The position numbers and the translations under genes are program-made. 64,000 bases of DNA from Caballeronia concitans (lineage in GTDB: Bacteria > Pseudomonadota > Gammaproteobacteria > Burkholderiales > Burkholderiaceae). The stretch is taken from positions 310,001 through 374,000 of the forward strand of contig NZ_FCNV02000001.1 in NCBI RefSeq assembly GCF_001544615.1. Direction: 5' to 3'. The first letter of the stretch is position 1; each line of letters starts with the position of its first letter. The notes below the pieces were generated by a model. The model saw only the letters and a program-made list of their open reading frames with translations. It was not told the DNA's origin and made no database searches. Below, in pieces: positions 1 through 64,000 of the stretch.

Positions 1-691
1 GCAGGAAGTGCTCGACATTCCGCGTCACGGCGCGATCAACATCCACGCTTCGTTGCTGCCGCGCTGGCGCGGCGCCGCGCCGATCCATCGCGCGATTGAA
101 GCGGGCGACGCCGAAACCGGCATCACGCTGATGCAAATGGACGCGGGCCTCGACACCGGCGCGATGATCCGCGAGGCGCGCACGCCCATCGCTTCCGACG
201 ACACCACCGCCACGCTGCACGACCGTCTCGCGGCAATGGGCGCGGAGTTGATCGTCGGCGCATTGCGGGATCTCGAACGCGACGGCTCGCTTCCGTCGAA
301 ACCGCAGCCCGAGGAAGGCACGACCTACGCCGAGAAGATTGCCAAGCACGAAGCGGCGCTCGACTGGCGGCGGCCGGCGGAGGAACTCGCGCGGCAAGTG
401 CGGGCGTTCGATCCGTTCCCCGGCGCTGTCGGAACCGTCGATCACGCGGCGATCAAGATCTGGGCGGCGCAGCCCGTGAGCGGCGTAACAGGCAAATCCG
501 GCGAACCGGGCGTGATCGCGGAAGTATCGGCGGACGGCATCGTCGTGACGTGCGGCAGCGGCGCGCTCAAGCTCACGCAACTGCAAAAGCCCGGCGGCAA
601 GCGTCTGCCGGTGCGCGAATTCCTCGCGGGCGCGTCGTTGTCGAAAGGCCAGCGCTTCGCCGTTCAGGGTGACGAGCGCGGCCTAGAGTAA
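1..691 (+). CDS. fmt: Methionyl-tRNA formyltransferase, C-terminal part (5' end outside window)
   Basis: Transfers a formyl group from 10-formyltetrahydrofolate to the amino group of Met-tRNA for initiation. The reading frame is open from the first codon of the window, so the N-terminal third is missing here. The visible part starts just before the formyltransferase core motif ([16 protein letters not shown]), which carries the folate and catalytic site region, and continues through the oligonucleotide-binding C-terminal domain, ending with LPVREFLAG-type sequence typical of Fmt. The next gene (a LysE exporter) follows 35 bases later on the same strand. Identification is firm; only the true start is unseen. 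Confidence 0.95.
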
Positions 692-726
692 AAAGCATCG
701 CCCATAAAGCCGTCTGGAGGCTTCAC

Positions 727-1365
727 ATGCTCGGCATCACCGGATTCGCGTTCTTCCTCGTTGCCGTCTTTCTGCTCAACGTCACGCCGGGGCCGGATAC
801 CGCGTACATCGTCGGGCGCAGCGTCGCGCAGGGGCGGGGCGCGGGCATCGTCTCGGCGCTCGGCATTTCGGCGGGCTGCGTGGTGCATACGCTCGCGTGC
901 GCGTTCGGCCTGACCGCGATTCTCGCGGCATCCGCCACCGCGTTCACCGTGGTCAAGATCGCGGGCGCAATCTACCTGATCTATCTCGGCGTGCGGCTCA
1001 TCTTCACGAAAGACGCGCCGCCGAGCGACGCGCAGGCCAGCGCCAAATCCGCGCCGAAGTCGCTTCGGCAGCTTTTCACGCAGGGTTTCGTCACGAACGT
1101 GCTGAATCCGAAAGTGGTGCTGTTCTTTGTCTCGTTCTTCCCGCAATTCGTCGCAGCCGACAGCCAGCACAAAACGCTCGCGTTTCTCACGCTCGGCCTC
1201 GTGTTCATCGCGATGAGCACCGTCTGGAACAGCTTTGTCGCGTGGATCGCGGGCAGCGTCACCGCGCGGTTCTCCGGCAAGCCTGGCGTCAAGCGGTGGC
1301 TGGATCGCGGTGTCGGCGGCGCGTTCGTCGGGCTCGGCATCAAACTGGCGACATCGCACAGATAG
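727..1365 (+). CDS. LysE/RhtB family amino-acid exporter
   Basis: A 212-residue inner-membrane protein of the LysE/RhtB family, which exports amino acids such as threonine, homoserine or leucine. It has the family's short length, the N-terminal motif TPGPDTAYIVGRS in the first membrane segment, and about six hydrophobic segments. A GGAGG ribosome site lies 7 bases before the ATG. It sits between fmt and htpX on the same strand; the 117-base gap to htpX suggests that htpX may have its own promoter. The substrate cannot be told from sequence. Confidence 0.9.
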   Translation: MLGITGFAFFLVAVFLLNVTPGPDTAYIVGRSVAQGRGAGIVSALGISAGCVVHTLACAFGLTAILAASATAFTVVKIAGAIYLIYLGVRLIFTKDAPPSDAQASAKSAPKSLRQLFTQGFVTNVLNPKVVLFFVSFFPQFVAADSQHKTLAFLTLGLVFIAMSTVWNSFVAWIAGSVTARFSGKPGVKRWLDRGVGGAFVGLGIKLATSHR

Positions 1366-1481
1366 TTGAATTATTCGCGGATGCCCTTATCTAACATTTT
1401 GCTTACAATGTCCATCCTGACCACGTAGGCCAGGATTACCGCGCAAGTTGCGCAACGTTTTAGGGAGAAGGAGTTCCGCAT

Positions 1482-2336
1482 ATGTTCAACTGGGTCAAAA
1501 CCGCGATGCTGATGGCAGCGATCACGGCCCTCTTCGTCGTGATCGGCGGCATGATCGGCGGGTCGAAGGGCATGATGCTCGCGCTGATCGTCGCGCTCGG
1601 CATGAATTTCTTCTCGTACTGGTTCTCGGACAAGATGGTTCTGCGCATGTACAACGCGCAGGAAGTCGACGAAACCACCGCGCCGCAGTTCTATCGCATG
1701 GTGCGCGAACTCGCCACGCGCGCTCAATTGCCGATGCCGCGCGTCTATCTCATCAACGAAGACGCGCCGAACGCGTTCGCCACGGGCCGCAATCCGGAGC
1801 ACGCGGCGGTGGCGGCGACCACGGGCATTCTGCGCGTGCTGTCCGAGCGCGAAATGCGCGGCGTGATGGCGCACGAACTCGCGCACGTGAAGCATCGCGA
1901 CATTCTCATCTCGACTATTTCCGCGACGATGGCCGGCGCGATCTCCGCGCTCGCGAACTTTGCGATGTTCTTCGGCGGACGCGATGAAGAAGGCCGCCCG
2001 GCTAATCCGATTGCAAGCATCGCGGTGGCGATTCTCGCGCCGATCGCGGGCGCGATGATCCAGATGGCGATTTCGCGGGCGCGTGAATTCGAAGCCGACC
2101 GCGGCGGCGCGCAGATTTCTGGCGATCCGCAGGCGCTCGCGAGCGCGCTGGAGAAGATTCACGCGTACGCGTCGGGCGTGCCGTTCCCGGCGGCGGAAGC
2201 GCATCCGGCGACCGCGCAGATGATGATCATGAATCCGTTGTCGGGCGGGAGCATCGCGAACTGGTTCTCCACGCACCCGGCGACGGAAGAGCGCGTCGCA
2301 CGTTTGATGGAGATGGCGCGCACCGGGCGGATGTAA
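1482..2336 (+). CDS. htpX: Membrane zinc metalloprotease HtpX
   Basis: Inner-membrane M48 protease that degrades misfolded membrane proteins. The 284-residue product has two N-terminal membrane segments, the zinc motif HELAH near residue 131, two more hydrophobic segments, and the third-ligand region EFEADRGG. Length and layout match HtpX. A strong ribosome site (GGAGAAGGAG) precedes the ATG. A perfect 12-bp hairpin with a T run ends the unit 20 bases after the stop, so htpX ends its transcript before rsmB. Confidence 0.95.
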
Positions 2337-2355
2337 GCGCTCGGTGTTCCGCGAG

Positions 2356-2389
2356 AAGCCGCCCCGAGCGATCGGGGCGGCTTTTTTTT
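2356..2389 (+). terminator. Rho-independent terminator after htpX
   Basis: A perfect 12-bp inverted repeat (2356-2367 with 2372-2383, loop GCGA), rich in G and C, runs straight into a T run to 2389. This is a textbook intrinsic terminator for htpX. Confidence 0.92.
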
Positions 2390-2506
2390 CGCTGGCACTC
2401 GATGCCGTCGCGGCGCACGCCGCTTCATGGCGAGGCACCGTTTCGTCGCACGTTACAATCCTCGTTTGTGCAAGCCAAACGCTTGCCGCCGACCGATCCC
2501 ATCCAA

Positions 2507-3979
2507 ATGAACGACAAGCCTTCACGCCGGCACGCCGCCGCGCATCAGCCGTCGCGCGGGCCGTCCCGCATGAGCGCGCTCCATCTCGCGCCGGATTCGC
2601 TCGCGTTCGCGCTCGATGGCGCCGCGCAAGCCGTCGGCGCCGTGCGCGCGGGCTCGGCGTTGCCCGCCGCGATCCAGACGGTCGTGGCCTCGGGCAAGCA
2701 CGCGTCGGCGCGCGGCGCGATTCAGGACATCGCGTATCGCGCGATGCGCCGGCTCGGCATCGCCGATGCGCTCCTGCACAAGCTCGTGCGCAAGGTCCCG
2801 CCGCCGCATGTCGCCAACGTGCTCGCGTGCGCGTTCGCGCTCCTCACCGACGACGAAGCGCACGCCGCCTACGCGCCGTTCACGGTCGTCGATCAGGCCG
2901 TGAACGCGATTGCCGCGCGGCGCGAATTTGCCTTCGCGAAGGGACTCGTGAACGCGGTGCTGCGCAACTTCCTGCGTGAACGCGACGCGCTCATCGCGGA
3001 AGCCGCGACAAGCCCCGTTGCGCGATGGAACTATCCGCAATGGTGGATCGACGCGGTCCAGCGCGCGCAGCCGCAAGCCTGGGAGCGCATTCTGGAAGCG
3101 GGCAACGCGCAAGGCCCGCTCACGCTGCGCGTGAACGCGCGCCATACGAATGTCGCGGCTTACGTGGATCGCCTGAAAGCCGAGCATATCGAGGCCGATG
3201 CCGCCGGCCTGCACGCGGTGCGTCTCAGAACGCCGATGCCCGTCGATCGCATTCCTGGTTTCGCGGAAGGCGAAGTCTCGGTGCAGGACGCGGGCGCGCA
3301 ACTCGCGGCGCAATGGCTCGGCGCGCGCGACGGCATGCGCGTGCTCGATGCGTGCGCCGCGCCCGGCGGCAAGACGGGGCACATTCTCGAACTCGCGGAC
3401 GTGCATCTCGTCGCGCTCGAAAGCGATGCCGACCGCGCGGGCCGCATCGGTCAGAATCTCGAGCGCCTGAAACTTGCAGCGGACGTGCGCGTCGGCGATG
3501 CCGGCGATCCGTCGCCCTGGTTCGACGGCGCGCCCTTCGACCGCATTCTCGCGGACGTGCCGTGCTCGGCGTCGGGCATCGTGCGGCGCCATCCGGACAT
3601 TCGCTGGCTGCGCCGGCCATCGGATATCGCGGCGCTCGTCGTCGAACAAAGACGCATTCTTGAGGCGCTGTGGCCGCTCGTCGCGAAGGGCGGCGAATTG
3701 CTCTACGTGACGTGCTCGATCTTTCCGGAAGAGGGCGAAGAGCAGGCCCGCTGGTTTGGAGCGGCGCATGAAGATGCGGTACGATTGGACGCGCCGGGGC
3801 AACTGCTGCCGACGGCGCCGCGCGCGAGCGCGAGTGCGGTGCAAGAGTCACCGGACGGTACAAATATCGAAGGCCACGGTCCGGACAGTGCTGAGGGCGC
3901 GAGCCCGGCATCGAACCGGAACGCGGACTACATCGCGGACCACGACGGATTCTTCTACGCGCGCTTTCAGAAACGGTGA
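2507..3979 (+). CDS. rsmB: 16S rRNA (cytosine-967-C5) methyltransferase RsmB
   Basis: Methylates C967 of 16S rRNA using S-adenosylmethionine. The N-terminal part is the NusB-like RNA-binding domain; the C-terminal part is the Fmu/NOL1 methylase with the SAM loop DACAAPGGKTG near residue 281, the PC motif (DVPCSASG) near 350 and the catalytic TC motif (YVTCSIF) near 402. The ATG at 2507 gives 490 residues; an in-frame upstream ATG (2402) would add a poorly supported 35 residues, and ATG 2570 is another option. It is longer than E. coli RsmB (429 residues), partly from an N-terminal basic stretch and a low-complexity insert between the TC motif and the conserved end. The stop overlaps the next start. 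Confidence 0.95.
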   Translation: MNDKPSRRHAAAHQPSRGPSRMSALHLAPDSLAFALDGAAQAVGAVRAGSALPAAIQTVVASGKHASARGAIQDIAYRAMRRLGIADALLHKLVRKVPPPHVANVLACAFALLTDDEAHAAYAPFTVVDQAVNAIAARREFAFAKGLVNAVLRNFLRERDALIAEAATSPVARWNYPQWWIDAVQRAQPQAWERILEAGNAQGPLTLRVNARHTNVAAYVDRLKAEHIEADAAGLHAVRLRTPMPVDRIPGFAEGEVSVQDAGAQLAAQWLGARDGMRVLDACAAPGGKTGHILELADVHLVALESDADRAGRIGQNLERLKLAADVRVGDAGDPSPWFDGAPFDRILADVPCSASGIVRRHPDIRWLRRPSDIAALVVEQRRILEALWPLVAKGGELLYVTCSIFPEEGEEQARWFGAAHEDAVRLDAPGQLLPTAPRASASAVQESPDGTNIEGHGPDSAEGASPASNRNADYIADHDGFFYARFQKR

Positions 3980-4572
3980 CGATAAAACGCATTCTTCCGC
4001 TTCGGCTCGCGGCCGTCATCTGGACTGCGCTGGCGCTCTGGCTGAGTTTCGCCGCGGCCCAACCTGCGCTCGCCGAGACGATCTCCGTGCAGCGCGCGTC
4101 GTTGCAGGCGGACAATAACGGCTGGAGCCTCGATGCGCACTTCGACTTCGATCTGAACAGCAGTCTCGAAGAAGCCGTGAACCGCAGCGTGCCGCTCTAC
4201 TTCACCATCGACTTTGCGCTGTCGCGGCCGCGCTGGTATTGGTTCGACGAAGAGCCGGTCAACGTGTCGCAAAGTATCCGCCTCTCGTATCAACCGCTCA
4301 CGAATGAATACCGCGTATCGACGGGCGGCCTGCAGTTGCGTTTTGCATCGCTGAACGAAGCACTTTCCGTCATCAAGCACGTGGCGTCGTGGCATGTCAT
4401 CGACCGGAATCAGGTGCATGGCGGAGAAACGTACAACGCATCGGTGCGCATGCAGCTCGACATCGCGCTGATGCCCAAGCCGTTCCAGATCGACGCGGTC
4501 AACAACCGCGACTGGAACCTTTCATCGGATTGGAAGCGGTTCACTTTTACGGCGGCGGAACGTGCGAAATAG
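3976..4572 (+). CDS. DUF4390 exported protein
   Basis: A 198-residue protein with an N-terminal signal peptide (hydrophobic segment around residues 10-30, then a PALAET cleavage-like site) followed by a mostly beta-rich domain of the DUF4390 family. Function unknown; the family is found in beta-proteobacteria between rsmB and ntrY, suggesting an envelope role linked to the NtrY sensor. It begins with GTG inside a GTGA overlap with the rsmB stop, so it is probably translationally coupled. Confidence 0.82.
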   Translation: MTIKRILPLRLAAVIWTALALWLSFAAAQPALAETISVQRASLQADNNGWSLDAHFDFDLNSSLEEAVNRSVPLYFTIDFALSRPRWYWFDEEPVNVSQSIRLSYQPLTNEYRVSTGGLQLRFASLNEALSVIKHVASWHVIDRNQVHGGETYNASVRMQLDIALMPKPFQIDAVNNRDWNLSSDWKRFTFTAAERAK

Positions 4573-4594
4573 ATTTCGGCGCGGCCGTACGGAC

Positions 4595-7021
4595 ATGAAG
4601 AGTTTTGTCGTTCGGCTGCTGGTTACGACGGTTGCCATCACGGCGGCGGTGCTGCTCGTGATGCTCGCGCTCGCGAGCGCGAATACCGAGTTCTTCGACC
4701 GCTACTACGGCTGGCTGTATGCCGCGAACGTGGCGGTGGCGATCGTCTTCATGCTGATCGTGATCAGCCTCACGCTGATCATCGTGTCGCGCGTGAGGCA
4801 GGGGCGCTTCGGCACGCGGCTATTGGCCAAGCTCGCGCTCATCTTCGCGCTCGTCGGCGTGCTGCCGGGCGCGATCATCTACGTGGTGTCGTATCAGTTC
4901 GTGTCGCGCAGCATCGAATCCTGGTTCGATGTGAACGTCGAAACCGCGCTCACGTCGGGCCTGACGCTCGGGCGCGGCATGCTCGAAACATCGCTCGCCG
5001 ACTTCAAGAATCGCGGCCGCCAGATGAGCGACCAGCTCGCGAGCGCCGATCCGTCGAGCCTCACGTTGACGCTGCTGCGTCTGCGGGATCAATACGGCGT
5101 GCAGGATGCCGTCGTGTTCGAGCGTCCGCGCGATCAGTACAACCGCGAGGACCTGAACGCGGGCGGCGGGTCGCTGCGCGTGCCGGGCTTGCGGACCGTC
5201 GCGCAGGCATCGGGGAATATCTACGCGCTGCTGCCGACCAACGAGCCTTCCAGCGCGATGCTGAAGGCCGCGCAGGATCGTCCGTTCGGCGCGATAGAAG
5301 GCGAGATAGACGGCGATCCGGCATCGAAAGGGCCGAAGGGCGCGCTGCGGCTTCGCGTCATCACGAAGATTCCCGACCCGACCACGACCACCGAATTCCA
5401 GCACGTCGACCGCTTCTTGCAGATCGAGCAGCCCGTGAGTCAGGAACTCGCGCGCAACGCGGACGCCGTGCAGCGCGCGTATCGCGAGTATCAGGAAAAG
5501 CGGCTCGGGCGCACGGGCTTGCGCAAGATGTATATCGGCACGCTGACGCTCGCGCTCTTCCTCGCGACGTTCATCGCGATGATGCTGGCGCTCGCGCTTG
5601 GCAATCAGCTCGCGCGGCCGCTCTTTCTGCTCGCGCAGGGCACGAAGGAAGTGGCCGAAGGCGACTACACGCCCAAGCGCGAGATCAATTCGCGCGATGA
5701 ACTCGGCTTCCTCACGCAGTCCTTCAACGCCATGACGCGGCAGCTATCGGAGGCGCGCGCGGCGGTGGAGAACAACCGCATCGCGCTGGAGCATTCGAAG
5801 GCGTATCTCGAAAGCATCCTCGCGAATCTGACGGCGGGCGTGTTCGTGTTCGATCGTCAATTTCGCCTGACGACGGCGAATCGCGGCGCGGCGCGCATCT
5901 TCCGCCAGCCGTTCGACGCGCTCGTCAATCAGCCGCTGGACAGCATCGACGTGCTCGCGGAGTTCGGCGCGATGGTCAGGAAAGCGTTCGCCGAGCGCGA
6001 CGCGGCGGCGGTCGGGAGCGGCCATCCGGCGGGCGATCGCGGGCACTGGCAGCAACAGGTCGCGGTCACGGTGCCGGGCGAGAACGACCCGCTGACCTTG
6101 CTCGTGCGCGGCACGCAATTGCTGACCGGCGTCGAAAGCGATACTGAAGACACCGAAACGACCGGCTATGTCGTCGTGTTCGACGATATCTCCGACGTGA
6201 TCTCTGCGCAGCGCTCCGTCGCGTGGGGCGAAGTGGCGCGGCGTCTCGCGCACGAGATCAAGAATCCGCTCACGCCCATTCAGCTTTCCGCCGAGCGCCT
6301 GCAGATGAAGCTCGCGGACAAGCTCGCGCCGCAGGACGCCGACGTGCTCAAGCGCGCATCGACGACCATCGTGAATCAGGTGCAGGCGATGAAGCGCATG
6401 GTCGACGATTTCCGCGAATATGCGCGCACGCCGCCCGCGGTGCTCGGGAATCTTCAGTTGAACGATCTCGTCGGCGAGGTGCTGACGCTGTACGGCATCG
6501 AAGAGGGCAAAAGTCCGATCAAGGTCGATCTCGCGAAGCTGCCCGTGATTCGCGGCGACGCGACGCAGATCCGCCAGGTCATCCACAACCTGCTGCAGAA
6601 CGCGCAGGATGCCGTCGCGGATGTGGCCGAGCCGCGCGTCCTGCTCGAAACGAGGACAGTAGAATATGGCGAGCCGGACGCGTCGGGGCACGCACGCGTC
6701 GCGGTGCGGCTCACGGTTTCCGATAACGGCGCGGGCTTTCCGGCGCGCATTCTGTCGCGCGCTTTCGAGCCTTACGTGACCACGAAGGCGAAAGGCACGG
6801 GTCTGGGACTTGCAACGGTGAAGAAGATCGTCGACGAGCACGGTGCGCGCATCGACATTCGCAACCGCTCAAGAACGGCGGACGTCGTGGAAGGCGCGCA
6901 AATCTCGATTCTGTTTCTTCAACTCGCGGAAGACGCCGCCGCCGATGGCGCGACGCCGTCAGCCGCGCCGGCCGCGAAACACGGAACGACAAAAGCAACA
7001 GTGCAGACAAGGGCAGCTTAA
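4595..7021 (+). CDS. ntrY: NtrY-type sensor histidine kinase
   Basis: Membrane sensor kinase of the NtrY family, linked to nitrogen or redox signalling. From this ATG it has 808 residues; a GTG at 4562 overlapping the previous gene is an alternative start. Three closely spaced N-terminal membrane segments are followed by a long periplasmic region, a fourth membrane segment, a HAMP linker, a PAS-like domain, the phosphoacceptor H-box (LAHEIKNPLTPIQLSAERLQ) and an HATPase domain with DNGAGFP and KGTGLGLATVKKI boxes. The C-terminus is a short Ala/Pro/Lys tail. The response-regulator gene starts directly after its stop codon. Confidence 0.93.
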   Translation: MKSFVVRLLVTTVAITAAVLLVMLALASANTEFFDRYYGWLYAANVAVAIVFMLIVISLTLIIVSRVRQGRFGTRLLAKLALIFALVGVLPGAIIYVVSYQFVSRSIESWFDVNVETALTSGLTLGRGMLETSLADFKNRGRQMSDQLASADPSSLTLTLLRLRDQYGVQDAVVFERPRDQYNREDLNAGGGSLRVPGLRTVAQASGNIYALLPTNEPSSAMLKAAQDRPFGAIEGEIDGDPASKGPKGALRLRVITKIPDPTTTTEFQHVDRFLQIEQPVSQELARNADAVQRAYREYQEKRLGRTGLRKMYIGTLTLALFLATFIAMMLALALGNQLARPLFLLAQGTKEVAEGDYTPKREINSRDELGFLTQSFNAMTRQLSEARAAVENNRIALEHSKAYLESILANLTAGVFVFDRQFRLTTANRGAARIFRQPFDALVNQPLDSIDVLAEFGAMVRKAFAERDAAAVGSGHPAGDRGHWQQQVAVTVPGENDPLTLLVRGTQLLTGVESDTEDTETTGYVVVFDDISDVISAQRSVAWGEVARRLAHEIKNPLTPIQLSAERLQMKLADKLAPQDADVLKRASTTIVNQVQAMKRMVDDFREYARTPPAVLGNLQLNDLVGEVLTLYGIEEGKSPIKVDLAKLPVIRGDATQIRQVIHNLLQNAQDAVADVAEPRVLLETRTVEYGEPDASGHARVAVRLTVSDNGAGFPARILSRAFEPYVTTKAKGTGLGLATVKKIVDEHGARIDIRNRSRTADVVEGAQISILFLQLAEDAAADGATPSAAPAAKHGTTKATVQTRAA

Positions 7022-7738
7022 ATGGCAACCATCCTGGTGGTAGACGATGAAATGGGGATCCGGGAACTGCTCTCCGAGATCCTGAGCGACGAGGGACACG
7101 TGGTGGACGTGGCGGAGAACGCGCAGCACGCGCGCGATTACCGCTTGCAGCAGACGCCCGATCTCGTCCTGCTCGACATCTGGATGCCGGACACCGATGG
7201 CGTCACGCTTCTGAAGGAGTGGGCGGCGCAGGGCAAGCTCACGATGCCGGTGATCATGATGTCGGGGCACGCGACCATCGACACGGCGGTCGAGGCGACG
7301 AAGATCGGCGCACTCAACTTCCTCGAAAAGCCGATCGCGCTGCAGAAGCTGCTGAAGGCGGTCGAGCAGGGGCTCGCGCACGGCACGGCGGCGCCGGCTG
7401 TCGTCGCGGCGACGAAGCCTTCGGGGAACGCGGGCGCATCGGGCGTGCCGATCGCGGCTGCGCTGCCGACGGCTTCCGCGCTGAACGCATCGTCCGGCGA
7501 TGCGGGCGCGGGCGGCGCGGCGGCGGGCCAGGCGGCGCAGACGGCATCGATTTCATTCGACATTCCGCTGCGCGATGCCCGCGATGCGTTCGAGCGCGCG
7601 TACTTCGAATATCACCTCGCGCGCGAGAACGGCAGCATGACGCGCGTCGCGGAGAAGACGGGGCTGGAGCGCACGCATTTGTATCGCAAGCTCAAGCAGC
7701 TGGGCGTCGATCTCGGAAAGAACAAGAACGAGGTTTGA
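7022..7738 (+). CDS. ntrX: NtrX-like response regulator lacking the sigma-54 AAA+ domain
   Basis: Partner of the preceding kinase. The 238-residue protein has a receiver domain (residues 1-120: acidic pair VVDDE, phosphoacceptor Asp in LLDIWMPD, conserved Lys in EKPIAL), then about 55 residues of Ala/Gly-rich low complexity, then a Fis-type helix-turn-helix (residues 190-230, TGLERTHLYRKLKQLG). Classical NtrX (about 450 residues) carries a sigma-54-activating ATPase between these parts; it is absent here. The protein should still bind DNA but is not expected to activate sigma-54 promoters. There is no intergenic space after ntrY. Confidence 0.88.
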   Translation: MATILVVDDEMGIRELLSEILSDEGHVVDVAENAQHARDYRLQQTPDLVLLDIWMPDTDGVTLLKEWAAQGKLTMPVIMMSGHATIDTAVEATKIGALNFLEKPIALQKLLKAVEQGLAHGTAAPAVVAATKPSGNAGASGVPIAAALPTASALNASSGDAGAGGAAAGQAAQTASISFDIPLRDARDAFERAYFEYHLARENGSMTRVAEKTGLERTHLYRKLKQLGVDLGKNKNEV

Positions 7739-7790
7739 GCCGCGGTCGCAGTGCATCAGCGATGAAAGCGATAAAAATCCGCAAAAAGGC

Positions 7791-7819
7791 TTGAGCACCG
7801 CACATCGCTCTGCTATAGT
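7791..7819 (+). promoter_or_regulatory. Promoter of tRNA-Phe
   Basis: A -35-like TTGAGC (7791-7796) is separated by 17 bases from a -10 TATAGT (7814-7819), placing the transcription start a few bases before the mature tRNA at 7834. Spacing and position fit a sigma-70 promoter. Confidence 0.8.
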
Positions 7820-7833
7820 TTCACCTCTTCGTT

Positions 7834-7909
7834 GGCCCGGTAGCTCAGTTGGTAGAGCAGCGGATTGAAAATCCGCGTGTCGATGGTTCGATTCCGTCCC
7901 AGGCCACCA
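7834..7909 (+). tRNA. tRNA-Phe (anticodon GAA)
   Basis: A 76-base cloverleaf with encoded CCA. The D-loop GGTAGAG, anticodon stem GCGGA/TCCGC with loop TTGAAAA (anticodon GAA), five-base variable loop and T-loop TTCGATT are all standard. The acceptor stem GGCCCGG pairs with CCAGGCC, which leaves one C.A mismatch at positions 5 and 68; all other stem pairs are Watson-Crick or one T.G wobble in the T stem. It has its own promoter upstream and an intrinsic terminator 9 bases downstream, so it is a single-gene transcription unit. Confidence 0.95.
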
Positions 7910-7917
7910 GAATGCAG

Positions 7918-7950
7918 AAAGCCCGAGAGTTCATCGCTCTCGGGCTTTTT
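7918..7950 (+). terminator. Rho-independent terminator of tRNA-Phe
   Basis: Inverted repeat 7918-7929 with 7937-7948 (core GCCCGAGAG / CTCTCGGGC) ending in a T run, immediately after the tRNA. Confidence 0.9.
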
Positions 7951-8053
7951 CATTTCGGGCGCGGGAAATTCGTTTCGCCGGGAGCGTGGCGTGATCGCGT
8001 GCTGGGCCGCGCATTCGACGCCCGCCGGCAGCTCGGCGCACAACGCCCCGACA

Positions 8054-8115
8054 TGCTAAAATTCGCGCCGAATTAAGGACTTGCCTCGTCCTCGGACCGC
8101 AAGTCCTTTTCTTTT
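8054..8115 (+). promoter_or_regulatory. queC leader: extended -10 plus terminator-like hairpin
   Basis: An extended -10 element, TGCTAAAAT (8054-8062), has no clear -35. About 13 bases later a perfect 10-bp stem AAGGACTTGC / GCAAGTCCTT (8075-8084 with 8099-8108) with a 14-base loop runs into TTTTCTTTT. A transcript from this promoter would end after about 45 bases unless it reads through towards queC, 190 bases on. It could be an attenuator for the queuosine genes, a tiny independent RNA, or just a boundary terminator. It does not match the preQ1 class I consensus I know. The rest of the 7951-8305 gap shows no gene. Confidence 0.45.
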
Positions 8116-8305
8116 CGATGCTCCGAATCGCGCCCGAACGTCGCTCGAACCGATCGGCGAACGGTACGCCGGTCCGCTATCGGGGACATAAAGGGCGCGC
8201 GCGTCCGAGGAAAGCTCGCCGGCCTATACTGGATCGCACATCGCCGCGCCGGTCGCTCCGACCATCCGCGCGGCGCGCGACCCTTTTCATACACGGAGTT
8301 TTACG

Positions 8306-9040
8306 GTGACTCGGATAGACGCGAAGGACAGCGCCCTCGTGCTGTTTTCCGGCGGCCAGGACTCGGCCACGTGCCTCGCATGGGCGCTCGAACGCTACAA
8401 GACGGTCGAGACGCTGGGCTTCGATTACGGCCAGCGACATCGCGTCGAACTGGAATGCCGCAGCGGTTTCCGCTCGGAAGTGGCGAGCAAGTTTCCGCAG
8501 TGGGCAGGCCGCCTCGGCGACGATCACATGATCGACTTGTCCGTGCTCGGCGCGATCAGCGATACCGCGATGACCCGCGACATCGAAATCCAGGCGACGG
8601 CGAACGGCTTGCCGAACACGTTCGTGCCGGGCCGCAATCTGCTGTTCATGACGATCGCGGCGGCGGTCGCGTATCGGCGTGGGCTGAAGGTGCTCGTCGG
8701 CGGCATGTGCGAAACGGACTTTTCCGGGTATCCCGATTGCCGCGACGACACCATGAAGGCGCTGCAAGTCGCGCTGAATCTCGGCATGGAAACGCGCTAT
8801 GCGCTCGAAACGCCGCTCATGTGGCTCGACAAGGCCGACACGTGGCGTCTCGCGGAAACGCTGGGCGGCGAGACGCTCGTCGAACTGATTCGCGTCGAAA
8901 CGCATACGTGCTATGTCGGCGAGCGCTCCGAACTGCACGAATGGGGCTACGGCTGCGGCCAGTGCCCGGCATGCAAACTGCGCAAGCGTGGATACGAGGC
9001 GTATCGCGCGGGCGAGCAAGTCACCACCGAACCGGTCTGA
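8306..9040 (+). CDS. queC: 7-cyano-7-deazaguanine (preQ0) synthase QueC
   Basis: ATP-dependent conversion of 7-carboxy-7-deazaguanine to preQ0 in queuosine synthesis. The 244-residue protein has the PP-loop SGGQDS near residue 14 and the C-terminal zinc cysteine cluster [14 protein letters not shown] together with an upstream Cys in ETHTCYVG. Starts with GTG; the upstream region GGAGTTTTACG gives a ribosome site. First gene of queC-queE-queD, all on the same strand with short gaps. Confidence 0.96.
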
Positions 9041-9071
9041 TCCGGCATCAACATAGAGTCACAGAGCAGTC

Positions 9072-9704
9072 ATGACGTACGCGGTAAAGGAAATCTTCTA
9101 CACGTTGCAGGGCGAGGGCGCGAACGCCGGGCGCCCGGCCGTGTTCTGCCGCTTCGCCGGCTGCAACCTCTGGTCGGGACGCGAGGAAGACCGCGCGGAC
9201 GCGGTGTGCCGCTTTTGCGATACGGATTTCGTCGGCACCGACGGCGAGAACGGCGGCAAGTACAAAACGCCTGCGGAACTCGTTGCGAAGATCGCATCGC
9301 TGTGGCCGGAAGGCGCGGCGCACAAGTTCGTCGTCTGCACGGGCGGCGAGCCGATGCTCCAGATCGATCAGCCTTTCGTCGACGCGCTGCACGAGGCGGG
9401 CTTCGAAATGGCGATCGAAACGAACGGTTCGATGCCGGTGCTCGAGAGCATCGACTGGATTTGCGTGAGCCCGAAGGCGGACGCGCCGCTCGTCGTCACG
9501 AAGGGCAACGAGCTGAAAGTGGTCGTGCCACAGGACAACCAGCGCCTGGCCGAGTACGAAAAGCTCGACTTCGAGTACTTCCTCGTGCAGCCGATGGACG
9601 GCCCGTCGCGCGACATCAACACGAAGCTCGCGATCGACTGGTGCAAGCGGCATCCGAAGTGGCGCCTGTCGATGCAGACGCACAAATACCTGAATATCCC
9701 CTGA
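9072..9704 (+). CDS. queE: 7-carboxy-7-deazaguanine synthase QueE
   Basis: Radical-SAM enzyme that contracts 6-carboxytetrahydropterin to 7-carboxy-7-deazaguanine. The 210-residue protein shows a cluster motif with 14 residues between the first and second Cys and two before the third (C-x14-C-x2-C, starting in FAGCNLW and ending in CRFCDTDF). This spacing, unlike the usual radical-SAM CX3CX2C, is the form known from Burkholderia QueE. GGEPMLQ is the SAM-binding GGE region. Middle gene of the que group. Confidence 0.96.
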   Translation: MTYAVKEIFYTLQGEGANAGRPAVFCRFAGCNLWSGREEDRADAVCRFCDTDFVGTDGENGGKYKTPAELVAKIASLWPEGAAHKFVVCTGGEPMLQIDQPFVDALHEAGFEMAIETNGSMPVLESIDWICVSPKADAPLVVTKGNELKVVVPQDNQRLAEYEKLDFEYFLVQPMDGPSRDINTKLAIDWCKRHPKWRLSMQTHKYLNIP

Positions 9705-9721
9705 AAGACGATCGAGCCGAC

Positions 9722-10168
9722 GTGCAGACGATTACCCGAAAACTCGAATTCGATGCGGGCCACCGCATCCCCGATCACCGCAGCCAGTGCCGCAACCTGC
9801 ACGGGCATCGTTACGTGCTCGAGATCACGCTGCAAGGCGACCTCGTCGATACGGAAGGCGCGCCGGATCGCGGCATGGTCATGGACTTCGCCGACGTGAA
9901 GTCGCTGGCGATGGAGCATCTCGTCAACAAGTGGGATCACGCGTTCATCGTCTATGAAGGCGATGCCAAAGTGCGCGAATTCCTCGCGTCGCTCGCGGAT
10001 CACAAGACCGTGGTCTTCGACCGCATTCCGACCGTGGAAAACATGGCGGCGGTCGCGTTCCGCATTCTCGCCGACGTCTACGACGCGCATTACGGCGTGA
10101 ATCTCAAGCTCAAGCGCCTGCGTCTCTACGAAACGCCGAACTGCTGGGCCGACGTCGAGCGCGAATAA
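9722..10168 (+). CDS. queD: 6-carboxy-5,6,7,8-tetrahydropterin synthase QueD
   Basis: Makes 6-carboxytetrahydropterin from dihydroneopterin triphosphate, the step before QueE. The GTG at 9722 gives 148 residues, the usual size; the frame stays open upstream but that part reads over queE and is not coding. Zinc-binding histidines are visible in FDAGHRI and LHGHRY, the catalytic Cys in SQCRNLHGH, and the conserved Glu in LYETPN. Lies 17 bases after queE. Confidence 0.94.
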   Translation: MQTITRKLEFDAGHRIPDHRSQCRNLHGHRYVLEITLQGDLVDTEGAPDRGMVMDFADVKSLAMEHLVNKWDHAFIVYEGDAKVREFLASLADHKTVVFDRIPTVENMAAVAFRILADVYDAHYGVNLKLKRLRLYETPNCWADVERE

Positions 10169-10330
10169 GCACGCGAACACGGTATGATCGCCCGGTGAGT
10201 CGCCTGTTCGGGCGGCCGCATCCTCTTGCATGAGACCAACTTCGGTCGACAAGAAACGGAGCGCGAGCATGCCGTCATCCTTCACGTCGTTCCTCGCATC
10301 GCGCGCACGTCCTTTTCAGGGAGCCGCGCG

Positions 10331-11113
10331 ATGAGCACCTTCACCAATACCCTCAAGCAGCGCTTTCGCGAACCCGGTCCGCTCTTCGGACTGTGGCTTT
10401 CGCTATGCAGCGCCGATGCCGCCGAAGCGCTCGCGCACGCGGGCTTCGACTGGCTGTGCATCGACATGGAGCACTCGCCGAACGATAGCCGCGATGTCGT
10501 CGAGCAGCTTCGCGCGATCGCGGCGGCGCATTTGCCGACCGAGCCGATCGTGCGCGTGCCGTTCGCCGAAGGCTGGCTCGTCAAGCGCGTGCTCGATGCA
10601 GGCGCGCGCACGCTGATGTTTCCGAACGTGCAATCGGCGGAAGACGCCGCGCGCGTCGTACGGCTCACGCAGTATCCGACCGAGGCGCAACTCGACGGAC
10701 TGCGCGGCGTCGCGGGCGCGGTGCGCGCGGCGGCATACGGTATGCGGCGCGATTACGTGTCGGGCGCGAACGCGCAGGTCGCGACGATCGTTCAGATCGA
10801 ATCGGTCGCCGCGCTCGAAGCCGTCGATGAAATCGCCGCGACGCCGGGCGTCGATTGCCTGTTCATCGGCCCGGCGGATCTCGCCGCGAGTCTCGGCCAT
10901 CTCGGCGACGCGAAGCATCCCGACGTCAACGCGGCCATCCAGAAAATCGCGGATGCGGCCGAGCGCGCGGGCATCGCGAGCGGCATTTTCGCGCTCGATG
11001 TCGCCAGCGCGCGGCAGTACGCGCAGGCGGGCATCAAGCTCGTGTCGATCGCGGCCGATGTGATGTGGCTGCTGAAGGCGACGCGGCAGGCGTTGCAGGA
11101 GGCGAGAGCATGA
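10331..11113 (+). CDS. HpcH/HpaI family aldolase
   Basis: Class II pyruvate-dependent aldolase of the 4-hydroxy-2-oxo-acid/citrate lyase beta family (260 residues from ATG 10331, preceded by AGGGAG). Visible motifs are CIDMEHS (metal-site start), the metal Glu in IVQIES, and GPADLAASLG with the metal Asp. The likely reaction is reversible cleavage of a 2-keto-3-deoxy sugar acid or hydroxy-oxo diacid to pyruvate and an aldehyde; the exact substrate is not determinable. Its stop overlaps the start of the next gene. Confidence 0.88.
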   Translation: MSTFTNTLKQRFREPGPLFGLWLSLCSADAAEALAHAGFDWLCIDMEHSPNDSRDVVEQLRAIAAAHLPTEPIVRVPFAEGWLVKRVLDAGARTLMFPNVQSAEDAARVVRLTQYPTEAQLDGLRGVAGAVRAAAYGMRRDYVSGANAQVATIVQIESVAALEAVDEIAATPGVDCLFIGPADLAASLGHLGDAKHPDVNAAIQKIADAAERAGIASGIFALDVASARQYAQAGIKLVSIAADVMWLLKATRQALQEARA

Positions 11114-11796
11114 AAAGCGCATGGCGTGGCGGCGCGGTGGCGGTAACGGCCGCGCTGTGTTTCCTGGGCGGCGGCGCGTACGCACAGGGCGCGCTCAAGG
11201 CCACGGATCTGGCGACGCAAAACGCCGTCGCCGATTACAACGCGGGCAACTTCGTCGCCGCGCGCTCGGAGTTTCGTCGTGCGGCGGAAAAGGGCAGCCG
11301 GCTCGCCGAGTTCAATTACGCGATGATGCTGCTCAACGGCGAAGGCGGCGCGGCGGACGTCGACGAAGGCAAGAAATGGCTGCGCCGCGCCGCCGACGCC
11401 AACATGACGCACGCGCAGTACGTCTACGGCAAGATGTATGACGACGGCCAGTTCGTGGAGAAGGACCCGGCGGAGGCGCATCGATGGTTCCTGCGCGCGG
11501 CCAGTCAAGGACACGTGCAGGCGGAACTGGCGCTCGCGAATCAGTTTCTCGATGGTCGCGGCACCGCGCGCGACAATACGCAGGCGTTCGCCTGGTACAA
11601 GAAAGCCGCGCAGGGCGGCGACATGACGGCGCAATACGTCGCGGGATCGTTCTACGAGCGCGGCGGCGATGGCGTCGAACGCAATCTCAACGTGGCGCGC
11701 GCGTATTACGCAGCCGCCGCCGCTCAGGGCGATCCGGCCGCGAAGCTGAAATACCAGCAATTGAGCGCGGAACTGGAGCGGCAAAAACCGCAATAA
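11110..11796 (+). CDS. Exported Sel1-repeat protein
   Basis: A 228-residue protein with a signal peptide (hydrophobic stretch then GAYAQG) followed by five or six Sel1-like (TPR-type) repeats, for example AEFNYAMMLLNGEG, AQYVYGKMYDDGQ and AELALANQFLDGRG. Such periplasmic repeat proteins act as protein-protein interaction scaffolds. It starts in an ATGA overlap with the aldolase stop, so the two are co-translated, although no functional link is obvious. Confidence 0.85.
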   Translation: MKSAWRGGAVAVTAALCFLGGGAYAQGALKATDLATQNAVADYNAGNFVAARSEFRRAAEKGSRLAEFNYAMMLLNGEGGAADVDEGKKWLRRAADANMTHAQYVYGKMYDDGQFVEKDPAEAHRWFLRAASQGHVQAELALANQFLDGRGTARDNTQAFAWYKKAAQGGDMTAQYVAGSFYERGGDGVERNLNVARAYYAAAAAQGDPAAKLKYQQLSAELERQKPQ

Positions 11797-11808
11797 GCGG
11801 CATCGGAA

Positions 11809-11843
11809 TAAAAAAACCGCGGTCGAGGCCGCGGTTCTTTTTT
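11809..11843. terminator. Bidirectional terminator between the Sel1 gene and rodA
   Basis: Eight-base-pair stem AACCGCGG / CCGCGGTT (11815-11822 with 11829-11836) flanked by an A run on the left and a T run on the right, so it can stop transcripts from both convergent genes. Confidence 0.9.
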
Positions 11844-11860
11844 GGTGGCTGCGAGAAACG

Positions 11861-13021
11861 TCAACTCTGCATCAGACGCTTCTGCCGCGCGACGCTCATG
11901 ATGAGGCCGACCGCGACGCCGAGCGTCGTGAGCGCGGTGCCACCGTAGCTCATGAACGGCAGCGGGACGCCGACGACCGGCAAAATCCCGCTCACCATGC
12001 CGATGTTCACGAACGCGTAGGTGAAGAACGCGAGCGTGAGCGATCCGGCCAATAATCGCCCGAAGAAGGTTGCGCCGTTCGCCGCGATATACAGCCCGCG
12101 CGCGATCAGCGCCATGTAGAGGAAGAGCAGCACGAGTCCGCCCGCGAGCCCGAATTCCTCGGAGAACACGGCGAAGATGAAGTCCGTGTGCTTCTCGGGG
12201 ATGAATTCGAGGTGCGCCTGCGTGCCCTTGAGCCAGCCCTTGCCGAGCGTGCCGCCGGAGCCGATCGCGATCACCGCCTGAATGGTATGGAAGCCTTTGC
12301 CGAGCGGATCGGACGTCGGGTCCAGCAGCGTGCAGATGCGATGCTTTTGGTAATCGTGCATCAGCGGCCAGTTCACTTCCGGCTGGCAGATGCGGTCCTG
12401 GAACACGGCGACGCTCGCCACCACGATCACCGCTGCCGCGAGCACCGGCACGATCAGCTTGAAACTCAGGCCCGCGAAATAAATGACGAACACGCCCGCC
12501 GCGAACACGAGCACCGCCGTGCCCAGGTCCGGCTGCTTCGCGATCAAGGCGACGGGCAGCATCAGAATCACGAAGCCGACGACGTAATCCCACCAGCGAA
12601 TGTTGCCCTCGCGCCGCTGGTAGTACCACGCGAGCATCAGCGGCATGGCGATCTTCATGATCTCCGAAGGCTGAATCACCACGCCGACGTTCAGCCAGCG
12701 TTTCGCGCCCTTGCGCGTCAGCCCGAACGCGGCGACGGCCACGAGCAGCGCGACGCCCACGGTGTAGAGCGGCACCGCGAAGCGCATCAGCGTCTGCGGC
12801 GGAATGTTCGCGAGCACCCACATCAGGCCGAACGTTAGCATGATGTTGCGCAACTGGTCCTCCACGCGGCCCGGCATGTCGAGACTCGCGCTGTACAGCG
12901 TGACGATACCCACGCACAGCAGCAGAAAAACGATCAGCGCGAGCGGGCGATCGAAGCCCGCGAACATGCGCTTCGCGCGCTCGATCCAGGCGTGCTTGTC
13001 GAATTGCAAATGCAGTTGCAT
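11861..13021 (-). CDS. rodA: Rod-shape peptidoglycan glycosyltransferase RodA
   Basis: SEDS-family polymerase that builds glycan strands with PBP2 in the elongasome. The 386-residue protein has about ten membrane segments, the catalytic-region motif AKQPDLGTA, and the C-terminal GVPLPFMSYGGTA signature. The ATG at 13021 is chosen because the frame further upstream reads across the mrdA tail as Arg-rich nonsense. It starts 10 bases after the mrdA stop, so the pair is surely co-transcribed. Confidence 0.96.
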   Translation of the reverse strand: MQLHLQFDKHAWIERAKRMFAGFDRPLALIVFLLLCVGIVTLYSASLDMPGRVEDQLRNIMLTFGLMWVLANIPPQTLMRFAVPLYTVGVALLVAVAAFGLTRKGAKRWLNVGVVIQPSEIMKIAMPLMLAWYYQRREGNIRWWDYVVGFVILMLPVALIAKQPDLGTAVLVFAAGVFVIYFAGLSFKLIVPVLAAAVIVVASVAVFQDRICQPEVNWPLMHDYQKHRICTLLDPTSDPLGKGFHTIQAVIAIGSGGTLGKGWLKGTQAHLEFIPEKHTDFIFAVFSEEFGLAGGLVLLFLYMALIARGLYIAANGATFFGRLLAGSLTLAFFTYAFVNIGMVSGILPVVGVPLPFMSYGGTALTTLGVAVGLIMSVARQKRLMQS

Positions 13022-13031
13022 GCCGATTTCC

Positions 13032-15329
13032 TTATTCGTCGATGCCGCCGGTCGGCACGAAAGTGCGTACGCCGTCGTTGCCGGGGCCGCGCGCCATCGT
13101 GGGCGAAGGCTCGGCCGGCGCGTTCTTCTGACCGCGCTTGCGGGCGGGCGCGGGCGTGGCCGACGACGCAGGCAGCGCAGCAGACGGCGCGGACGCCGCT
13201 TTCGGCTTCGCACCCGCCGATCCCGCCGCCGCCGCCGACGACGCCGGAACGGGAGGCGCTGAAGCCGCCTTCGCGACCGCCGGGTTCGAAGCGGCCGAAG
13301 GCGAGAACGCCGCCGACTGATTCGCAACCGATGCCGGCAGCGCCGCCGCAGCGGGCGATTGCGTGCCGCCGATCACGGGCAGTCCGGCGTCTTCGGTGGC
13401 GGACGCGGCGGCTGCGACGGCGGCCGCTTCAGCGCCCGGCTTCATGCGATCCACGAGGTAGTAATCGAGCACCTTGCGCGCGATCGGCCCGGCCGATTCC
13501 GCGCCCCAGCCGCCGTTTTCGACGATCAGCGCAAGCGCGATCTTCGGCTGCTCCGCCGGCGCGAACGCGATGAACAGCGCGTGATCGCGCAGATGCTCGG
13601 CGGTTGCGTGCCCGCGATAGTTCGCGCCCTGCAGCGAATAAACCTGCGCCGTACCAGTCTTGCCCGCCGCGAGATATTGCGCGCCGGCAAACACCTTGGC
13701 CGCCGTGCCGTTCGTGATGACGCCTTCCATCGCGCGCTTGATGAAATCGACGTCCTGCTGGCGCACCGGAATCTTGTCGCTCGGATCGCGCACCACGGTG
13801 CGTTCAGCCTTGGTGATCGGATTTTCGATATCGCGCACGAGGTGCGGCTTCATCACGACGCCGTTGTTCGCGAGCGTCGCCGTGGCGTGCGCGAGCTGCA
13901 GGATGGTGAACGAGTTGTACCCCTGCCCGATGCCCAGACTGATGGTTTCGCCTTCGTACCAGCGCTGTTGTTCGGGCTTGCGATACGCCTTGCGCTTCCA
14001 TTCCGTCGACGGAAGAATGCCGCGCGCCTCGCCCGCGATATCGATGCCGGTAATCTGCCCGAAGCCCCACGGCTTCATGAAGCCGGCCATCGCATTGACG
14101 CCGAGATCGTGCGCGAGCATGTAGAAGTACGTGTCGTTGGATACGACGATCGCGCGGTTCATGTCCACCCAGCCCTGACCGGAACGCACGTCGTTGCGGA
14201 ACGTGTGACCGCCGAACGTGTACGAACCGGGATCCTGGAAGCCCCAGCCCGGCGTGCGCTTGTGCAGCGTGAGCGCGGCGAGCGCCATGAACGGCTTGTA
14301 GGTCGAGCCCGGCGGATACGTGCCGTGCAACGGACGATTCAAGAGCGGATGATCCGGCGAATTGTTGAGCGCGTCCCACGTCTGCTGGTCGATGCCGTCG
14401 ACGAAGGAGTTCGGATCGAAGCTCGGCGCGGACACGAACGCGAGGACATCGCCCGTGGAAGGCTCGATTGCGACGAGCGCGCCGCGCTTGCCCGCGAACG
14501 CCTGCTCGGCCACCTGCTGCAAACCGATATCCAGCGACAGCACGAGATTGTTGCCGGGCGTCGCCTGCGTGCGCGACATCGTGCGCACGGGCCGGCCGCC
14601 CGCCGTGACTTCGACTTCCTCGAAACCGGTCACGCCGTGCAGCTCCGTCTCGTAACTCTGCTCGACGCCGATCTTGCCGACGTAATCCGTGCCCTTGTAG
14701 TTGTTCGCGTCCAGACGCGGATCGTAGTGATCGGAATTCGCGTCGTTGGCGTCGCTCGCATCGTCGATGCGTTCCTGGTCGCGCTGCGAAATGCGCCCGA
14801 TGTAGCCGATCACGTGCGCGGCCGTCGTGCCGAGCGGATATTGGCGGAACAGGCGCGCGCGCACTTCGACGCCGGGAAAGCGGAAGCGCTGCGCCGTGAA
14901 CTTGGCGACTTCTTCGTCGGTGAGGCGCGTGCGGATCGGCAGGCTCTCGAAATTCTTCGAATCCTCGAGCAGCTTCTTGAAACGCCGGCGATCCCGCGCA
15001 TCGACGGGAATGACCTGCGAAATGTTGTCGATGACTTCGTCGAGCGTGCCGTTGATCTTCGACGGCGTGATTTCGAGCGTGTACGCGGAATAGTTCTTCG
15101 CGAGCACCACGCCGTTGCGGTCGGTGATGATGCCGCGGTTCGGCACGATCGGCGCAACGGAGATGCGGTTTTCGTTCGCTTGCAGCGAGTATTTGCTGAA
15201 GTGCCAGACCTGCAGATAGAGAAAGCGCAGGCCGATCAGCCCGAAGCAGACGAACACGAACAGTCCCGCCGCCGCGACGCGCAAGCGGAACTTCGACAAC
15301 TGTTGCTCGGTGTTCTTGATTTCGGTCAT
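13032..15329 (-). CDS. mrdA: Penicillin-binding protein 2 (elongasome transpeptidase)
   Basis: Cross-links peptidoglycan during cell elongation. Residues 15-40 form the single membrane anchor; a pedestal domain follows, then the transpeptidase with SxxK (GSTYKPF, near residue 340), SxN (SND, near 397) and KTG (GKTGTA, near 556). At 765 residues it is about 130 longer than E. coli PBP2 because of an Ala/Ser/Pro/Lys-rich C-terminal tail after about residue 640, and it has an Asp/Asn-rich insert (about residues 190-210) in the pedestal. Part of mreB-mreC-mreD-mrdA-rodA. Confidence 0.96.
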   Translation of the reverse strand: MTEIKNTEQQLSKFRLRVAAAGLFVFVCFGLIGLRFLYLQVWHFSKYSLQANENRISVAPIVPNRGIITDRNGVVLAKNYSAYTLEITPSKINGTLDEVIDNISQVIPVDARDRRRFKKLLEDSKNFESLPIRTRLTDEEVAKFTAQRFRFPGVEVRARLFRQYPLGTTAAHVIGYIGRISQRDQERIDDASDANDANSDHYDPRLDANNYKGTDYVGKIGVEQSYETELHGVTGFEEVEVTAGGRPVRTMSRTQATPGNNLVLSLDIGLQQVAEQAFAGKRGALVAIEPSTGDVLAFVSAPSFDPNSFVDGIDQQTWDALNNSPDHPLLNRPLHGTYPPGSTYKPFMALAALTLHKRTPGWGFQDPGSYTFGGHTFRNDVRSGQGWVDMNRAIVVSNDTYFYMLAHDLGVNAMAGFMKPWGFGQITGIDIAGEARGILPSTEWKRKAYRKPEQQRWYEGETISLGIGQGYNSFTILQLAHATATLANNGVVMKPHLVRDIENPITKAERTVVRDPSDKIPVRQQDVDFIKRAMEGVITNGTAAKVFAGAQYLAAGKTGTAQVYSLQGANYRGHATAEHLRDHALFIAFAPAEQPKIALALIVENGGWGAESAGPIARKVLDYYLVDRMKPGAEAAAVAAAASATEDAGLPVIGGTQSPAAAALPASVANQSAAFSPSAASNPAVAKAASAPPVPASSAAAAGSAGAKPKAASAPSAALPASSATPAPARKRGQKNAPAEPSPTMARGPGNDGVRTFVPTGGIDE

Positions 15330-15418
15330 GCAGGTTTCGCGAGTTTTCGCGATCTATCGCGATTCAAGTGTAGTCCGCGCGCGGGCGTTCATACGCCCTT
15401 CGATGCGCGCGGCGGCGC

Positions 15419-15931
15419 TCAGATGGGGCGCGTGTCGTCGGGATCGGCTGCGCGCCGTTGCGGCATGAGCAGCAGGAAACTCGCGACGGGCCAAAGCAGC
15501 GCTTCGACGAATCCGTTCACGAGATAGCTCCAGCCGGGAAACGCGGCGCCCGTCATCAGGCGGATCACGAACGGCACGAGATGCGCGCCGATCAAAAGCG
15601 GTGCGACGACGAACATCTGCACGGGCAGCGACATCCACAGCACCCGCCGATGAATGGTGATCGCGCCATAGGACAACAGCGTGTACGCGAGCGCGTGTTC
15701 GCCGAGCAGGTTTGCATTGTGGACGTCCATCAGGAGCCCGAGCAGAAACGCGATGCCCATGCCGACCTTGCGCGGCTGCTGCACGTTCCAGAACAACAGC
15801 ACGAGCGCGACGAAATCCGGCACGCCGACGAGCCGGCCCCAGGGCACCAGATTCAGCAGAAACGCGGCGGCGAGGCTGAACGTGATGAAGTAGGGATTGA
15901 CCGGCTGAAGAATGTACTGCGGGCGGTTCAT
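15419..15931 (-). CDS. mreD: Rod-shape-determining protein MreD
   Basis: A 170-residue inner-membrane protein with five or six hydrophobic segments, part of the MreBCD complex. The start ATG at 15931 lies in an ATGA overlap with the mreC stop; the frame is open further upstream only because of the repetitive mreC tail. It ends 89 bases before mrdA begins. Confidence 0.94.
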   Translation of the reverse strand: MNRPQYILQPVNPYFITFSLAAAFLLNLVPWGRLVGVPDFVALVLLFWNVQQPRKVGMGIAFLLGLLMDVHNANLLGEHALAYTLLSYGAITIHRRVLWMSLPVQMFVVAPLLIGAHLVPFVIRLMTGAAFPGWSYLVNGFVEALLWPVASFLLLMPQRRAADPDDTRPI

Positions 15932-17043
15932 CGCGCGGCTCCCGATGATGCGGGCTTCGGCACGTGCGCCTTGCGAGTGTGTTTTGCCGCCGCCGCGCCG
16001 GATGCCGCCTTGGGCGCTGCAGGTTTCGCCGCGGGCGTTGCAGCCGCCGCCGCGCTTGCCGGAGCCGGAGCCGATGCACCCGCAGGCGCCGATGCACCGC
16101 TCGCGCCAGCCGCCGCAGCCGCCTTGGGCGCGGACTTCTTCTTGCCCTTGTTTTCCTTCGCTTCCTTGGCCGCAGCGGCCGCTTCGACTTCGATAGGATT
16201 CGGCGGCACGTTCACGTTGTAATGCAGCACGAGGAGTTGACGCGCGCCGCGCACCGCCGCGATCGGCACGCACACGACGCGCGCGAAAGCCGTATCCGCC
16301 TGCTTGTCCACGCGCAGCACCTTCGCGACCGCGAGCCCCGGCGGATAGACGCCGTCGAGCCCGCTCGTGACGAGCTGATCGCCCACTTGCACGTCCGCGC
16401 TGATCGGCACGAAACGAAGATCGAGCGTGTCGCCCTTCGGCGTGCCGTAGATGACGCTGCGCAGCCCCGTTCGCGCGATCTGCACGGGAATGGCCTGATC
16501 CTTGTCGCTCAGAAGCGTGACTTCGGATTGCATCGGGAACACGCGCGTCACCTGGCCGATCACGCCTTCTTCGTCGACGACCGGCGCGCCGTCCTGGATG
16601 CCTTGCTGCGAACCCTTGCCGATCACGACCTTCTGCGTGAACGGGTCACGCGTGTCGTACTGGATTTCGGCAGGCGTGGTCTGCGTTGTCGCGCGCGACT
16701 GCAGATTCAGCAGCGCTCGCAAATGCGCGTTTTCGATCGCAAGTTGCGCGGCATCGCCCGCCTTCAGGGACAGTTCGAGATTCTTGTCCGCGAGCTTGCG
16801 GTTTTCGCTGCGCAGGCTCGCGCTGGTCACGGCCAGATCCGCCGCGCCCATGAAGATGTCGCGCGGCACGAGCGCCGCGCGCTGCAACGGATAAAGCCCC
16901 GCGCCTAAGATTCCGCGCACGATTTCGAGCGTATTGAAGCGAGCATCCGAGACGAGCAGTGCAATGGCGAGCACCACGAAAAAGATCAGGCGCGCAAGCG
17001 CGGAAGGGCCTTGCTTGAAAAGTGGCGGCGGACTGTATTCCAT
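15928..17043 (-). CDS. mreC: Rod-shape-determining protein MreC
   Basis: Periplasmic scaffold that links MreB to the peptidoglycan enzymes. The 371-residue protein has a membrane anchor near residues 15-35, a coiled-coil stretch (about 70-115) and the beta-barrel core (about 120-280, with GVYPPGLAVAKV). The last 90 residues are Ala/Lys/Pro-rich low complexity, not part of the known fold. Stop codon overlaps the mreD start. Confidence 0.95.
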   Translation of the reverse strand: MEYSPPPLFKQGPSALARLIFFVVLAIALLVSDARFNTLEIVRGILGAGLYPLQRAALVPRDIFMGAADLAVTSASLRSENRKLADKNLELSLKAGDAAQLAIENAHLRALLNLQSRATTQTTPAEIQYDTRDPFTQKVVIGKGSQQGIQDGAPVVDEEGVIGQVTRVFPMQSEVTLLSDKDQAIPVQIARTGLRSVIYGTPKGDTLDLRFVPISADVQVGDQLVTSGLDGVYPPGLAVAKVLRVDKQADTAFARVVCVPIAAVRGARQLLVLHYNVNVPPNPIEVEAAAAAKEAKENKGKKKSAPKAAAAAGASGASAPAGASAPAPASAAAAATPAAKPAAPKAASGAAAAKHTRKAHVPKPASSGAAR

Positions 17044-17128
17044 GGTCGGCGCCGAGGGCGTGAGCGGGGTGGATCGATGCTGCAGGCTTTGTCGCTTTTG
17101 GCGGAACCTGCCCTACGCTATTTCGACA

Positions 17129-17153
17129 ACGGCCCGGGCTGATGCCGGGCCGT
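17129..17153 (-). other. Hairpin between mreB and mreC
   Basis: A perfect 9-bp inverted repeat (17129-17137 with 17145-17153, 7-base loop, all but one pair G-C) sits in the 185-base gap between mreB and mreC. On the minus-strand RNA it is not followed by a T run, so it is not a classic terminator; it may pause RNA polymerase or protect the 3' end of a processed mreB message. Confidence 0.6.
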
Positions 17154-17228
17154 GCGCGCGTCGCGTTACGCGGATGCTTTTAGTGTTGCGCCGGCGTCAT
17201 GTCGATTCAAGGACGCCGTATGCAAGGA

Positions 17229-18272
<1,044 letters not shown>

Positions 18273-18503
18273 TCAAAAATCCTGTCTCGCTGGGTAGCCG
18301 TGCCTCGCTAAGAGCGCCGGGGACGGCAGCGGAAAAAATAACGGTTTGCCGGGACGGCGATAAGCCCGCCGTGAGTGCAAATCCGAGCAGAAATCTACCG
18401 CGGAATTGAACGTGCCACGCAAACGTTTCTCGCAAAGCATGGAAGCAAGGAGAAAGCCGCTGACAGGTCGATCCGGATGTGAGTCGAACGTGTAATGATA
18501 CCT

Positions 18504-18509
18504 TATAAT
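18504..18509 (+). promoter_or_regulatory. Candidate -10 box for gatCAB
   Basis: A perfect TATAAT at 18504-18509 in the mreB-gatC divergent region, 140 bases before gatC. No good -35 hexamer is seen 16-18 bases upstream. The rest of the 18273-18649 region shows AT-rich stretches that may hold the mreB promoter on the other strand, but nothing I can assign. Confidence 0.5.
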
Positions 18510-18649
18510 TTGGGGGTTTCTATAGGAAAAGGACGGCACTTTTTGCCATCCACTGCCCCGCTTCGACGGCTTTCCGCCAGGATCGTAACTGTCTGTTGCA
18601 GCGAACCTTTTTGGCGTGCGAGTTGTTCATGTTTTTCTCCGGTGATCCC

Positions 18650-18949
18650 ATGTCTCTGACCCTGACCGACGTTAAACGCATCGCGCATCTGGCGCGGCTC
18701 GAATTGCCCGACGACGAGGCCGAACCGACGCTCGCGCGGCTCAACGATTTCTTCGGTCTCGTCGAGCAGATGCAGGCTGTCGATACGGCCGGCATCGAGC
18801 CGCTCGCGCATCCCATCGACGCGATCGAGGAAGTCGCGCTGCGACTGCGCGACGACGCAGTCTCAGAGCCGGTCGAACGCGAAGAGTTCCAGCGTTCGGC
18901 GCCCGCCGTGCAGGATGGGCTCTATCTGGTGCCAAAAGTGATCGAATAA
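18650..18949 (+). CDS. gatC: Asp/Glu-tRNA(Asn/Gln) amidotransferase subunit C
   Basis: Small stabilising subunit of the GatCAB complex that converts Glu-tRNA(Gln) and Asp-tRNA(Asn) to the amidated forms. The ATG at 18650 gives 99 residues, the usual size, beginning [19 protein letters not shown]; an upstream in-frame ATG (18596) would add 18 atypical residues. The conserved end ([16 protein letters not shown]) is present. First of gatC-gatA-gatB. Confidence 0.95.
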
Positions 18950-19023
18950 GGATCGCCCGGACGCGCGTCGAAACAACGATATTGCGCGCGGCTCGAAGCC
19001 GCCGCGCTCATCAGGGAACTGCA

Positions 19024-20523
19024 ATGCATCAGAAAAGCTTGACCGAACTGCGCGCCGCGCTCGACTCGAAGGAAATCTCCGCCGTCGAGCTGGCCCAGTC
19101 GTATCTGCAACGCATCGAGGCCGCGAAGGACCTCAATGCCTTCATCGGCGTCGACCGCGAGCTCACGCTCGAACAGGCGCGCGCCGCCGACGCGGCGATC
19201 GCCCAAGGAAGCGCGGGCGCGCTGACCGGCCTGCCGATCGCGCACAAGGACGTCTTCGTCACGCGCGGCTGGACGTCGACGGCCGGCTCCCACATGCTGG
19301 AAAACTACGCGAGCCCGTTCGATGCGACCGTCGTCGATCGTCTGAAGCGCGCCGGCATGGTCTGCCTCGGCAAGACGAACATGGACGAATTCGCGATGGG
19401 CTCGTCCAACGAGAATTCGTACTTCGGCGCGGTGAAGAATCCGTGGGACACGAAGGCCGTGCCGGGCGGCTCGTCGGGCGGATCGGCGGCGGCGGTGGCC
19501 GCGCGTCTCGCGCCCGCCGCGACCGGCACGGACACGGGCGGTTCCATCCGCCAGCCCGCGTCGTTCACCGGCATCACGGGCATCAAGCCCACGTACGGCC
19601 GCGTGTCGCGCTACGGGATGATCGCGTTCGCGTCGTCGCTGGATCAGGGCGGCCCGATGGCGCAAAGCGCCGCCGACTGCGCGCTCCTGCTCAACGCAAT
19701 GGGCGGCTTCGACGAGCGCGACTCCACGAGCCTGCAACGCGAAAACGAAGACTACACGCGCTATCTCGGCAAGACGTGGAACGGCGGCGATGCCGCCAAG
19801 CCGCTCGCGGGCCTGCGCATCGGCATGCCGAAGGAATACTTCGGCGCGGGCCTGGCCGACGACGTGCGCGCTTCCATCCAAGCGGCGCTGAAGGCGTACG
19901 AAACGCTCGGCGCCACGCTCGTGGAAGTTTCGCTGCCGAAGACCGAGCTTTCGATTCCCGTGTACTACATCATCGCGCCGGCGGAGGCATCGTCGAATCT
20001 GTCGCGTTTCGATGGCGTGCGCTACGGGCATCGCGCGGCGCAGTACAAAGACTTGCTCGACATGTACAAGAAGTCGCGCGCGGAAGGCTTCGGGCCGGAA
20101 GTGAAGCGGCGGATTCTCGTCGGCACGTATGTGCTCTCGCACGGCTACTACGACGCGTACTACCTGCAGGCGCAGAAGATTCGCCGCATCATCGCACGCG
20201 ACTTCCAGGAAGCGTTCAAGCAGTGCGACGTCATCATGGGACCGGTCGCGCCGTCGGTGGCGTGGAATCTCGGCGAAAAGACCGACGATCCCGTGCAGAT
20301 GTATCTAGCTGACATCTACACGCTGTCGGTCAGCCTCGCGGGCCTGCCCGGCATGAGCGTGCCGTGCGGCTTCGGCGCGGGCGCTAACGCGAATCGCCCG
20401 GTCGGATTGCAGATCATCGGAAACTATTTCAACGAAGCCCGGATGCTCCAGGTCGCCGACGCGTTCCAGCGCGCGACCGACTGGCACCGCAAGGCACCAT
20501 CGGCATCGGCATCGGGAGTGTGA
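19024..20523 (+). CDS. gatA: Asp/Glu-tRNA(Asn/Gln) amidotransferase subunit A
   Basis: Glutaminase subunit of GatCAB. The 499-residue protein has the amidase Ser-cisSer-Lys triad: Lys in AHKDVF (near residue 75), the cis-Ser in GGSSGGS (near 150) and the nucleophile in TDTGGSIR (near 174). The ATG at 19024 follows a GGGAAC ribosome site; an upstream in-frame start at 18982 is less likely. gatB begins two bases after its stop. Confidence 0.97.
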
Positions 20524-20525
20524 AC

Positions 20526-21995
20526 ATGCAGTGGGAAGTCGTCATCGGTCTGGAAACGCACGCGCAGTTATCCACCGTCTCCAAGATTTTCTCGGGCGCG
20601 CCGACGCAATTCGGCGCGGCGCCGAACACGCAGGCCTGTCCCGTCGATCTCGCGCTGCCCGGCGTGCTGCCGGTGATGAACCGCGGCGCCGTCGAGCGCG
20701 CGATCCGCTTCGGGCTGGCCATCGGCGCGCACATCGCACCGCGCAGCATCTTCGCGCGCAAGAACTACTTCTATCCTGATCTGCCGAAGGGCTATCAGAT
20801 CAGCCAGTACGAGATTCCGGTCGTGCAGGGCGGTCAGATCACGATCCAGGTTCCGGCGAACGAAAAGGCCGGCAAGGAAGCGTACGAGAAGACCGTCAAC
20901 CTGACGCGCGCGCATCTGGAAGAAGACGCCGGCAAGTCGCTGCACGAAGACTTCGCGGGCATGACGGGCATCGACCTGAACCGCGCGGGCACGCCGCTGC
21001 TCGAAATCGTCACGGAGCCGGAAATGCGCAGCGCGGCGGAAGCGGTCGCGTATGCGAAGGCGCTGCATGGCCTCGTCGTGTGGCTCGGCATCTGCGACGG
21101 CAACATGCAGGAAGGCTCGTTCCGTTGCGATGCGAACGTGTCGGTGCGGCCGGTCGGCCAGAAGGAATTCGGCACGCGCGCCGAAATCAAGAACCTGAAC
21201 TCGTTCCGTTTCCTCGAAGAAGCCATTCAGTACGAAGTGCGCCGTCAGATCGAGTTGATCGAAGACGGCGGCACGGTGGTGCAGGAAACGCGTCTGTACG
21301 ATCCGGACAAGCGCGAAACGCGCTCCATGCGCAGCAAGGAAGACGCGCACGATTACCGCTATTTCCCCGATCCGGACCTGATGCCGCTCGTGATCGATCC
21401 GTCGTGGATCGAGCGCGTGCAGGGCGACATGCCCGAGCTTCCCGCCGGCATGCAGAAGCGCTTCGTCGAGACCTACGGCCTCACGCCGTACGACGCGGGC
21501 GTGCTGACTTCGTCGAAGGCGATGGCCGCGTATTTCGAGGCGGTCGTCGCGAAGGCGGGCGCGGCTCAGGCGAAGATCGCGGCGAACTGGCTCATGGGCG
21601 ATGTCTCCGCGCAACTGAATCGCGAATCGCTGGAGATCGGCGAGTCGCCGGTGTCGGCGGCGCAGCTCGCGCTGATTCTGCAACGCATCGCGGACGGCAC
21701 CATCTCGAACAAGATCGCGAAGGACATCTTCCAGTCGATCTGGGAAGAGAAGGCGACGGACGAGGGCGCGGCGGACCGCATCATCGAGGCGAAGGGGCTG
21801 AAGCAGATTTCGGATACGGGCGCGCTCGAAGCGATCATCGACGAAGTGCTCGCCGCGAATCAGAAGTCCGTGGACGAATTCCGCGCAGGCAAGGAGAAGG
21901 CGTTCAACGCGCTGATCGGCCAGGCGATGAAGGCGACCAAGGGCAAGGCGAATCCGCAGCAGGTCAATGAATTGCTCAAGAAGAAGCTGGGTTGA
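20526..21995 (+). CDS. gatB: Asp/Glu-tRNA(Asn/Gln) amidotransferase subunit B
   Basis: Kinase and tRNA-binding subunit of GatCAB. The 489-residue protein starts [15 protein letters not shown], has the GatB cradle motif ([21 protein letters not shown]) and ends with the YqeY-like tail domain ([10 protein letters not shown]). A GTG at 20520 overlapping gatA is a possible alternative start. An intrinsic terminator follows 66 bases after the stop. Confidence 0.97.
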
Positions 21996-22060
21996 GGGCG
22001 AGTCGGGGAACGTCATCGCCGCGCGCGGACATGACCTTATCCTGAACGCCTGATACAAAC

Positions 22061-22097
22061 GGGCTGTTGCCGGCAAAGCCTGGCAGCAGCCCTTTTT
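22061..22097 (+). terminator. Rho-independent terminator after gatB
   Basis: An 11-bp stem with one G.T wobble (22061-22071 with 22082-22092) followed by five T residues closes the gatCAB unit before ppk2. Confidence 0.88.
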
Positions 22098-22118
22098 CAT
22101 TCGAACGGCGAAAAAGAC

Positions 22119-22958
22119 ATGGCAAAGAACCCCGATCTGGACGACTTTCGCGTACCTTTTTTCAACGACGGCAAGAAGCTCAAGTCATTCGACCTAAGCT
22201 CGATCGATCCCGCCGCAAAGCCATTCTCGACCGGCTCGAAAGACAGCGACCGCGCGCGCCTCGCCGAAATCGGCGCGCAACTCGACGACTTGCAAGAGCG
22301 CCTGCACGCGCAGCGGCATCGGCGGGTGCTGCTCGTGCTGCAAGGCATGGACACGAGCGGCAAGGACGGCACCGTGCGCGCCGTGTTTCACGATGTCGAT
22401 CCGCTCGGCTTGCGCATCGTGCCGTTTCGCGCGCCGTCCGAGCGCGAGGCCGCGCACGACTTTCTCTGGCGCGTCCACGCGCAAGCGCCGATGGCCGGCG
22501 AGTTCGCCATCTTCAATCGCAGCCACTACGAAGACGTGCTCGTGCCGCGCGTGATGAAGCAGATCGACGACGACGAATGCGAGCGCCGGTATCGTCATAT
22601 TCGCGAATTCGAGTCGCTGCTGGCCGATACGGGCACGACCATCGTCAAATGCTTCCTGCACATTTCGAAGGACACGCAGCGCGAACGCCTGCAGGCGCGC
22701 ATCGACGATCCCACGAAGCACTGGAAATTTGATGTCTCCGATCTCGACGCCCGCAAGCTGTGGGACGACTATCAGCGGGCGTATGCCGCGGCGCTCGGAT
22801 CGACGTCGACGGAATACGCGCCGTGGTACATCATTCCCGGCGATTCGAAGACGCATCGCAACGTGATGGTCGCCGAACTGCTCTTGCGCACGTTGCAGGG
22901 CATGAAGCTCGAATTTCCGCCCGCGAAGGAATCGCTGAAGGGCATCAAGGTCGAGTAA
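22119..22958 (+). CDS. ppk2: Polyphosphate kinase 2 family protein
   Basis: Phosphotransferase that uses inorganic polyphosphate to phosphorylate nucleotides (PPK2 family). The 279-residue one-domain protein has Walker A GMDTSGKDGT near residue 75, the Walker B region FNRSHYEDVLVPRV, and the lid (KHWKFDVSDLDARKLWDDY). Single-domain PPK2s phosphorylate nucleoside mono- or diphosphates; which one is not settled by sequence here. Stands between a terminator and xthA, 21 bases before the latter. Confidence 0.92.
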   Translation: MAKNPDLDDFRVPFFNDGKKLKSFDLSSIDPAAKPFSTGSKDSDRARLAEIGAQLDDLQERLHAQRHRRVLLVLQGMDTSGKDGTVRAVFHDVDPLGLRIVPFRAPSEREAAHDFLWRVHAQAPMAGEFAIFNRSHYEDVLVPRVMKQIDDDECERRYRHIREFESLLADTGTTIVKCFLHISKDTQRERLQARIDDPTKHWKFDVSDLDARKLWDDYQRAYAAALGSTSTEYAPWYIIPGDSKTHRNVMVAELLLRTLQGMKLEFPPAKESLKGIKVE

Positions 22959-22979
22959 AACTCAAACAAAAGGAAGCAT

Positions 22980-23762
22980 ATGTTTCGCGTCATCACCGCC
23001 AACCTGAACGGCATTCGTTCGGCCGCCAAGAAAGGCTTCTTCGACTGGTTCGGCGAGCAGCAATCCGACGTCGTCTGCGTGCAGGAAATCAAATGCTCGC
23101 AGGACGACCTCACGCCCGAATTTCTCGCGCCGCACGGCTTTAAAGGCTACTTCCAGCACGCGGTCAAGAAGGGCTACAGCGGCGCGGGCGTCTACACGCG
23201 ACACGAACCGGACGATGTCATCATCGGCTTCGGCAGCGAAGAGTTCGATCCCGAAGGACGCTACGTGGAAGCGCGTTTCGGCAAGCTCTCGGTGGTGTCG
23301 GTGTACGTGCCGTCGGGATCGAGCGGCGATGAGCGCCAGCAGGCGAAGTATCGCTTCATGGACGAGTTCATGCCGCATCTCACGCAGCTCGCGGCGGAGC
23401 GCGAAGTGATCGTGTGCGGCGACGTTAACATCGTCCACAAGGAAATCGACATCAAGAACTGGAAGAGCAACCAGAAGAATTCGGGCTGCCTGCCGGAAGA
23501 GCGCGCGTGGCTCACGAAACTGTTCGATGACGTCGGCTACGTCGATGTCTTTCGCACGCTCGACACGCGCGCCGAGCAGTACACGTGGTGGAGCAATCGC
23601 GGGCAGGCGTATGCGAAGAACGTCGGGTGGCGGATCGACTATCAGATCGCGACGCAGGAAGTCGCCGCGACCGCGAAGCAGACGTCTATTTTCCGCGACA
23701 TCAAGTTCAGCGACCACGCGCCGCTGACGATCGATTACGACTGGAAACTCGGCAAGAAATAA
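22980..23762 (+). CDS. xthA: Exodeoxyribonuclease III / AP endonuclease
   Basis: Base-excision repair nuclease that cuts at abasic sites. The 260-residue EEP-fold protein has the motifs ANLNGIR, the metal Glu in VCVQEIKCSQ, GDVNIVH, and the catalytic C-terminal SDHAPLTIDY. Preceded by AAGGAAG. Likely co-transcribed with ppk2. Confidence 0.96.
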   Translation: MFRVITANLNGIRSAAKKGFFDWFGEQQSDVVCVQEIKCSQDDLTPEFLAPHGFKGYFQHAVKKGYSGAGVYTRHEPDDVIIGFGSEEFDPEGRYVEARFGKLSVVSVYVPSGSSGDERQQAKYRFMDEFMPHLTQLAAEREVIVCGDVNIVHKEIDIKNWKSNQKNSGCLPEERAWLTKLFDDVGYVDVFRTLDTRAEQYTWWSNRGQAYAKNVGWRIDYQIATQEVAATAKQTSIFRDIKFSDHAPLTIDYDWKLGKK

Positions 23763-23768
23763 CGCAAG

Positions 23769-23794
23769 CGGGCCGCGCGTTAGTTAGCGGCCCG
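23769..23794. terminator. Shared hairpin between convergent xthA and the M48 protease gene
   Basis: Stem CGGGCCGC / GCGGCCCG (23769-23776 with 23787-23794) lies between, and partly over, the two convergent stops. A pyrimidine-rich TCTTCTT follows on the plus strand. It probably ends both transcripts. Confidence 0.7.
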
Positions 23795-24710
23795 TCTTCT
23801 TGTACCGCCCCATGCCCGCGTAATTCGGCAACTGATCGATGCTCTTGCCGACCGCCTTTGCATAGAGCGGCATCATGTCGGGCATGCGCTTCTCCAGATC
23901 CTGCCGGCGATCCGTGCCATATGGATGCATCCACACGAAGCCGTTGTCCGCGCGGCGCGTGGCCGTATCGATCTTGTTCCACAGCGTGACGGCGGCGCGC
24001 GGATCGTAGCCCGCGCGCGATGCGATCTCGCTGCCGATCACATCGGCTTCGGTCTCGTCGGCGGGCGAGTAGCGCATGGCGAGCAGTTGATCGCCGATAC
24101 CGAGCGGCGTCGAGCCGACATCGGCGAAACCGAAAAGCTGCGGCATGGTGCCGGCGGTGAGTTGCGCGGCCTGCTGGCGTCCGAGCCGCTCGCGCGCATG
24201 TTCGCGCAGCGCGTGCGCGATCTCGTGGCCGATCATCATGCCGATTTCGTTGTCGTTGAGCTTCAGCTTTTCTATCAGCCCGCTATACACGACGATCTTT
24301 CCGCCCGGCAGACAGTACATGCGAATCTCGTTCGACCTGACGACATTCGTCTCCCATTTCCACGCCTTCGAGCGATCGTTCCACTTGAGCGCGAACGGCA
24401 CCTCGTGATTCACGATCGCGCGCACGCGCTTGACGAGCGCGTTGTCGTTATCGAGCAGACGCTTGTTGCGCTCGGCTTCGTGAATGATCTGCGCGTATTC
24501 GTCGGCGGACTGCTGCTCCAGCGTCGCGGGCGGAATGAGATTGCGAAAGAGCGCCGTGTTGCCGAAGCGGACCTGGCTGTTCGGCGCGGTGTACGGCGGC
24601 GGTGCGCGGTCGTCGTCCTGCGCACGCGCGGCATGCGGCATGAACGACGCGAAAGACGCCAGCGCCAGCACGCCGGCCAGCGCGCGATTGGGAAACATCC
24701 GCACCGTCAT
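23784..24710 (-). CDS. Exported M48 family metalloprotease
   Basis: Periplasmic zinc protease of the M48C type (relatives LoiP and BepA act in outer-membrane quality control). The 308-residue protein has a signal peptide ending in HAARAQ, the zinc motif GHEIAH near residue 160 and the third-ligand region ETEADVIG. The start ATG at 24710 lies in an ATGA overlap with the AmpG gene; MFPN at 24698 is an alternative. Confidence 0.9.
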   Translation of the reverse strand: MTVRMFPNRALAGVLALASFASFMPHAARAQDDDRAPPPYTAPNSQVRFGNTALFRNLIPPATLEQQSADEYAQIIHEAERNKRLLDNDNALVKRVRAIVNHEVPFALKWNDRSKAWKWETNVVRSNEIRMYCLPGGKIVVYSGLIEKLKLNDNEIGMMIGHEIAHALREHARERLGRQQAAQLTAGTMPQLFGFADVGSTPLGIGDQLLAMRYSPADETEADVIGSEIASRAGYDPRAAVTLWNKIDTATRRADNGFVWMHPYGTDRRQDLEKRMPDMMPLYAKAVGKSIDQLPNYAGMGRYKKTGR

Positions 24711-25993
24711 TGTTTCGATCTCCAGGGCGCGATCAACGGCAACAGTAACATGCCCGGAATCGAGAGCGCGACGCAGACGAGGAAGTACTCGAACCAGCCC
24801 GTCTGCGCGACGATGAACCCGCTCGCCGACGCCGCCACCGTGCGCGGCACCGCCGCGAGGCTCGTGAAGAGCGCGAACTGCGTCGCGGTGTAGCGCGGGT
24901 CGGTCGTGCTCGCGATGTACGCGGTGAACGTGGCGAGCGTGAGACCCGTGGCGAACGTCTCGAAGCCGTACAGCACGCCGAGCGCGAGCGGCGACGGCCC
25001 GATCTTCGCGAGCCACGCGAAGCCGATGGTCGCGACGATCTGCAGCGCGCCGAACACCCACAGCCCGCGCGCAATGCCGATCTTCACCAGAAACACGCCG
25101 CCGATGATCCCGCCCGCGATGCTCGTCCAGAATGCGACCGTCTTCGCAATCACGCCGATCTGCGTCATCGTGAAGCCGATATCGAGGAAGAACTTGGTGG
25201 CGAGCGCGGTGGCCATCGTGTCGCCGAGCTTGTAGAGGAAGATGAAGCCGAGCACGAGGAGCGCCGCGCGCCAGCCGTCGCGCGTGACGAATTCGTGAAA
25301 CGGTTCGATGACCGCGTCGCGCAGATTCTTCGGCGGCGTGCCGTGAATCGCCGGCTCCTTGACCACGAGCGTCGTGATGATGCCCGGCAGCATGAAGAGC
25401 GCGGTCACGATGAACACCGTCTTCCACGGCAAAAAGCCCGCGAGAATCAGCGCGAGCGAGCCGGGCACGAGACCCGCGACCTTGTACGCGTTGACGTGCA
25501 CGGCGTTGCCGAGCCCTTGCTCCGTATCGGCGAGCAATTCACGCCGATAGGCGTCGATCACGATGTCCTGGCTCGCGCTGAAAATGGCGAGCAGCAGCGC
25601 GATGCACGCGACCGTCCAGATATTCTGCGCGGGCGAAAAGAAGCCGAACGCGCCGATCGCGAGCGCCACGAGCACTTGCGTGAGCAGCATCCAGCCGCGC
25701 CGCCTGCCGGGCCGCCAGAACGGCAGATGCGGAACGTAGCGGTCCATCAGCGGCGCCCACACGAACTTCCACGTATAGGGAAGCCCGAGCAGCGCGAAGA
25801 GTCCGATTTGCTTGACGTTGATGTGCTCGGTCGTGAGCCACGCCTGAATCAGGCTGACGAGCGTGAAAAGCGGCAGACCGGAAGTGAAGCCGAGAAACAC
25901 GCAAATCAGAATGCGCGCGTTCAGGAACGCGCGCCAGCCGGGATGATCTTCGTGAGCAGCAAGAGCGGGCGCCTCGTGTGGCGTGTCGGGCAT
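24707..25993 (-). CDS. ampG: AmpG-like muropeptide MFS permease
   Basis: Inner-membrane transporter of the AmpG family, which imports anhydro-muropeptides for cell-wall recycling and beta-lactamase induction. The 428-residue protein has about 12 membrane segments, the N-terminal GFTSGLPL motif, and KFVWAPLMDRY, both characteristic of AmpG. It overlaps the M48 protease gene and starts 45 bases after metW, so all four genes may be one transcript. Confidence 0.88.
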   Translation of the reverse strand: MPDTPHEAPALAAHEDHPGWRAFLNARILICVFLGFTSGLPLFTLVSLIQAWLTTEHINVKQIGLFALLGLPYTWKFVWAPLMDRYVPHLPFWRPGRRRGWMLLTQVLVALAIGAFGFFSPAQNIWTVACIALLLAIFSASQDIVIDAYRRELLADTEQGLGNAVHVNAYKVAGLVPGSLALILAGFLPWKTVFIVTALFMLPGIITTLVVKEPAIHGTPPKNLRDAVIEPFHEFVTRDGWRAALLVLGFIFLYKLGDTMATALATKFFLDIGFTMTQIGVIAKTVAFWTSIAGGIIGGVFLVKIGIARGLWVFGALQIVATIGFAWLAKIGPSPLALGVLYGFETFATGLTLATFTAYIASTTDPRYTATQFALFTSLAAVPRTVAASASGFIVAQTGWFEYFLVCVALSIPGMLLLPLIAPWRSKQ

Positions 25994-26038
25994 GTCGATG
26001 ATGGAAAAGCGTTGTCGATGCGATGAAGCCGGGACGGA

Positions 26039-26647
26039 TCACCTGCGCTTCACGCGATAGACCGCAAGACTACCACGCCAGTTCGCGCCCCAACGGATGG
26101 CCTGCCCACCGTGCAGCACCACGCGATCCAGAATCTCGATGCCCACTTCCGGCGCGAGCGCCTCGAAGTCCTTGATGGTCAGAACGCGCACGTTCGGCGT
26201 GTTGTGCCACTGATAAGGCAGCGATTTCGACACCGGCATGCGCCCCTGAATGACCGCGAGCCGATGCGGCCAATACCCGAAGTTCGGAAACGACACGATG
26301 CATTCGCGCCCCACGCGCACCGTCTCGCGCAGGATCGCGGCGGTCTGGTGAATGGTCTGCAGCGTCTGCGAGAGGATCGCGAAATCGAAGCTGTCGTCTT
26401 CGAAGAGGCGCAGGCCGTCTTCGAGATTCTGCTGGATCACGTTCACGCCTTTCTGCGCGCACGCGAGCACGCCGGCATCGTTGATTTCGATGCCGTAGCC
26501 GTTCACTTCCAGTTCCTCGCCGAGCAGCGAGAGCAGCGATCCGTCGCCGCAGCCGAGATCGAGCACGGTCGCGCGCGGTTCCACCCAGCGCGCGATGGCG
26601 CGGAAGTCCGATCGCAGCGCGAGAGAATCGAGAGTGTTCTGGTTCAT
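26039..26647 (-). CDS. metW: Methionine biosynthesis protein MetW
   Basis: SAM-dependent-methyltransferase-fold partner of MetX, needed with it for homoserine acylation in many proteobacteria. The 202-residue protein has the SAM motif [11 protein letters not shown] near residue 30 and the MetW-typical [11 protein letters not shown]. The start overlaps the metX stop (ATGA), which fits a stoichiometric partner. Confidence 0.95.
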
Positions 26648-27789
26648 GCGCCGATCTCCGTGGCAATGCGTTCGTAATAAGCGCGCATCAGGTTGTGATA
26701 GCGGGCGTCGTCGAGCAGGAAGGCGTCGTGGCCGTGCGGCGCGTCGATTTCGGCGTAGCTCACGGTGCGCTTGTTGTCGAGCAGCGCCTTCACGATTTCG
26801 CGCGATCGCGCCGGCGCGAAACGCCAGTCGGTCGTGAAGCTCGCGATCAGATACTTCGCCTTCGTGCTGGCGAGCGTCTTCGTCAGATCGCCGTCGAAGG
26901 CTTTGGCGGGATCGAAGTAATCGAGTGCGCGCGTGATGAGCAAGTACGTGTTCGCATCGAAGTATTCGGCGAACTTGGCGGCCTGATAGCGCAGATACGA
27001 CTCCACTTCGAATTCCACGTCGAAGTTGAAGTTGTACGCGTCGAGCGCGCCTTCGGCACGGCGCAGCGCGCGGCCGAACTTGACGGCCATGTCGTCATCG
27101 GAGAGATACGTGATGTGGCCGATCATCCGCGCGACGCGCAAGCCCCGGCGCGGCTTCACGCCGTGCGCGTAGTAATCGCCGCCGTGGAAATCGGGATCGG
27201 AGAGGATTGCCGAGCGCGCCGTTTCGTTGAACGCGATGTTCTGCGCGGACAGCTTCGGCGTCGATGCAATCACGATGCAATGCCCGAGCCGCTCCGGGTA
27301 CATGATGCTCCACGCGAGCGCCTGCATGCCGCCGAGGCTGCCGCCCATCACCGCGGCGAACCGTTCGATGCCAAAGCGGTCCGCCACGCGCGCCTGCGCG
27401 TGCACCCAGTCCTCGACCGTCACCACGGGAAAGCTCGCGCCGTAGGGCTTGCCGGTTGCGCGATCGATGCTCATCGGTCCGGTCGAGCCGAAGCACGAGC
27501 CGAAGTTGTTCACGCCGATCACGAAGAAGCGATCGGTATCGAGCGGCTTGCCCGGGCCGACCATGTTGTCCCACCAGCCGACGTTCTTCGGATCGTCCGC
27601 ATAGACGCCCGCGACGTGATGCGACGCGTTCAGCGCGTGGCACACGAGCACGGCGTTCGAGCGCGCGGCGTTGAGTTCGCCGTACGTTTCGACGACGAGT
27701 TCGTAATCGCCGAGCGAACTGCCGCTCTGCAAGACGAGCGGTTCCTGGAAGTGCAAGGTTTGGGGACTGACGATGCCGATCGATTCCAT
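26644..27789 (-). CDS. metX: Homoserine O-acyltransferase MetX
   Basis: Acylates homoserine in the first committed step of methionine synthesis; alpha/beta-hydrolase fold. The 381-residue protein has the nucleophile Ser in [12 protein letters not shown] (near residue 147) and the catalytic His in [11 protein letters not shown] (near 350). Whether it uses acetyl- or succinyl-CoA cannot be told reliably by eye; homologues paired with MetW are often succinyltransferases. A SAM-II-like riboswitch lies upstream. Confidence 0.94.
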
Positions 27790-27852
27790 TCATTCCGCCT
27801 TTGACGAAAGCGGCTAAACGGTGTCGGCTGGGCGCGGAGCATGGGCGCGGCT

Positions 27853-27940
27853 GACGACCTCTTTAGCCGCATTTATAGTGAACCGCGGGGCATTGCCCTG
27901 GGTTCGCGCGCCCGCAATCGAGTCAGCAAATCGGCGCGTG
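27853..27940 (-). promoter_or_regulatory. SAM-II-type riboswitch upstream of metX, with an inserted hairpin
   Basis: On the minus strand the RNA has P1 (CGCGCC with GGCGCG), the loop-1 signature GATTT and ATTGCGG, and the 3' signature ATAAATGCGGCTAAAGAGG, in the order seen in SAM-II (SAM-alpha) aptamers. Loop bases GACT can pair with GGTC just after GCTAAAGA to give the pseudoknot. Unlike the roughly 52-base minimal SAM-II, the segment between P1 and the 3' signature holds an extra stem (GAACC with GGTTC, enclosing GGGC/GCCC). It should repress metX when S-adenosylmethionine is abundant. The metX ribosome site is about 60 bases further on. Confidence 0.82.
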
Positions 27941-27962
27941 TTTGAATTCAGTTGAGCGATGA

Positions 27963-27993
27963 AGTATAGCGGAAAACGTCATAAGGCCGTCAA
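27963..27993 (-). promoter_or_regulatory. Candidate promoter of metX
   Basis: On the minus strand TTGACG (27993-27988) and TATACT (27968-27963) are separated by 19 bases, somewhat long but otherwise good matches. The predicted start is about 15 bases before the riboswitch. Confidence 0.6.
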
Positions 27994-28064
27994 TCGACGA
28001 TGCCCGACGCTAATTCCGATGCCGCCCCGTTCGGACCGCGAAGCGATCTTTCGCGCGTTCGCGT

Positions 28065-28832
28065 TCAGGATCGCGCGGCGGGCCGCCCAAGCGCCCGGCC
28101 GCGCATGCCGAGCGAAAGTGCGCGCAGCGATTTCACCGTGCGATCCACGTAATGCGGCCGCCCCGCGCCCGCCATGCGCACCGACACCGCGCCGCTCGAC
28201 GTGCGCGCGACCGGCAGATGCCCGACGATCCACACGGTGCGAATGCCGAGTCGCCGATACCGCTTCAGATGCCCGCGCGTGTCTTCCACGAGAATCGCGT
28301 CTTCGAGGCGCACGTGCGCGCGGCGCATCGCGCGGCGAAGCATCGGCGCATCGGGTTTGGCGCGCCAGCGATCGCCTTCGCGCATGTCCTCGATGGCGAT
28401 CACACGCTCGAAAAGCCGCTCGATGCCCAGTTCCGCCAGCACCGCGCGCGCATACACCGACGGCCCGTTGGTCAACACGATCTTGCGCCCCGGCAGCGCG
28501 CGCAGCATGCGTCCGATGCCGCGTTCGGCGCGCAGCATCGACGGAAGATCGGAGAACGTATGAACGACGTGAAGGAAGTCGGCGGCATCGACGCCATGAT
28601 GCTTCACGAGCCCGAGCAGCGCCGCGCCGTAACGCAGCGTATAGCCGACGCGCAGCCGGTTCGCCTCGTCGATGTCCACGCCGAGCCGGTCGATGATGTA
28701 CTGCGTCATCGCGCGATTGATGGCCGGGAAGACCTGATGCGACGCGTGATGCAGCGTGTTGTCGAGGTCGAAGAGCCAGACGGGGCCGCGCGCTTTGGCG
28801 AGGCGTCGGCGGGACGGGCGATGCGCGGTCAT
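28065..28832 (-). CDS. HAD-superfamily hydrolase (pyrimidine 5'-nucleotidase type)
   Basis: A 255-residue HAD phosphatase with motif I FDLDNTLHH (near residue 21), motif II LTNGP, and motif III/IV LVEDTRGHLK. The sequence resembles the SDT1/pyrimidine 5'-nucleotidase subgroup (helical cap, short), which dephosphorylates UMP/CMP or modified nucleotides. The C-terminal 45 residues are Arg-rich. It lies 50 bases downstream of argB with a hairpin terminator in between. Confidence 0.85.
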   Translation of the reverse strand: MTAHRPSRRRLAKARGPVWLFDLDNTLHHASHQVFPAINRAMTQYIIDRLGVDIDEANRLRVGYTLRYGAALLGLVKHHGVDAADFLHVVHTFSDLPSMLRAERGIGRMLRALPGRKIVLTNGPSVYARAVLAELGIERLFERVIAIEDMREGDRWRAKPDAPMLRRAMRRAHVRLEDAILVEDTRGHLKRYRRLGIRTVWIVGHLPVARTSSGAVSVRMAGAGRPHYVDRTVKSLRALSLGMRGRALGRPAARS

Positions 28833-28835
28833 ATG

Positions 28836-28863
28836 AGAAAACGCCCGCGTCGGGGCGGGCGTT
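28836..28863 (-). terminator. Rho-independent terminator of argB
   Basis: Stem AACGCCCGC / GCGGGCGTT (28840-28848 with 28855-28863) followed on the minus strand by TTTTCTC, directly after argB. Confidence 0.82.
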
Positions 28864-28881
28864 GGACAAGCGGGAGAAGGC

Positions 28882-29805
<924 letters not shown>

Positions 29806-29941
29806 TTAAACACGCCGAATTGTACAGGACTGACGCAACGCAACAGATTCGTTTTCCCGCGACGTCGGCACGTTTTCCGGCGGTGCCGCCGGCGTGCGAT
29901 CATCGCTCATATCTGCCTGTTGTCATGAATACGTCACGACG

Positions 29942-30166
29942 ATGAACATGGAATCCGCTCGCGAACCGCAGACCACGGACGGCGCGCTCGTCTGCGTGCG
30001 CTGCGGTGCGCCTTTTCGATGCGGCTCGCTCGCCGGCGACGACGCGTGCTGGTGCGCCGCGCTGCCCGCGCTGCCGCTCGATCGCTTGCGGCCCGGCGAA
30101 TCGTGCCTGTGCCGCGCGTGCCTCGCGGCGGAGATCGAAAAGACGCGCGATTCAGAATCCGATTAG
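29942..30166 (+). CDS. Small cysteine-rich CWC-family protein
   Basis: A 74-residue protein with six Cys in patterns CVRCGAPFRCG, CWC and CLCRAC, matching the small cysteine-rich CWC family (name from its Cys-Trp-Cys). Probably binds zinc or another metal; function unknown. ATG 29942 is chosen over upstream in-frame codons because the conserved region starts about 30 residues later either way. It precedes the RegB-like kinase by 77 bases. Confidence 0.72.
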   Translation: MNMESAREPQTTDGALVCVRCGAPFRCGSLAGDDACWCAALPALPLDRLRPGESCLCRACLAAEIEKTRDSESD

Positions 30167-30243
30167 CAGAGCGTGTGCCGCGCAAGGTGCGACAAATCGC
30201 GCCATCGGCGGTTCTGCGGTGCGCGCAAGCGGGATAATGCCGC

Positions 30244-31599
30244 ATGGAACACCAACGCCGGCACACGCGCCCGAGCGGCCCGGCACGCAATCGACGGAAC
30301 ATGCATCGCATAACCAACACCGGACGCGTCAACCTGGGCCATCTCTTCTGGCTTCGCTCGCTCGCGATCATCGGCCAGTTGTCGACCATCGCGGTCGTGC
30401 AGATTTTCTATGGCGCAAAGCTCCCGTTGCCGGCCATGCTGCTCGTCATCGCGCTCGAAATGGTCTTCAACGGGCTGACGTGGCTGCGCGTCGCGCGGGC
30501 GCGGCCCGAGACGAATCTCGAACTCTTCGGTCAGATGTGCGTCGACTTAGGCGCGCTCTCCGCGTTGCTCTTTCTGTCAGGCGGCGCGACCAATCCGTTC
30601 GTGACGCTGTATCTGCCGTCGCTCGCCATTGCCGCGGCCATCCTGCCGTGGACGATGATGACCTGCCTCGCGCTCTTCGCCGTCGCCTGTTACGCGCTCC
30701 TCAGCTACAACTACGTGCCGCTCAATATCGAGAATCCGGCCAATCTTTTCGATTATTTTCGCACCGGCCTGTGGGTCAACTTCATGGTGAGCGTGGGGCT
30801 GATCGGCTGGTTCGTGGCGCGCATGTCGCGAGCGCTGCGCGTGCGCGACGCCGCGCTCGCCGATGCGCAGCAACGTCACCTGCGCGACGAACGCGCCGTC
30901 GCGCTCGGCGTTCAGGCGGCAACCGTCGCGCATGAGATGGGCACGCCGCTCTCGACCATCGCGATGCTGTCCGAAGAACTGCGCGATGCCGCCGCGCACG
31001 ACCGCAACCTCGCGCCGTATTCCGCCGACTTCGAACTGCTCGAGCAGCAAATGGCGCTGTGCACGTCGGCGCTCGCGCGTCTGCGCAGCCGGGCGAGCGG
31101 GCCGTCGACCCGGCAGGCGCTCGACGAGTGGCTGGCGAGTTTCATCGAGCAATGGCGGCTGCGTCATCCGCAGGTGAAGTTCAGGCAGGTGGGCGACACG
31201 CCGGCGAGCGCGTCGATCGACGATGCCGTGGCCGTCGGACAGATTCTCACCATTCTGCTCGACAACGCCGCGCGCGCGAGCAGCGAGTTCGTGTCGCTGG
31301 AAGCGGCGGCGGAGAAGATCGACGGCGCGCGATACGTGCGCTTCGAAGTCCTCGATCGCGGGCCGGGCATTCCGCCTGCGCTGCGCGCGTCGCTGGGCGC
31401 GGGCCCGGTCGACAGCACGCAGGGCGGCCACGGCGTCGGGCTGTATCTGGCGTTCGCGGCGGCGGCGCGGCTCGGCGGGTCCATCGAATTGTTCGCGGGC
31501 GAGCCGCGCGGCACGCGCGCCGTACTGCGGGTGCCGGATCGCGGGGCGGTCGCGGCGTCGGTTCAGGCGGCGCGCACGGAATCGAGCGGCGCGGCGTGA
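30244..31599 (+). CDS. regB: RegB/PrrB-type redox sensor histidine kinase
   Basis: Global redox sensor kinase. The 451-residue protein has about six membrane segments, the quinone-binding heptapeptide form GGATNPF between segments three and four, the RegB H-box VAHEMGTPLSTI near residue 230, and a Cys in QQMALCTSALARL that aligns with the redox-active Cys of RegB. An HATPase with DRGPGIP and GVGLYLA completes it. An internal ATG (30301) is an alternative start. The regulator gene follows 80 bases later. Confidence 0.9.
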   Translation: MEHQRRHTRPSGPARNRRNMHRITNTGRVNLGHLFWLRSLAIIGQLSTIAVVQIFYGAKLPLPAMLLVIALEMVFNGLTWLRVARARPETNLELFGQMCVDLGALSALLFLSGGATNPFVTLYLPSLAIAAAILPWTMMTCLALFAVACYALLSYNYVPLNIENPANLFDYFRTGLWVNFMVSVGLIGWFVARMSRALRVRDAALADAQQRHLRDERAVALGVQAATVAHEMGTPLSTIAMLSEELRDAAAHDRNLAPYSADFELLEQQMALCTSALARLRSRASGPSTRQALDEWLASFIEQWRLRHPQVKFRQVGDTPASASIDDAVAVGQILTILLDNAARASSEFVSLEAAAEKIDGARYVRFEVLDRGPGIPPALRASLGAGPVDSTQGGHGVGLYLAFAAAARLGGSIELFAGEPRGTRAVLRVPDRGAVAASVQAARTESSGAA

Positions 31600-31679
31600 A
31601 ATCGAATGCGGCAGCCGAGTATTGCATGACACCGGACACGCGCCACGGCGCCGACTCCGGCAAAAAAGGAGAAACGAAA

Positions 31680-32222
31680 ATGAGCGACACCAACTTTCTG
31701 ATCATCGACGACGACGAAGTTTTCGCCGGCATTCTCGCGCGCGGACTGGTGCGGCGCGGCTACACCCCGCATCAGGCGCACAATGCCGACGAAGCGATCA
31801 AGCTCGCCAATCAGCACAAGTTCGGCCAGATCACGGTCGATCTGCATCTCGGCAACGATTCCGGCCTGCGCCTCGTCGCGCCGCTGCGCGATCTGCAGCC
31901 GGACGCCCGCATTCTCGTGCTGACGGGTTACGCGAGCATCGCGACGGCGGTGCAGGCGGTGAAGGACGGCGCGGACAATTACCTCGCGAAGCCGGCGAAT
32001 GTCGAATCGATTCTTCTGGCGTTGCACGAAGAGGCGAGCGAACAGACCGCCGAGGAAGCGATCGAGAACCCGACGCTGCTGTCAGTGGCACGGCTCGAAT
32101 GGGAGCACATTCAGCGCGCGCTCGCGGAAAACCACGGCAATATTTCGGCGACGGCGCGCGCGCTCAACATGCATCGGCGCACGTTGCAGCGGAAGCTGGC
32201 GAAGAAGCCCGTTCGGCAATAG
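31680..32222 (+). CDS. regA: RegA/PrrA-type response regulator
   Basis: Partner of the RegB-like kinase. The 180-residue protein has a receiver domain (acidic IIDDDE, phosphoacceptor Asp in TVDLHLGNDSG, Lys in AKPANV) and the highly conserved RegA Fis-type helix-turn-helix (NISATARALNMHRRTLQRKL) at the C-terminus. Preceded by GGAGAAACGAAA. In relatives this pair controls respiration, carbon and nitrogen genes in response to redox state. Confidence 0.93.
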   Translation: MSDTNFLIIDDDEVFAGILARGLVRRGYTPHQAHNADEAIKLANQHKFGQITVDLHLGNDSGLRLVAPLRDLQPDARILVLTGYASIATAVQAVKDGADNYLAKPANVESILLALHEEASEQTAEEAIENPTLLSVARLEWEHIQRALAENHGNISATARALNMHRRTLQRKLAKKPVRQ

Positions 32223-32298
32223 GAAATTCGCGCGAGAAAGAGAAGAGCGTCTTGCGCGAAGCGGCTTGACGACCGCGCGGACGCGAAAAGGAGCGCAG

Positions 32299-32335
32299 AA
32301 AAAAAGAACCGCCCAGGCCGGGGAACGAGGGCGGT
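32299..32335 (-). terminator. Minus-strand terminator-like hairpin beyond regA
   Basis: Stem ACCGCCC / GGGCGGT (32308-32314 with 32329-32335) is followed on the minus strand by TTCTTTTTTT. The T run is only on the minus strand, so it would end a transcript coming from the uraA side, where no minus-strand gene is annotated. Confidence 0.65.
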
Positions 32336-32440
32336 AATCGGAGAGTTGCAACGACTACGTGCATATACATGGAGATACGCACCCGGAAAGCATACGTTGC
32401 ATGGTTGCGCCCTAATATACGATTAATCCTAAAGCTGGAG
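32299..32440 (-). ncRNA. Possible small RNA on the minus strand
   Basis: Upstream of the minus-strand terminator lies a structured stretch: outer stem TGCAACG / CGTTGCA (32347-32353 with 32395-32401) enclosing an eight-pair stem with one mismatch (32359-32366 with 32375-32382). A TATATT -10-like box occurs near 32415-32420 on this strand without a good -35. These points suggest a 120-base structured RNA, but no family is recognised. The remainder of the 552-base gap (32441-32707) shows nothing else. Confidence 0.3.
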
Positions 32441-32707
32441 CGTCTCTCAGGTCCCTGCGTTTAGTCAGTCAAACGACGCGGAGTGCATCCTTATCCAGGC
32501 CATCGGCCTCGCGGTCGAACGCAAGGTGATGAAAAGGCGTCGCGCTGCCGGCGCCGAGCGCCAAGCGAGCGTGTTCCGACTCGCGAAACGATCCGTCGTC
32601 GCTCGATGACGGACCCGCGCGCCGACCCGCAACACGTGCCGCTACCACGCCGAATCAACCCGCAAAATCCCCCAACAAACCGCAAGCGACACGTAATTTC
32701 GCGTCGC

Positions 32708-32736
32708 TTGCCACGCTCCACCCCACTCCGTACACT
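32708..32736 (+). promoter_or_regulatory. Promoter of the uracil permease gene
   Basis: TTGCCA (32708-32713) and TACACT (32731-32736) with an ideal 17-base spacer, about 38 bases before the start codon. Confidence 0.72.
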
Positions 32737-32774
32737 CGCGCCTGTTCAAAGATCGCCAAGAAGGAGCGTCACCC

Positions 32775-34076
32775 ATGTCCGATTCCTATTTCCCGCGCTG
32801 GCCCGTCCAGCCGGATGCGCAAGGCGGCCGCGTCGTCGCGCCCGACGAGCGGCTGCCCTGGCCGCAGATGATCGCGATGGGCGTGCAGCACGTCGTCGCG
32901 ATGTTCGGTTCGACCGTGCTCGCTCCGCTGCTCATGGGCTTCGATCCGAACCTGTGCATCTTCATGTCGGGCATCGGCACGCTGCTGTTCTTCCTGCTGG
33001 TCGGCGGGCGCGTGCCGAGTTACCTCGGTTCGAGCTTCGCGTTCATCGGTCTCGTGATCGCGGTCACGGGCTACGGCGGTCACGGTCCGAACATGAACAT
33101 TCCTGTCGCGCTCGGCGGGATCATCGCGTGCGGCGTGGCTTACGCGATCATCGGGCTGATCGTCGCGGCGGTCGGCACGAAATGGATCGAAACGCTGATG
33201 CCTCCGGTCGTCACCGGATCGATCGTCTGCGTGATCGGGCTGAATCTCGCGCCGATCGCCGTGAAAGGCGTGAGCGGCAGCAACTTCGATTCGTGGCTGG
33301 CGCTCGTCACCGTGCTGTGCGTGGGCGGCGTCGCGGTGTTCGCGCGCGGCATGGCGCAACGGCTGCTCATTCTGATCGGCCTCGCGATCGCGTACATCAT
33401 CTACGCCGTGCTGACGAACGGCATGGGCATGGGCAAGCCGATCGATTTCTCGGTCGTCTCGAACGCGGCGTGGTTCGGCATGCCGCACTTCACCGCGCCC
33501 GTTTTCAACGCGCAGGCGATGACGTTGCTCGCGCCCATCGCGATCATTCTCGTCGCGGAGAATCTCGGCCACATCAAGGCGGTCGGCGCGATGACCGGAC
33601 GCAGCCTCGACAAGTACATCGGCCGCGCGTTCATCGGCGACGGCCTCGCGACCATCGTGTCCGGCTTCGCGGGCGGCACCGGCGTGACGACTTACGCGGA
33701 AAACATCGGCGTGATGGCGGTCACGAAGATCTATTCGACGCTCGTCTTCGTGATCGCGGCGCTCTTCGCTATCGTGCTCGGCTTCTCGCCGAAGTTCGGC
33801 GCGGTGATCCAGACGATTCCCGGCCCCGTGCTGGGCGGCGTGTCGATCGTCGTGTTCGGGCTGATCGCGGTGACGGGCGCGCGCATCTGGGTCGTCAACA
33901 AGGTGGACTTCTCGGATAACCGCAATCTGATCGTCGCGGCGGTGACGCTCGTGCTCGGCGCGGGCGATTTCACGCTGAAGCTCGGCGGCTTCGCGCTCGG
34001 CGGAATCGGAACCGCCACCTTCGGCGCGATCATTTTCTACGCGCTGCTGCGGCGGCGCGGATCGGGCGTGGTCTGA
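32775..34076 (+). CDS. uraA: Uracil/xanthine permease (NCS2 family)
   Basis: A 433-residue inner-membrane nucleobase:proton symporter. Key NCS2 features are QHVVAMFGSTV near residue 38, the conserved Glu in LVAENLGHI, and the signature GGTGVTTYAENIGVMAVTK. The protein matches UraA-type uracil transporters in length and in having 14 segments. Preceded by AAGGAG. A hairpin follows the stop. Confidence 0.92.
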   Translation: MSDSYFPRWPVQPDAQGGRVVAPDERLPWPQMIAMGVQHVVAMFGSTVLAPLLMGFDPNLCIFMSGIGTLLFFLLVGGRVPSYLGSSFAFIGLVIAVTGYGGHGPNMNIPVALGGIIACGVAYAIIGLIVAAVGTKWIETLMPPVVTGSIVCVIGLNLAPIAVKGVSGSNFDSWLALVTVLCVGGVAVFARGMAQRLLILIGLAIAYIIYAVLTNGMGMGKPIDFSVVSNAAWFGMPHFTAPVFNAQAMTLLAPIAIILVAENLGHIKAVGAMTGRSLDKYIGRAFIGDGLATIVSGFAGGTGVTTYAENIGVMAVTKIYSTLVFVIAALFAIVLGFSPKFGAVIQTIPGPVLGGVSIVVFGLIAVTGARIWVVNKVDFSDNRNLIVAAVTLVLGAGDFTLKLGGFALGGIGTATFGAIIFYALLRRRGSGVV

Positions 34077-34097
34077 TCCTTCTGCATGAACTCCGAA

Positions 34098-34125
34098 GCC
34101 CGAAGCCCCGGCACGGGCTTCGGGC
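34098..34125. terminator. Hairpin between convergent uraA and antiporter genes
   Basis: A perfect 11-bp stem GCCCGAAGCCC / GGGCTTCGGGC (34098-34108 with 34115-34125) lies between the two stop codons. Neither side has a T run, so termination may be partial or the element may protect 3' ends. Confidence 0.6.
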
Positions 34126-34128
34126 GAA

Positions 34129-35796
34129 TCAAGCCGCCATTCCCCGCTTGCGATTGACCATCGCCGTCTCCGACAGATCGATCTCGCGCATCAGCTTGTT
34201 CAACGTCTCGTCGTTGATGGCCTGATCGCTACGCAATCGCAGCAGTTCCGCGCGCTCGGCCCGCAGCGCGGCCATCTTGAGCCGCGTTTCCACGATCTCG
34301 CTTCTCTTCGCCGCCACGCGCGGCGCTTCGTCGTCGCCGAGCGATTCCAGCCGCCGCCGATACATGTTCATCACGCGCGCGGTCGAATCGGCGCAACGCG
34401 CGGATGCCGCTTCGTCCATTTGTTCGATGAGCACGTCGTGCGTATCGTCAATCGCGCGAATCGCCGCCTGCGCCGCGCGGCGGCGCGCCATGCGTTCCTC
34501 GGCGGCGTGCGGATTGCGCTCGCGTTTCGCGCCGCGCAGCATCACCGGCAAGCCGACGACGGCCACGAGCAGCGACACCAGAATCACCGCCGACGCGATG
34601 AAGATCGCGAGATCGCGGCCGGCGAGCGGCGCGCCGTTGTCGAGCGTGACCGGCAGCGACAGCACGCCCGCGAGCGTGACCGCGCCGCGCACACCGCCGA
34701 TGGTCGTCATCGCGAGCGTGCGAACGCCGGGCGCGGCGCTCTCGATCCCCGACTTCGCCGCGCTGCGGCTCGCGAACCATCGCAGGCAATAGACCCACAC
34801 GAAGCGCAGCGCATACAGCGCGATGACCGTCGCGAACACATAGCCGATCAGCATGCCCACGCGCGCGTTGCCGTCGCGATGCGCTTCGACCAGCGCCCGC
34901 CCGATGATGTGCGGCAACTGCAGCCCGAGCAGCAGGAACACCATGCCGTTGAAGACGAACTCGATCATCGTCCACGTGCTCGTCATGCGCACTCGCACCG
35001 AACTCGGAATGCTGGCGCGCAGGCTCTGGATGTTCATCATCATCCCCGCCGACACCGCCGCCAGAATGCCCGAGCAGCCCGCGCGCTCGGCGATCACATA
35101 CGCGGCGAACGGAATCAGCACGGTGAGGATGACGCCGGCGGCGGGATCGTCGTCGTCGGAAATCCTGATGAGACGCGCCGGAATCTCCGTGACGGCATAG
35201 CTGATCGCCGCGCCGATCACGAGCCCGCCCGCCGCGATGATGACGAAGCTGATCGCCGCCGCCTGCAGCGAAAACACGCCGGTGAGCGCCGCCGCGATTG
35301 CGAACTTCAGCGCGACGAGACCCGACGCGTCGTTCATCAACGCTTCGCCTTCCAAAATGTGCATGAGGTTCGGCGGAATGCGATTGCGTCCGGCAATGCC
35401 CGTCAGCGCGACGGCATCGGTGGGTGAGAGCACGGCCGCGAGCGCGAACGCGACGGGCAGCGGCATTTCCGGAATCAGCCAGTGCAGGAAGTAGCCGAGC
35501 GCGCCCACGGTGATGAACACGAGCCCGAGCGCGAGCATGAGAATGGCGCGGCGCTGCATGTACAGCTCGCGCTTCGGAATGCGCCAGCCGTCCGCGAACA
35601 GCAGCGGCGGAATGAAGAGCAGCATGAACAGCTCGGGATCGAACGTGACGTGCAGCCGGAAGCCCGGCCACGCGAGCATCGCGCCGATGGCGATCTGGAT
35701 CAGCGGAAGCGGCAGCTTGACCGGCAACAGCGAGAGGCCGACGCCCGACAGCGCCACGATCATCAGCAGGATGAGAACGGTAAAGACGATTTCCAT
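34129..35796 (-). CDS. Na+/H+ antiporter (CPA1 family)
   Basis: A 555-residue protein with about 12 membrane segments followed by a hydrophilic, partly coiled C-terminal domain (from about residue 420). Visible CPA1 features are PTDAVALTGI, GEALMNDASGLVALK (the conserved Asp of the ion site) and GGVRGAVTLAG. Exchanges protons for sodium or potassium. The ATG at 35796 is preferred to a GTG at 35814. No ribosome site stands out. Confidence 0.9.
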   Translation of the reverse strand: MEIVFTVLILLMIVALSGVGLSLLPVKLPLPLIQIAIGAMLAWPGFRLHVTFDPELFMLLFIPPLLFADGWRIPKRELYMQRRAILMLALGLVFITVGALGYFLHWLIPEMPLPVAFALAAVLSPTDAVALTGIAGRNRIPPNLMHILEGEALMNDASGLVALKFAIAAALTGVFSLQAAAISFVIIAAGGLVIGAAISYAVTEIPARLIRISDDDDPAAGVILTVLIPFAAYVIAERAGCSGILAAVSAGMMMNIQSLRASIPSSVRVRMTSTWTMIEFVFNGMVFLLLGLQLPHIIGRALVEAHRDGNARVGMLIGYVFATVIALYALRFVWVYCLRWFASRSAAKSGIESAAPGVRTLAMTTIGGVRGAVTLAGVLSLPVTLDNGAPLAGRDLAIFIASAVILVSLLVAVVGLPVMLRGAKRERNPHAAEERMARRRAAQAAIRAIDDTHDVLIEQMDEAASARCADSTARVMNMYRRRLESLGDDEAPRVAAKRSEIVETRLKMAALRAERAELLRLRSDQAINDETLNKLMREIDLSETAMVNRKRGMAA

Positions 35797-36136
35797 GCGG
35801 GCAATGAGAAACACGGCACGCGCGCGGCGACCGTTTCGCTTTTCAATACGGGATGAGGCAAAAGTTTAGCCGCTCATTTCGCCGATGACATGCCCAGCGG
35901 CGCACCGATGCGGTGCGCATGCATGCGCAGATCGCTTGCCGGCGGTGCATGCGGGGCGCAAAACGCCTACGAATGCGATGCCGTCGCGAGCATGGACATT
36001 GCTTTATCCCCATCCACGGGACACGAGACTCCCGGCTTCATCACCGAGGGCTGTTCATGAAGACCACATCGAGCGGGACCGGCGCGGGGCCGGTGCAACG
36101 GATCGCCATCGGGCGCGCGCAGGCGAGGGCATCGAC
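35797..36136. other. Divergent intergenic region, antiporter / EAL gene
   Basis: About 340 bases between divergent starts. I see no convincing promoter pair, hairpin or conserved small gene. A 28-codon open frame from ATG 36057 ends over the EAL start codon but has no ribosome site. Confidence 0.4.
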
Positions 36137-37453
36137 ATGGTGATCGCCAATCCCGAGAAAACGACGATTTCCGCGCGCAGCTTCGAACTGGGCGTGATGT
36201 CGGGCCTCGACCGCTATTCCGTCGAACATGGTGAATGGACGCTGTCGAGCGTGTTCCAGCCGGTGTTCAGCCTTTCGCACATGCGCGCGGTCGGCTACGA
36301 AGGGTTGCTGCGCGCACACGATGCGCTCGATCGTCCCGTGCCGCCCGTCGATGTATTCGGGCAAGCGGCGCGCGTCGGCGAGGCGTTGCAGATCGACCGG
36401 CTCGCGCAGGCGCTGCATCTCGAGAACTTCAAGATGCTCGGCGCCGAAACCGAATGGCTTTTTCTCAACGTGCATCCCGGCGCGCTCACGGAGCCGTATC
36501 ACGCGGCCGCGCTGCTGGCGAACCTCAAGCGCCTGCATATCGAGCCGCGACGCGTCGTGCTCGAAGTGCTGGAGCAGAGCGCCGAGGACATCGAGCGGCT
36601 CGCGCAGGCGGTGCAGCAGTTTCGCGATCAGGGCTTTCTCATCGCGCTCGACGACTTCGGCGCGGGGCATACGAACATCGAGCGGATCTGGCAGCTCGAT
36701 CCGGATATCGTGAAGCTCGATCGCGTGATGCTCTCGCACGCCGGCCACAATGTTCACGCGCCGCTGTCCGAACGCACGATCAAGCAGCGGCGCAACATGG
36801 AGGCGGTGCTGTCGGGCATCGTTTCGCTGCTGCACGAGGCGGGCAAGCTCGTGCTGATAGAAGGCGTCGAGACGGAGCACGAAGCGCAGCTTGCGCTCGC
36901 GAGCGGCGCCGACTTCGTGCAGGGCTTTTTCTTCGCGCGGCCGCATCCCGGTCTGGCCGATGGCGCGCACGCGCAGACCATCATCAGCGATCTGACCGAG
37001 CGATACCGCCAGCAAACCGAAGCGCGCGAGCGGCGCGTCGCGACGCGGCTTCAGCCCTACGTGCGCGCGTTCGAACGCGCGGCGGAGCGGCTCGCGGCGG
37101 GCGAACCGCTCGACGAAGTCTGCTGGAATTTCCTCGCGCTCGACAACGCCGCGCGCTGCTTTCTGCTCGATCAGAACGGCCGGCAGTCGGGCCGCAACGT
37201 GGTGCTGCGCGCGGATCGCGCCGCGCACGAAGCGCGATTCCTGCCGCTCGTCGATGCGCAGGGTGCGAACTGGCTGCGTCGTCCGTACTTTCGCGCGGCG
37301 CTCGGCGATCCCGAGCGCGTGCACGTGACGAAGCCGTATCTGTCGATCAACGAGGCGATGCCGTGCGTCACGCTGTCCGTCGAAACGCGCTCGGGCGGCA
37401 AACGCTGCGTGCTGTGCGGCGACATCGACTGGCTCACGGACGACGAAGTCTGA
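36137..37453 (+). CDS. EAL-domain cyclic-di-GMP phosphodiesterase with C-terminal sensor-like domain
   Basis: Likely hydrolyses c-di-GMP. From ATG 36137 it has 438 residues with no membrane segment. The EAL domain spans about residues 35-285. The signature reads EGLLR in place of EALLR, but the metal and catalytic residues are visible: Glu in YEGLL, Asn in FLNVHP, Glu in VLEVLE, the Asp pair in LDDFGAG, Lys in VKLD, Glu in IEGVET and Gln in VQGFFF. The C-terminal 130 residues resemble the PAS-like/PDC sensor module found after EAL in YkuI-type proteins. Activity is probable but not proven. Confidence 0.85.
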   Translation: MVIANPEKTTISARSFELGVMSGLDRYSVEHGEWTLSSVFQPVFSLSHMRAVGYEGLLRAHDALDRPVPPVDVFGQAARVGEALQIDRLAQALHLENFKMLGAETEWLFLNVHPGALTEPYHAAALLANLKRLHIEPRRVVLEVLEQSAEDIERLAQAVQQFRDQGFLIALDDFGAGHTNIERIWQLDPDIVKLDRVMLSHAGHNVHAPLSERTIKQRRNMEAVLSGIVSLLHEAGKLVLIEGVETEHEAQLALASGADFVQGFFFARPHPGLADGAHAQTIISDLTERYRQQTEARERRVATRLQPYVRAFERAAERLAAGEPLDEVCWNFLALDNAARCFLLDQNGRQSGRNVVLRADRAAHEARFLPLVDAQGANWLRRPYFRAALGDPERVHVTKPYLSINEAMPCVTLSVETRSGGKRCVLCGDIDWLTDDEV

Positions 37454-40400
37454 TCATTTCGCGACCACCACCGGAATGCCTTTAAGCGACGACGCGCCCT
37501 TCATCGTATCGATGGCGGCGTGCACCGCATCGCCCGTCGCCGCTTCGATGCCGAGCCGCGCGGCGATATCGCGTTCGCTGCGCTTGACCATAGCGACGTT
37601 CGCGAGCTTCACGTGACCGTAGCCGCGCACTTTCTCGAACAGCGCGGCGAGTGCTTGCACGTCCTTCGCGTTCGTCGCGTTCGCGGCGTCGAGCGTGGTG
37701 AGCGCGCGTTGCATCGTGAGTTCATAGTCGCGCGCGAGTTGTCGTTCCATGCGGCGTTCGAGCGTCTTGCCGAACGGATCGAGCGCCGTGCCGCGCAGCG
37801 CGCGCATCTTCGTCAACGCGCCGAACACGGGCCACATCCACTGGCCGAAGGTCTTCTTCTTCGGCACGCCGCCGTGCGACAGAACCGGCGGCGCGAGATT
37901 GAACTTGACGGTGTAATCGTCGCCGGGCGCGCCTTCGAATTGCGCGGCGAGCGCGGCGCGAAACGCCGGGTCCGCGTGCAGGCGCGCGACTTCGTATTCG
38001 TCCTTCACCGCGAGCAGCTTGTAGAACGTGATCGCGATGGCGCGCTTCACGTCTTCATTCGCCGATGCCTTGTCGAGCAGCGAACGATACCGCTCCACGT
38101 ACTTCGCGCCGCCATAAGCGAGCAGCCGTTCCTCGCGGTCGCGGATGAGATCGGCGAGCGGCATCTCGGCCATCGCGATGCGCTTCGGCTGCGCGGATGC
38201 CGCGAGCGCATCGAGCGCGTTCATGTCCGCCGCCGCGAGACGGCCGATCGCGAACGCCAGCTTGTTCGCCGATACCGCGACGTTGTTCAGCTCCAGCGCA
38301 CGCATCAGCGCGCCGAGCGACACCGGCACGAGGCCGAGCTGCCACGCGAAGCCGAGCATCAGAATGTTCGCGCCGATGGTGTCGCCGAGAAAACGCGCGG
38401 CGAGCGATTGCGCGTCGCACGTGCGCAGCGCATCGGCGGCGTTTGGGCCGGCGGCGTGGCGCATCTTGTCGACGAGCGCATCGGCGTGAAGGTTCGCGTC
38501 GGGATTCTGCACGAACGTCGCGTTCGGAATCGCGTGCGTGTTCACGACGATCTTCGTGCGATCGTGCCGCACCGTCTGCAACGCTTCCGGACTCGCGCCG
38601 ACGACCATGTCGCACGCGAGCAGCAGATCGGCCTGCTGCGTGTCGATGCGAACCTGGTTCAAGAGCGCGTCGGTGGCGGCGAAACGCACGAACGACAGCA
38701 CCGATCCGCCTTTTTGCGCGAAGCCCATGAAATCGAGCACGGACGCGCTCTTGCCTTCCAGATGCGCCGCCATGCTGATGAGCGCGCCGACCGTCACCAC
38801 GCCCGTGCCGCCGACGCCCGTCACCAGAATGTCGTACGGCGCCTGGTCGAGATGCGCGCGCGGCAGCGGCAACGCATCGACGCGGCGCGCGAGTTCGGCG
38901 GGATCGAACGCATGGCCTTCGGCCTTTTTCAGCTTCGCGCCTTCGAGCGTGACGAAGCTCGGGCAGAAGCCGTTCACGCACGAATAGTCCTTGTTGCACG
39001 ACGACTGGTCGATGCGGCGTTTTCTGCCGAGTTCGGTTTCGACCGGTTCGACGGACAAGCAATTCGATTGCACGCCGCAATCGCCGCAGCCTTCGCACAC
39101 GGCTTCGTTGATGAACAGGCGCTTGTCCGGATCGGGAAACTCGCCCTTCTTGCGGCGGCGGCGCTTTTCCGCGGCGCACGTCTGGTCGTAGATCAGCACG
39201 GTCACGCCCGGCGTGTCGCGCAGGCGGCGCTGCACGGCGTCGAGTTCGCTGCGGTGATGGAACGTCGTGCCGTTCGGAAATTGATCGTGATGGCCGTCGT
39301 ATTTCTCGGGTTCGTCGCTGACCACGACGAGCAGCGCGATGCCTTCCGCTTCCACTTGCCGCGCGATCTGCGGCACGGAGATGCTGCCGTCGACCGGCTG
39401 GCCGCCCGTCATAGCGACGGCATCGTTATAAAGAATCTTGTACGTGATGTTCGCCTTCGCGGCCACGGCCTGACGGATCGCGAGAATGCCCGAGTGGAAA
39501 TACGTGCCGTCGCCGAGGTTCTGGAAGACGTGCGGCGTTTTCGTGAACATCGAATGCGACGCCCAGTCCACGCCTTCGCCGCCCATCGGAATGAGGCCGG
39601 TCGTGTCGCGCTCCATCCACGACGCCATGAAGTGACAGCCGATGCCCGCCTGCGCGACCGATCCCTCCGGCACTTTCGTCGATGTGTTGTGCGGGCAGCC
39701 CGAGCAGAAATAGGGCGTGCGCTTCACGGCATCGGCGATATTCGAGAGGATTTGCGGCGCGACGAGATCGACCACTTTCTCGCGCCGGTCGAGCGCCGGC
39801 TTGTGGCGCGCGAGCCATTGCGCGAAAACCGGCAGCACGCGCGACGGCCGCAGCTCGCCGAGCGCGGACAAGAGCGGCGCGCCGTCTTGCGTCGTTTTGC
39901 CGATGACGACGGGCCGCGCGCCGTCCACGCGGTTATAGAGATGATCCTTGATCTGCTGCTCGATGACCGGCCCTTTCTCCTCGATCACGAGCACTTCGCT
40001 CAAGCCCTCGACGAAGCTTTCGAGCCGCGTGGTTTCGAGCGGAAACGACAGCCCGACCTTGTAGATGCGCACGCCCGCACGGTCGAGATCATCGACGGTG
40101 AGTTCCAGCCGGCGCAGCGCTTCCATCAGATCGAGATGCGCCTTGCCGCACGTCACGATGCCGACGTTCGCACGCGGACTCGGCGCGATCCACTTGTCGA
40201 TGCTGTTCGCGCGCGCGAAGTGGCGCACCGCGTCGAGCTTGGCGTGAAGGCGCGCTTCGATCGTCAGGCTCGGCAGATCGGGCCAGCGGTTGTGCAGCCC
40301 GCCCGCGGGCGCGACGAAATCTTCCGGCGCTTTCCAGAGCGTTTGCAACGCGTCGAGATCGACGGTCGAGCCGGATTCCACCGTCTCCGAAATCGCCTTG

Positions 40401-41029
40401 AAGCCGATCCACGCGCCCGAGAAGCGCGAGAGCGCCCAGCCGTACAGCCCGAATTCGAGCATGTCCGCGACGTTCGACGGATTCACCACCGGCATGTGCC
40501 ACGCGATCATCGCCTGATCGCTCTGATGCGGCATCGACGACGACACGCAGCCGTGGTCATCGCCCGCGACGACGAGCACGCCGCCGTGGGGCGACGAGCC
40601 GTACGCGTTGCCGTGCTTCAGCGCATCGCCCGCGCGATCCACGCCCGGCCCCTTGCCGTACCACATCGCGAACACGCCATCGACGGTGCGCTCCGGATCG
40701 CTCTCCACGCGCTGCGTGCCGAGCACGGCCGTGCCGCCGAGTTCCTCGTTGATCGCGGGCAGAAAGCGCACATCATGCGACGCGAGTAGCTTCTTCGCTT
40801 TCCACAATTGCTGATCGACCATGCCGAGCGGCGATCCGCGATAACCGCTGACGAACCCGGCCGTGTTGAGATTCGCGGCGCGATCGAGCGCGCGCTGCAT
40901 CAGCACGAGACGCACGAGCGCCTGCGTGCCGGTCAGGAAGATGCGCCCGCGCGTGGCGCTCAGGTTGTCGCTCAGTTGATAGTCGGAAAGGGCGGTGCCA
41001 AGCGTTGAAGCGGGGACGCGTGCGTTCAT
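37454..41029 (-). CDS. Fused indolepyruvate ferredoxin oxidoreductase
   Basis: A 1191-residue single-chain version of IorA/IorB that oxidatively decarboxylates indolepyruvate or related aryl/branched 2-oxo acids to acyl-CoA with ferredoxin. In order: a pyruvate-oxidoreductase-like N-terminal part, the TPP region with CSGCPHNTSTK, a ferredoxin-like cluster motif CEGCGDCGVQSNC near residue 650, the gamma-type domain starting ILVTGVGGTGVVTVG, and a C-terminal DUF6537-like region. It converges on the EAL gene with no spacer between the stops. Confidence 0.93.
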   Translation of the reverse strand: MNARVPASTLGTALSDYQLSDNLSATRGRIFLTGTQALVRLVLMQRALDRAANLNTAGFVSGYRGSPLGMVDQQLWKAKKLLASHDVRFLPAINEELGGTAVLGTQRVESDPERTVDGVFAMWYGKGPGVDRAGDALKHGNAYGSSPHGGVLVVAGDDHGCVSSSMPHQSDQAMIAWHMPVVNPSNVADMLEFGLYGWALSRFSGAWIGFKAISETVESGSTVDLDALQTLWKAPEDFVAPAGGLHNRWPDLPSLTIEARLHAKLDAVRHFARANSIDKWIAPSPRANVGIVTCGKAHLDLMEALRRLELTVDDLDRAGVRIYKVGLSFPLETTRLESFVEGLSEVLVIEEKGPVIEQQIKDHLYNRVDGARPVVIGKTTQDGAPLLSALGELRPSRVLPVFAQWLARHKPALDRREKVVDLVAPQILSNIADAVKRTPYFCSGCPHNTSTKVPEGSVAQAGIGCHFMASWMERDTTGLIPMGGEGVDWASHSMFTKTPHVFQNLGDGTYFHSGILAIRQAVAAKANITYKILYNDAVAMTGGQPVDGSISVPQIARQVEAEGIALLVVVSDEPEKYDGHHDQFPNGTTFHHRSELDAVQRRLRDTPGVTVLIYDQTCAAEKRRRRKKGEFPDPDKRLFINEAVCEGCGDCGVQSNCLSVEPVETELGRKRRIDQSSCNKDYSCVNGFCPSFVTLEGAKLKKAEGHAFDPAELARRVDALPLPRAHLDQAPYDILVTGVGGTGVVTVGALISMAAHLEGKSASVLDFMGFAQKGGSVLSFVRFAATDALLNQVRIDTQQADLLLACDMVVGASPEALQTVRHDRTKIVVNTHAIPNATFVQNPDANLHADALVDKMRHAAGPNAADALRTCDAQSLAARFLGDTIGANILMLGFAWQLGLVPVSLGALMRALELNNVAVSANKLAFAIGRLAAADMNALDALAASAQPKRIAMAEMPLADLIRDREERLLAYGGAKYVERYRSLLDKASANEDVKRAIAITFYKLLAVKDEYEVARLHADPAFRAALAAQFEGAPGDDYTVKFNLAPPVLSHGGVPKKKTFGQWMWPVFGALTKMRALRGTALDPFGKTLERRMERQLARDYELTMQRALTTLDAANATNAKDVQALAALFEKVRGYGHVKLANVAMVKRSERDIAARLGIEAATGDAVHAAIDTMKGASSLKGIPVVVAK

Positions 41030-41267
41030 GGGCGTGTCTCGTTTTTAGTCTGTGAGGCAATACGCCATTCTTCGCCGACGATATCGGAATGTTTTTGCGC
41101 ACTCGCTCCCATTCCGCCTGCATGGAGAAGCCACGCGATGTTTTTTGAGATAAGTGGGAGAAATCTTCTCGATCCGGCGCCGCTCCACGTAAACCCGGAG
41201 CCGATCCGCGCGCGTGGCGGCACGGTTTGGGACTAACCTGATCGACCGGAACGACGAGGAAAAGAGG

Positions 41268-41912
41268 ATGTCGATGAAGCTCTTCTACTGGCCGAAGACG
41301 CGCGCCTTTCGCGCGCTGTGGATGCTCGAGGAAATGCGCTTGCCCTATGAACTCGCGCTCGTGAACATTCGCGCGGGCGCGCAGAACGACAGCGCGTTCT
41401 CCCGCGTCAATCCGATGTCGAAGCTCCCCGCGCTCGAAGACGGCCTCGTGCGCGTGGCCGAATCCGGCGCGGTGCTGCTGTATCTCGCGGACCGCTATCC
41501 GCAAGCGCGGCTCGGCGTGCCGCTCGCCGATCCGGCGCGCGGACGTTTCCTGCAATGGATGTTCTTCACCGGCTCATGCCTGGAACCCGCGATGGCCGAG
41601 CGCATGACCGGCGCAGAGGGCAACACGGTGAGCTTCGGTTGGGGCGATCTCGGGCGCGTCGAGCACGCGATCGAAAGTGCGCTCGAAGAAGGTCAGTGGC
41701 TGCTCGGCGAGCAGTTCACGGCGGCGGATCTGCTTCTGGCGAGCACGCTGCAGATCGGCTTTCTCGCGCGGCTGATCGAGCCGCAAGGCGTGCTCTTCGA
41801 TTACGTCGAACGGGCGGTGGCGCGCGACGGCTACGAACGCGCCGCGGCGATCGATCATCGGGAAGCCGAACGGCTCGGCCTCAAGGCGCACGCAAAGCCG
41901 GCTGCGGATTAA
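41268..41912 (+). CDS. Glutathione S-transferase family protein
   Basis: A 214-residue cytosolic GST with a thioredoxin-like N-terminal domain (WPKTRAFRALWMLEEM, the cis-Pro region SKLPALED and ESGAVLLYLADRY) and an all-helical C-terminal domain (LLGEQFTAADLLLAS). Conjugates or binds glutathione; substrate unknown. Preceded by GAGGAAAAGAGG. Its stop overlaps the end of the convergent small gene. Confidence 0.9.
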   Translation: MSMKLFYWPKTRAFRALWMLEEMRLPYELALVNIRAGAQNDSAFSRVNPMSKLPALEDGLVRVAESGAVLLYLADRYPQARLGVPLADPARGRFLQWMFFTGSCLEPAMAERMTGAEGNTVSFGWGDLGRVEHAIESALEEGQWLLGEQFTAADLLLASTLQIGFLARLIEPQGVLFDYVERAVARDGYERAAAIDHREAERLGLKAHAKPAAD

Positions 41913-42154
41913 GGGAACGCGCGCGGCTTCGGAATGCCCGCGCCGGCTTCGATGTCCGCGACCGCCCGCCCGCGCGCAAGATCGACGGCTTCGGCCGCGC
42001 TCGTCAGGCCATCGTCGCCGCCGACGGTCGTCCATGCCTTCACGGCGTGGTCCAGATGGCGAATCTCGTACTCGGCGTCCCAGCGCGCGCCCTGAAGCTC
42101 GATGGGTCTCACGTGGATCGAATAGACGCCGTAAAGGAAGACCTGTTCCGCCAT
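41909..42154 (-). CDS. Small conserved hypothetical protein
   Basis: An 81-residue protein starting MAEQVFLYGVYSIHVRPIEL, acidic, soluble, with no cysteine cluster or membrane segment. I do not recognise the family. The well-formed start, normal codon use and tight packing against GST argue that it is real. Its end overlaps the GST stop by four bases. Confidence 0.6.
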   Translation of the reverse strand: MAEQVFLYGVYSIHVRPIELQGARWDAEYEIRHLDHAVKAWTTVGGDDGLTSAAEAVDLARGRAVADIEAGAGIPKPRAFP

Positions 42155-42206
42155 GATGCCCTCCGATGCGTTCGGCCTGCGTTCTTCCGTTCTTCCGTCC
42201 TGCCGC

Positions 42207-42428
42207 TTACAGCTCGATTTCCCCGAGAATGCGATGCGCGAGCGCCCGCGCTTCGTTCAGCGCTTCGTGCTCGTTCTCCGACGACGCCTCGACTTCGTAG
42301 AGCGTCGCGTCGGTCGCTTCGCCGTCGTCGCGGGCAAGCGAGACGAGGCCCTGGAACTTGCCGTCATCGGTGGCGCGCACGCCGATCGTCGCCGTATAGA
42401 TGCCTTTCGTGTACGTCGTGTCTTCCAT
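42207..42428 (-). CDS. Small conserved hypothetical protein
   Basis: A 73-residue acidic protein (MEDTTYTKGIYTATIGVRAT...) predicted as a beta-alpha fold with an Asp/Glu-rich end. ATG 42428 has a good GAGG ribosome site at the right distance, so it is preferred to an upstream start at 42470. No family recognised; it may form a unit with the 81-residue gene 52 bases downstream. Confidence 0.6.
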   Translation of the reverse strand: MEDTTYTKGIYTATIGVRATDDGKFQGLVSLARDDGEATDATLYEVEASSENEHEALNEARALAHRILGEIEL

Positions 42429-42515
42429 GATCGATTCGCCTCGAGCCAGGAACGTAAACACAAAATTCATGCTAGCACGCAGATATGCGAAGCGTATGAC
42501 GGCTGCGCGGCGGCT

Positions 42516-43430
42516 TTATCCGGCTAACAGTTCCTCGACTTCCGCGAGCGTCGGCGAATGCGCGCCCGAGTGCCGGCACGCCGCCGCGCCTGCCGCCAGC
42601 GCGAATTTCAGATGATCGGGCCACTCGCCGTGGCGCGACATGAGGCTGTAAAGCAGACCGCCGATGGACGCATCGCCCGCGCCGACCGTATCCGCCACTT
42701 CCACCGACGGCGGTCGCGCGCTGTAGCTTTGATCACCCGCGAAGAGCGTGGCCTCGGACGAGCCGCGCGTGACGAGCACGGTGGCTTGCGGATTCATCGC
42801 ACGGATGCGCGCGAGCGCCTCCTGTTCGGGAATGCCGCGAAACAGCATGTGCAGGTCTTCGTCGGAGACCTTGATGAGGTCCGCCAAGCCGGCCATCTCG
42901 CGCAGGATCGGCTCATAGCCGTGCTCCATCAGGTTGCGGTAATTCGGATCGAAGCTGATCTTCACGCCGTGCTCGCGCAATTGCGCGGCAAGCGCCGCGA
43001 GCGTGCGCCCGAGCGGCTGGCGCACGAGACTGATGCAGCCGAAATGCGCCCACTTCACGCGCTCCATCCAGCCTTGAGGCAGCTTCGCCGGATCGAACGC
43101 GAGGTCCGCGCCGTTCTCGCCCATGAAGTAATAGGTCGGCGGCTGCGTCTTGTGCACGATGGCGAGCAGCGGCGGCCGTTCCACGCGCTGCATGAAGCGC
43201 ATGTCGAGACCGGCGGCGGCGCTCGCTTCCCAGAGATCGTCGGAGAAATTGTCGATGCCGAGCGATCCGGCGCACGCGGTCGGCACGCCGAGCCGGGCGA
43301 CCGCGCGCGCGACGTTCCAGCCCGCGCCGCCCGGACGCGACAGCCAGCTCGACTCGCCGGTGCGGATCATGTCCGTGAGGATGTCGCCGGCGGAAACGAA
43401 TTGCGGGAAAGTGGTTTGATCGGTCGCCAT
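42516..43430 (-). CDS. PfkB-family carbohydrate kinase (fructokinase-like)
   Basis: A 304-residue ribokinase-fold sugar kinase with the N-terminal substrate Gly pair in SRPGGAGWNVA and the catalytic anion-hole motif DTVGAGDAS near the C-terminus. It begins 5 bases after the AGE epimerase stop, in a LacI-AGE-kinase operon, so fructose is a plausible substrate (inference). Confidence 0.88.
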   Translation of the reverse strand: MATDQTTFPQFVSAGDILTDMIRTGESSWLSRPGGAGWNVARAVARLGVPTACAGSLGIDNFSDDLWEASAAAGLDMRFMQRVERPPLLAIVHKTQPPTYYFMGENGADLAFDPAKLPQGWMERVKWAHFGCISLVRQPLGRTLAALAAQLREHGVKISFDPNYRNLMEHGYEPILREMAGLADLIKVSDEDLHMLFRGIPEQEALARIRAMNPQATVLVTRGSSEATLFAGDQSYSARPPSVEVADTVGAGDASIGGLLYSLMSRHGEWPDHLKFALAAGAAACRHSGAHSPTLAEVEELLAG

Positions 43431-43435
43431 CGTGT

Positions 43436-44689
43436 TCACCGTGCGTTGTGCGAGGAGCCGAGCGCGTTCAGCACTTCGTAGCACGCGCCCATCGTGTGGT
43501 AGTCGGTCTTGCCTGCGGGACTTTTTTCGTCGCTGTACTTGCGGTTGTCGCACGTGAGAATGCGATACCACGCGCCATGCTCGTGGTCGACGAAATGCGC
43601 CCAGCTATAGCGCCAGAGTTCGTCGTAGCAGTCCCAGAAGCGTTCGCTGCTCGTGCGCGCGCCGAGCAGCGCGGCGGCGGCGAAGCTCTCGGCCTGAACC
43701 CAGAAGTACTTGTCGTGATCGCAGATGCTGTCGTCGGGTCCGAAGCCGTAGTAGAGGCCGCCGTGACGGTTGTCCCACGCACGGCAGAAACCGGCGTCGA
43801 ACAGTTCTATGGCGCGGGAGGCAAGCCACGGCAACGCGCGATGCCGTTCGAGAATCAGCAGCAGCTTCGCCCATTCTGTCTGATGTCCCGGCTGAAAGCC
43901 CCACGGACGAAAGATGTTCGAACTGTCCGATTCGTTGTAATGCCAGTCCACGGACCAGTCGCGATGGAAGTGCTCCCACACGAGCCCGTTCGACAGCCGC
44001 GCCTGACGCAGCGTGATGTTGCCCGCGATTTTTTCCGCGCGATCCAGATACAGCACGTGGCCGGTCGCTTCGTAGGCGGCGAGCAGCGCTTCGGTCGCGT
44101 GCATGTTCGCGTTCTGCCCGCGATAGTCCGAAAGCTGCCAGTCGGGCGTGGCTTCGTCGGCGTAAAGACCGGCGTTCGCGTCCCAGAAGCGGCGCTCCAT
44201 CAGCGCGAAGGTTTCGTCGATCATCGGCCGCGCTTCGTCGATGCCCGCCATTGCCGCATGCGCGCACGCGAGCAGCACGAACGCGAGGCCGTAGCAATGG
44301 CGCGTGCCGTCGAGCGTGCGCTTCTGGCCGTCGCGCCACTCGATCTCCCAGTCGTAGCCTTCGTGTTGGGCGTCCCAATGGGCGTCGCGCAGGAATGTGA
44401 AGGCGTGGCGCGCGTCGTCCTGATGACGCGCGTCGCCGAAATGGCGATACGCCATCGCGTAGTTGAAAACGAAGCGCGTGCTGCTGACGAGATGGCGCGT
44501 GGTGCGGTCGTAGACGGCGCCGTCGTCCTTGAAGAAATGGAAGAAGCCGCCGGAGGGATCGCGGGCGGTCGGCGCGTAGAACGCGAGCGTGTCGCGCACA
44601 TGCGAGAGCAGGAACTCGCGGCTGCGGAAGTCGATGGCCTGCTCGCTTGCGGCGCTGGCGACGGCGGCGGGTGGGGCGGTCAGGTTCAT
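43436..44689 (-). CDS. AGE-family epimerase/isomerase (mannose isomerase-like)
   Basis: A 417-residue (alpha/alpha)6-barrel protein of the N-acylglucosamine 2-epimerase family. Catalytic-site histidines are visible in NMHATEALLAAYE, QPGHQTEWAKLLL and DYHTMGACYE. Bacterial members of this length often interconvert mannose and fructose (YihS/mannose isomerase) rather than N-acetyl sugars. Its start overlaps the LacI gene (ATGA) and it is followed at once by a sugar kinase. Confidence 0.85.
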   Translation of the reverse strand: MNLTAPPAAVASAASEQAIDFRSREFLLSHVRDTLAFYAPTARDPSGGFFHFFKDDGAVYDRTTRHLVSSTRFVFNYAMAYRHFGDARHQDDARHAFTFLRDAHWDAQHEGYDWEIEWRDGQKRTLDGTRHCYGLAFVLLACAHAAMAGIDEARPMIDETFALMERRFWDANAGLYADEATPDWQLSDYRGQNANMHATEALLAAYEATGHVLYLDRAEKIAGNITLRQARLSNGLVWEHFHRDWSVDWHYNESDSSNIFRPWGFQPGHQTEWAKLLLILERHRALPWLASRAIELFDAGFCRAWDNRHGGLYYGFGPDDSICDHDKYFWVQAESFAAAALLGARTSSERFWDCYDELWRYSWAHFVDHEHGAWYRILTCDNRKYSDEKSPAGKTDYHTMGACYEVLNALGSSHNAR

Positions 44690-45705
44690 GGCGTGCGGAT
44701 GTCCTCTTTCGTGCCCGAGCTCGCGCGAGCGATGAAATCGACGCTCATCAGCGAATCGGCCTGGGCAGGCGGGTTCGGGTGATCTTCGAGCAGCAGCTCG
44801 ACGCCTCGCCGCCCGAGCGCTTCCTTGTCCACGGTCACGGTCGAAAGCGGCGGCGTGCTGTGCGCGGCGGCGGGGATGTCGTCGAAACCGACGAACGCGA
44901 TGTCCTCCGGCACGCGCAAACCGTGCGCGAGACAGACGCGCATGGCGGCGAGGGCCGCTGCATCGTTATAGGCGAAAACAGCGTCGGGCAGCGGATTCGA
45001 TTGCACGCGCGCCTCGGCGATCAGGCGTTCCATCGCGTCGGCGGCGGCGAGGTCGGCGGGCAGGCCGGCTTGCGCGGTGATTTCGAGCGTGGGATCGAAG
45101 AGCAGGCCGGCGTCGAAATACGCCTTGCGATACCCGAGCGCGCGCTGCGCGATGCTGTGATGCGCGAGCGATCCGCCGATGAACGCGATGCGCCGCCGCC
45201 CTGTGGCGAACAGATGCCGCATGGCAAGCGACGCGCCTTTCACGTTGTCGATGTTGACGGAGCGAAAGCCGGGCGCGCGAAGGTCGATCAGCACGATGGG
45301 CCGTGCAAGCGACTGCAGATGCGCGAGCAGTTCCGGCTCGACGAAGCCTGCGACCGCGATGGCGTCGGGCGCGTGCAGCCGCATCTGCTGCGCGAGGTCC
45401 TGCGTCGGACCGGCGGTGAGCACGGACGGCACGAGCCGGCGTTCGCGGCACGCCTCTTCGAAACCGTGCAGCACCTGCGAAAAGAACGGGCTGACCGCGA
45501 AGTTGTTGTGCTGACGGTGCAGCAGGAACGTGACGCGGCGAATGCGGGTGCGCAGTTGCGCGGAGTCATAGCCGAGCCGCTGCGCCACTTCGACGACGCG
45601 CTCGCGCGTGGCTTCCGACAAGCCGGGCTGGTTTTTGAGCGCGCGCGAAACCGTCCCGATCGAGACGCTTGCCGCGCGGGCGACATCGCGGATGGTAGTG
45701 GCCAT
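44686..45705 (-). CDS. LacI-family transcriptional regulator
   Basis: A 339-residue repressor: N-terminal helix-turn-helix (TIRDVARAASVSIGTVSRAL) and hinge, then a periplasmic-binding-like effector domain with FVGFDDIPAAAH. It is the first gene of the AGE-kinase operon and probably autoregulates it in response to a sugar. The 229 bases upstream hold an AT-rich stretch but no operator I can define with confidence. Confidence 0.9.
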   Translation of the reverse strand: MATTIRDVARAASVSIGTVSRALKNQPGLSEATRERVVEVAQRLGYDSAQLRTRIRRVTFLLHRQHNNFAVSPFFSQVLHGFEEACRERRLVPSVLTAGPTQDLAQQMRLHAPDAIAVAGFVEPELLAHLQSLARPIVLIDLRAPGFRSVNIDNVKGASLAMRHLFATGRRRIAFIGGSLAHHSIAQRALGYRKAYFDAGLLFDPTLEITAQAGLPADLAAADAMERLIAEARVQSNPLPDAVFAYNDAAALAAMRVCLAHGLRVPEDIAFVGFDDIPAAAHSTPPLSTVTVDKEALGRRGVELLLEDHPNPPAQADSLMSVDFIARASSGTKEDIRTP

Positions 45706-45934
45706 CTGGGTGTTCTCTGTCCTGAAGCCGGAGCGCGCTGTTTATCGCGCGCGTGGGGTTCGCTTGATTCGCGGGATTGTATAGTAAAAGAACGCGGAAT
45801 CGCGCTGACAACGGACTAGAGAAAACCAGTAAGTGTTTGTGTTTTGACAGCTTTTAACGTTCGTTTGATGTTTAGTAAAACACGAGAAACAACGTCATTT
45901 TTCCGGCTCGACCGCAAGCGGGGAACGCCGCGCT

Positions 45935-46744
45935 TCATATCAACACGACTTCGTAGCTTCGCGTCAGGCGCGCCAGCACATGCTCTGCAAGCACGGGCGC
46001 TTGACCCGTCGCCTTGTCCGGTTCGAGCTGACTCCTGAAGGCCTGCACCGCGCGCAGCTTCCGGGCGTGCGTCGCCTCGTCGAGCAGGATGCGGCGGGCG
46101 CGGCTCCACGGCACGCGCGAATCGTCCGGCGACGCCCAGTGCCACGTGCACACCGGTACTTCGACGAACGGCAGCCCGAGCGCATCCGCCGCGAGACACG
46201 CCGCGCGCCCGACCGCTTCGTGATCCGGATGTCCGTCGTAGCGCCACGGAGCGAAGACGATGTCATCGGGCTGCAGGCATTTGGAAAGGCCGCCCAGCAA
46301 GCCCGGCTCGATGCGCTCCGCCGCGCCATCCGGAAGACCGAGGCGCACCACCTGAACCTGCCGCAGATTGAGCCGCTGCAAGGCCTCGCGCGTTTCGAGC
46401 GGCCGCGCGGCAGCCAGGCGTTCCGGCGACCATTCGGTCGAGTGCGGATGGCTGGCGGCGCCGTCCGTCACCGCGACGATCAGCACGTTGCGGCTCCATT
46501 CGGACAGGCGCGCGAGCAGCCCGCCCGTGCCGAGCACTTCGTAGCCCGGATGCGGTGCGATGACGACGGCGCGTCCACCGAACGGCACCAGTTCCGCCGG
46601 TCCGACTTCGGGTAGCGCGCCGAGACCCGCCCAGCCTTGCCAGGTGGCTTCCGGCGTGCCGCTGCCGGACATCGCGCGATCGTGCGCACCCGTTTCGACG
46701 CGTTCGTCATGACGCCTGGTGCCGCGAGTCCTCATGATTGCCAT
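45935..46744 (-). CDS. PIG-L/LmbE-family protein with degenerate metal motif
   Basis: A 269-residue protein with the LmbE-like fold pattern: APHPGYEVLGTGG near residue 65, TDGAASHPHS, and WRYDGHPDHEAVGRA. In active PIG-L deacetylases the first motif is HPDDE, where one Asp is the general base and the other a zinc ligand; here both are replaced (Gly and Tyr). His in the first motif and the HPDHE motif remain. It may be an altered or inactive deacetylase, or use a different site. Preceded by GGGAG. Confidence 0.8.
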   Translation of the reverse strand: MAIMRTRGTRRHDERVETGAHDRAMSGSGTPEATWQGWAGLGALPEVGPAELVPFGGRAVVIAPHPGYEVLGTGGLLARLSEWSRNVLIVAVTDGAASHPHSTEWSPERLAAARPLETREALQRLNLRQVQVVRLGLPDGAAERIEPGLLGGLSKCLQPDDIVFAPWRYDGHPDHEAVGRAACLAADALGLPFVEVPVCTWHWASPDDSRVPWSRARRILLDEATHARKLRAVQAFRSQLEPDKATGQAPVLAEHVLARLTRSYEVVLI

Positions 46745-47116
46745 GTCGTGCTCCCGGCTTCGTTGGGGCGCGTGGGGCGCACGAAGCGATGAAAGGAGTC
46801 ATCGCCGGGAACGTCACGATCACGGCGATCGCAAGCAAAAACGCGCTGCGCAAATGATGTCGCGCGAGGTTGAGTGAACGAGGCAATCGGCATGATGCGG
46901 AGCATTCTCGGAAGAAGAGTTTTTGTAGGAGTCGCGTTGGCTCGTGTCATGAACCGAAGTGTGGCAAGGGCCATTCCCGAGCGCCATTCGTCCGAACGGC
47001 ATAGGAAAAAGCGTCGGACGGAAGTCACGCGAAGTCGGCACGATGCTGCGAACGAGCATGGAAATTGGCCTATGCCATTCGGCCGAATCGACGGCTCATT
47101 GCCGATGCGTTCAAAT
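46745..47116. other. Intergenic region with two inverted copies of a 20-bp element
   Basis: A 20-base element, CCTATGCC followed by a near-palindromic TTCGG-CGAAT core, occurs at 47069-47088 and in inverted orientation at 46986-47005, with 18 of 20 bases matching. The 47077-47088 part (ATTCGGCCGAAT) is a perfect palindrome. The region is upstream of the PIG-L gene. No gene is supported here. Confidence 0.55.
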
Positions 47117-47143
47117 GACAAAAAGGCCGCACGAGGCGGCCTT
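47117..47143 (-). terminator. Terminator of the SBF transporter gene
   Basis: Stem AAGGCCGC / GCGGCCTT (47123-47130 with 47136-47143) followed on the minus strand by TTTTGTC. Confidence 0.75.
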
Positions 47144-47178
47144 CGGATGAAGCGGAGGAAAGAACGATGCTGCCGGTT

Positions 47179-48198
47179 TCAGCGGCGCGCAGGAGCGCCG
47201 ACGCCCTTGCTGCCACGTACCGGCTCGGCCATGGTCTTGCGCGAGCCCCAGCGCTGGGCGAGCACCGCGCAGACCATCAACTGGATTTGGTGGAACAACA
47301 TGAGCGGGAGGACCACCGCGCCTACCGAGTGCGCCGCGAAGATGACCTTCGCCATCGGAATGCCCGAGGCGAGGCTCTTCTTCGAGCCGCAAAAGATGAT
47401 CGTGATCTGGTCGGCGCGGCTGAAGCCGAGCCGTTTCGCCGCGAACGCGGTGATCAGCAGCGCCACCGCAAGCAGCACGATATTCACCGCAACCAGGCCG
47501 CCGAGCGCGGACAGCGGGATCGAATGCCAGATGCCTTCGTTGACGGCTTCGCTGAATGCCACGTAGACGACGAGCAGGATCGATCCCTGGTCGACGAACT
47601 TGAGCACGGCCTTGTGGCGGTCCACCCATTTGCCGATGGCCGGACGCAGCAACTGGCCCGCGACGAACGGCACCAGCAGTTGCAGCACGATATTGCCGAC
47701 GGTATGCCACGGCGAACCGCCGGCGCCGGCGTGGTCGCTCACCATCAGGCTGACGAGCGCGGGCGTGATGAAAATGCCGAGCAGGCTGGAAGCCGACGCG
47801 CTGCACACGGCCGCCGGCACATTGCCCTTGGCCATCGAGGTGAAGGCAATCGACGACTGAACCGTCGAGGGCAGCGTGCACAGGAAGAGAATGCCGGTAT
47901 ACAAAGCGGGCGTGACGAGCGGACTCAGCACCGGCCTGAGCGCCAGGCCGAGCACGGGAAACATAACGAAGGTGCTGATGAGCACGAGCAGGTGAAGCCG
48001 CCAGTGCGTCGCGCCGGCGAGAATCGCCTCGCGGGAGAGCTTGGCGCCATGCAGAAAGAACAGCAGCCCGATGGCGACATTGGTGATCCAGTTGAACGCC
48101 ACAGCCGCGCCGCCCCGGCAGGGCAGCAAGCTCGCGATGATGACGGTGCCGACGAGCGCCAGCGTGAAGTTGTCAGGAAGAAATTTTGGCCGTGCCAT
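47179..48198 (-). CDS. SBF/bile-acid:sodium symporter family transporter
   Basis: A 339-residue inner-membrane protein with 9-10 membrane segments, similar to YfeH-type members of the bile acid:sodium symporter family (LPSTVQSSIAFTSMAKGN and FCGSKKSLASGIPMA are family-typical). The natural substrate of the bacterial YfeH group is not known. Stands alone between gaps. Confidence 0.85.
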   Translation of the reverse strand: MARPKFLPDNFTLALVGTVIIASLLPCRGGAAVAFNWITNVAIGLLFFLHGAKLSREAILAGATHWRLHLLVLISTFVMFPVLGLALRPVLSPLVTPALYTGILFLCTLPSTVQSSIAFTSMAKGNVPAAVCSASASSLLGIFITPALVSLMVSDHAGAGGSPWHTVGNIVLQLLVPFVAGQLLRPAIGKWVDRHKAVLKFVDQGSILLVVYVAFSEAVNEGIWHSIPLSALGGLVAVNIVLLAVALLITAFAAKRLGFSRADQITIIFCGSKKSLASGIPMAKVIFAAHSVGAVVLPLMLFHQIQLMVCAVLAQRWGSRKTMAEPVRGSKGVGAPARR

Positions 48199-48470
48199 CA
48201 GAAGGATCTCGCACTCGGGCGGTTGCCGGGCGGCGCGTCGGTGCGACCCGCCGCTGCATCAGGGAAAACCATGATTTTCGCTCGCGTTCGATTGAATTGG
48301 CAAATTCATTTCTTCGATCGATTGATTCCATTTCCGCATGAACTGCACGGACGACGGAAATCAGCGCGATCAGCAGCAACTTTTGGTCCTCGTGGGGCCG
48401 TTGAAGAAGCACTGTTTTTCTTCTTATGATTTGCTGCCAATTCAGGACCGCGAAATAAAAAAACTCTGAC

Positions 48471-48492
48471 GTAACATGGTGTTACAACCATG
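48471..48492. promoter_or_regulatory. Overlapping operator-like palindromes
   Basis: GTAACA-TGG-TGTTAC (48471-48485) and CATGGT-GTTACA-ACCATG (48475-48492) are two perfect inverted repeats that overlap. They lie 270 bases before the transporter start and 200 before the secreted-protein gene, so either could be the target. The rest of 48199-48690 shows nothing firm. Confidence 0.5.
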
Positions 48493-48690
48493 AGCGTGGC
48501 CTAACACTTTTTGGCTCGACGGTTCATGCGCGGCGAAATAAATTGTGGATACTCCGGTCGGCGGACCGCGCATCGTCCGATGCTGCGCCCGCCCGGCTCC
48601 AACAACGGCCGGTGTCACGCGTTATCGGTCCCGGCTGTTCGGCGTCGGTTGCGCGGGGAAAGACTCGTGTTGGATGCAGGCAGTTTCGAC

Positions 48691-49059
48691 ATGGCGCTCA
48701 CTGGCATTCGCAAAACCACTCGGCTTCTCGCTTGTACCGCGCTCGCTGCGCTGGCGGCGGCGGGATCGCTCGCGCTCGCGGGTCCGCGAGTGGAATGGCT
48801 GTCGCCCGCGGTGTACGCGGATTCGCCGGACAATCGCCAGTCGCTGCACTACACGCCGGTCGCCGCGAAGGACGGGCTCACGCCCATCAGTGCCGAAGTG
48901 CGCCCCGGTCCGCAGGCCGAGCAGGCCGCGCCTTTCCGTGGCGCGGGATCGATCCGTGCCGACATCACGCGCTACAACCAGGAGCGCAGTCTGCCGCGTC
49001 CGCAAGGCCGCCCGTCGGATGACGGTCGCGCGCCCGCCAATTCGAACTTCCGCAACTGA
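48691..49059 (+). CDS. Small exported hypothetical protein
   Basis: A 122-residue protein with a signal peptide (Arg/Lys-containing start, then ACTALAALAAAGSLALAG) and a short polar, Pro/Arg-rich mature part without recognised domains. ATG 48691 is the best start because the signal peptide begins there; the upstream open frame is Arg-rich noise. No clear ribosome site, so confidence is moderate. Confidence 0.5.
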   Translation: MALTGIRKTTRLLACTALAALAAAGSLALAGPRVEWLSPAVYADSPDNRQSLHYTPVAAKDGLTPISAEVRPGPQAEQAAPFRGAGSIRADITRYNQERSLPRPQGRPSDDGRAPANSNFRN

Positions 49060-49550
49060 GCGCGTCGGTGGCCGCGTAAGCGAACATCGGCCATAGCCGC
49101 TGAAAAGCAGTTATCCAAAAATAATTGGCGCGTCCAGCGCGCGTGTCACGGTGACGTAATCTCGCCACAGTGACGCATCACATTTCCCCTTAGACATTCC
49201 CCTCTTTTTTGCGCGCAAGGACAATGCGGCCTTCGGCTGATTGCGTGTATCCAGCAGTTTCCAAACTCCTTTCATCGCGTCCAGCGGCCCGCCGGCTCGA
49301 ATGCTCCGGTGCGGTCCGTCACGTCGCTGCGGCGCGTGAACAGGAAAGCGACCGGCGGCGTCATCGGCGCCCATGCCCCGGAGTACCGGAACCGCTATAC
49401 CCGCGATAACCAGAAACATTTTTGACCGGATAAATGGTCCGTAAAGATGGTGCCGCCTCACAAGCGCAACGCCCTCGCCCAGAAGCCCATTACGCCGGTC
49501 AGACGAGGCGAAGCAATGTCCCTCGCCCGCCACGCTTTTAATTTTTGACA
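49060..49550. other. Long leader region upstream of the porin
   Basis: About 500 bases. It contains a small perfect repeat GTCAC-G-GTGAC (49145-49155) but no promoter pair that I trust. An open frame on the minus strand covers most of it but lacks gene-like features. Confidence 0.4.
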
Positions 49551-49565
49551 AAGACAGGAGAGTTC

Positions 49566-50672
49566 ATGAAGCCAACCGTCAACCGTGCGACGCAGAAATC
49601 GGTGAAAGCAACGGTCAAAGCGACCGCCGTCGCAGCGATGATCGGCTTTTTCGCGGCAGGCGCCGCGCACGCGCAGTCGAGCGTTTCGCTGTACGGCCAG
49701 GTCGACGAATGGGTCGGCGCAACCAAGTTTCCGGGCGGCGAACGCGCGTGGAACGTGAGCGGCGGCGGCATGTCGACGTCGTACTGGGGCATGAAGGGCT
49801 CGGAAGATCTGGGCGGCGGCTACAAGGCGATCTTCACGCTCGAGAGCTTCTTCCGCGCGCAAAACGGCCAGTACGGCCGCTTCCAGGGCGACACGTTCTT
49901 CGCCCGTAACTCGTATGTCGGCATTCAAGGCCCGATCGGTACGTTCACCGCCGGCCGCCTGACCACCCAACTCTTCGTCTCGACGATTCTGTTCAACCCG
50001 TTCGTCGATTCGTACGTCTTCTCGCCGATGGTCTACCACGTGTTCCTGGGCCAGGGCACGTTCCCGACCTACACGACCGACCAGGGCGTGACGGGCGATT
50101 CCGGCTGGAACAACGCGGTCCAGTACACGACGCCGGACTTCAACGGCCTGTCGGGCAGCGCGATGTACGCATTCGGCAACAACGCGGGCGATGGCCGCTC
50201 GAAGAAGTACAGCGCGCAGTTCCTGTACTTCCACGGCCCGTTCGCGGCGACCGGCGTCTACCAGTACGTCAACTTCAACGCGACGCCGGGCGACCTGCCG
50301 ACGTCGAACGCGTTCGTCACGCCGGGCTTCAAGAGCCAGAGCGTCGGGCAACTGGGCGCATCGTTCGACATGAAGTACGTGAAGTTCTTCGCGCAGTACA
50401 TGTACACGAAGAACGACATCGACAACGGCTCGTTCCACGTCAACACGGGGCAGGGCGGCGTGACGGTGCCGGTCGGCCCGGGCACGGTGATGGCCTCGTA
50501 CGCGTACTCGCGCAGCAACGGCGGTCTGGACCAGACGCACAAGAGCTGGGCGGTCGGCTACGACTATCCGCTTTCGAAGCGCACCGACGTCTACGCGGCT
50601 TACCTGAACGACAAGTACACGAGCCTGTCGACGGGCGATACGTTCGGCGTCGGCATCCGCGCGAAGTTCTAA
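49566..50672 (+). CDS. Gram-negative trimeric porin
   Basis: A 368-residue outer-membrane beta-barrel of the Burkholderia-type (OmpC-like) porin family. An extended signal peptide ends in GAAHAQ; the mature part starts SSVSLYGQVDE, shows alternating beta-strand pattern, the loop-3 region GRLTTQLF and the terminal strand ending in Phe (GVGIRAKF), which is the BAM signal. Preceded by GACAGGAGAG. Confidence 0.93.
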   Translation: MKPTVNRATQKSVKATVKATAVAAMIGFFAAGAAHAQSSVSLYGQVDEWVGATKFPGGERAWNVSGGGMSTSYWGMKGSEDLGGGYKAIFTLESFFRAQNGQYGRFQGDTFFARNSYVGIQGPIGTFTAGRLTTQLFVSTILFNPFVDSYVFSPMVYHVFLGQGTFPTYTTDQGVTGDSGWNNAVQYTTPDFNGLSGSAMYAFGNNAGDGRSKKYSAQFLYFHGPFAATGVYQYVNFNATPGDLPTSNAFVTPGFKSQSVGQLGASFDMKYVKFFAQYMYTKNDIDNGSFHVNTGQGGVTVPVGPGTVMASYAYSRSNGGLDQTHKSWAVGYDYPLSKRTDVYAAYLNDKYTSLSTGDTFGVGIRAKF

Positions 50673-50694
50673 GCGCGCAGGGCCGGTTCGAACG

Positions 50695-50727
50695 AAAACA
50701 CCGCGTCGAGTACGCGGTGTTTTTTCT
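50695..50727. terminator. Bidirectional terminator between porin and nitronate monooxygenase genes
   Basis: An 11-bp stem AAAACACCGCG / CGCGGTGTTTT (50695-50705 with 50713-50723) with T residues following on the plus strand and the complementary run on the other side. Confidence 0.9.
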
Positions 50728-50745
50728 CGTCGATCACAAAAGCAT

Positions 50746-51708
50746 TCAGCGGATCCCGAGCCGCTTCTTCGTGTCGTCGTATTCCTGTTTCAGCCGCGCG
50801 ACGAGCTCCGCCACGCTCGGCACGTCGCTCATCAGGCCGACGCCCTGGCCCGCGCCCCAGATGTCCTTCCACGCCTTCGCCTTGCTCGACCCGTCGCTGA
50901 AGTTCATCGCGGTCTTGTCGGATTCGGGCAGCGCGTCCGGGTCCAGCCCCGCGTTCACGATGCTCTGGCGAATGTAATTGCCGTGCACGCCCGTGAAGAG
51001 GTTCGTGTAGACGATGTCCGACGCGTTCGCATCGACGATCGCCTGCTTGTAGCTTTCGAGCGCGTGCGCCTCGCGGGTCGCGATGAAGCGCGTGCCCATA
51101 TACGCGAGATCCGCGCCCATCGCTTGCGCGGCGAGAATCGAGCCGCCGTTGGCGATGGAACCGGACAGCACGATGGGCCCGTCGAAAATGCGTCGCACTT
51201 CGCCGACGAGCGCGAACGGCGACGTCGTGCCCGCGTGCCCGCCCGCGCCGGCCGCGACGAGAATCAGGCCGTCGACGCCCGCATCGAGCGCCTTCTGCGC
51301 GTGTCGCAGATTGATGACGTCGTGCAGCACGATCCCGCCATACGAATGCACCGCGTCGATCATTTCCCTGACCGGCGCGCGCAGACTCGTGATGAAGATC
51401 GGCACCTTGTGCTCGACGCACACGCGCACGTCATGTTCGAGCCGCGCGTTCGACTGATGCACGATCTGATTCACCGCGATCGGCCCGACCACGGCGTCCG
51501 GATTCGCCGCCTTGTGCTCGACGAGCGATGCCTGAATCTGCGTGAGCCATTCATCGAGCAATTCGGCCGGGCGCGCGTTCAGCGCGGGAAATGATCCGAC
51601 GATGCCCGCCTTGCACTGCGCGAGCACGAGTTCGGGATAGCTGACGATGAACATCGGCGAGCCGATCACCGGCAACGCGAGGTTTTGCAGGACGGCAGGA
51701 AGGGCCAT
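50746..51708 (-). CDS. NAD(P)H-dependent flavin oxidoreductase, nitronate monooxygenase family
   Basis: A 320-residue FMN-binding TIM-barrel enzyme. FMN phosphate motifs LVAAGAGGHAG and GPIVLSGSIANG are present, as in class I nitronate monooxygenases and related 2-nitropropane dioxygenases, which oxidise alkyl nitronates. Class and substrate cannot be fixed by eye. Preceded by AGGAGA. A TATAAT box and a palindrome lie about 80 bases upstream. Confidence 0.88.
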   Translation of the reverse strand: MALPAVLQNLALPVIGSPMFIVSYPELVLAQCKAGIVGSFPALNARPAELLDEWLTQIQASLVEHKAANPDAVVGPIAVNQIVHQSNARLEHDVRVCVEHKVPIFITSLRAPVREMIDAVHSYGGIVLHDVINLRHAQKALDAGVDGLILVAAGAGGHAGTTSPFALVGEVRRIFDGPIVLSGSIANGGSILAAQAMGADLAYMGTRFIATREAHALESYKQAIVDANASDIVYTNLFTGVHGNYIRQSIVNAGLDPDALPESDKTAMNFSDGSSKAKAWKDIWGAGQGVGLMSDVPSVAELVARLKQEYDDTKKRLGIR

Positions 51709-51782
51709 GCGCGAGTCTCCTGATTGTTTTCCGCGGCGCTCTTATTCGATGCAATGCAAGGATGCACCCGCGCATCGAATCA

Positions 51783-51801
51783 GAACGATCGTTCGATTAT
51801 A
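51783..51801 (-). promoter_or_regulatory. TATAAT box followed by a 12-bp palindrome, upstream of the flavin oxidoreductase gene
   Basis: On the minus strand TATAAT (51801-51796) is followed directly by CGAACGATCGTTC; GAACGATCGTTC (51783-51794) is a perfect palindrome placed at the likely transcription start, where a TetR-type repressor would act. The -35 is weak. The divergent hydrolase gene begins 140 bases away. Confidence 0.6.
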
Positions 51802-51934
51802 GGCATGGCGCATGGCGCTTCGAACCCGGCAAATCCCGAGGAAGTCCTCGGTTTCGGGCGATCACCGTCGCCGAAGCCGTTGCGATGCGAACGCCGCGCC
51901 TACAATGAGCCGAACGCCACAACAAGAACACATC

Positions 51935-52831
51935 ATGTCTTTTGGAGACTACGCGCCGTTTCGCATTGAAACCACGGAGTCGGGCGTCGGCATTGCCGGG
52001 GTCAAGGGCGGCGACGGTCCGCCGCTTCTGCTCCTGCACGGCCATCCGCAGACACACGAAATCTGGCACAGATGCGCCGACGTGCTCGCGCGCCACTTCA
52101 CCGTGATCGCCACGGATCTGCGCGGCTACGGCGCATCGTCGAAGCCTGAGAGCGACGAGCATCACACGCCGTATTCGAAGCGCGCGATGGCCGCCGATCA
52201 GGTCGCGGTGATGCGTCACTTCGGCTTCGAGCGATTTCTCGTCTGCGCGCATGATCGCGGGGCGCGCGTCGCGCATCGGCTGGCGATGGATTTTCCCGAT
52301 GCCGTCGATCGCCTGATGCTGCTCGACATCGCGCCGACGCTCGCCATGTACGAAGCGACGGACCGCGCATTCGCGACCGCGTACTTCCACTGGTTCTTCC
52401 TGATTCAGCCGTCGCCGCTGCCGGAACTGCTGATCGGCGGCAATCCGGACGCGTATATCGACCGCGTGATGGGCAACCGTCACGCGGGTCTCGCGCCGTT
52501 CGCGCCGCACGCGTTGCAGGCTTACCGCGATGCGCTGGCGCAGCCGGGCGCGGTCTTCGCGATGTGCGAGGACTATCGCGCGTCGGCGAGCATCGATCTC
52601 GAACACGATCGCGCCGACCTCGAACGCGGCCTGCGGATCGCGTGTCCGTTGCGCGTGCTGTGGGGCGAGGAAGGCGTGATCGAGCGATGCTTCGACGCGC
52701 TCGGCGAATGGCGGCGCGTTGCCCGCGACGTGAGCGGCCGCGCGCTGCCGTGCGGGCATTACATTCCCGAGGAACAGCCTGACATGCTCGTCGACGAGAT
52801 GCTCGCGTTTTTCAGGGCGGATGCGTCCTGA
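51935..52831 (+). CDS. Alpha/beta hydrolase, haloacetate dehalogenase-like
   Basis: A 298-residue alpha/beta hydrolase. The nucleophile position is Asp (CAHDRGARVAH), as in fluoroacetate/haloacetate dehalogenases; RGYGASS supplies the substrate-binding Arg region, HWFFL the halide-site Trp, and CGHYIPEEQP the catalytic His. Likely hydrolyses haloacetates or a similar ester/halide. An upstream in-frame ATG at 51905 is an alternative start. Confidence 0.87.
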   Translation: MSFGDYAPFRIETTESGVGIAGVKGGDGPPLLLLHGHPQTHEIWHRCADVLARHFTVIATDLRGYGASSKPESDEHHTPYSKRAMAADQVAVMRHFGFERFLVCAHDRGARVAHRLAMDFPDAVDRLMLLDIAPTLAMYEATDRAFATAYFHWFFLIQPSPLPELLIGGNPDAYIDRVMGNRHAGLAPFAPHALQAYRDALAQPGAVFAMCEDYRASASIDLEHDRADLERGLRIACPLRVLWGEEGVIERCFDALGEWRRVARDVSGRALPCGHYIPEEQPDMLVDEMLAFFRADAS

Positions 52832-52964
52832 AAGCGGAATCGGTAAAGACGACGCGCGGTCATCGGCTATTTAGCTAGCCGTTAAATTTCTGTAGGGAAA
52901 GCACCGATGCACGCACGATAGCGTCGGGTTAGGATGAATCTCGACGTTGATCACGTCTATGTTC

Positions 52965-52999
52965 GCCGCTTGCCGTAGCTGACAAGCGGCTTTCTTTTT
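52965..52999 (+). terminator. Rho-independent terminator 130 bases after the hydrolase gene
   Basis: Stem GCCGCTTG / CAAGCGGC (52965-52972 with 52983-52990) followed by TTTCTTTTT. It lies well after the hydrolase stop, leaving a long 3' region. Confidence 0.85.
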
Positions 53000-53005
53000 G
53001 GCGCT

Positions 53006-53917
53006 TCACGCGGCCGCTATCACGCCGCCGTTCACCGTCACCGCGCCGCTCTTCGCCAGTTCCCCGACCAGTTTTTCCAGCAACGCGCGGCGCTCGTTCG
53101 GCGCGGCGAGCGCATCGGCGGCGGCGCGCATGGCGCGGGCATTCGTCGTCATTTCGAGAAGCGCGTCGAAGCTCATGGCGCGCACGTCCATCAGCTTGAA
53201 CACGATCAACACCTTCAGCGCATTCTTCGCGTTGCGCGCGGGATCGGCCTGCAAGTAATCGAGCCGCGACGACGCGACATCCAGCGCCCGCGCGACATCC
53301 GAAAACGGCGCGCCGTGGCCGGGAATCACGATGTCGATATCGAGCCGCGCGATCAGATCCAGCACCGCGCGTTCTTCCGCGAAGCCGCTTTCGCCTTCCA
53401 GTTCCGGAAAGATCACGCCGAAGCCGTTTTCCCACAAGGCGTCGGCGCTGATGAGAATGCGCGCGTCGGCGCAATAGAGCATGAGCGAATGCGGATCGTG
53501 GCCCGGCGCGCCGAGCACGGACCATGACAAGCCGCCGAGCGCGAGCGCCGCGCCGTTTTGAATCGTGCCGCTGAAACCGAAGCGCTCGCAGCGCTGGCCG
53601 GTGGCGTCGAAGGTCAGCGCGTCTTCGTTCCAGTCGCGAACGGCTTGCGCCTCGCCGGACGGAATCAGCGTTTTGCACGCGTACGTGGCCTGAAGCAACG
53701 CGTTGCCGCCGCAATGATCCGAATGCAGATGCGTGTTCACGATCAGATCGAGCCCGCGCGCGCCGAGCTTTTGTCGCACGAGCGCGAGCGTTTGCGGCGC
53801 GTGCGCGACGTAACCCGTATCGACGAGCGCCGCGCCTTCTTCGCTCATGAACAGCACGTTGTTCGACGAGAGCCAGCCGCGCTCGAACACGGTCATCGAT
53901 TCGGGCAGCGCGTTCAT
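53006..53917 (-). CDS. MBL-fold metallohydrolase
   Basis: A 303-residue metallo-beta-lactamase-fold protein with the zinc motif NTHLHSDHCGGN, GAPGHDPHS (third ligand), the bridging Asp in ISADALWENG, and PGHGAPFS. Similar to glyoxalase-II-like hydrolases. ATG 53917 lies in an ATGA overlap with the upstream gene; it is the last gene of a six-gene minus-strand operon. Confidence 0.9.
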   Translation of the reverse strand: MNALPESMTVFERGWLSSNNVLFMSEEGAALVDTGYVAHAPQTLALVRQKLGARGLDLIVNTHLHSDHCGGNALLQATYACKTLIPSGEAQAVRDWNEDALTFDATGQRCERFGFSGTIQNGAALALGGLSWSVLGAPGHDPHSLMLYCADARILISADALWENGFGVIFPELEGESGFAEERAVLDLIARLDIDIVIPGHGAPFSDVARALDVASSRLDYLQADPARNAKNALKVLIVFKLMDVRAMSFDALLEMTTNARAMRAAADALAAPNERRALLEKLVGELAKSGAVTVNGGVIAAA

Positions 53918-54510
53918 GGTGCGGCGTCCTTCGGCATCACGACGATCGTCGCCGTCGCCTTCATCACCGTTTCGCCGAACTGGTTGCGCGCGCCGCCTTC
54001 GAGTTTCACGAGATCGCCGCGCAGGCTCGCTTTCCATTTCGCGTCGATGACCTGCCAGCGCATCGTGATGACATCGTTCGCCTTCACGGCGCGCGTGAGC
54101 TTGATGTTGAACTCCAGCCCGAGCGGCTGCGCGTACTGCGAGAAATGCGTGGCGATCAACGCCATCAGATGCGCGGTCGGCTGCGTGCCCGAAGCGATCA
54201 GCGCGCCGAAACGGCTCGCGCGCGCGTAGGCGTCGTCGTGATGCAGCGGATTGCGGTCGTCCACGAGCGTCGCGAAATGGCGAATGGAATCGGGCGGCAG
54301 CGAAAGTGTCGCTTCGAACGATTCGCCGACGGTCACGATGCGCGCGCCCAGCCGACGGCTTTCGACGCGCGCAAGCACGGCGCGTTTCGCGTCGTCGTCA
54401 TATGCGGACCACGCGGCGATTTCGTCGATGGTGCGGAAACAGCCGTCGCAGAAGCCGGTTTCCGCGTTCATGCGGCAGACATCGACGCACGGCGACGCCA
54501 CGCCGTTCAT
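53914..54510 (-). CDS. DUF1289 domain fused to a MaoC-like hot-dog domain
   Basis: A 198-residue two-part protein. Residues 5-45 form a DUF1289 cysteine module (SPCVDVCRM ... FCDGCFRTIDEI, four Cys, probably metal-binding). Residues 65-195 form a MaoC-type hot-dog domain with the hydratase Asp/His motif DDRNPLHHDD. The likely role is hydration of an enoyl-CoA (inference). It overlaps both neighbours by one to four bases. Confidence 0.85.
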   Translation of the reverse strand: MNGVASPCVDVCRMNAETGFCDGCFRTIDEIAAWSAYDDDAKRAVLARVESRRLGARIVTVGESFEATLSLPPDSIRHFATLVDDRNPLHHDDAYARASRFGALIASGTQPTAHLMALIATHFSQYAQPLGLEFNIKLTRAVKANDVITMRWQVIDAKWKASLRGDLVKLEGGARNQFGETVMKATATIVVMPKDAAP

Positions 54511-55019
54511 CACGACGCCGTTTCGCGCAACGCGACATCGACCACCGGCGCGCCCGTCAACTCGACCAGCTCGCGCGGCGACAGGTTGAACACCGCATGC
54601 GGATGCCCCGCCGCGGCCCACAGGCTGTCGAGCGCGAGCAGGTCTTCGTCGATCAGCGTGACGGGCGCGACCGCGTGACCGATCGGACAAACGCCGCCAA
54701 TCGCGTAGCCGGTCTTCTCGCGCACGAACTTCGCGTCCGCGCGGGCCAGCGCGCCGACCCGCGCCGCGACCTTCGCTTCGTCGACGCGATTCGCGCCGCT
54801 CGCGATCACGAGCACGGGCGCGTCGTCGTCGCGGCGTCGAAAGAGAATGGACTTCGCGATCTGCGCGATGGCGCAGTCGAGACCGGCCGCCGCTTCCGCC
54901 GATGTCTTGCCGGTCTCCGGCAGCATCACGACCGGATGCGGATGGCCGCGTTCCTTCAGCAGCAGCGCGACGCGGCGCGCGGATTCGGGGAGGGCGTCGA
55001 TAGGAGTGGGTTCGATCAT
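54510..55019 (-). CDS. YbaK/EbsC-type aminoacyl-tRNA deacylase
   Basis: A 169-residue single-domain trans-editing protein of the YbaK/ProXp group, with the substrate-site Lys in QIAKSILFR and the GGVCPIGH loop. Clears mischarged tRNA such as Cys- or Ala-tRNA(Pro). The ATG at 55019 lies 13 bases after the HMG-CoA lyase stop; its own stop overlaps the next start by one base. Confidence 0.88.
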   Translation of the reverse strand: MIEPTPIDALPESARRVALLLKERGHPHPVVMLPETGKTSAEAAAGLDCAIAQIAKSILFRRRDDDAPVLVIASGANRVDEAKVAARVGALARADAKFVREKTGYAIGGVCPIGHAVAPVTLIDEDLLALDSLWAAAGHPHAVFNLSPRELVELTGAPVVDVALRETAS

Positions 55020-55032
55020 CGGTTGTCCTTTG

Positions 55033-55953
55033 TCATGCACACGCGTCGCCGCCGCGCTTTTTCGCGAGCAGCGCCTTGCCCGCACGCGATGCGCTCGGCT
55101 TGCCGATCGCGCGCGAAATGAAATCGCCGATCTCGACGAGTTCGTCCAGATTCACGCCGGTCTGGATGCCCAAGCCGTTCATCAGATACACGACGTCCTC
55201 GGTCGCCACGTTGCCCGTCGCGCCTTTCGCATACGGACAGCCGCCGAGGCCCGCGACCGACGCGTGAAAAATCTCGATGCCTTCGAGCAGCGCCGCATAG
55301 ATGTTGCCGATGGCCTGGCCATACGTATCGTGAAAGTGGCCGGAAAGACGCTCGCGCGGGAACACCTTCGACGCCGCCGCGACGACTTCGCGCGTGCGCG
55401 CGGGCGTGGCGACGCCGATGGTGTCCGCGATGTCGATTTCATCGCAGCCGAGCGCCTTCATGCGCTCGACGACATCGACCACGGACGCGACGCTCACTTC
55501 GCCCTGATAAGGGCAGCCGAGCGCGCACGAGATGCTGCCGCGCAGCCGCAAGCCCGCTTCCTTCGCGGCTTTCGCGACCGGCTCGAAGCGCGCGATGCTT
55601 TCTGCGATGCTGCAATTGATGTTCTTCTGCGAGAACGCTTCGCTGGCCGCGCCGAAGATCACGATTTCATCGGCCTTCGCTTCGAGCGCGCCTTCGAAGC
55701 CGCGCATGTTCGGCGTCAGCACGGAATAGATGGTGCCCGGACGACGCTCGATGCCGGCGAGCAGCGCGGCGGCGTCGGCCATTTGCGGCACCCATTTCGG
55801 CGATACGAACGACGTCGATTCCACATTGACGATGCCCGCGCCCGCGAGCCGGTTCACCAGCTCGATTTTCGTTTCGGTGGGCACGAACGTCTTTTCGTTC
55901 TGCAGGCCGTCGCGCGGCCCGACTTCGACGATCTTCACTTTCGACGGGATCAT
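55033..55953 (-). CDS. mvaB: Hydroxymethylglutaryl-CoA lyase
   Basis: Cleaves HMG-CoA to acetyl-CoA and acetoacetate, the last step of leucine breakdown. The 306-residue HMGL-like TIM barrel has the metal site EVGPRDGLQNE, the metal His pair in GHFHDTYG and the signature Cys loop GLGGCPYAKGATGN. Middle of the six-gene operon. Confidence 0.95.
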   Translation of the reverse strand: MIPSKVKIVEVGPRDGLQNEKTFVPTETKIELVNRLAGAGIVNVESTSFVSPKWVPQMADAAALLAGIERRPGTIYSVLTPNMRGFEGALEAKADEIVIFGAASEAFSQKNINCSIAESIARFEPVAKAAKEAGLRLRGSISCALGCPYQGEVSVASVVDVVERMKALGCDEIDIADTIGVATPARTREVVAAASKVFPRERLSGHFHDTYGQAIGNIYAALLEGIEIFHASVAGLGGCPYAKGATGNVATEDVVYLMNGLGIQTGVNLDELVEIGDFISRAIGKPSASRAGKALLAKKRGGDACA

Positions 55954-55986
55954 GCTTGTCTCCTTCTCATTGAATGCGCCCGCGTT

Positions 55987-56928
55987 TCAATAGCCGCGCT
56001 TGAAATCCACTATGCCGCTGATCGTTTCGCCGCGCGCGAGCGCTTTGATCTTCGCGGCGATCTGCACGATGCTCTCTTCGCGCAAGGTTTCCGCCGAAAT
56101 ATGCGGCGTCACGCTCACGCGCGGATGCCGCCAGAACGCATGTTCCTTCGGCAGCGGTTCGGTGTGAAACACGTCGAGCATCGCGCCTGCGATCTGGCCG
56201 CTGTCGAGTGCGCCGATGAGATCGGCATCGACGAGATGCGCGCCGCGCGCCACGTTCACCAGATACGCGCCGCGCGCGAGCTTGCCGAACGCGCGCGCGT
56301 TCAGAATGCCTTCGGTATCCGGCGTATGCGGCAGCAGGTTGATGAGCATATGCGCGCCGTCGAGGAAGGCATCGAACTGATCCGGGCCCGCGTAGACCGC
56401 GACGCCTTCCAGCTCTTTCGCCGTACGGCTATAGCCGCGCACCGGCACGCCGAGCGCCACGAGCGCGCGCGCCACTTCGCCGCCGAGCACGCCCAAGCCC
56501 AGCACGCCGACGATGAAATCCTTGCGCGCATGTTGCGTGCGCTTCTCCCAGCGGCCTTCGCGTTGCAGCGCCTCGTATTCGTCGAACCGGCGCATGTAGC
56601 GCAGCACCGCGTACGTCGCGTATTCGACCATTTGCTGCGCCATGCCCGTGTCTTCGAGACGCACGAGCATCGCGCTGGGCGGCAGCGTGCCGGGTTCCTT
56701 GCGTTCGACATCGAGAATGGCATCGACACCCGCGCCGAGATTGAACACGGCTTTGAGATCCGGCCGGTTCGCGAACAAGTCGCGCGGCGCGCGCCAGACG
56801 ACCGCGTAATCGGCGGGCGCGGTATCGCCCGGTTGCCACACGCGCACGTCCGCTTCCGGCAATTCGCGGGCAAAGCCGCGCAGCCAGGCATCGGTGTCGG
56901 TGTTCTGTTCGTAAAAGATGATCTTCAT
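55987..56928 (-). CDS. ghrA: 2-hydroxyacid dehydrogenase, GhrA-type glyoxylate/hydroxypyruvate reductase
   Basis: A 313-residue NAD(P)H-dependent reductase. The Rossmann motif GVLGLGVLGG, the catalytic Arg in NVARGAHLV, Glu in VFHTEPLP and His in TPHISAETL are all seen, and the short N-terminal domain starting MKIIFYEQ is GhrA-like. Reduces glyoxylate or hydroxypyruvate. Second gene of the operon. Confidence 0.92.
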   Translation of the reverse strand: MKIIFYEQNTDTDAWLRGFARELPEADVRVWQPGDTAPADYAVVWRAPRDLFANRPDLKAVFNLGAGVDAILDVERKEPGTLPPSAMLVRLEDTGMAQQMVEYATYAVLRYMRRFDEYEALQREGRWEKRTQHARKDFIVGVLGLGVLGGEVARALVALGVPVRGYSRTAKELEGVAVYAGPDQFDAFLDGAHMLINLLPHTPDTEGILNARAFGKLARGAYLVNVARGAHLVDADLIGALDSGQIAGAMLDVFHTEPLPKEHAFWRHPRVSVTPHISAETLREESIVQIAAKIKALARGETISGIVDFKRGY

Positions 56929-56945
56929 GCGGCTTCTCGTCGAGC

Positions 56946-57428
56946 TTATTTGGCGAAGAGCTGGCCGATGTCGTTGAACGCCTTGAATTCCAGCGCGTTG
57001 CCGCATGGATCGAGGAAGAACATGGTCGCCTGTTCGCCGACTTCGCCCTTGAAGCGGATGTGCGGCTCGATGATGAACTTCGTGCCCACGCCCTTGAGCC
57101 GTTCGGCGAGCGCGTGCCAGTCGCTCATCGACAGCACGACGCCGAAGTGGCGCACGGGAACGTCGTCGCCATCGACGTCGTTCTTCGCGGCGGGCCGCGC
57201 CTCGTCCGGCGACAGATGCGCGACCAGCTGATGACCGAAGAAATCGAAATCGACCCAGTCAGGCGAGCTGCGGCCTTCCGGGCAGCCGAGCAGTTCGCCG
57301 TAGAACGCGCGGGCGTTCTCGAGGCTCGTGACGGGAAAAGCGAGGTGGAACGGTTGCAGCGTGCGTTGCGTTCGCGAATGATCCGCGTGCTCGAAGCGGT
57401 CGGCGGATTCGTCGGGCAGATCGGACAT
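56946..57428 (-). CDS. VOC-family (glyoxalase/dioxygenase fold) protein
   Basis: A 160-residue vicinal-oxygen-chelate protein with metal-type positions in [42 protein letters not shown] and the terminal GNALEFKAF. Function within the family unknown. GGAGG stands 6 bases before ATG 57428. It is the first gene of the operon ending with the MBL-fold gene. Confidence 0.88.
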
Positions 57429-57577
57429 AACGGCCTCCGTGTGGTGTATCGGCACATTCTACGGTGCCTGCTTGCGGCGTTCACGTCGCGCATATGGAAA
57501 TGACGATTGAATCGTTCGCGCGCGGCGTGCGTCACGGGACAATGACGCCTGAACAGAACGCGGCGCGCGAGGCAGCC

Positions 57578-58189
57578 ATGAACACTATCGACGATCCGAT
57601 CCGGCGGCCCTTGCTCGTCACCGTGCCGGGGCTGCACGGCAGCGAGGGCGCGCACTGGCAAAGCTGGCTGGAGCGTCAGTACGTGGAGGCGTCGCGCGTG
57701 GAACAGGCCGACTGGGACGCGCCGCATCTCGATACGTGGGCGAGCGCCGTCGAAGCGCGGCTCGATGCGTTGCAGCGGCCCGTGGTGCTGGCCGCGCACA
57801 GCTTCGGCTGCCTCGCGACGGCGCATGCGCTTTCGCGCGGGCGTCTGGGGAATGTGCGGTCGAAGGTCGTGGGCGTGCTGTTCGTCGCGCCCGCGAGTCC
57901 GGCGAAGTTCCGCCTGGCCGGCCGCTTCGAGCCGATGCCGCTTGCGGTGCCCTCGATACTCGTCGGCAGCGAAACCGATCCGTGGATGCCCGTCGATCAC
58001 GCGCGCGATCTCGCGCAGCAGTTGGGCAGCGCGTTCGTGAATTTCGGCGATGCCGGGCATATCAACACGGCGTCGGGCTACGGCCCGTGGCCACATGCGA
58101 AGTATCTCGTCGATACGCTCGCGCATTGGGCGCCGCCCGTCGAACTCGGCGCGGAAGACGTGTTCCTGCGCGAACACGCGTACGGTTGA
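57578..58189 (+). CDS. RBBP9/YdeN-type serine hydrolase
   Basis: A 203-residue small alpha/beta hydrolase with the nucleophile Ser in AAHSFGCLA, catalytic Asp in GSETDPWMP and His in DAGHINTASGYG. This GHxN-SGxGxWP ending is typical of RBBP9/YdeN. ATG 57578 is assumed; ATG 57542 is possible. Physiological substrate unknown. Confidence 0.87.
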   Translation: MNTIDDPIRRPLLVTVPGLHGSEGAHWQSWLERQYVEASRVEQADWDAPHLDTWASAVEARLDALQRPVVLAAHSFGCLATAHALSRGRLGNVRSKVVGVLFVAPASPAKFRLAGRFEPMPLAVPSILVGSETDPWMPVDHARDLAQQLGSAFVNFGDAGHINTASGYGPWPHAKYLVDTLAHWAPPVELGAEDVFLREHAYG

Positions 58190-58284
58190 TGCCTCTCGCG
58201 TTCGGTGTTCGCTTCGATCACACTCGATGGCCGCGTTCGCGCGGCCTTTCGCATCTTTACTGCAATCGTTTTTCGGGGAAATAC

Positions 58285-59292
58285 ATGGCGGCATACAGGA
58301 AGTTCGCGCTCGCGGCGAGCGTGGCGATGTGCATGGCGGCGGGCGTCGCGCATGCCGAGACCACGTTGCTCAACGTCTCCTACGACGTGACGCGCGAGCT
58401 GTACAAGGACATCGACGCGGCCTTCGTCGCCGATTACAAGAAGCGCACGGGCGAAACGGTGTCGGTGCGCCAGTCGCATGGCGCATCGAGCGCGCAGGCG
58501 TTATCGGTGATGCAGGGTCTTCAGGCCGATGTCGTCACGATGAACCAGCCGAACGACATCGACCTGCTCGCGGAGCGCGGCCAGCTCGTGCCGGCGAACT
58601 GGCGCACGCGCCTGCCGAACGCCAGCGCGCCGTACACGACGACGATGGTTTTCCTCGTGCGCAAGGGCAACCCGAAGAACATCAAGGACTGGAGCGATCT
58701 GGCGCGGCCCGGCGTGCAGGCGATCATCGCGAATCCGAAGACATCGGGCAACGGGCGATATACGTATCTCGCGGCGTGGGGCTACAAGAAGCAGCAAGGC
58801 GCGACCGATGCGCAGGCGCAGGACTTCGAAAAAGCGATCTTCCGTAACGTGCCGGTGCTCGATACGGGCGGACGCGGCGCGACGACGACGTTCACGCAGC
58901 GCGGGATCGGCGATGTGCTGGTGACGTTCGAGAACGAAGTCGGACTGATTGAGAGCGGCGCGGGTGCGAAGGATTTCGATGCGGTGTATCCGTCATCGAG
59001 TCTGGTGGCGGAGCCGCCGGTATCGATCGTCGACAAGGTGGTGGACAAGCGCGGCACGCGCAAGGAAGCGCAGGCGTATCTCGACTTTCTTTATACGGCA
59101 CAGGCGCAGGAGATCATCGCGCAACATCACTTGCGGCCGCGCAACGCGGACGTGCTCGCGAAACATGCAAGCGAGTTCAAGCCGCTGAAGACGTTCACGG
59201 TGGAGCAGATGTTCGGGAGCTGGCAGAAGGCGCAGCAGACGCATTTCGCCGATGGCGGGACGTTCGATCAGGTGGTGGTGGATAGAAAGTGA
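58285..59292 (+). CDS. sbp: Sulfate/thiosulfate-binding periplasmic protein (orphan)
   Basis: A 335-residue ABC-transporter solute-binding protein. A signal peptide ends in AGVAHAE; the mature part begins LLNVSYDVTRELY and has the sulfate-site stretches QSHGASSAQA and ANPKTSGNGRYT. Captures sulfate for a CysTWA permease, but no permease or ATPase gene follows in this window; a low-GC cassette begins instead on the other strand. Confidence 0.92.
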   Translation: MAAYRKFALAASVAMCMAAGVAHAETTLLNVSYDVTRELYKDIDAAFVADYKKRTGETVSVRQSHGASSAQALSVMQGLQADVVTMNQPNDIDLLAERGQLVPANWRTRLPNASAPYTTTMVFLVRKGNPKNIKDWSDLARPGVQAIIANPKTSGNGRYTYLAAWGYKKQQGATDAQAQDFEKAIFRNVPVLDTGGRGATTTFTQRGIGDVLVTFENEVGLIESGAGAKDFDAVYPSSSLVAEPPVSIVDKVVDKRGTRKEAQAYLDFLYTAQAQEIIAQHHLRPRNADVLAKHASEFKPLKTFTVEQMFGSWQKAQQTHFADGGTFDQVVVDRK

Positions 59293-59382
59293 GTCGGCGT
59301 AGCGGTCGGTAGTTGGCGAGGGCAAATAGATAGGCGTGTCCTCGCCGCCGACCCTACCGAATCGTGCGTCCCCTGTTATCGC

Positions 59383-59700
59383 TCATAGAACGTCGTGGAT
59401 GATTCGGGCCCTGCAGTCATCGAGTGATTTCTCGTCGTTTCGCATCACGCCGTAGGCATATCTGCAATAGACGGCGAGTTCGTCGCGAACATCAGGCGCT
59501 AACGCGTTGATGGGCAACGGATCGCCTTCATTCGCAAAAGGGTTGATGAATTTCCTTCTCAACGTCAGGCCCTTCTTGATGAAGTAGATCGCATGTTCGT
59601 CGTGGTCGATATACGAATAGTAATAGCCCACACCGAGCCATAGCCAGAGCAACAGCAATGTTGTGACGCTTAGGAGCAAGGCCACTGCCCTTCTTTTCAT
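59383..59700 (-). CDS. Membrane-anchored small protein, candidate immunity factor
   Basis: A 105-residue protein with a single N-terminal hydrophobic segment (about residues 7-29) and a 75-residue polar domain that should face the periplasm. No family recognised. It sits 6 bases after the amidase gene. That location, its size and its predicted periplasmic exposure fit an immunity protein that protects the producer's own cell wall from the amidase; this is inference. The base composition is visibly lower in G+C than the flanking genes. Confidence 0.6.
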   Translation of the reverse strand: MKRRAVALLLSVTTLLLLWLWLGVGYYYSYIDHDEHAIYFIKKGLTLRRKFINPFANEGDPLPINALAPDVRDELAVYCRYAYGVMRNDEKSLDDCRARIIHDVL

Positions 59701-59706
59701 AAGCGA

Positions 59707-60471
59707 TTATCCTCGCGGCGCACTTAGCGATAGCTCCGAACGCAGCAGCTTGACAATGTCCATTCCAAGATTGCCCGGGCAAGCTCGCCCTTTATGCGTT
59801 GCGATCTGTTGATACTCTCTATGCCCGCCCAGCCGTTCGACGTTGAAAAACTCCATGAGCACGGAACACAAGGCACGGCACGCCATAACCTGGGCGTGCG
59901 TGGGCTCGTCGTGCCAAAGAACCGTCCGGTCGGTGACGATTCCGCCGATATTTCTGAGCTTATCGATGAATGACAGGCGACCGTATTCCTGCTGGTACGC
60001 CTCGCCTGCCTGCACGAGGTTGGCTAGGAAAACGATCCCGATCTTGCCGGTGTTATCGCCCGCAACGTGTTCGCCGGTGAATCTGATATCCCGTGCCTCA
60101 TAAATCTCTCCCTGACACGAGATTGCATAGTGATACCCGGCGTCATTGAATGGCGGGCTTCGGCCCATGTCCTCCGCCTGTACGCGTTGCATCTCCTGAA
60201 TGGACGGCGCACCGCACGAGTAACTGCGGCCCGCGTGATGCAGAACGATATCGTGGTAATCCCAATGGCTTTCGCGCAACACACCTCTCGGCGGTATGGC
60301 ATGCCATGAGGAGCGCTCGATCAGGCTGTAGCCACTTCGGGCGAGCGCCGTGATTATTGCTTGGCGAGTCGCGCCCCGGTTATTCACCGCGATCGAGATT
60401 GCCGAGGTACGGCTGCTCTCGGACGAAGTGCGGGTTTTCGTCCAATGACTGATGTTGTAATCCGAAGCCAA
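59707..60471 (-). CDS. N-acetylmuramoyl-L-alanine amidase (PGRP/Amidase_2), candidate T6SS effector
   Basis: Zinc amidase that cuts the bond between MurNAc and the stem peptide. Read from TTG 60471, 5 bases after a perfect AAGGAGG, it has 254 residues and no signal peptide. Zinc ligands are His in VLHHAGRSY and the His and Cys of LGGHREYQQIATHKGRACPG; the catalytic-site Tyr is in DAGYHYAISC. The first 60 residues are polar and unlike the family core. The gene starts right at the PAAR stop and is followed by a membrane-anchored protein, which suggests delivery by type VI secretion. Confidence 0.83.
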   Translation of the reverse strand: MASDYNISHWTKTRTSSESSRTSAISIAVNNRGATRQAIITALARSGYSLIERSSWHAIPPRGVLRESHWDYHDIVLHHAGRSYSCGAPSIQEMQRVQAEDMGRSPPFNDAGYHYAISCQGEIYEARDIRFTGEHVAGDNTGKIGIVFLANLVQAGEAYQQEYGRLSFIDKLRNIGGIVTDRTVLWHDEPTHAQVMACRALCSVLMEFFNVERLGGHREYQQIATHKGRACPGNLGMDIVKLLRSELSLSAPRG

Positions 60472-60472
60472 T

Positions 60473-61066
60473 TCAACCTCCTTGCGCGGGAATGAGATTG
60501 CGCTTCGGCGATGAAAATATGACGTGTATATCGATGTCATGCGGGTCGTTGGTCTCGACCTTGGCGTAGCCATTCGCGTCCGTCTTGCATGCCTGTTCGA
60601 CACCCGCCACTACCGCGATGATCTCCTGATTGCACAAGGGAAGAGCGGTTGCGCTGTCTGTCACGTAGAACCAGCTTGCGCAATTCTCGCTTTGTTCACT
60701 TGGAGGGACGACTGTCTGTGCAACACTCTCCGCGCTTTTCTTGGCGTCAATTACACCGAGGCTCTCAGCCAGATCGTCATACCATGCCTCGCCCGCAAGT
60801 TGCGCGAATATGCGTGGATTTTGCGGACAACCGCAGACGATCAGATCGCTGTCTAGCGCAATCTCACTGCCGCCAATGGTCATGCGACGCGGACCGCCGT
60901 CTTTGGCGATATAGCCCGTCGTTCGACAGATTGGGCAGTAGGCGGCCCCGTTGATAAGCGCGGCCTGGTGTCCGGCATTGCCGAACGTGAAGATCGGCCC
61001 ATTTTGATAGCAGACTTCGCCACCATTGCTCAGTTTGTCGCCGGCAACAGCAATTCGGCGCATCAT
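60473..61066 (-). CDS. PAAR-domain protein with C-terminal extension
   Basis: A 197-residue protein. Residues 1-90 are a PAAR domain (VAGDKLSNGG, ALINGAAYCPIC, IVCGCPQNPR), the zinc-tipped spike cap of the type VI secretion needle. Residues 125-195 look like a small beta-sandwich (WFYVTDSATALPLCNQE), perhaps an adapter for cargo. No VgrG, Hcp or Tss gene is in the window, so it is an orphan spike gene. Its last codons hold the ribosome site of the amidase. Confidence 0.85.
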   Translation of the reverse strand: MMRRIAVAGDKLSNGGEVCYQNGPIFTFGNAGHQAALINGAAYCPICRTTGYIAKDGGPRRMTIGGSEIALDSDLIVCGCPQNPRIFAQLAGEAWYDDLAESLGVIDAKKSAESVAQTVVPPSEQSENCASWFYVTDSATALPLCNQEIIAVVAGVEQACKTDANGYAKVETNDPHDIDIHVIFSSPKRNLIPAQGG

Positions 61067-61356
61067 GACAGTAACTCGAACAACTGTTCGTTATGCTTAT
61101 TTTGCCATGTATCGCTATCCTTGAATTCGAACGCTTACGCGTGTTGATCGGAATCGTCAGGATACGAGAGCAGAGGCAGTCTGCACATCAAGCGCCGACC
61201 GGAAAGCGCCGAAATTGACAAACAATGACAACGTCCGGAAGTAGCGGCAGACGGGCTTCGGCGGCATGCGAGTTTGATCGACCGCGCGCGGCGTGGAGTG
61301 CGCGGTTGACGCCAAATATAAGGGAGCCCGCAACCAACGCGAGCCCCTTCAACCCC
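61067..61356. other. AT-rich leader of the PAAR cassette and bioB 3' region
   Basis: About 290 bases. The first 60 are AT-rich and probably hold the cassette promoter on the minus strand, but I cannot assign the boxes. Near 61321-61351 an imperfect GC-rich hairpin followed on the minus strand by TTATATTT could terminate bioB. Confidence 0.4.
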
Positions 61357-62370
61357 TTACCCCGCGCTCACCCCATTCGCCGCTTCCGCCCGCATCCCCA
61401 GCCGGTCGATCAGCTTCCTGTCCGCTTCCGCTTGCGGATTGCTCGTCGTCAGCAACTGATCGCCGTAGAAGATCGAATTGGCGCCCGCAGCAAAACACAG
61501 CGCCTGCAACGCCTCATCCATTTGCTCGCGTCCCGCCGAGAGACGCACCATTGCCTTGGGCATCGTGATCCGCGCCACCGCGATCGTCCGCACGAATTCG
61601 AACGGATCGAGCGCCTCGGTGCCCGTCAGCGGCGTGCCCGCCACCTGCACGAGATTGTTGATCGGCACCGATTCCGGATACGGCTCCATGTTCGCCAGTT
61701 GCGAGATCAGCCCCGCGCGCTCGCGACGCGATTCGCCCATGCCCACAATCCCGCCGCAGCACACGTTGATGCCCGCATCGCGCACATGTTCCAGCGTGTC
61801 GAGGCGATCCTGATACGTGCGCGTCGAGATGATCTGGCCGTAGAACTCAGGCGACGTATCGAGATTGTGGTTGTAGTAATCGAGGCCCGCATCGCGCAAG
61901 GCCGACGCCTGATGCGCCTCCAGCATGCCGAGCGTCACGCACGTTTCCATGCCCATCGCCTTCACGCCGCGAATCATCTCCTTGATCGGCTCCAGATGAC
62001 GATCCTTCGGATTGCGCCACGCCGCGCCCATGCAGAAGCGCGTCGCGCCGTTGGCCTTCGCGGTCTCGGCGGCCTTCAGCACGGCATCGACTTCCATCAG
62101 CTTGTCGGCCTTCACGCCGGTCTCGTGATGCACCGACTGCGGACAGTACGCGCAATCTTCCTCGCAGCCGCCCGTCTTGATGGACAGCAGCGTGGACAAC
62201 TGCACCGCGTTCGGATCGAAATGCTCGCGATGCACCGTCTGCGCGCGATACAGCAAATCGTTGAACGGCAGCTCGTACAGCGCGACGACATCGGCGACGC
62301 GCCAGCGCGCGGGCGTCTGCGGCGGCGTCAGAGTTTGAGTGGCGATTTCGGCAGTGATGGTCTGCGTCAT
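61357..62370 (-). CDS. bioB: Biotin synthase
   Basis: Radical-SAM enzyme inserting sulfur into dethiobiotin. The 337-residue protein has the cluster motif [11 protein letters not shown] near residue 70, the YYNHNLDTS motif and the conserved Arg/Cys of the [2Fe-2S] site ([24 protein letters not shown]). Last gene of bioF-bioD-bioB, 6 bases after bioD. Confidence 0.98.
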
Positions 62371-62376
62371 AGGTGT

Positions 62377-63078
62377 TCAGTCCTTGAGTTGAAGCCGGTC
62401 GAAGAGAAGGCGCGCGTCGAGATGATCGGCGGCGCGCGACGCATCGGCCGGCGCGATGTGAGGGATGACGCCAAGCATCGGCGCATCGATACGTTGTAGA
62501 AGCGTGCGAATGTTTTCGTCGGGATAAAGCATGTCGGGATCGACGCGATTCGCGACCCAGCCCGCGAGCTCGAGCCCGCGCGACGCGATCGCCTCCACGG
62601 TCAACAGCGCATGGCTGATGCACCCGAGCCGCATGCCGACGACGAGCACCACCGGCAGATTCAGCGCGACGGCGAGATCGGCGGTGTCGTGCGTATCGTC
62701 GAGCGGCACGCGAAAGCCGCCGACGCCTTCCACCACGACGATATCCGCCTGCGTCACCGCGAAGCGATGCGCCTCCACGATGCGCCCGATATCCAGCGAC
62801 ACGCCTTCGCGCGCCGCCGCGATATGCGGCGCGATCGGCTCGCGCATCATGAACGGCGTGCGAATCTCGGGCGGCAGCGCGACGTTCGCGGCGGCATCGA
62901 GCTGATCGGCGTCGTCGTTGTGCAGCACGCCGTCGCGAACGGACGCGCCCGAAGCGATCGGCTTCATCGCCGCGGCGCGCAGGCCCGCGCGCGCGAAGCC
63001 GTGAAGCAGCGCGGATGAAACGAACGTCTTGCCGATCTCCGTATCGGTTCCGGCGACGAATAGCGATAAAGCGGTCAT
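62377..63078 (-). CDS. bioD: Dethiobiotin synthetase
   Basis: ATP-dependent carboxylation and ring closure of diaminopelargonate. The 233-residue P-loop protein has [12 protein letters not shown] near residue 10, KPIASG and the [12 protein letters not shown] loop. Lies 7 bases after bioF. Confidence 0.96.
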
Positions 63079-63085
63079 AGCGTGA

Positions 63086-64000
63086 TTAAAGCGTACTCAA
63101 AGCGTGATCGAGGCGCGCGAGGTCTTCGTCGCTGTGCGCGGCAGAAAGCGAAATGCGCAAGCGCGACGTGCCCGACGGCACCGTAGGCGGACGAATCGCG
63201 GGCACCCAGAGCCCTTGTGCATCGAGCGCGGCGGCGAGCGCGACGGTTTCATCGTTGCCGCCGATCACGAGCGGCTGCACCGCCGTCTGCGAATCGACCG
63301 GCAGCCAGCGCGTGCGCTTGAGCATCGCGCGCGTGGTGTCGATGAGCGACGCCAGATGCGCGCGCCGTGCATCGCCTTCATCGCTTGCAATGATGCGCAC
63401 GCTCGCCGACACCGCATGCGCGACCGCCGGCGGCGACGCCGTCGTGAAGATATACGGCCGCGCGCGCTGCACGAGCCATTCGATGACCGTCGCATGCGCG
63501 CAGACGAACGCGCCCGCGACGCCCGCCGCTTTTCCGAGCGTGCCGACGTACACGAGATGCGGCGAGCGCAGCGCGTAATGCGCCAACGCGCCGCGCCCTT
63601 GCGGGCCGAGCACGCCGAAGCCGTGCGCGTCATCCACGACGAGCCACGCGCCGTACTTCTCCGCCACCTCGACGAGGCGCGCGAGCGGCGCGATATCGCC
63701 GTCCATGCTGAACACCGAATCGGTGACGATGAGCTTCGTCGCGGTCTGGTCGCGCGAGGCGTCGAGCATGGCGTCGAGCGCGTCGATGTCGGCGTGCGGA
63801 TAAATCTGCGTCTCGGCGCGCGAAAGGCGAACGCCGTCGATCAGCGACGCATGATTCAGCGCATCCGAGAACACGAGCGTGCCGCGCCCGGCGAGTGTCG
63901 TCAGCACGGCGAGGTTCGCCATGTAGCCGGTGCTGAAGTAGAGCGCGCGCGGATCGTCGACGAAGCCGCCCGAGAACGCCGCCAGTTCGTCTTCGAGCTG
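63086..64000 (-). CDS. bioF: 8-amino-7-oxononanoate synthase (5' end outside window)
   Basis: PLP enzyme condensing pimeloyl-ACP/CoA with alanine. The frame is open from the right edge of the window through 304 residues; the N-terminal part is missing. Visible are the PLP-site regions [25 protein letters not shown] and the Schiff-base Lys in GTLGKAAG. In relatives bioA lies further upstream. Confidence 0.96.

What the first reader, a model, noticed from the sequence alone, without database searches (positions are those of the whole stretch)
59383..61066. Low-GC orphan PAAR-amidase-immunity cassette: candidate type VI secretion effector module
Seen: three consecutive minus-strand genes encode a PAAR spike protein, a zinc peptidoglycan amidase without signal peptide, and a protein with one N-terminal membrane segment. 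A sampled stretch (59521-59580) is 27/60 G+C, against 42/60 in a stretch just outside (57901-57960). Known: PAAR proteins cap the T6SS needle and are often encoded beside effectors and their immunity proteins. Inference: this is a horizontally acquired antibacterial module inserted between sbp and the bio operon.
Basis: partly seen in the sequence, partly recalled or inferred. Interest (0 to 1): 0.7.

Follow-up and report, generated by a model that had tools for sequence, protein, structure and literature searches.

The report
Swappable needle-tip toxin cassette
Three small genes look like a complete antibacterial weapon cartridge for a bacterial injection needle (tip, wall-cutting enzyme and antidote), and relatives carry the same cartridge with tip, docking piece, toxin or antidote exchanged, so it is a good natural case for studying how such weapons are re-armed.

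Summary
On the minus strand lie a PAAR protein (60473-61066), a PGRP-type zinc amidase (59707-60471, TTG start) and a 105-aa protein with one N-terminal membrane segment (59383-59700); G+C is 55.8% in a 64.3% window. The genome has two T6SS sheath genes, and this is its only PF05488 PAAR match. The amidase occurs in 16 of 58 congeners. Of 10 inspected genomes with the sbp/bioB gap, 5 are empty, 3 hold this module, one holds PAAR-Tae4-membrane protein, one is unresolved. In three congeners the module lies beside tssC. Best reading: a T6SS cargo-effector cassette of interchangeable parts. Against: sister G047 keeps the module without sheath or Hcp, several copies are broken, and nothing is bench-tested.

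The parts
60473..61066 (-). PAAR spike-tip protein, 197 aa: N-terminal PAAR domain (about residues 1-95), variable linker (about 96-127), C-terminal adaptor-like domain (about 128-193)
   Evidence: PF05488 1.4e-9; domain split and swaps
60488..60685 (-). C-terminal adaptor-like domain of the PAAR protein (WFYVxDSxTGxPLxNQ...TDxxGYAxxET...HVxFSSPKRxLxP); Ig/CnaB/transthyretin-like by motif only (recalled)
   Evidence: Profile A4; upstream of the amidase at 29 of 32 other unique loci; no significant Pfam or PDB match
59707..60471 (-). Zinc N-acetylmuramoyl-L-alanine amidase (Amidase_2/PGRP type), 254 aa from TTG, no signal peptide: presumed T6SS cargo effector
   Evidence: PF01510 7.4e-11; PGRP structures 4.1e-11 by sequence; HH78-79 and Y113 in all 16 aligned rows, H217 and C231 in the 14 rows intact there
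59383..59700 (-). Presumed immunity protein, 105 aa, N-terminal membrane anchor and soluble remainder
   Evidence: hydropathy; same family downstream of the amidase at 18 of 32 other unique loci
61085..61234 (-). Shared leader region: TTTGTCNATTTC box, then a TCGTATNCT box about 52 bp on, then a conserved ATGCCAAAAATCAAGCATAACGAA box (a possible upstream ORF, broken here by a 2-bp gap relative to relatives)
   Evidence: Alignments; model R1 finds 30 places in 20 of 58 congeners
61323..61347 (-). Terminator-like hairpin of bioB; by eye a similar GC-rich hairpin lies between sbp and bioB in empty relatives

Best explanation
This is a horizontally exchanged T6SS cargo-effector cassette. The PAAR domain caps a VgrG trimer and so fixes which needle is used (inferred). 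The C-terminal domain of the same protein is the docking piece for the next gene's product, the zinc amidase, which rides out on the tip (inferred from linkage). In the victim's periplasm the amidase would cut the lactyl-L-Ala bond of peptidoglycan (inferred from family and conserved residues). The 105-aa membrane-anchored protein, facing the periplasm, would block the enzyme at home (inferred). What is shown by sequence: the unit is combinatorial. PAAR domains are replaced ahead of a closely similar adaptor-amidase block, and the same PAAR domain types head other adaptor-effector blocks (Tae4, M35-like). A common leader region precedes many copies in this genus, and copies occupy a few recurring chromosomal gaps as well as the T6SS cluster itself.
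For: T6SS genes present. Only PF05488 PAAR match of the genome. A Tae4 toxin module (2.1e-25) behind a PAAR gene in the same sbp/bioB gap of G040. Module between tssC and a PP2C gene in G007 and G002, and beside tssC at a contig end in G006; in the window's own orthologous cluster tssC and the PP2C gene are adjacent. Adaptor upstream at 29 of 32 other unique amidase loci, two of the three misses being contig ends. One of two small membrane proteins at 29 of 32, the misses being two contig ends and one broken amidase. Domain swap: G006b vs G039 PAAR domain 21%, adaptor 83%, amidase 88%, IMM 80%; nucleotide identity steps from 34-50% to 84-94% at about nt 375. Horizontal origin: G+C, patchiness, dS 0.79-1.61 for module genes against 0.30-0.39 for flanking genes, window against G047 and G048. 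Amidase has no signal peptide and keeps its presumed metal ligands.
Against: No bench evidence for secretion, toxicity or immunity. Sister G047 keeps all three genes in open frames but has no VipB match, no Hcp match and one TssF, in a VgrG-TssF pair, so the module can exist without a working T6SS. Many copies elsewhere have broken frames (G003, G018, G001, G005, G019). One amidase locus (L200) has no adaptor despite enough upstream sequence. Which of the two T6SS it would arm is not shown. dS was by NG86 and is near saturation for the module.
Confidence: 0.86

Rival explanations
1. The amidase is a housekeeping or phage-derived wall hydrolase (AmpD-like recycling or lysis enzyme) that merely sits beside a PAAR gene.
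For: The named matches outside the family are PGRPs and phage lysozymes/amidases.
Against: Phage and plasmid matches are weak: best 4e-6 in phages, and of 25 records in both collections only 1 covers 80% of the query. A PAAR adaptor stands upstream at 29 of 32 other unique loci and a small membrane protein follows at 29 of 32. Patchy presence (16 of 58) is unlike a recycling enzyme.
Confidence: 0.04
2. The PAAR tip belongs to an extracellular contractile injection system (eCIS) or a prophage tail rather than a T6SS.
For: One paper (passages seen) states that PAAR subtypes, including two genes of Caballeronia glathei, occur with both eCIS and T6SS.
Against: No phage/eCIS sheath (PF04984) match in the window's genome, whereas two VipB sheaths are present and three congeners carry the module beside tssC.
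Confidence: 0.03
3. The cassette is a relic, or is kept as an antidote only: the tip and toxin no longer fire, and the 105-aa gene protects against neighbours carrying the same toxin.
For: G047 keeps the module without sheath or Hcp matches; broken copies exist (G003, G018, G001, G005, G019, G049); the short upstream ORF of the leader is damaged in the window.
Against: In the window all three frames are open, the catalytic residues are kept, and the host has T6SS genes. An antidote-only locus should lose the toxin first.
Confidence: 0.07

Closest known systems
Orphan PAAR-effector-immunity operons (Chromobacterium violaceum CV_2124-2126 and CV_2664-2666; PMC13324451, passages seen)
   Same: PAAR gene, putative cell-wall effector and putative signal-peptide immunity gene in one likely operon outside the T6SS clusters; there the PAAR proteins were recovered with VgrG3 by mass spectrometry.
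   Different: Those effectors are a protein without predicted domains and a lytic transglycosylase, not a zinc PGRP amidase; exchange of PAAR domain against adaptor was not mentioned in the passages seen.
PAAR-Tae4-Tai4 neighbourhoods of Acinetobacter (PMC6838775, passages seen)
   Same: PAAR gene beside an amidase effector and its antidote.
   Different: Tae4 is another amidase family; the window's enzyme matches Amidase_2 only.
VgrG with C-terminal transthyretin-like domain binding Tle1 (EAEC; described in PMC10433429 and PMC7376260, passages seen)
   Same: A short extension of the spike acts as a docking piece for a separately encoded cargo toxin.
   Different: Here the presumed docking piece is on the PAAR protein and the cargo is an amidase; fold and binding are untested.
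AmpDh3 of Pseudomonas aeruginosa (PMC12494544, passages seen; its T6SS export is recalled)
   Same: Peptidoglycan amidase cutting between lactate and L-Ala, reported by its authors to hydrolyse prey cell wall.
   Different: Described there also as a periplasmic cell-wall turnover enzyme; no linkage with a PAAR adaptor in the passages seen.

Membership tests
T6SS cargo-effector module (PAAR, toxin, antidote) | PAAR domain at the spike tip | tested here: met
   PF05488 1.4e-9, above cut-off
T6SS cargo-effector module (PAAR, toxin, antidote) | T6SS machinery in the same genome | tested here: met
   Two VipB, four Hcp, four TssF, four VgrG matches; not met in sister G047
T6SS cargo-effector module (PAAR, toxin, antidote) | Toxin gene without export signal beside a specific antidote gene | tested here: met
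   By sequence only: hydropathy; small membrane protein at 29 of 32 other unique loci
T6SS cargo-effector module (PAAR, toxin, antidote) | T6SS-dependent secretion, toxicity and neutralisation | not testable with these tools
   Needs bench work
Amidase_2 / PGRP zinc amidases | Pfam match above cut-off with conserved metal ligands (His, His, Cys) and catalytic Tyr (roles recalled) | tested here: met
   42.9 bits against cut-off 26; HH78-79 and Y113 in 16 of 16 rows, H217 and C231 in 14 of 16 (G043 is truncated before them, G006a broken at its contig end)
Tae1-Tae4 T6SS amidase families | Match to a Tae family (cysteine amidases, recalled) | tested here: not met
   The amidase matches PF01510 only in Pfam and nothing in NCBIfam at E 1; the G040 gene at the same site does match Tae4
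Transthyretin-like spike adaptor domains | Transthyretin-like fold | tested here: inconclusive
   Pfam nothing significant; PDB best 0.065, scaffoldin modules; structure prediction switched off
Transthyretin-like spike adaptor domains | Specific linkage with one cargo toxin | tested here: met
   Linkage with the amidase at 29 of 32; other C-terminal domains with Tae4 and M35
eCIS | eCIS/phage-type sheath gene | tested here: not met
   PF04984: no match in the genome
Site-specific integrative element | Integrase or transposase, flanking att or target repeats | tested here: not met
   Three ORFs fill the gap at the window site; no flanking repeat beyond shuffles in G000 or G047, one clear (G048) and one borderline (G040, 18 against shuffle maximum 17)

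The most novel reading that the evidence does not exclude
A combinatorial arming system: a dedicated leader region plus interchangeable PAAR domains (choosing the VgrG/needle), interchangeable C-terminal adaptors (each choosing one toxin) and interchangeable antidotes, recombined at the PAAR-adaptor linker and dropped into a few standing chromosomal slots, so that a strain changes its T6SS load by exchanging cassettes without changing its machinery. The leader would be both a common regulatory signal and a homology anchor for exchange.
Probability: 0.45. Interest if true: 0.72.

Novelty: new variant of a known kind. Interest (0 to 1): 0.55.

Why it matters
How one T6SS comes to carry many different toxins is an open practical question. 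Here nature supplies matched sets: similar adaptor and amidase behind different PAAR domains, the same PAAR type before different adaptors and toxins, and the same amidase family beside two unrelated antidote-like proteins. These sets make it directly testable whether the PAAR domain picks the VgrG and the C-terminal domain picks the cargo, and they give sequence handles (adaptor profile, leader profile) for finding unnamed toxins next to PAAR genes. NCBIfam returned no model for the amidase.

Tried and rejected
Phage or plasmid source: tblastn found 6 phage and 19 plasmid records, weak relatives only. eCIS: no sheath match. Mobile-element mechanism: no repeats beyond shuffles at the window site and no integrase among the ORFs of the gap; only G048 clearly shows a second copy of the sbp 3' end, G040 is borderline. 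Leader box as a coding upstream ORF: it can be read as a short ORF that mostly ends at the PAAR start, but substitutions do not spare amino acids (differences by codon position 312/270/160; 43 synonymous against 495 non-synonymous codon differences among 18 distinct sequences), so I treat it as a DNA/RNA element. Leader as a general T6SS promoter: away from the modules, no stretch of the held loci, T6SS cluster loci L085, L086, L121, L128 and L129 included, scored below E 1. No sigma-70-like promoter was found at 59200-61500. Leader outside the genus: no match at E 1 in the 14 other-genus amidase loci, of which two (L188, L191) hold too little upstream sequence to tell. Transthyretin fold by sequence: not significant. 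Spearman correlation of PAAR-domain with amidase identity 0.09 (p 0.38), adaptor with amidase 0.26 (p 0.014), n = 91 non-independent pairs: direction as expected, weak, not used as proof. The first dS run mis-framed sbp in the window; redone. In one search the clustering threshold merged two PAAR sub-types, and G006:C133 fell into its own C-type because its PAAR frame runs on past the domain; its adaptor type rests. My first tally counted G019:C92 as having a PAAR gene; one search shows only an adaptor remnant there.

Full report
What is there. Three closely packed minus-strand genes, 61066 down to 59383. PAAR: PF05488, 1.4e-9. Amidase: PF01510, 7.4e-11, and PGRP structures by sequence. The third is a 105-aa protein with one N-terminal hydrophobic segment and no Pfam family above cut-off. 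NCBIfam names none of the three above cut-off. The amidase most likely starts at the TTG at 60471 behind a strong ribosome site, 1 nt after the PAAR stop.

Is there a T6SS? Yes. The genome (6.17 Mb, 47 contigs) has two TssC/VipB genes on contigs C12 and C9, and four VgrG, four Hcp and four TssF matches. The C9 cluster carries its own DUF4280 gene (that this family is PAAR-like is recalled). The window's PAAR is the only PF05488 match in the genome at E 0.001, so it may be the tip protein of the C12 system; this is inference.

Presence and absence. The amidase is in 16 of 58 congeners at 1e-10, the 105-aa family in 13 of 58 at 0.001, VipB in 49 of 58. At family level the amidase is in 30 of 398 genomes, 6 of 25 genera, at 1e-25. 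I inspected 23 bioB loci (window, 2, 20) out of 56 genomes with a bioB match. In 10 of the 23, sbp lies beside bioB. Of these 10: three hold PAAR-amidase-105 aa (window, G047, G048), one (G040) holds PAAR-Tae4-membrane protein, five are empty (G012, G039, G038, G049, G037), and one (G033) has about 740 bp that I did not identify. The Tae4 assignment is 2.1e-25. So the gap between these convergent genes is a reused landing place.

Other landing places. In G007 and G002 the module lies between tssC and a PP2C-type phosphatase gene of the T6SS cluster; in G006 it lies beside tssC and the contig ends on its other side. In the window's own orthologous cluster tssC and the PP2C gene are 31 bp apart. 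Further sites are shared by at least two species, judged by common flanking proteins: beside an exonuclease III-like gene (G002:C313, G019:C13, G043), beside ompA/ubiG-like genes (G018, G039), and the G035/G028 and L032/L033 pairs (gene names recalled from sequence).

Horizontal signal. Between the window and G047 / G048, dS is 1.61/1.54 (PAAR), 0.99/0.79 (amidase) and 1.44/0.95 (105 aa), against 0.39/0.37 (sbp), 0.36/0.34 (bioB) and 0.30/0.32 (bioD). Between G047 and G048 it is 0.64, 0.50, 0.47 against 0.22, 0.24, 0.17. The module has not simply descended with its flanks. The seven other modules measured are poorer in G+C than their loci (0.505-0.589 against 0.616-0.666). No integrase or flanking repeat was found at the window site. 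In G048 a second copy of the sbp 3' end lies on the far side of the module (alignment score 34, best of 300 shuffles 16); G040 is borderline (18 against 17), G000 and G047 show nothing beyond shuffles. The G048 scar would fit import by homologous recombination through sbp.

The PAAR protein has a second domain. Behind the PAAR domain and a variable linker comes a ~65-residue domain, WFYVxDSxTGxPLxNQ...TDxxGYAxxET...HVxFSSPKRxLxP. Its profile lies upstream of the amidase at 29 of 32 unique held loci other than the window (31 of 34 scored, where L176 and L177 repeat L032 and L033). Two of the three misses are contig ends and one (L200) is a true exception; among the 29, L074 is a remnant (22.6 bits) and L076 is matched in two pieces. 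Not every place listed had a held locus. By motif it looks like an Ig/CnaB/transthyretin-type domain (recalled), but no search was significant and structure prediction is off. Papers whose passages I saw describe transthyretin-like extensions of VgrG as docking pieces for cargo toxins (PMC10433429, PMC7376260, PMC13324451).

Domain exchange. Identity of PAAR domain / C-terminal domain / amidase / 105 aa: G006b-G039 21/83/88/80; G007-G002b 21/90/75/no 105-aa gene in G002b; window-G039 70/57/42/33. Nucleotide identity in 75-nt bins changes within one or two bins at about nt 300-375 from the PAAR start. G039 against G006b: 34-50% up to nt 374, 84-94% from nt 375 to 1349, 66-94% further on. G002b against G007: 37-49%, then 77-86% to nt 974 and falling after, with 60-65% in the two bins upstream of the gene. 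G002b against a Tae4 module of G012: 77-88% to nt 299, then 30-49%. The exchange point is the linker.

A shared leader. Upstream of PAAR many modules share a region of about 155 bp; G002:C313 matches it only weakly, and G035, G028 and G043 were not matched. A sequence-only model from nine copies (R1) finds 30 places in 20 of 58 congeners. Of the 30, 25 are followed within about 115 nt by a PAAR-domain match, one of these (G049) a 21-residue remnant; leaving out the nine training places it is 16 of 21. By content: 13 amidase modules (one, G019:C92, with only an adaptor remnant in place of the PAAR gene), 8 PAAR-Tae4 modules, 2 PAAR-M35 modules (PF14521, 2.1e-11 for G009; the G057 one in two frames), 1 PAAR with another, apparently interrupted, downstream gene (G016), 1 truncated PAAR (G018:C11), 2 relics (G049, and one on contig C5 of the window's own genome without any PAAR), and 3 without an adjacent PAAR (G002:C197, G009:C8, G039:C3). 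Broken or disturbed frames were seen in G018:C9, G001, G005, G019:C78 and G006:C133. Tae4 modules have their own C-terminal domain, M35 modules a third, and two or more PAAR types occur with each of the three. The leader was not found in loci of other genera nor, below E 1, away from modules in the T6SS cluster loci held.

Two antidote-like families. At 18 of the 32 loci the 105-aa family follows the amidase on the same strand. At 12 loci, one of which (L033) has both, a sequence-unrelated family of about 107-123 aa with an N-terminal hydrophobic segment lies on the opposite strand (profile comparison probability 0.5%). In all, 29 of 32 carry one or the other; the other three are two contig ends (L072, L083) and one broken amidase (L075). 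This near-obligate pairing is the best sequence evidence that these proteins are antidotes and the amidase a toxin.

The enzyme. In the 16 amidases aligned, HH78-79 and Y113 are present in all, and H217 and C231 in the 14 rows intact there; G043 is truncated and G006a is broken at its contig end. That these are zinc ligands and catalytic tyrosine is recalled from AmpD/PGRP enzymes.

Results against. G047, a 3-contig genome (98% complete) with the module in open frames, has no VipB and no Hcp match and one TssF, in an isolated VgrG-TssF pair; either it lost its T6SS recently, or part of the genome is missing, or the module has another use there. Several copies, some of them in reduced genomes, are broken. 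The adaptor role and the antidote role rest on linkage.

Known and new. Orphan PAAR-effector-immunity operons are known (C. violaceum, PMC13324451; Acinetobacter PAAR-Tae4, PMC6838775; passages seen). PAAR-carried toxins at large were surveyed in PMC8651086 and PMC11148199 (passages seen; the latter kept only PAAR proteins with at least 120 residues after the core domain, and the window's has 116 after its Pfam match). In ten literature searches, judged by listings and the passages read, I found no description of this amidase family with its adaptor, its two antidote-like partners or the shared leader; most subscription journals are not held. I therefore call it a new variant of a known kind.

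Noticed in passing
G000:C5:7863-8003 (locus L167, about 2864-3004): A second copy of the leader region in the window's own genome with no PAAR gene behind it: a relic of a lost module.
   Followed up: partly
G000:C12:365001-385000 (L126) and G000:C27:2402-4189 (L127): Two further TssF genes, one near an Hcp, while VipB matched only the two main clusters: partial or divergent T6SS-like loci.
   Followed up: partly
G047:C1:954242-959011 (L124, about 9242-14011): Isolated VgrG-TssF pair in a genome without VipB or Hcp match.
   Followed up: partly
L068 about 9247-9305 (G048): Second copy of the 3' end of sbp on the bioB side of the module, a possible scar of import by homologous recombination.
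   Followed up: partly
L174 3430-5781 (G009:C8): 783-aa protein about 600 bp behind a leader copy, no Pfam family at E 0.01: candidate large effector without PAAR.
   Followed up: no
L071 7167-7538, L073 8750-9073, L074 8385-8708, L076 8274-8597: Second antidote-like family on the strand opposite the amidase; the one member scanned has no Pfam match.
   Followed up: yes
L090 2766-3089 (G040): 107-aa protein with hydrophobic stretches behind Tae4 in the sbp/bioB gap, no Pfam family: candidate Tae4 antidote.
   Followed up: no
window about 61085-61108: The short upstream ORF box of the leader is interrupted in the window by a 2-bp gap relative to relatives.
   Followed up: partly
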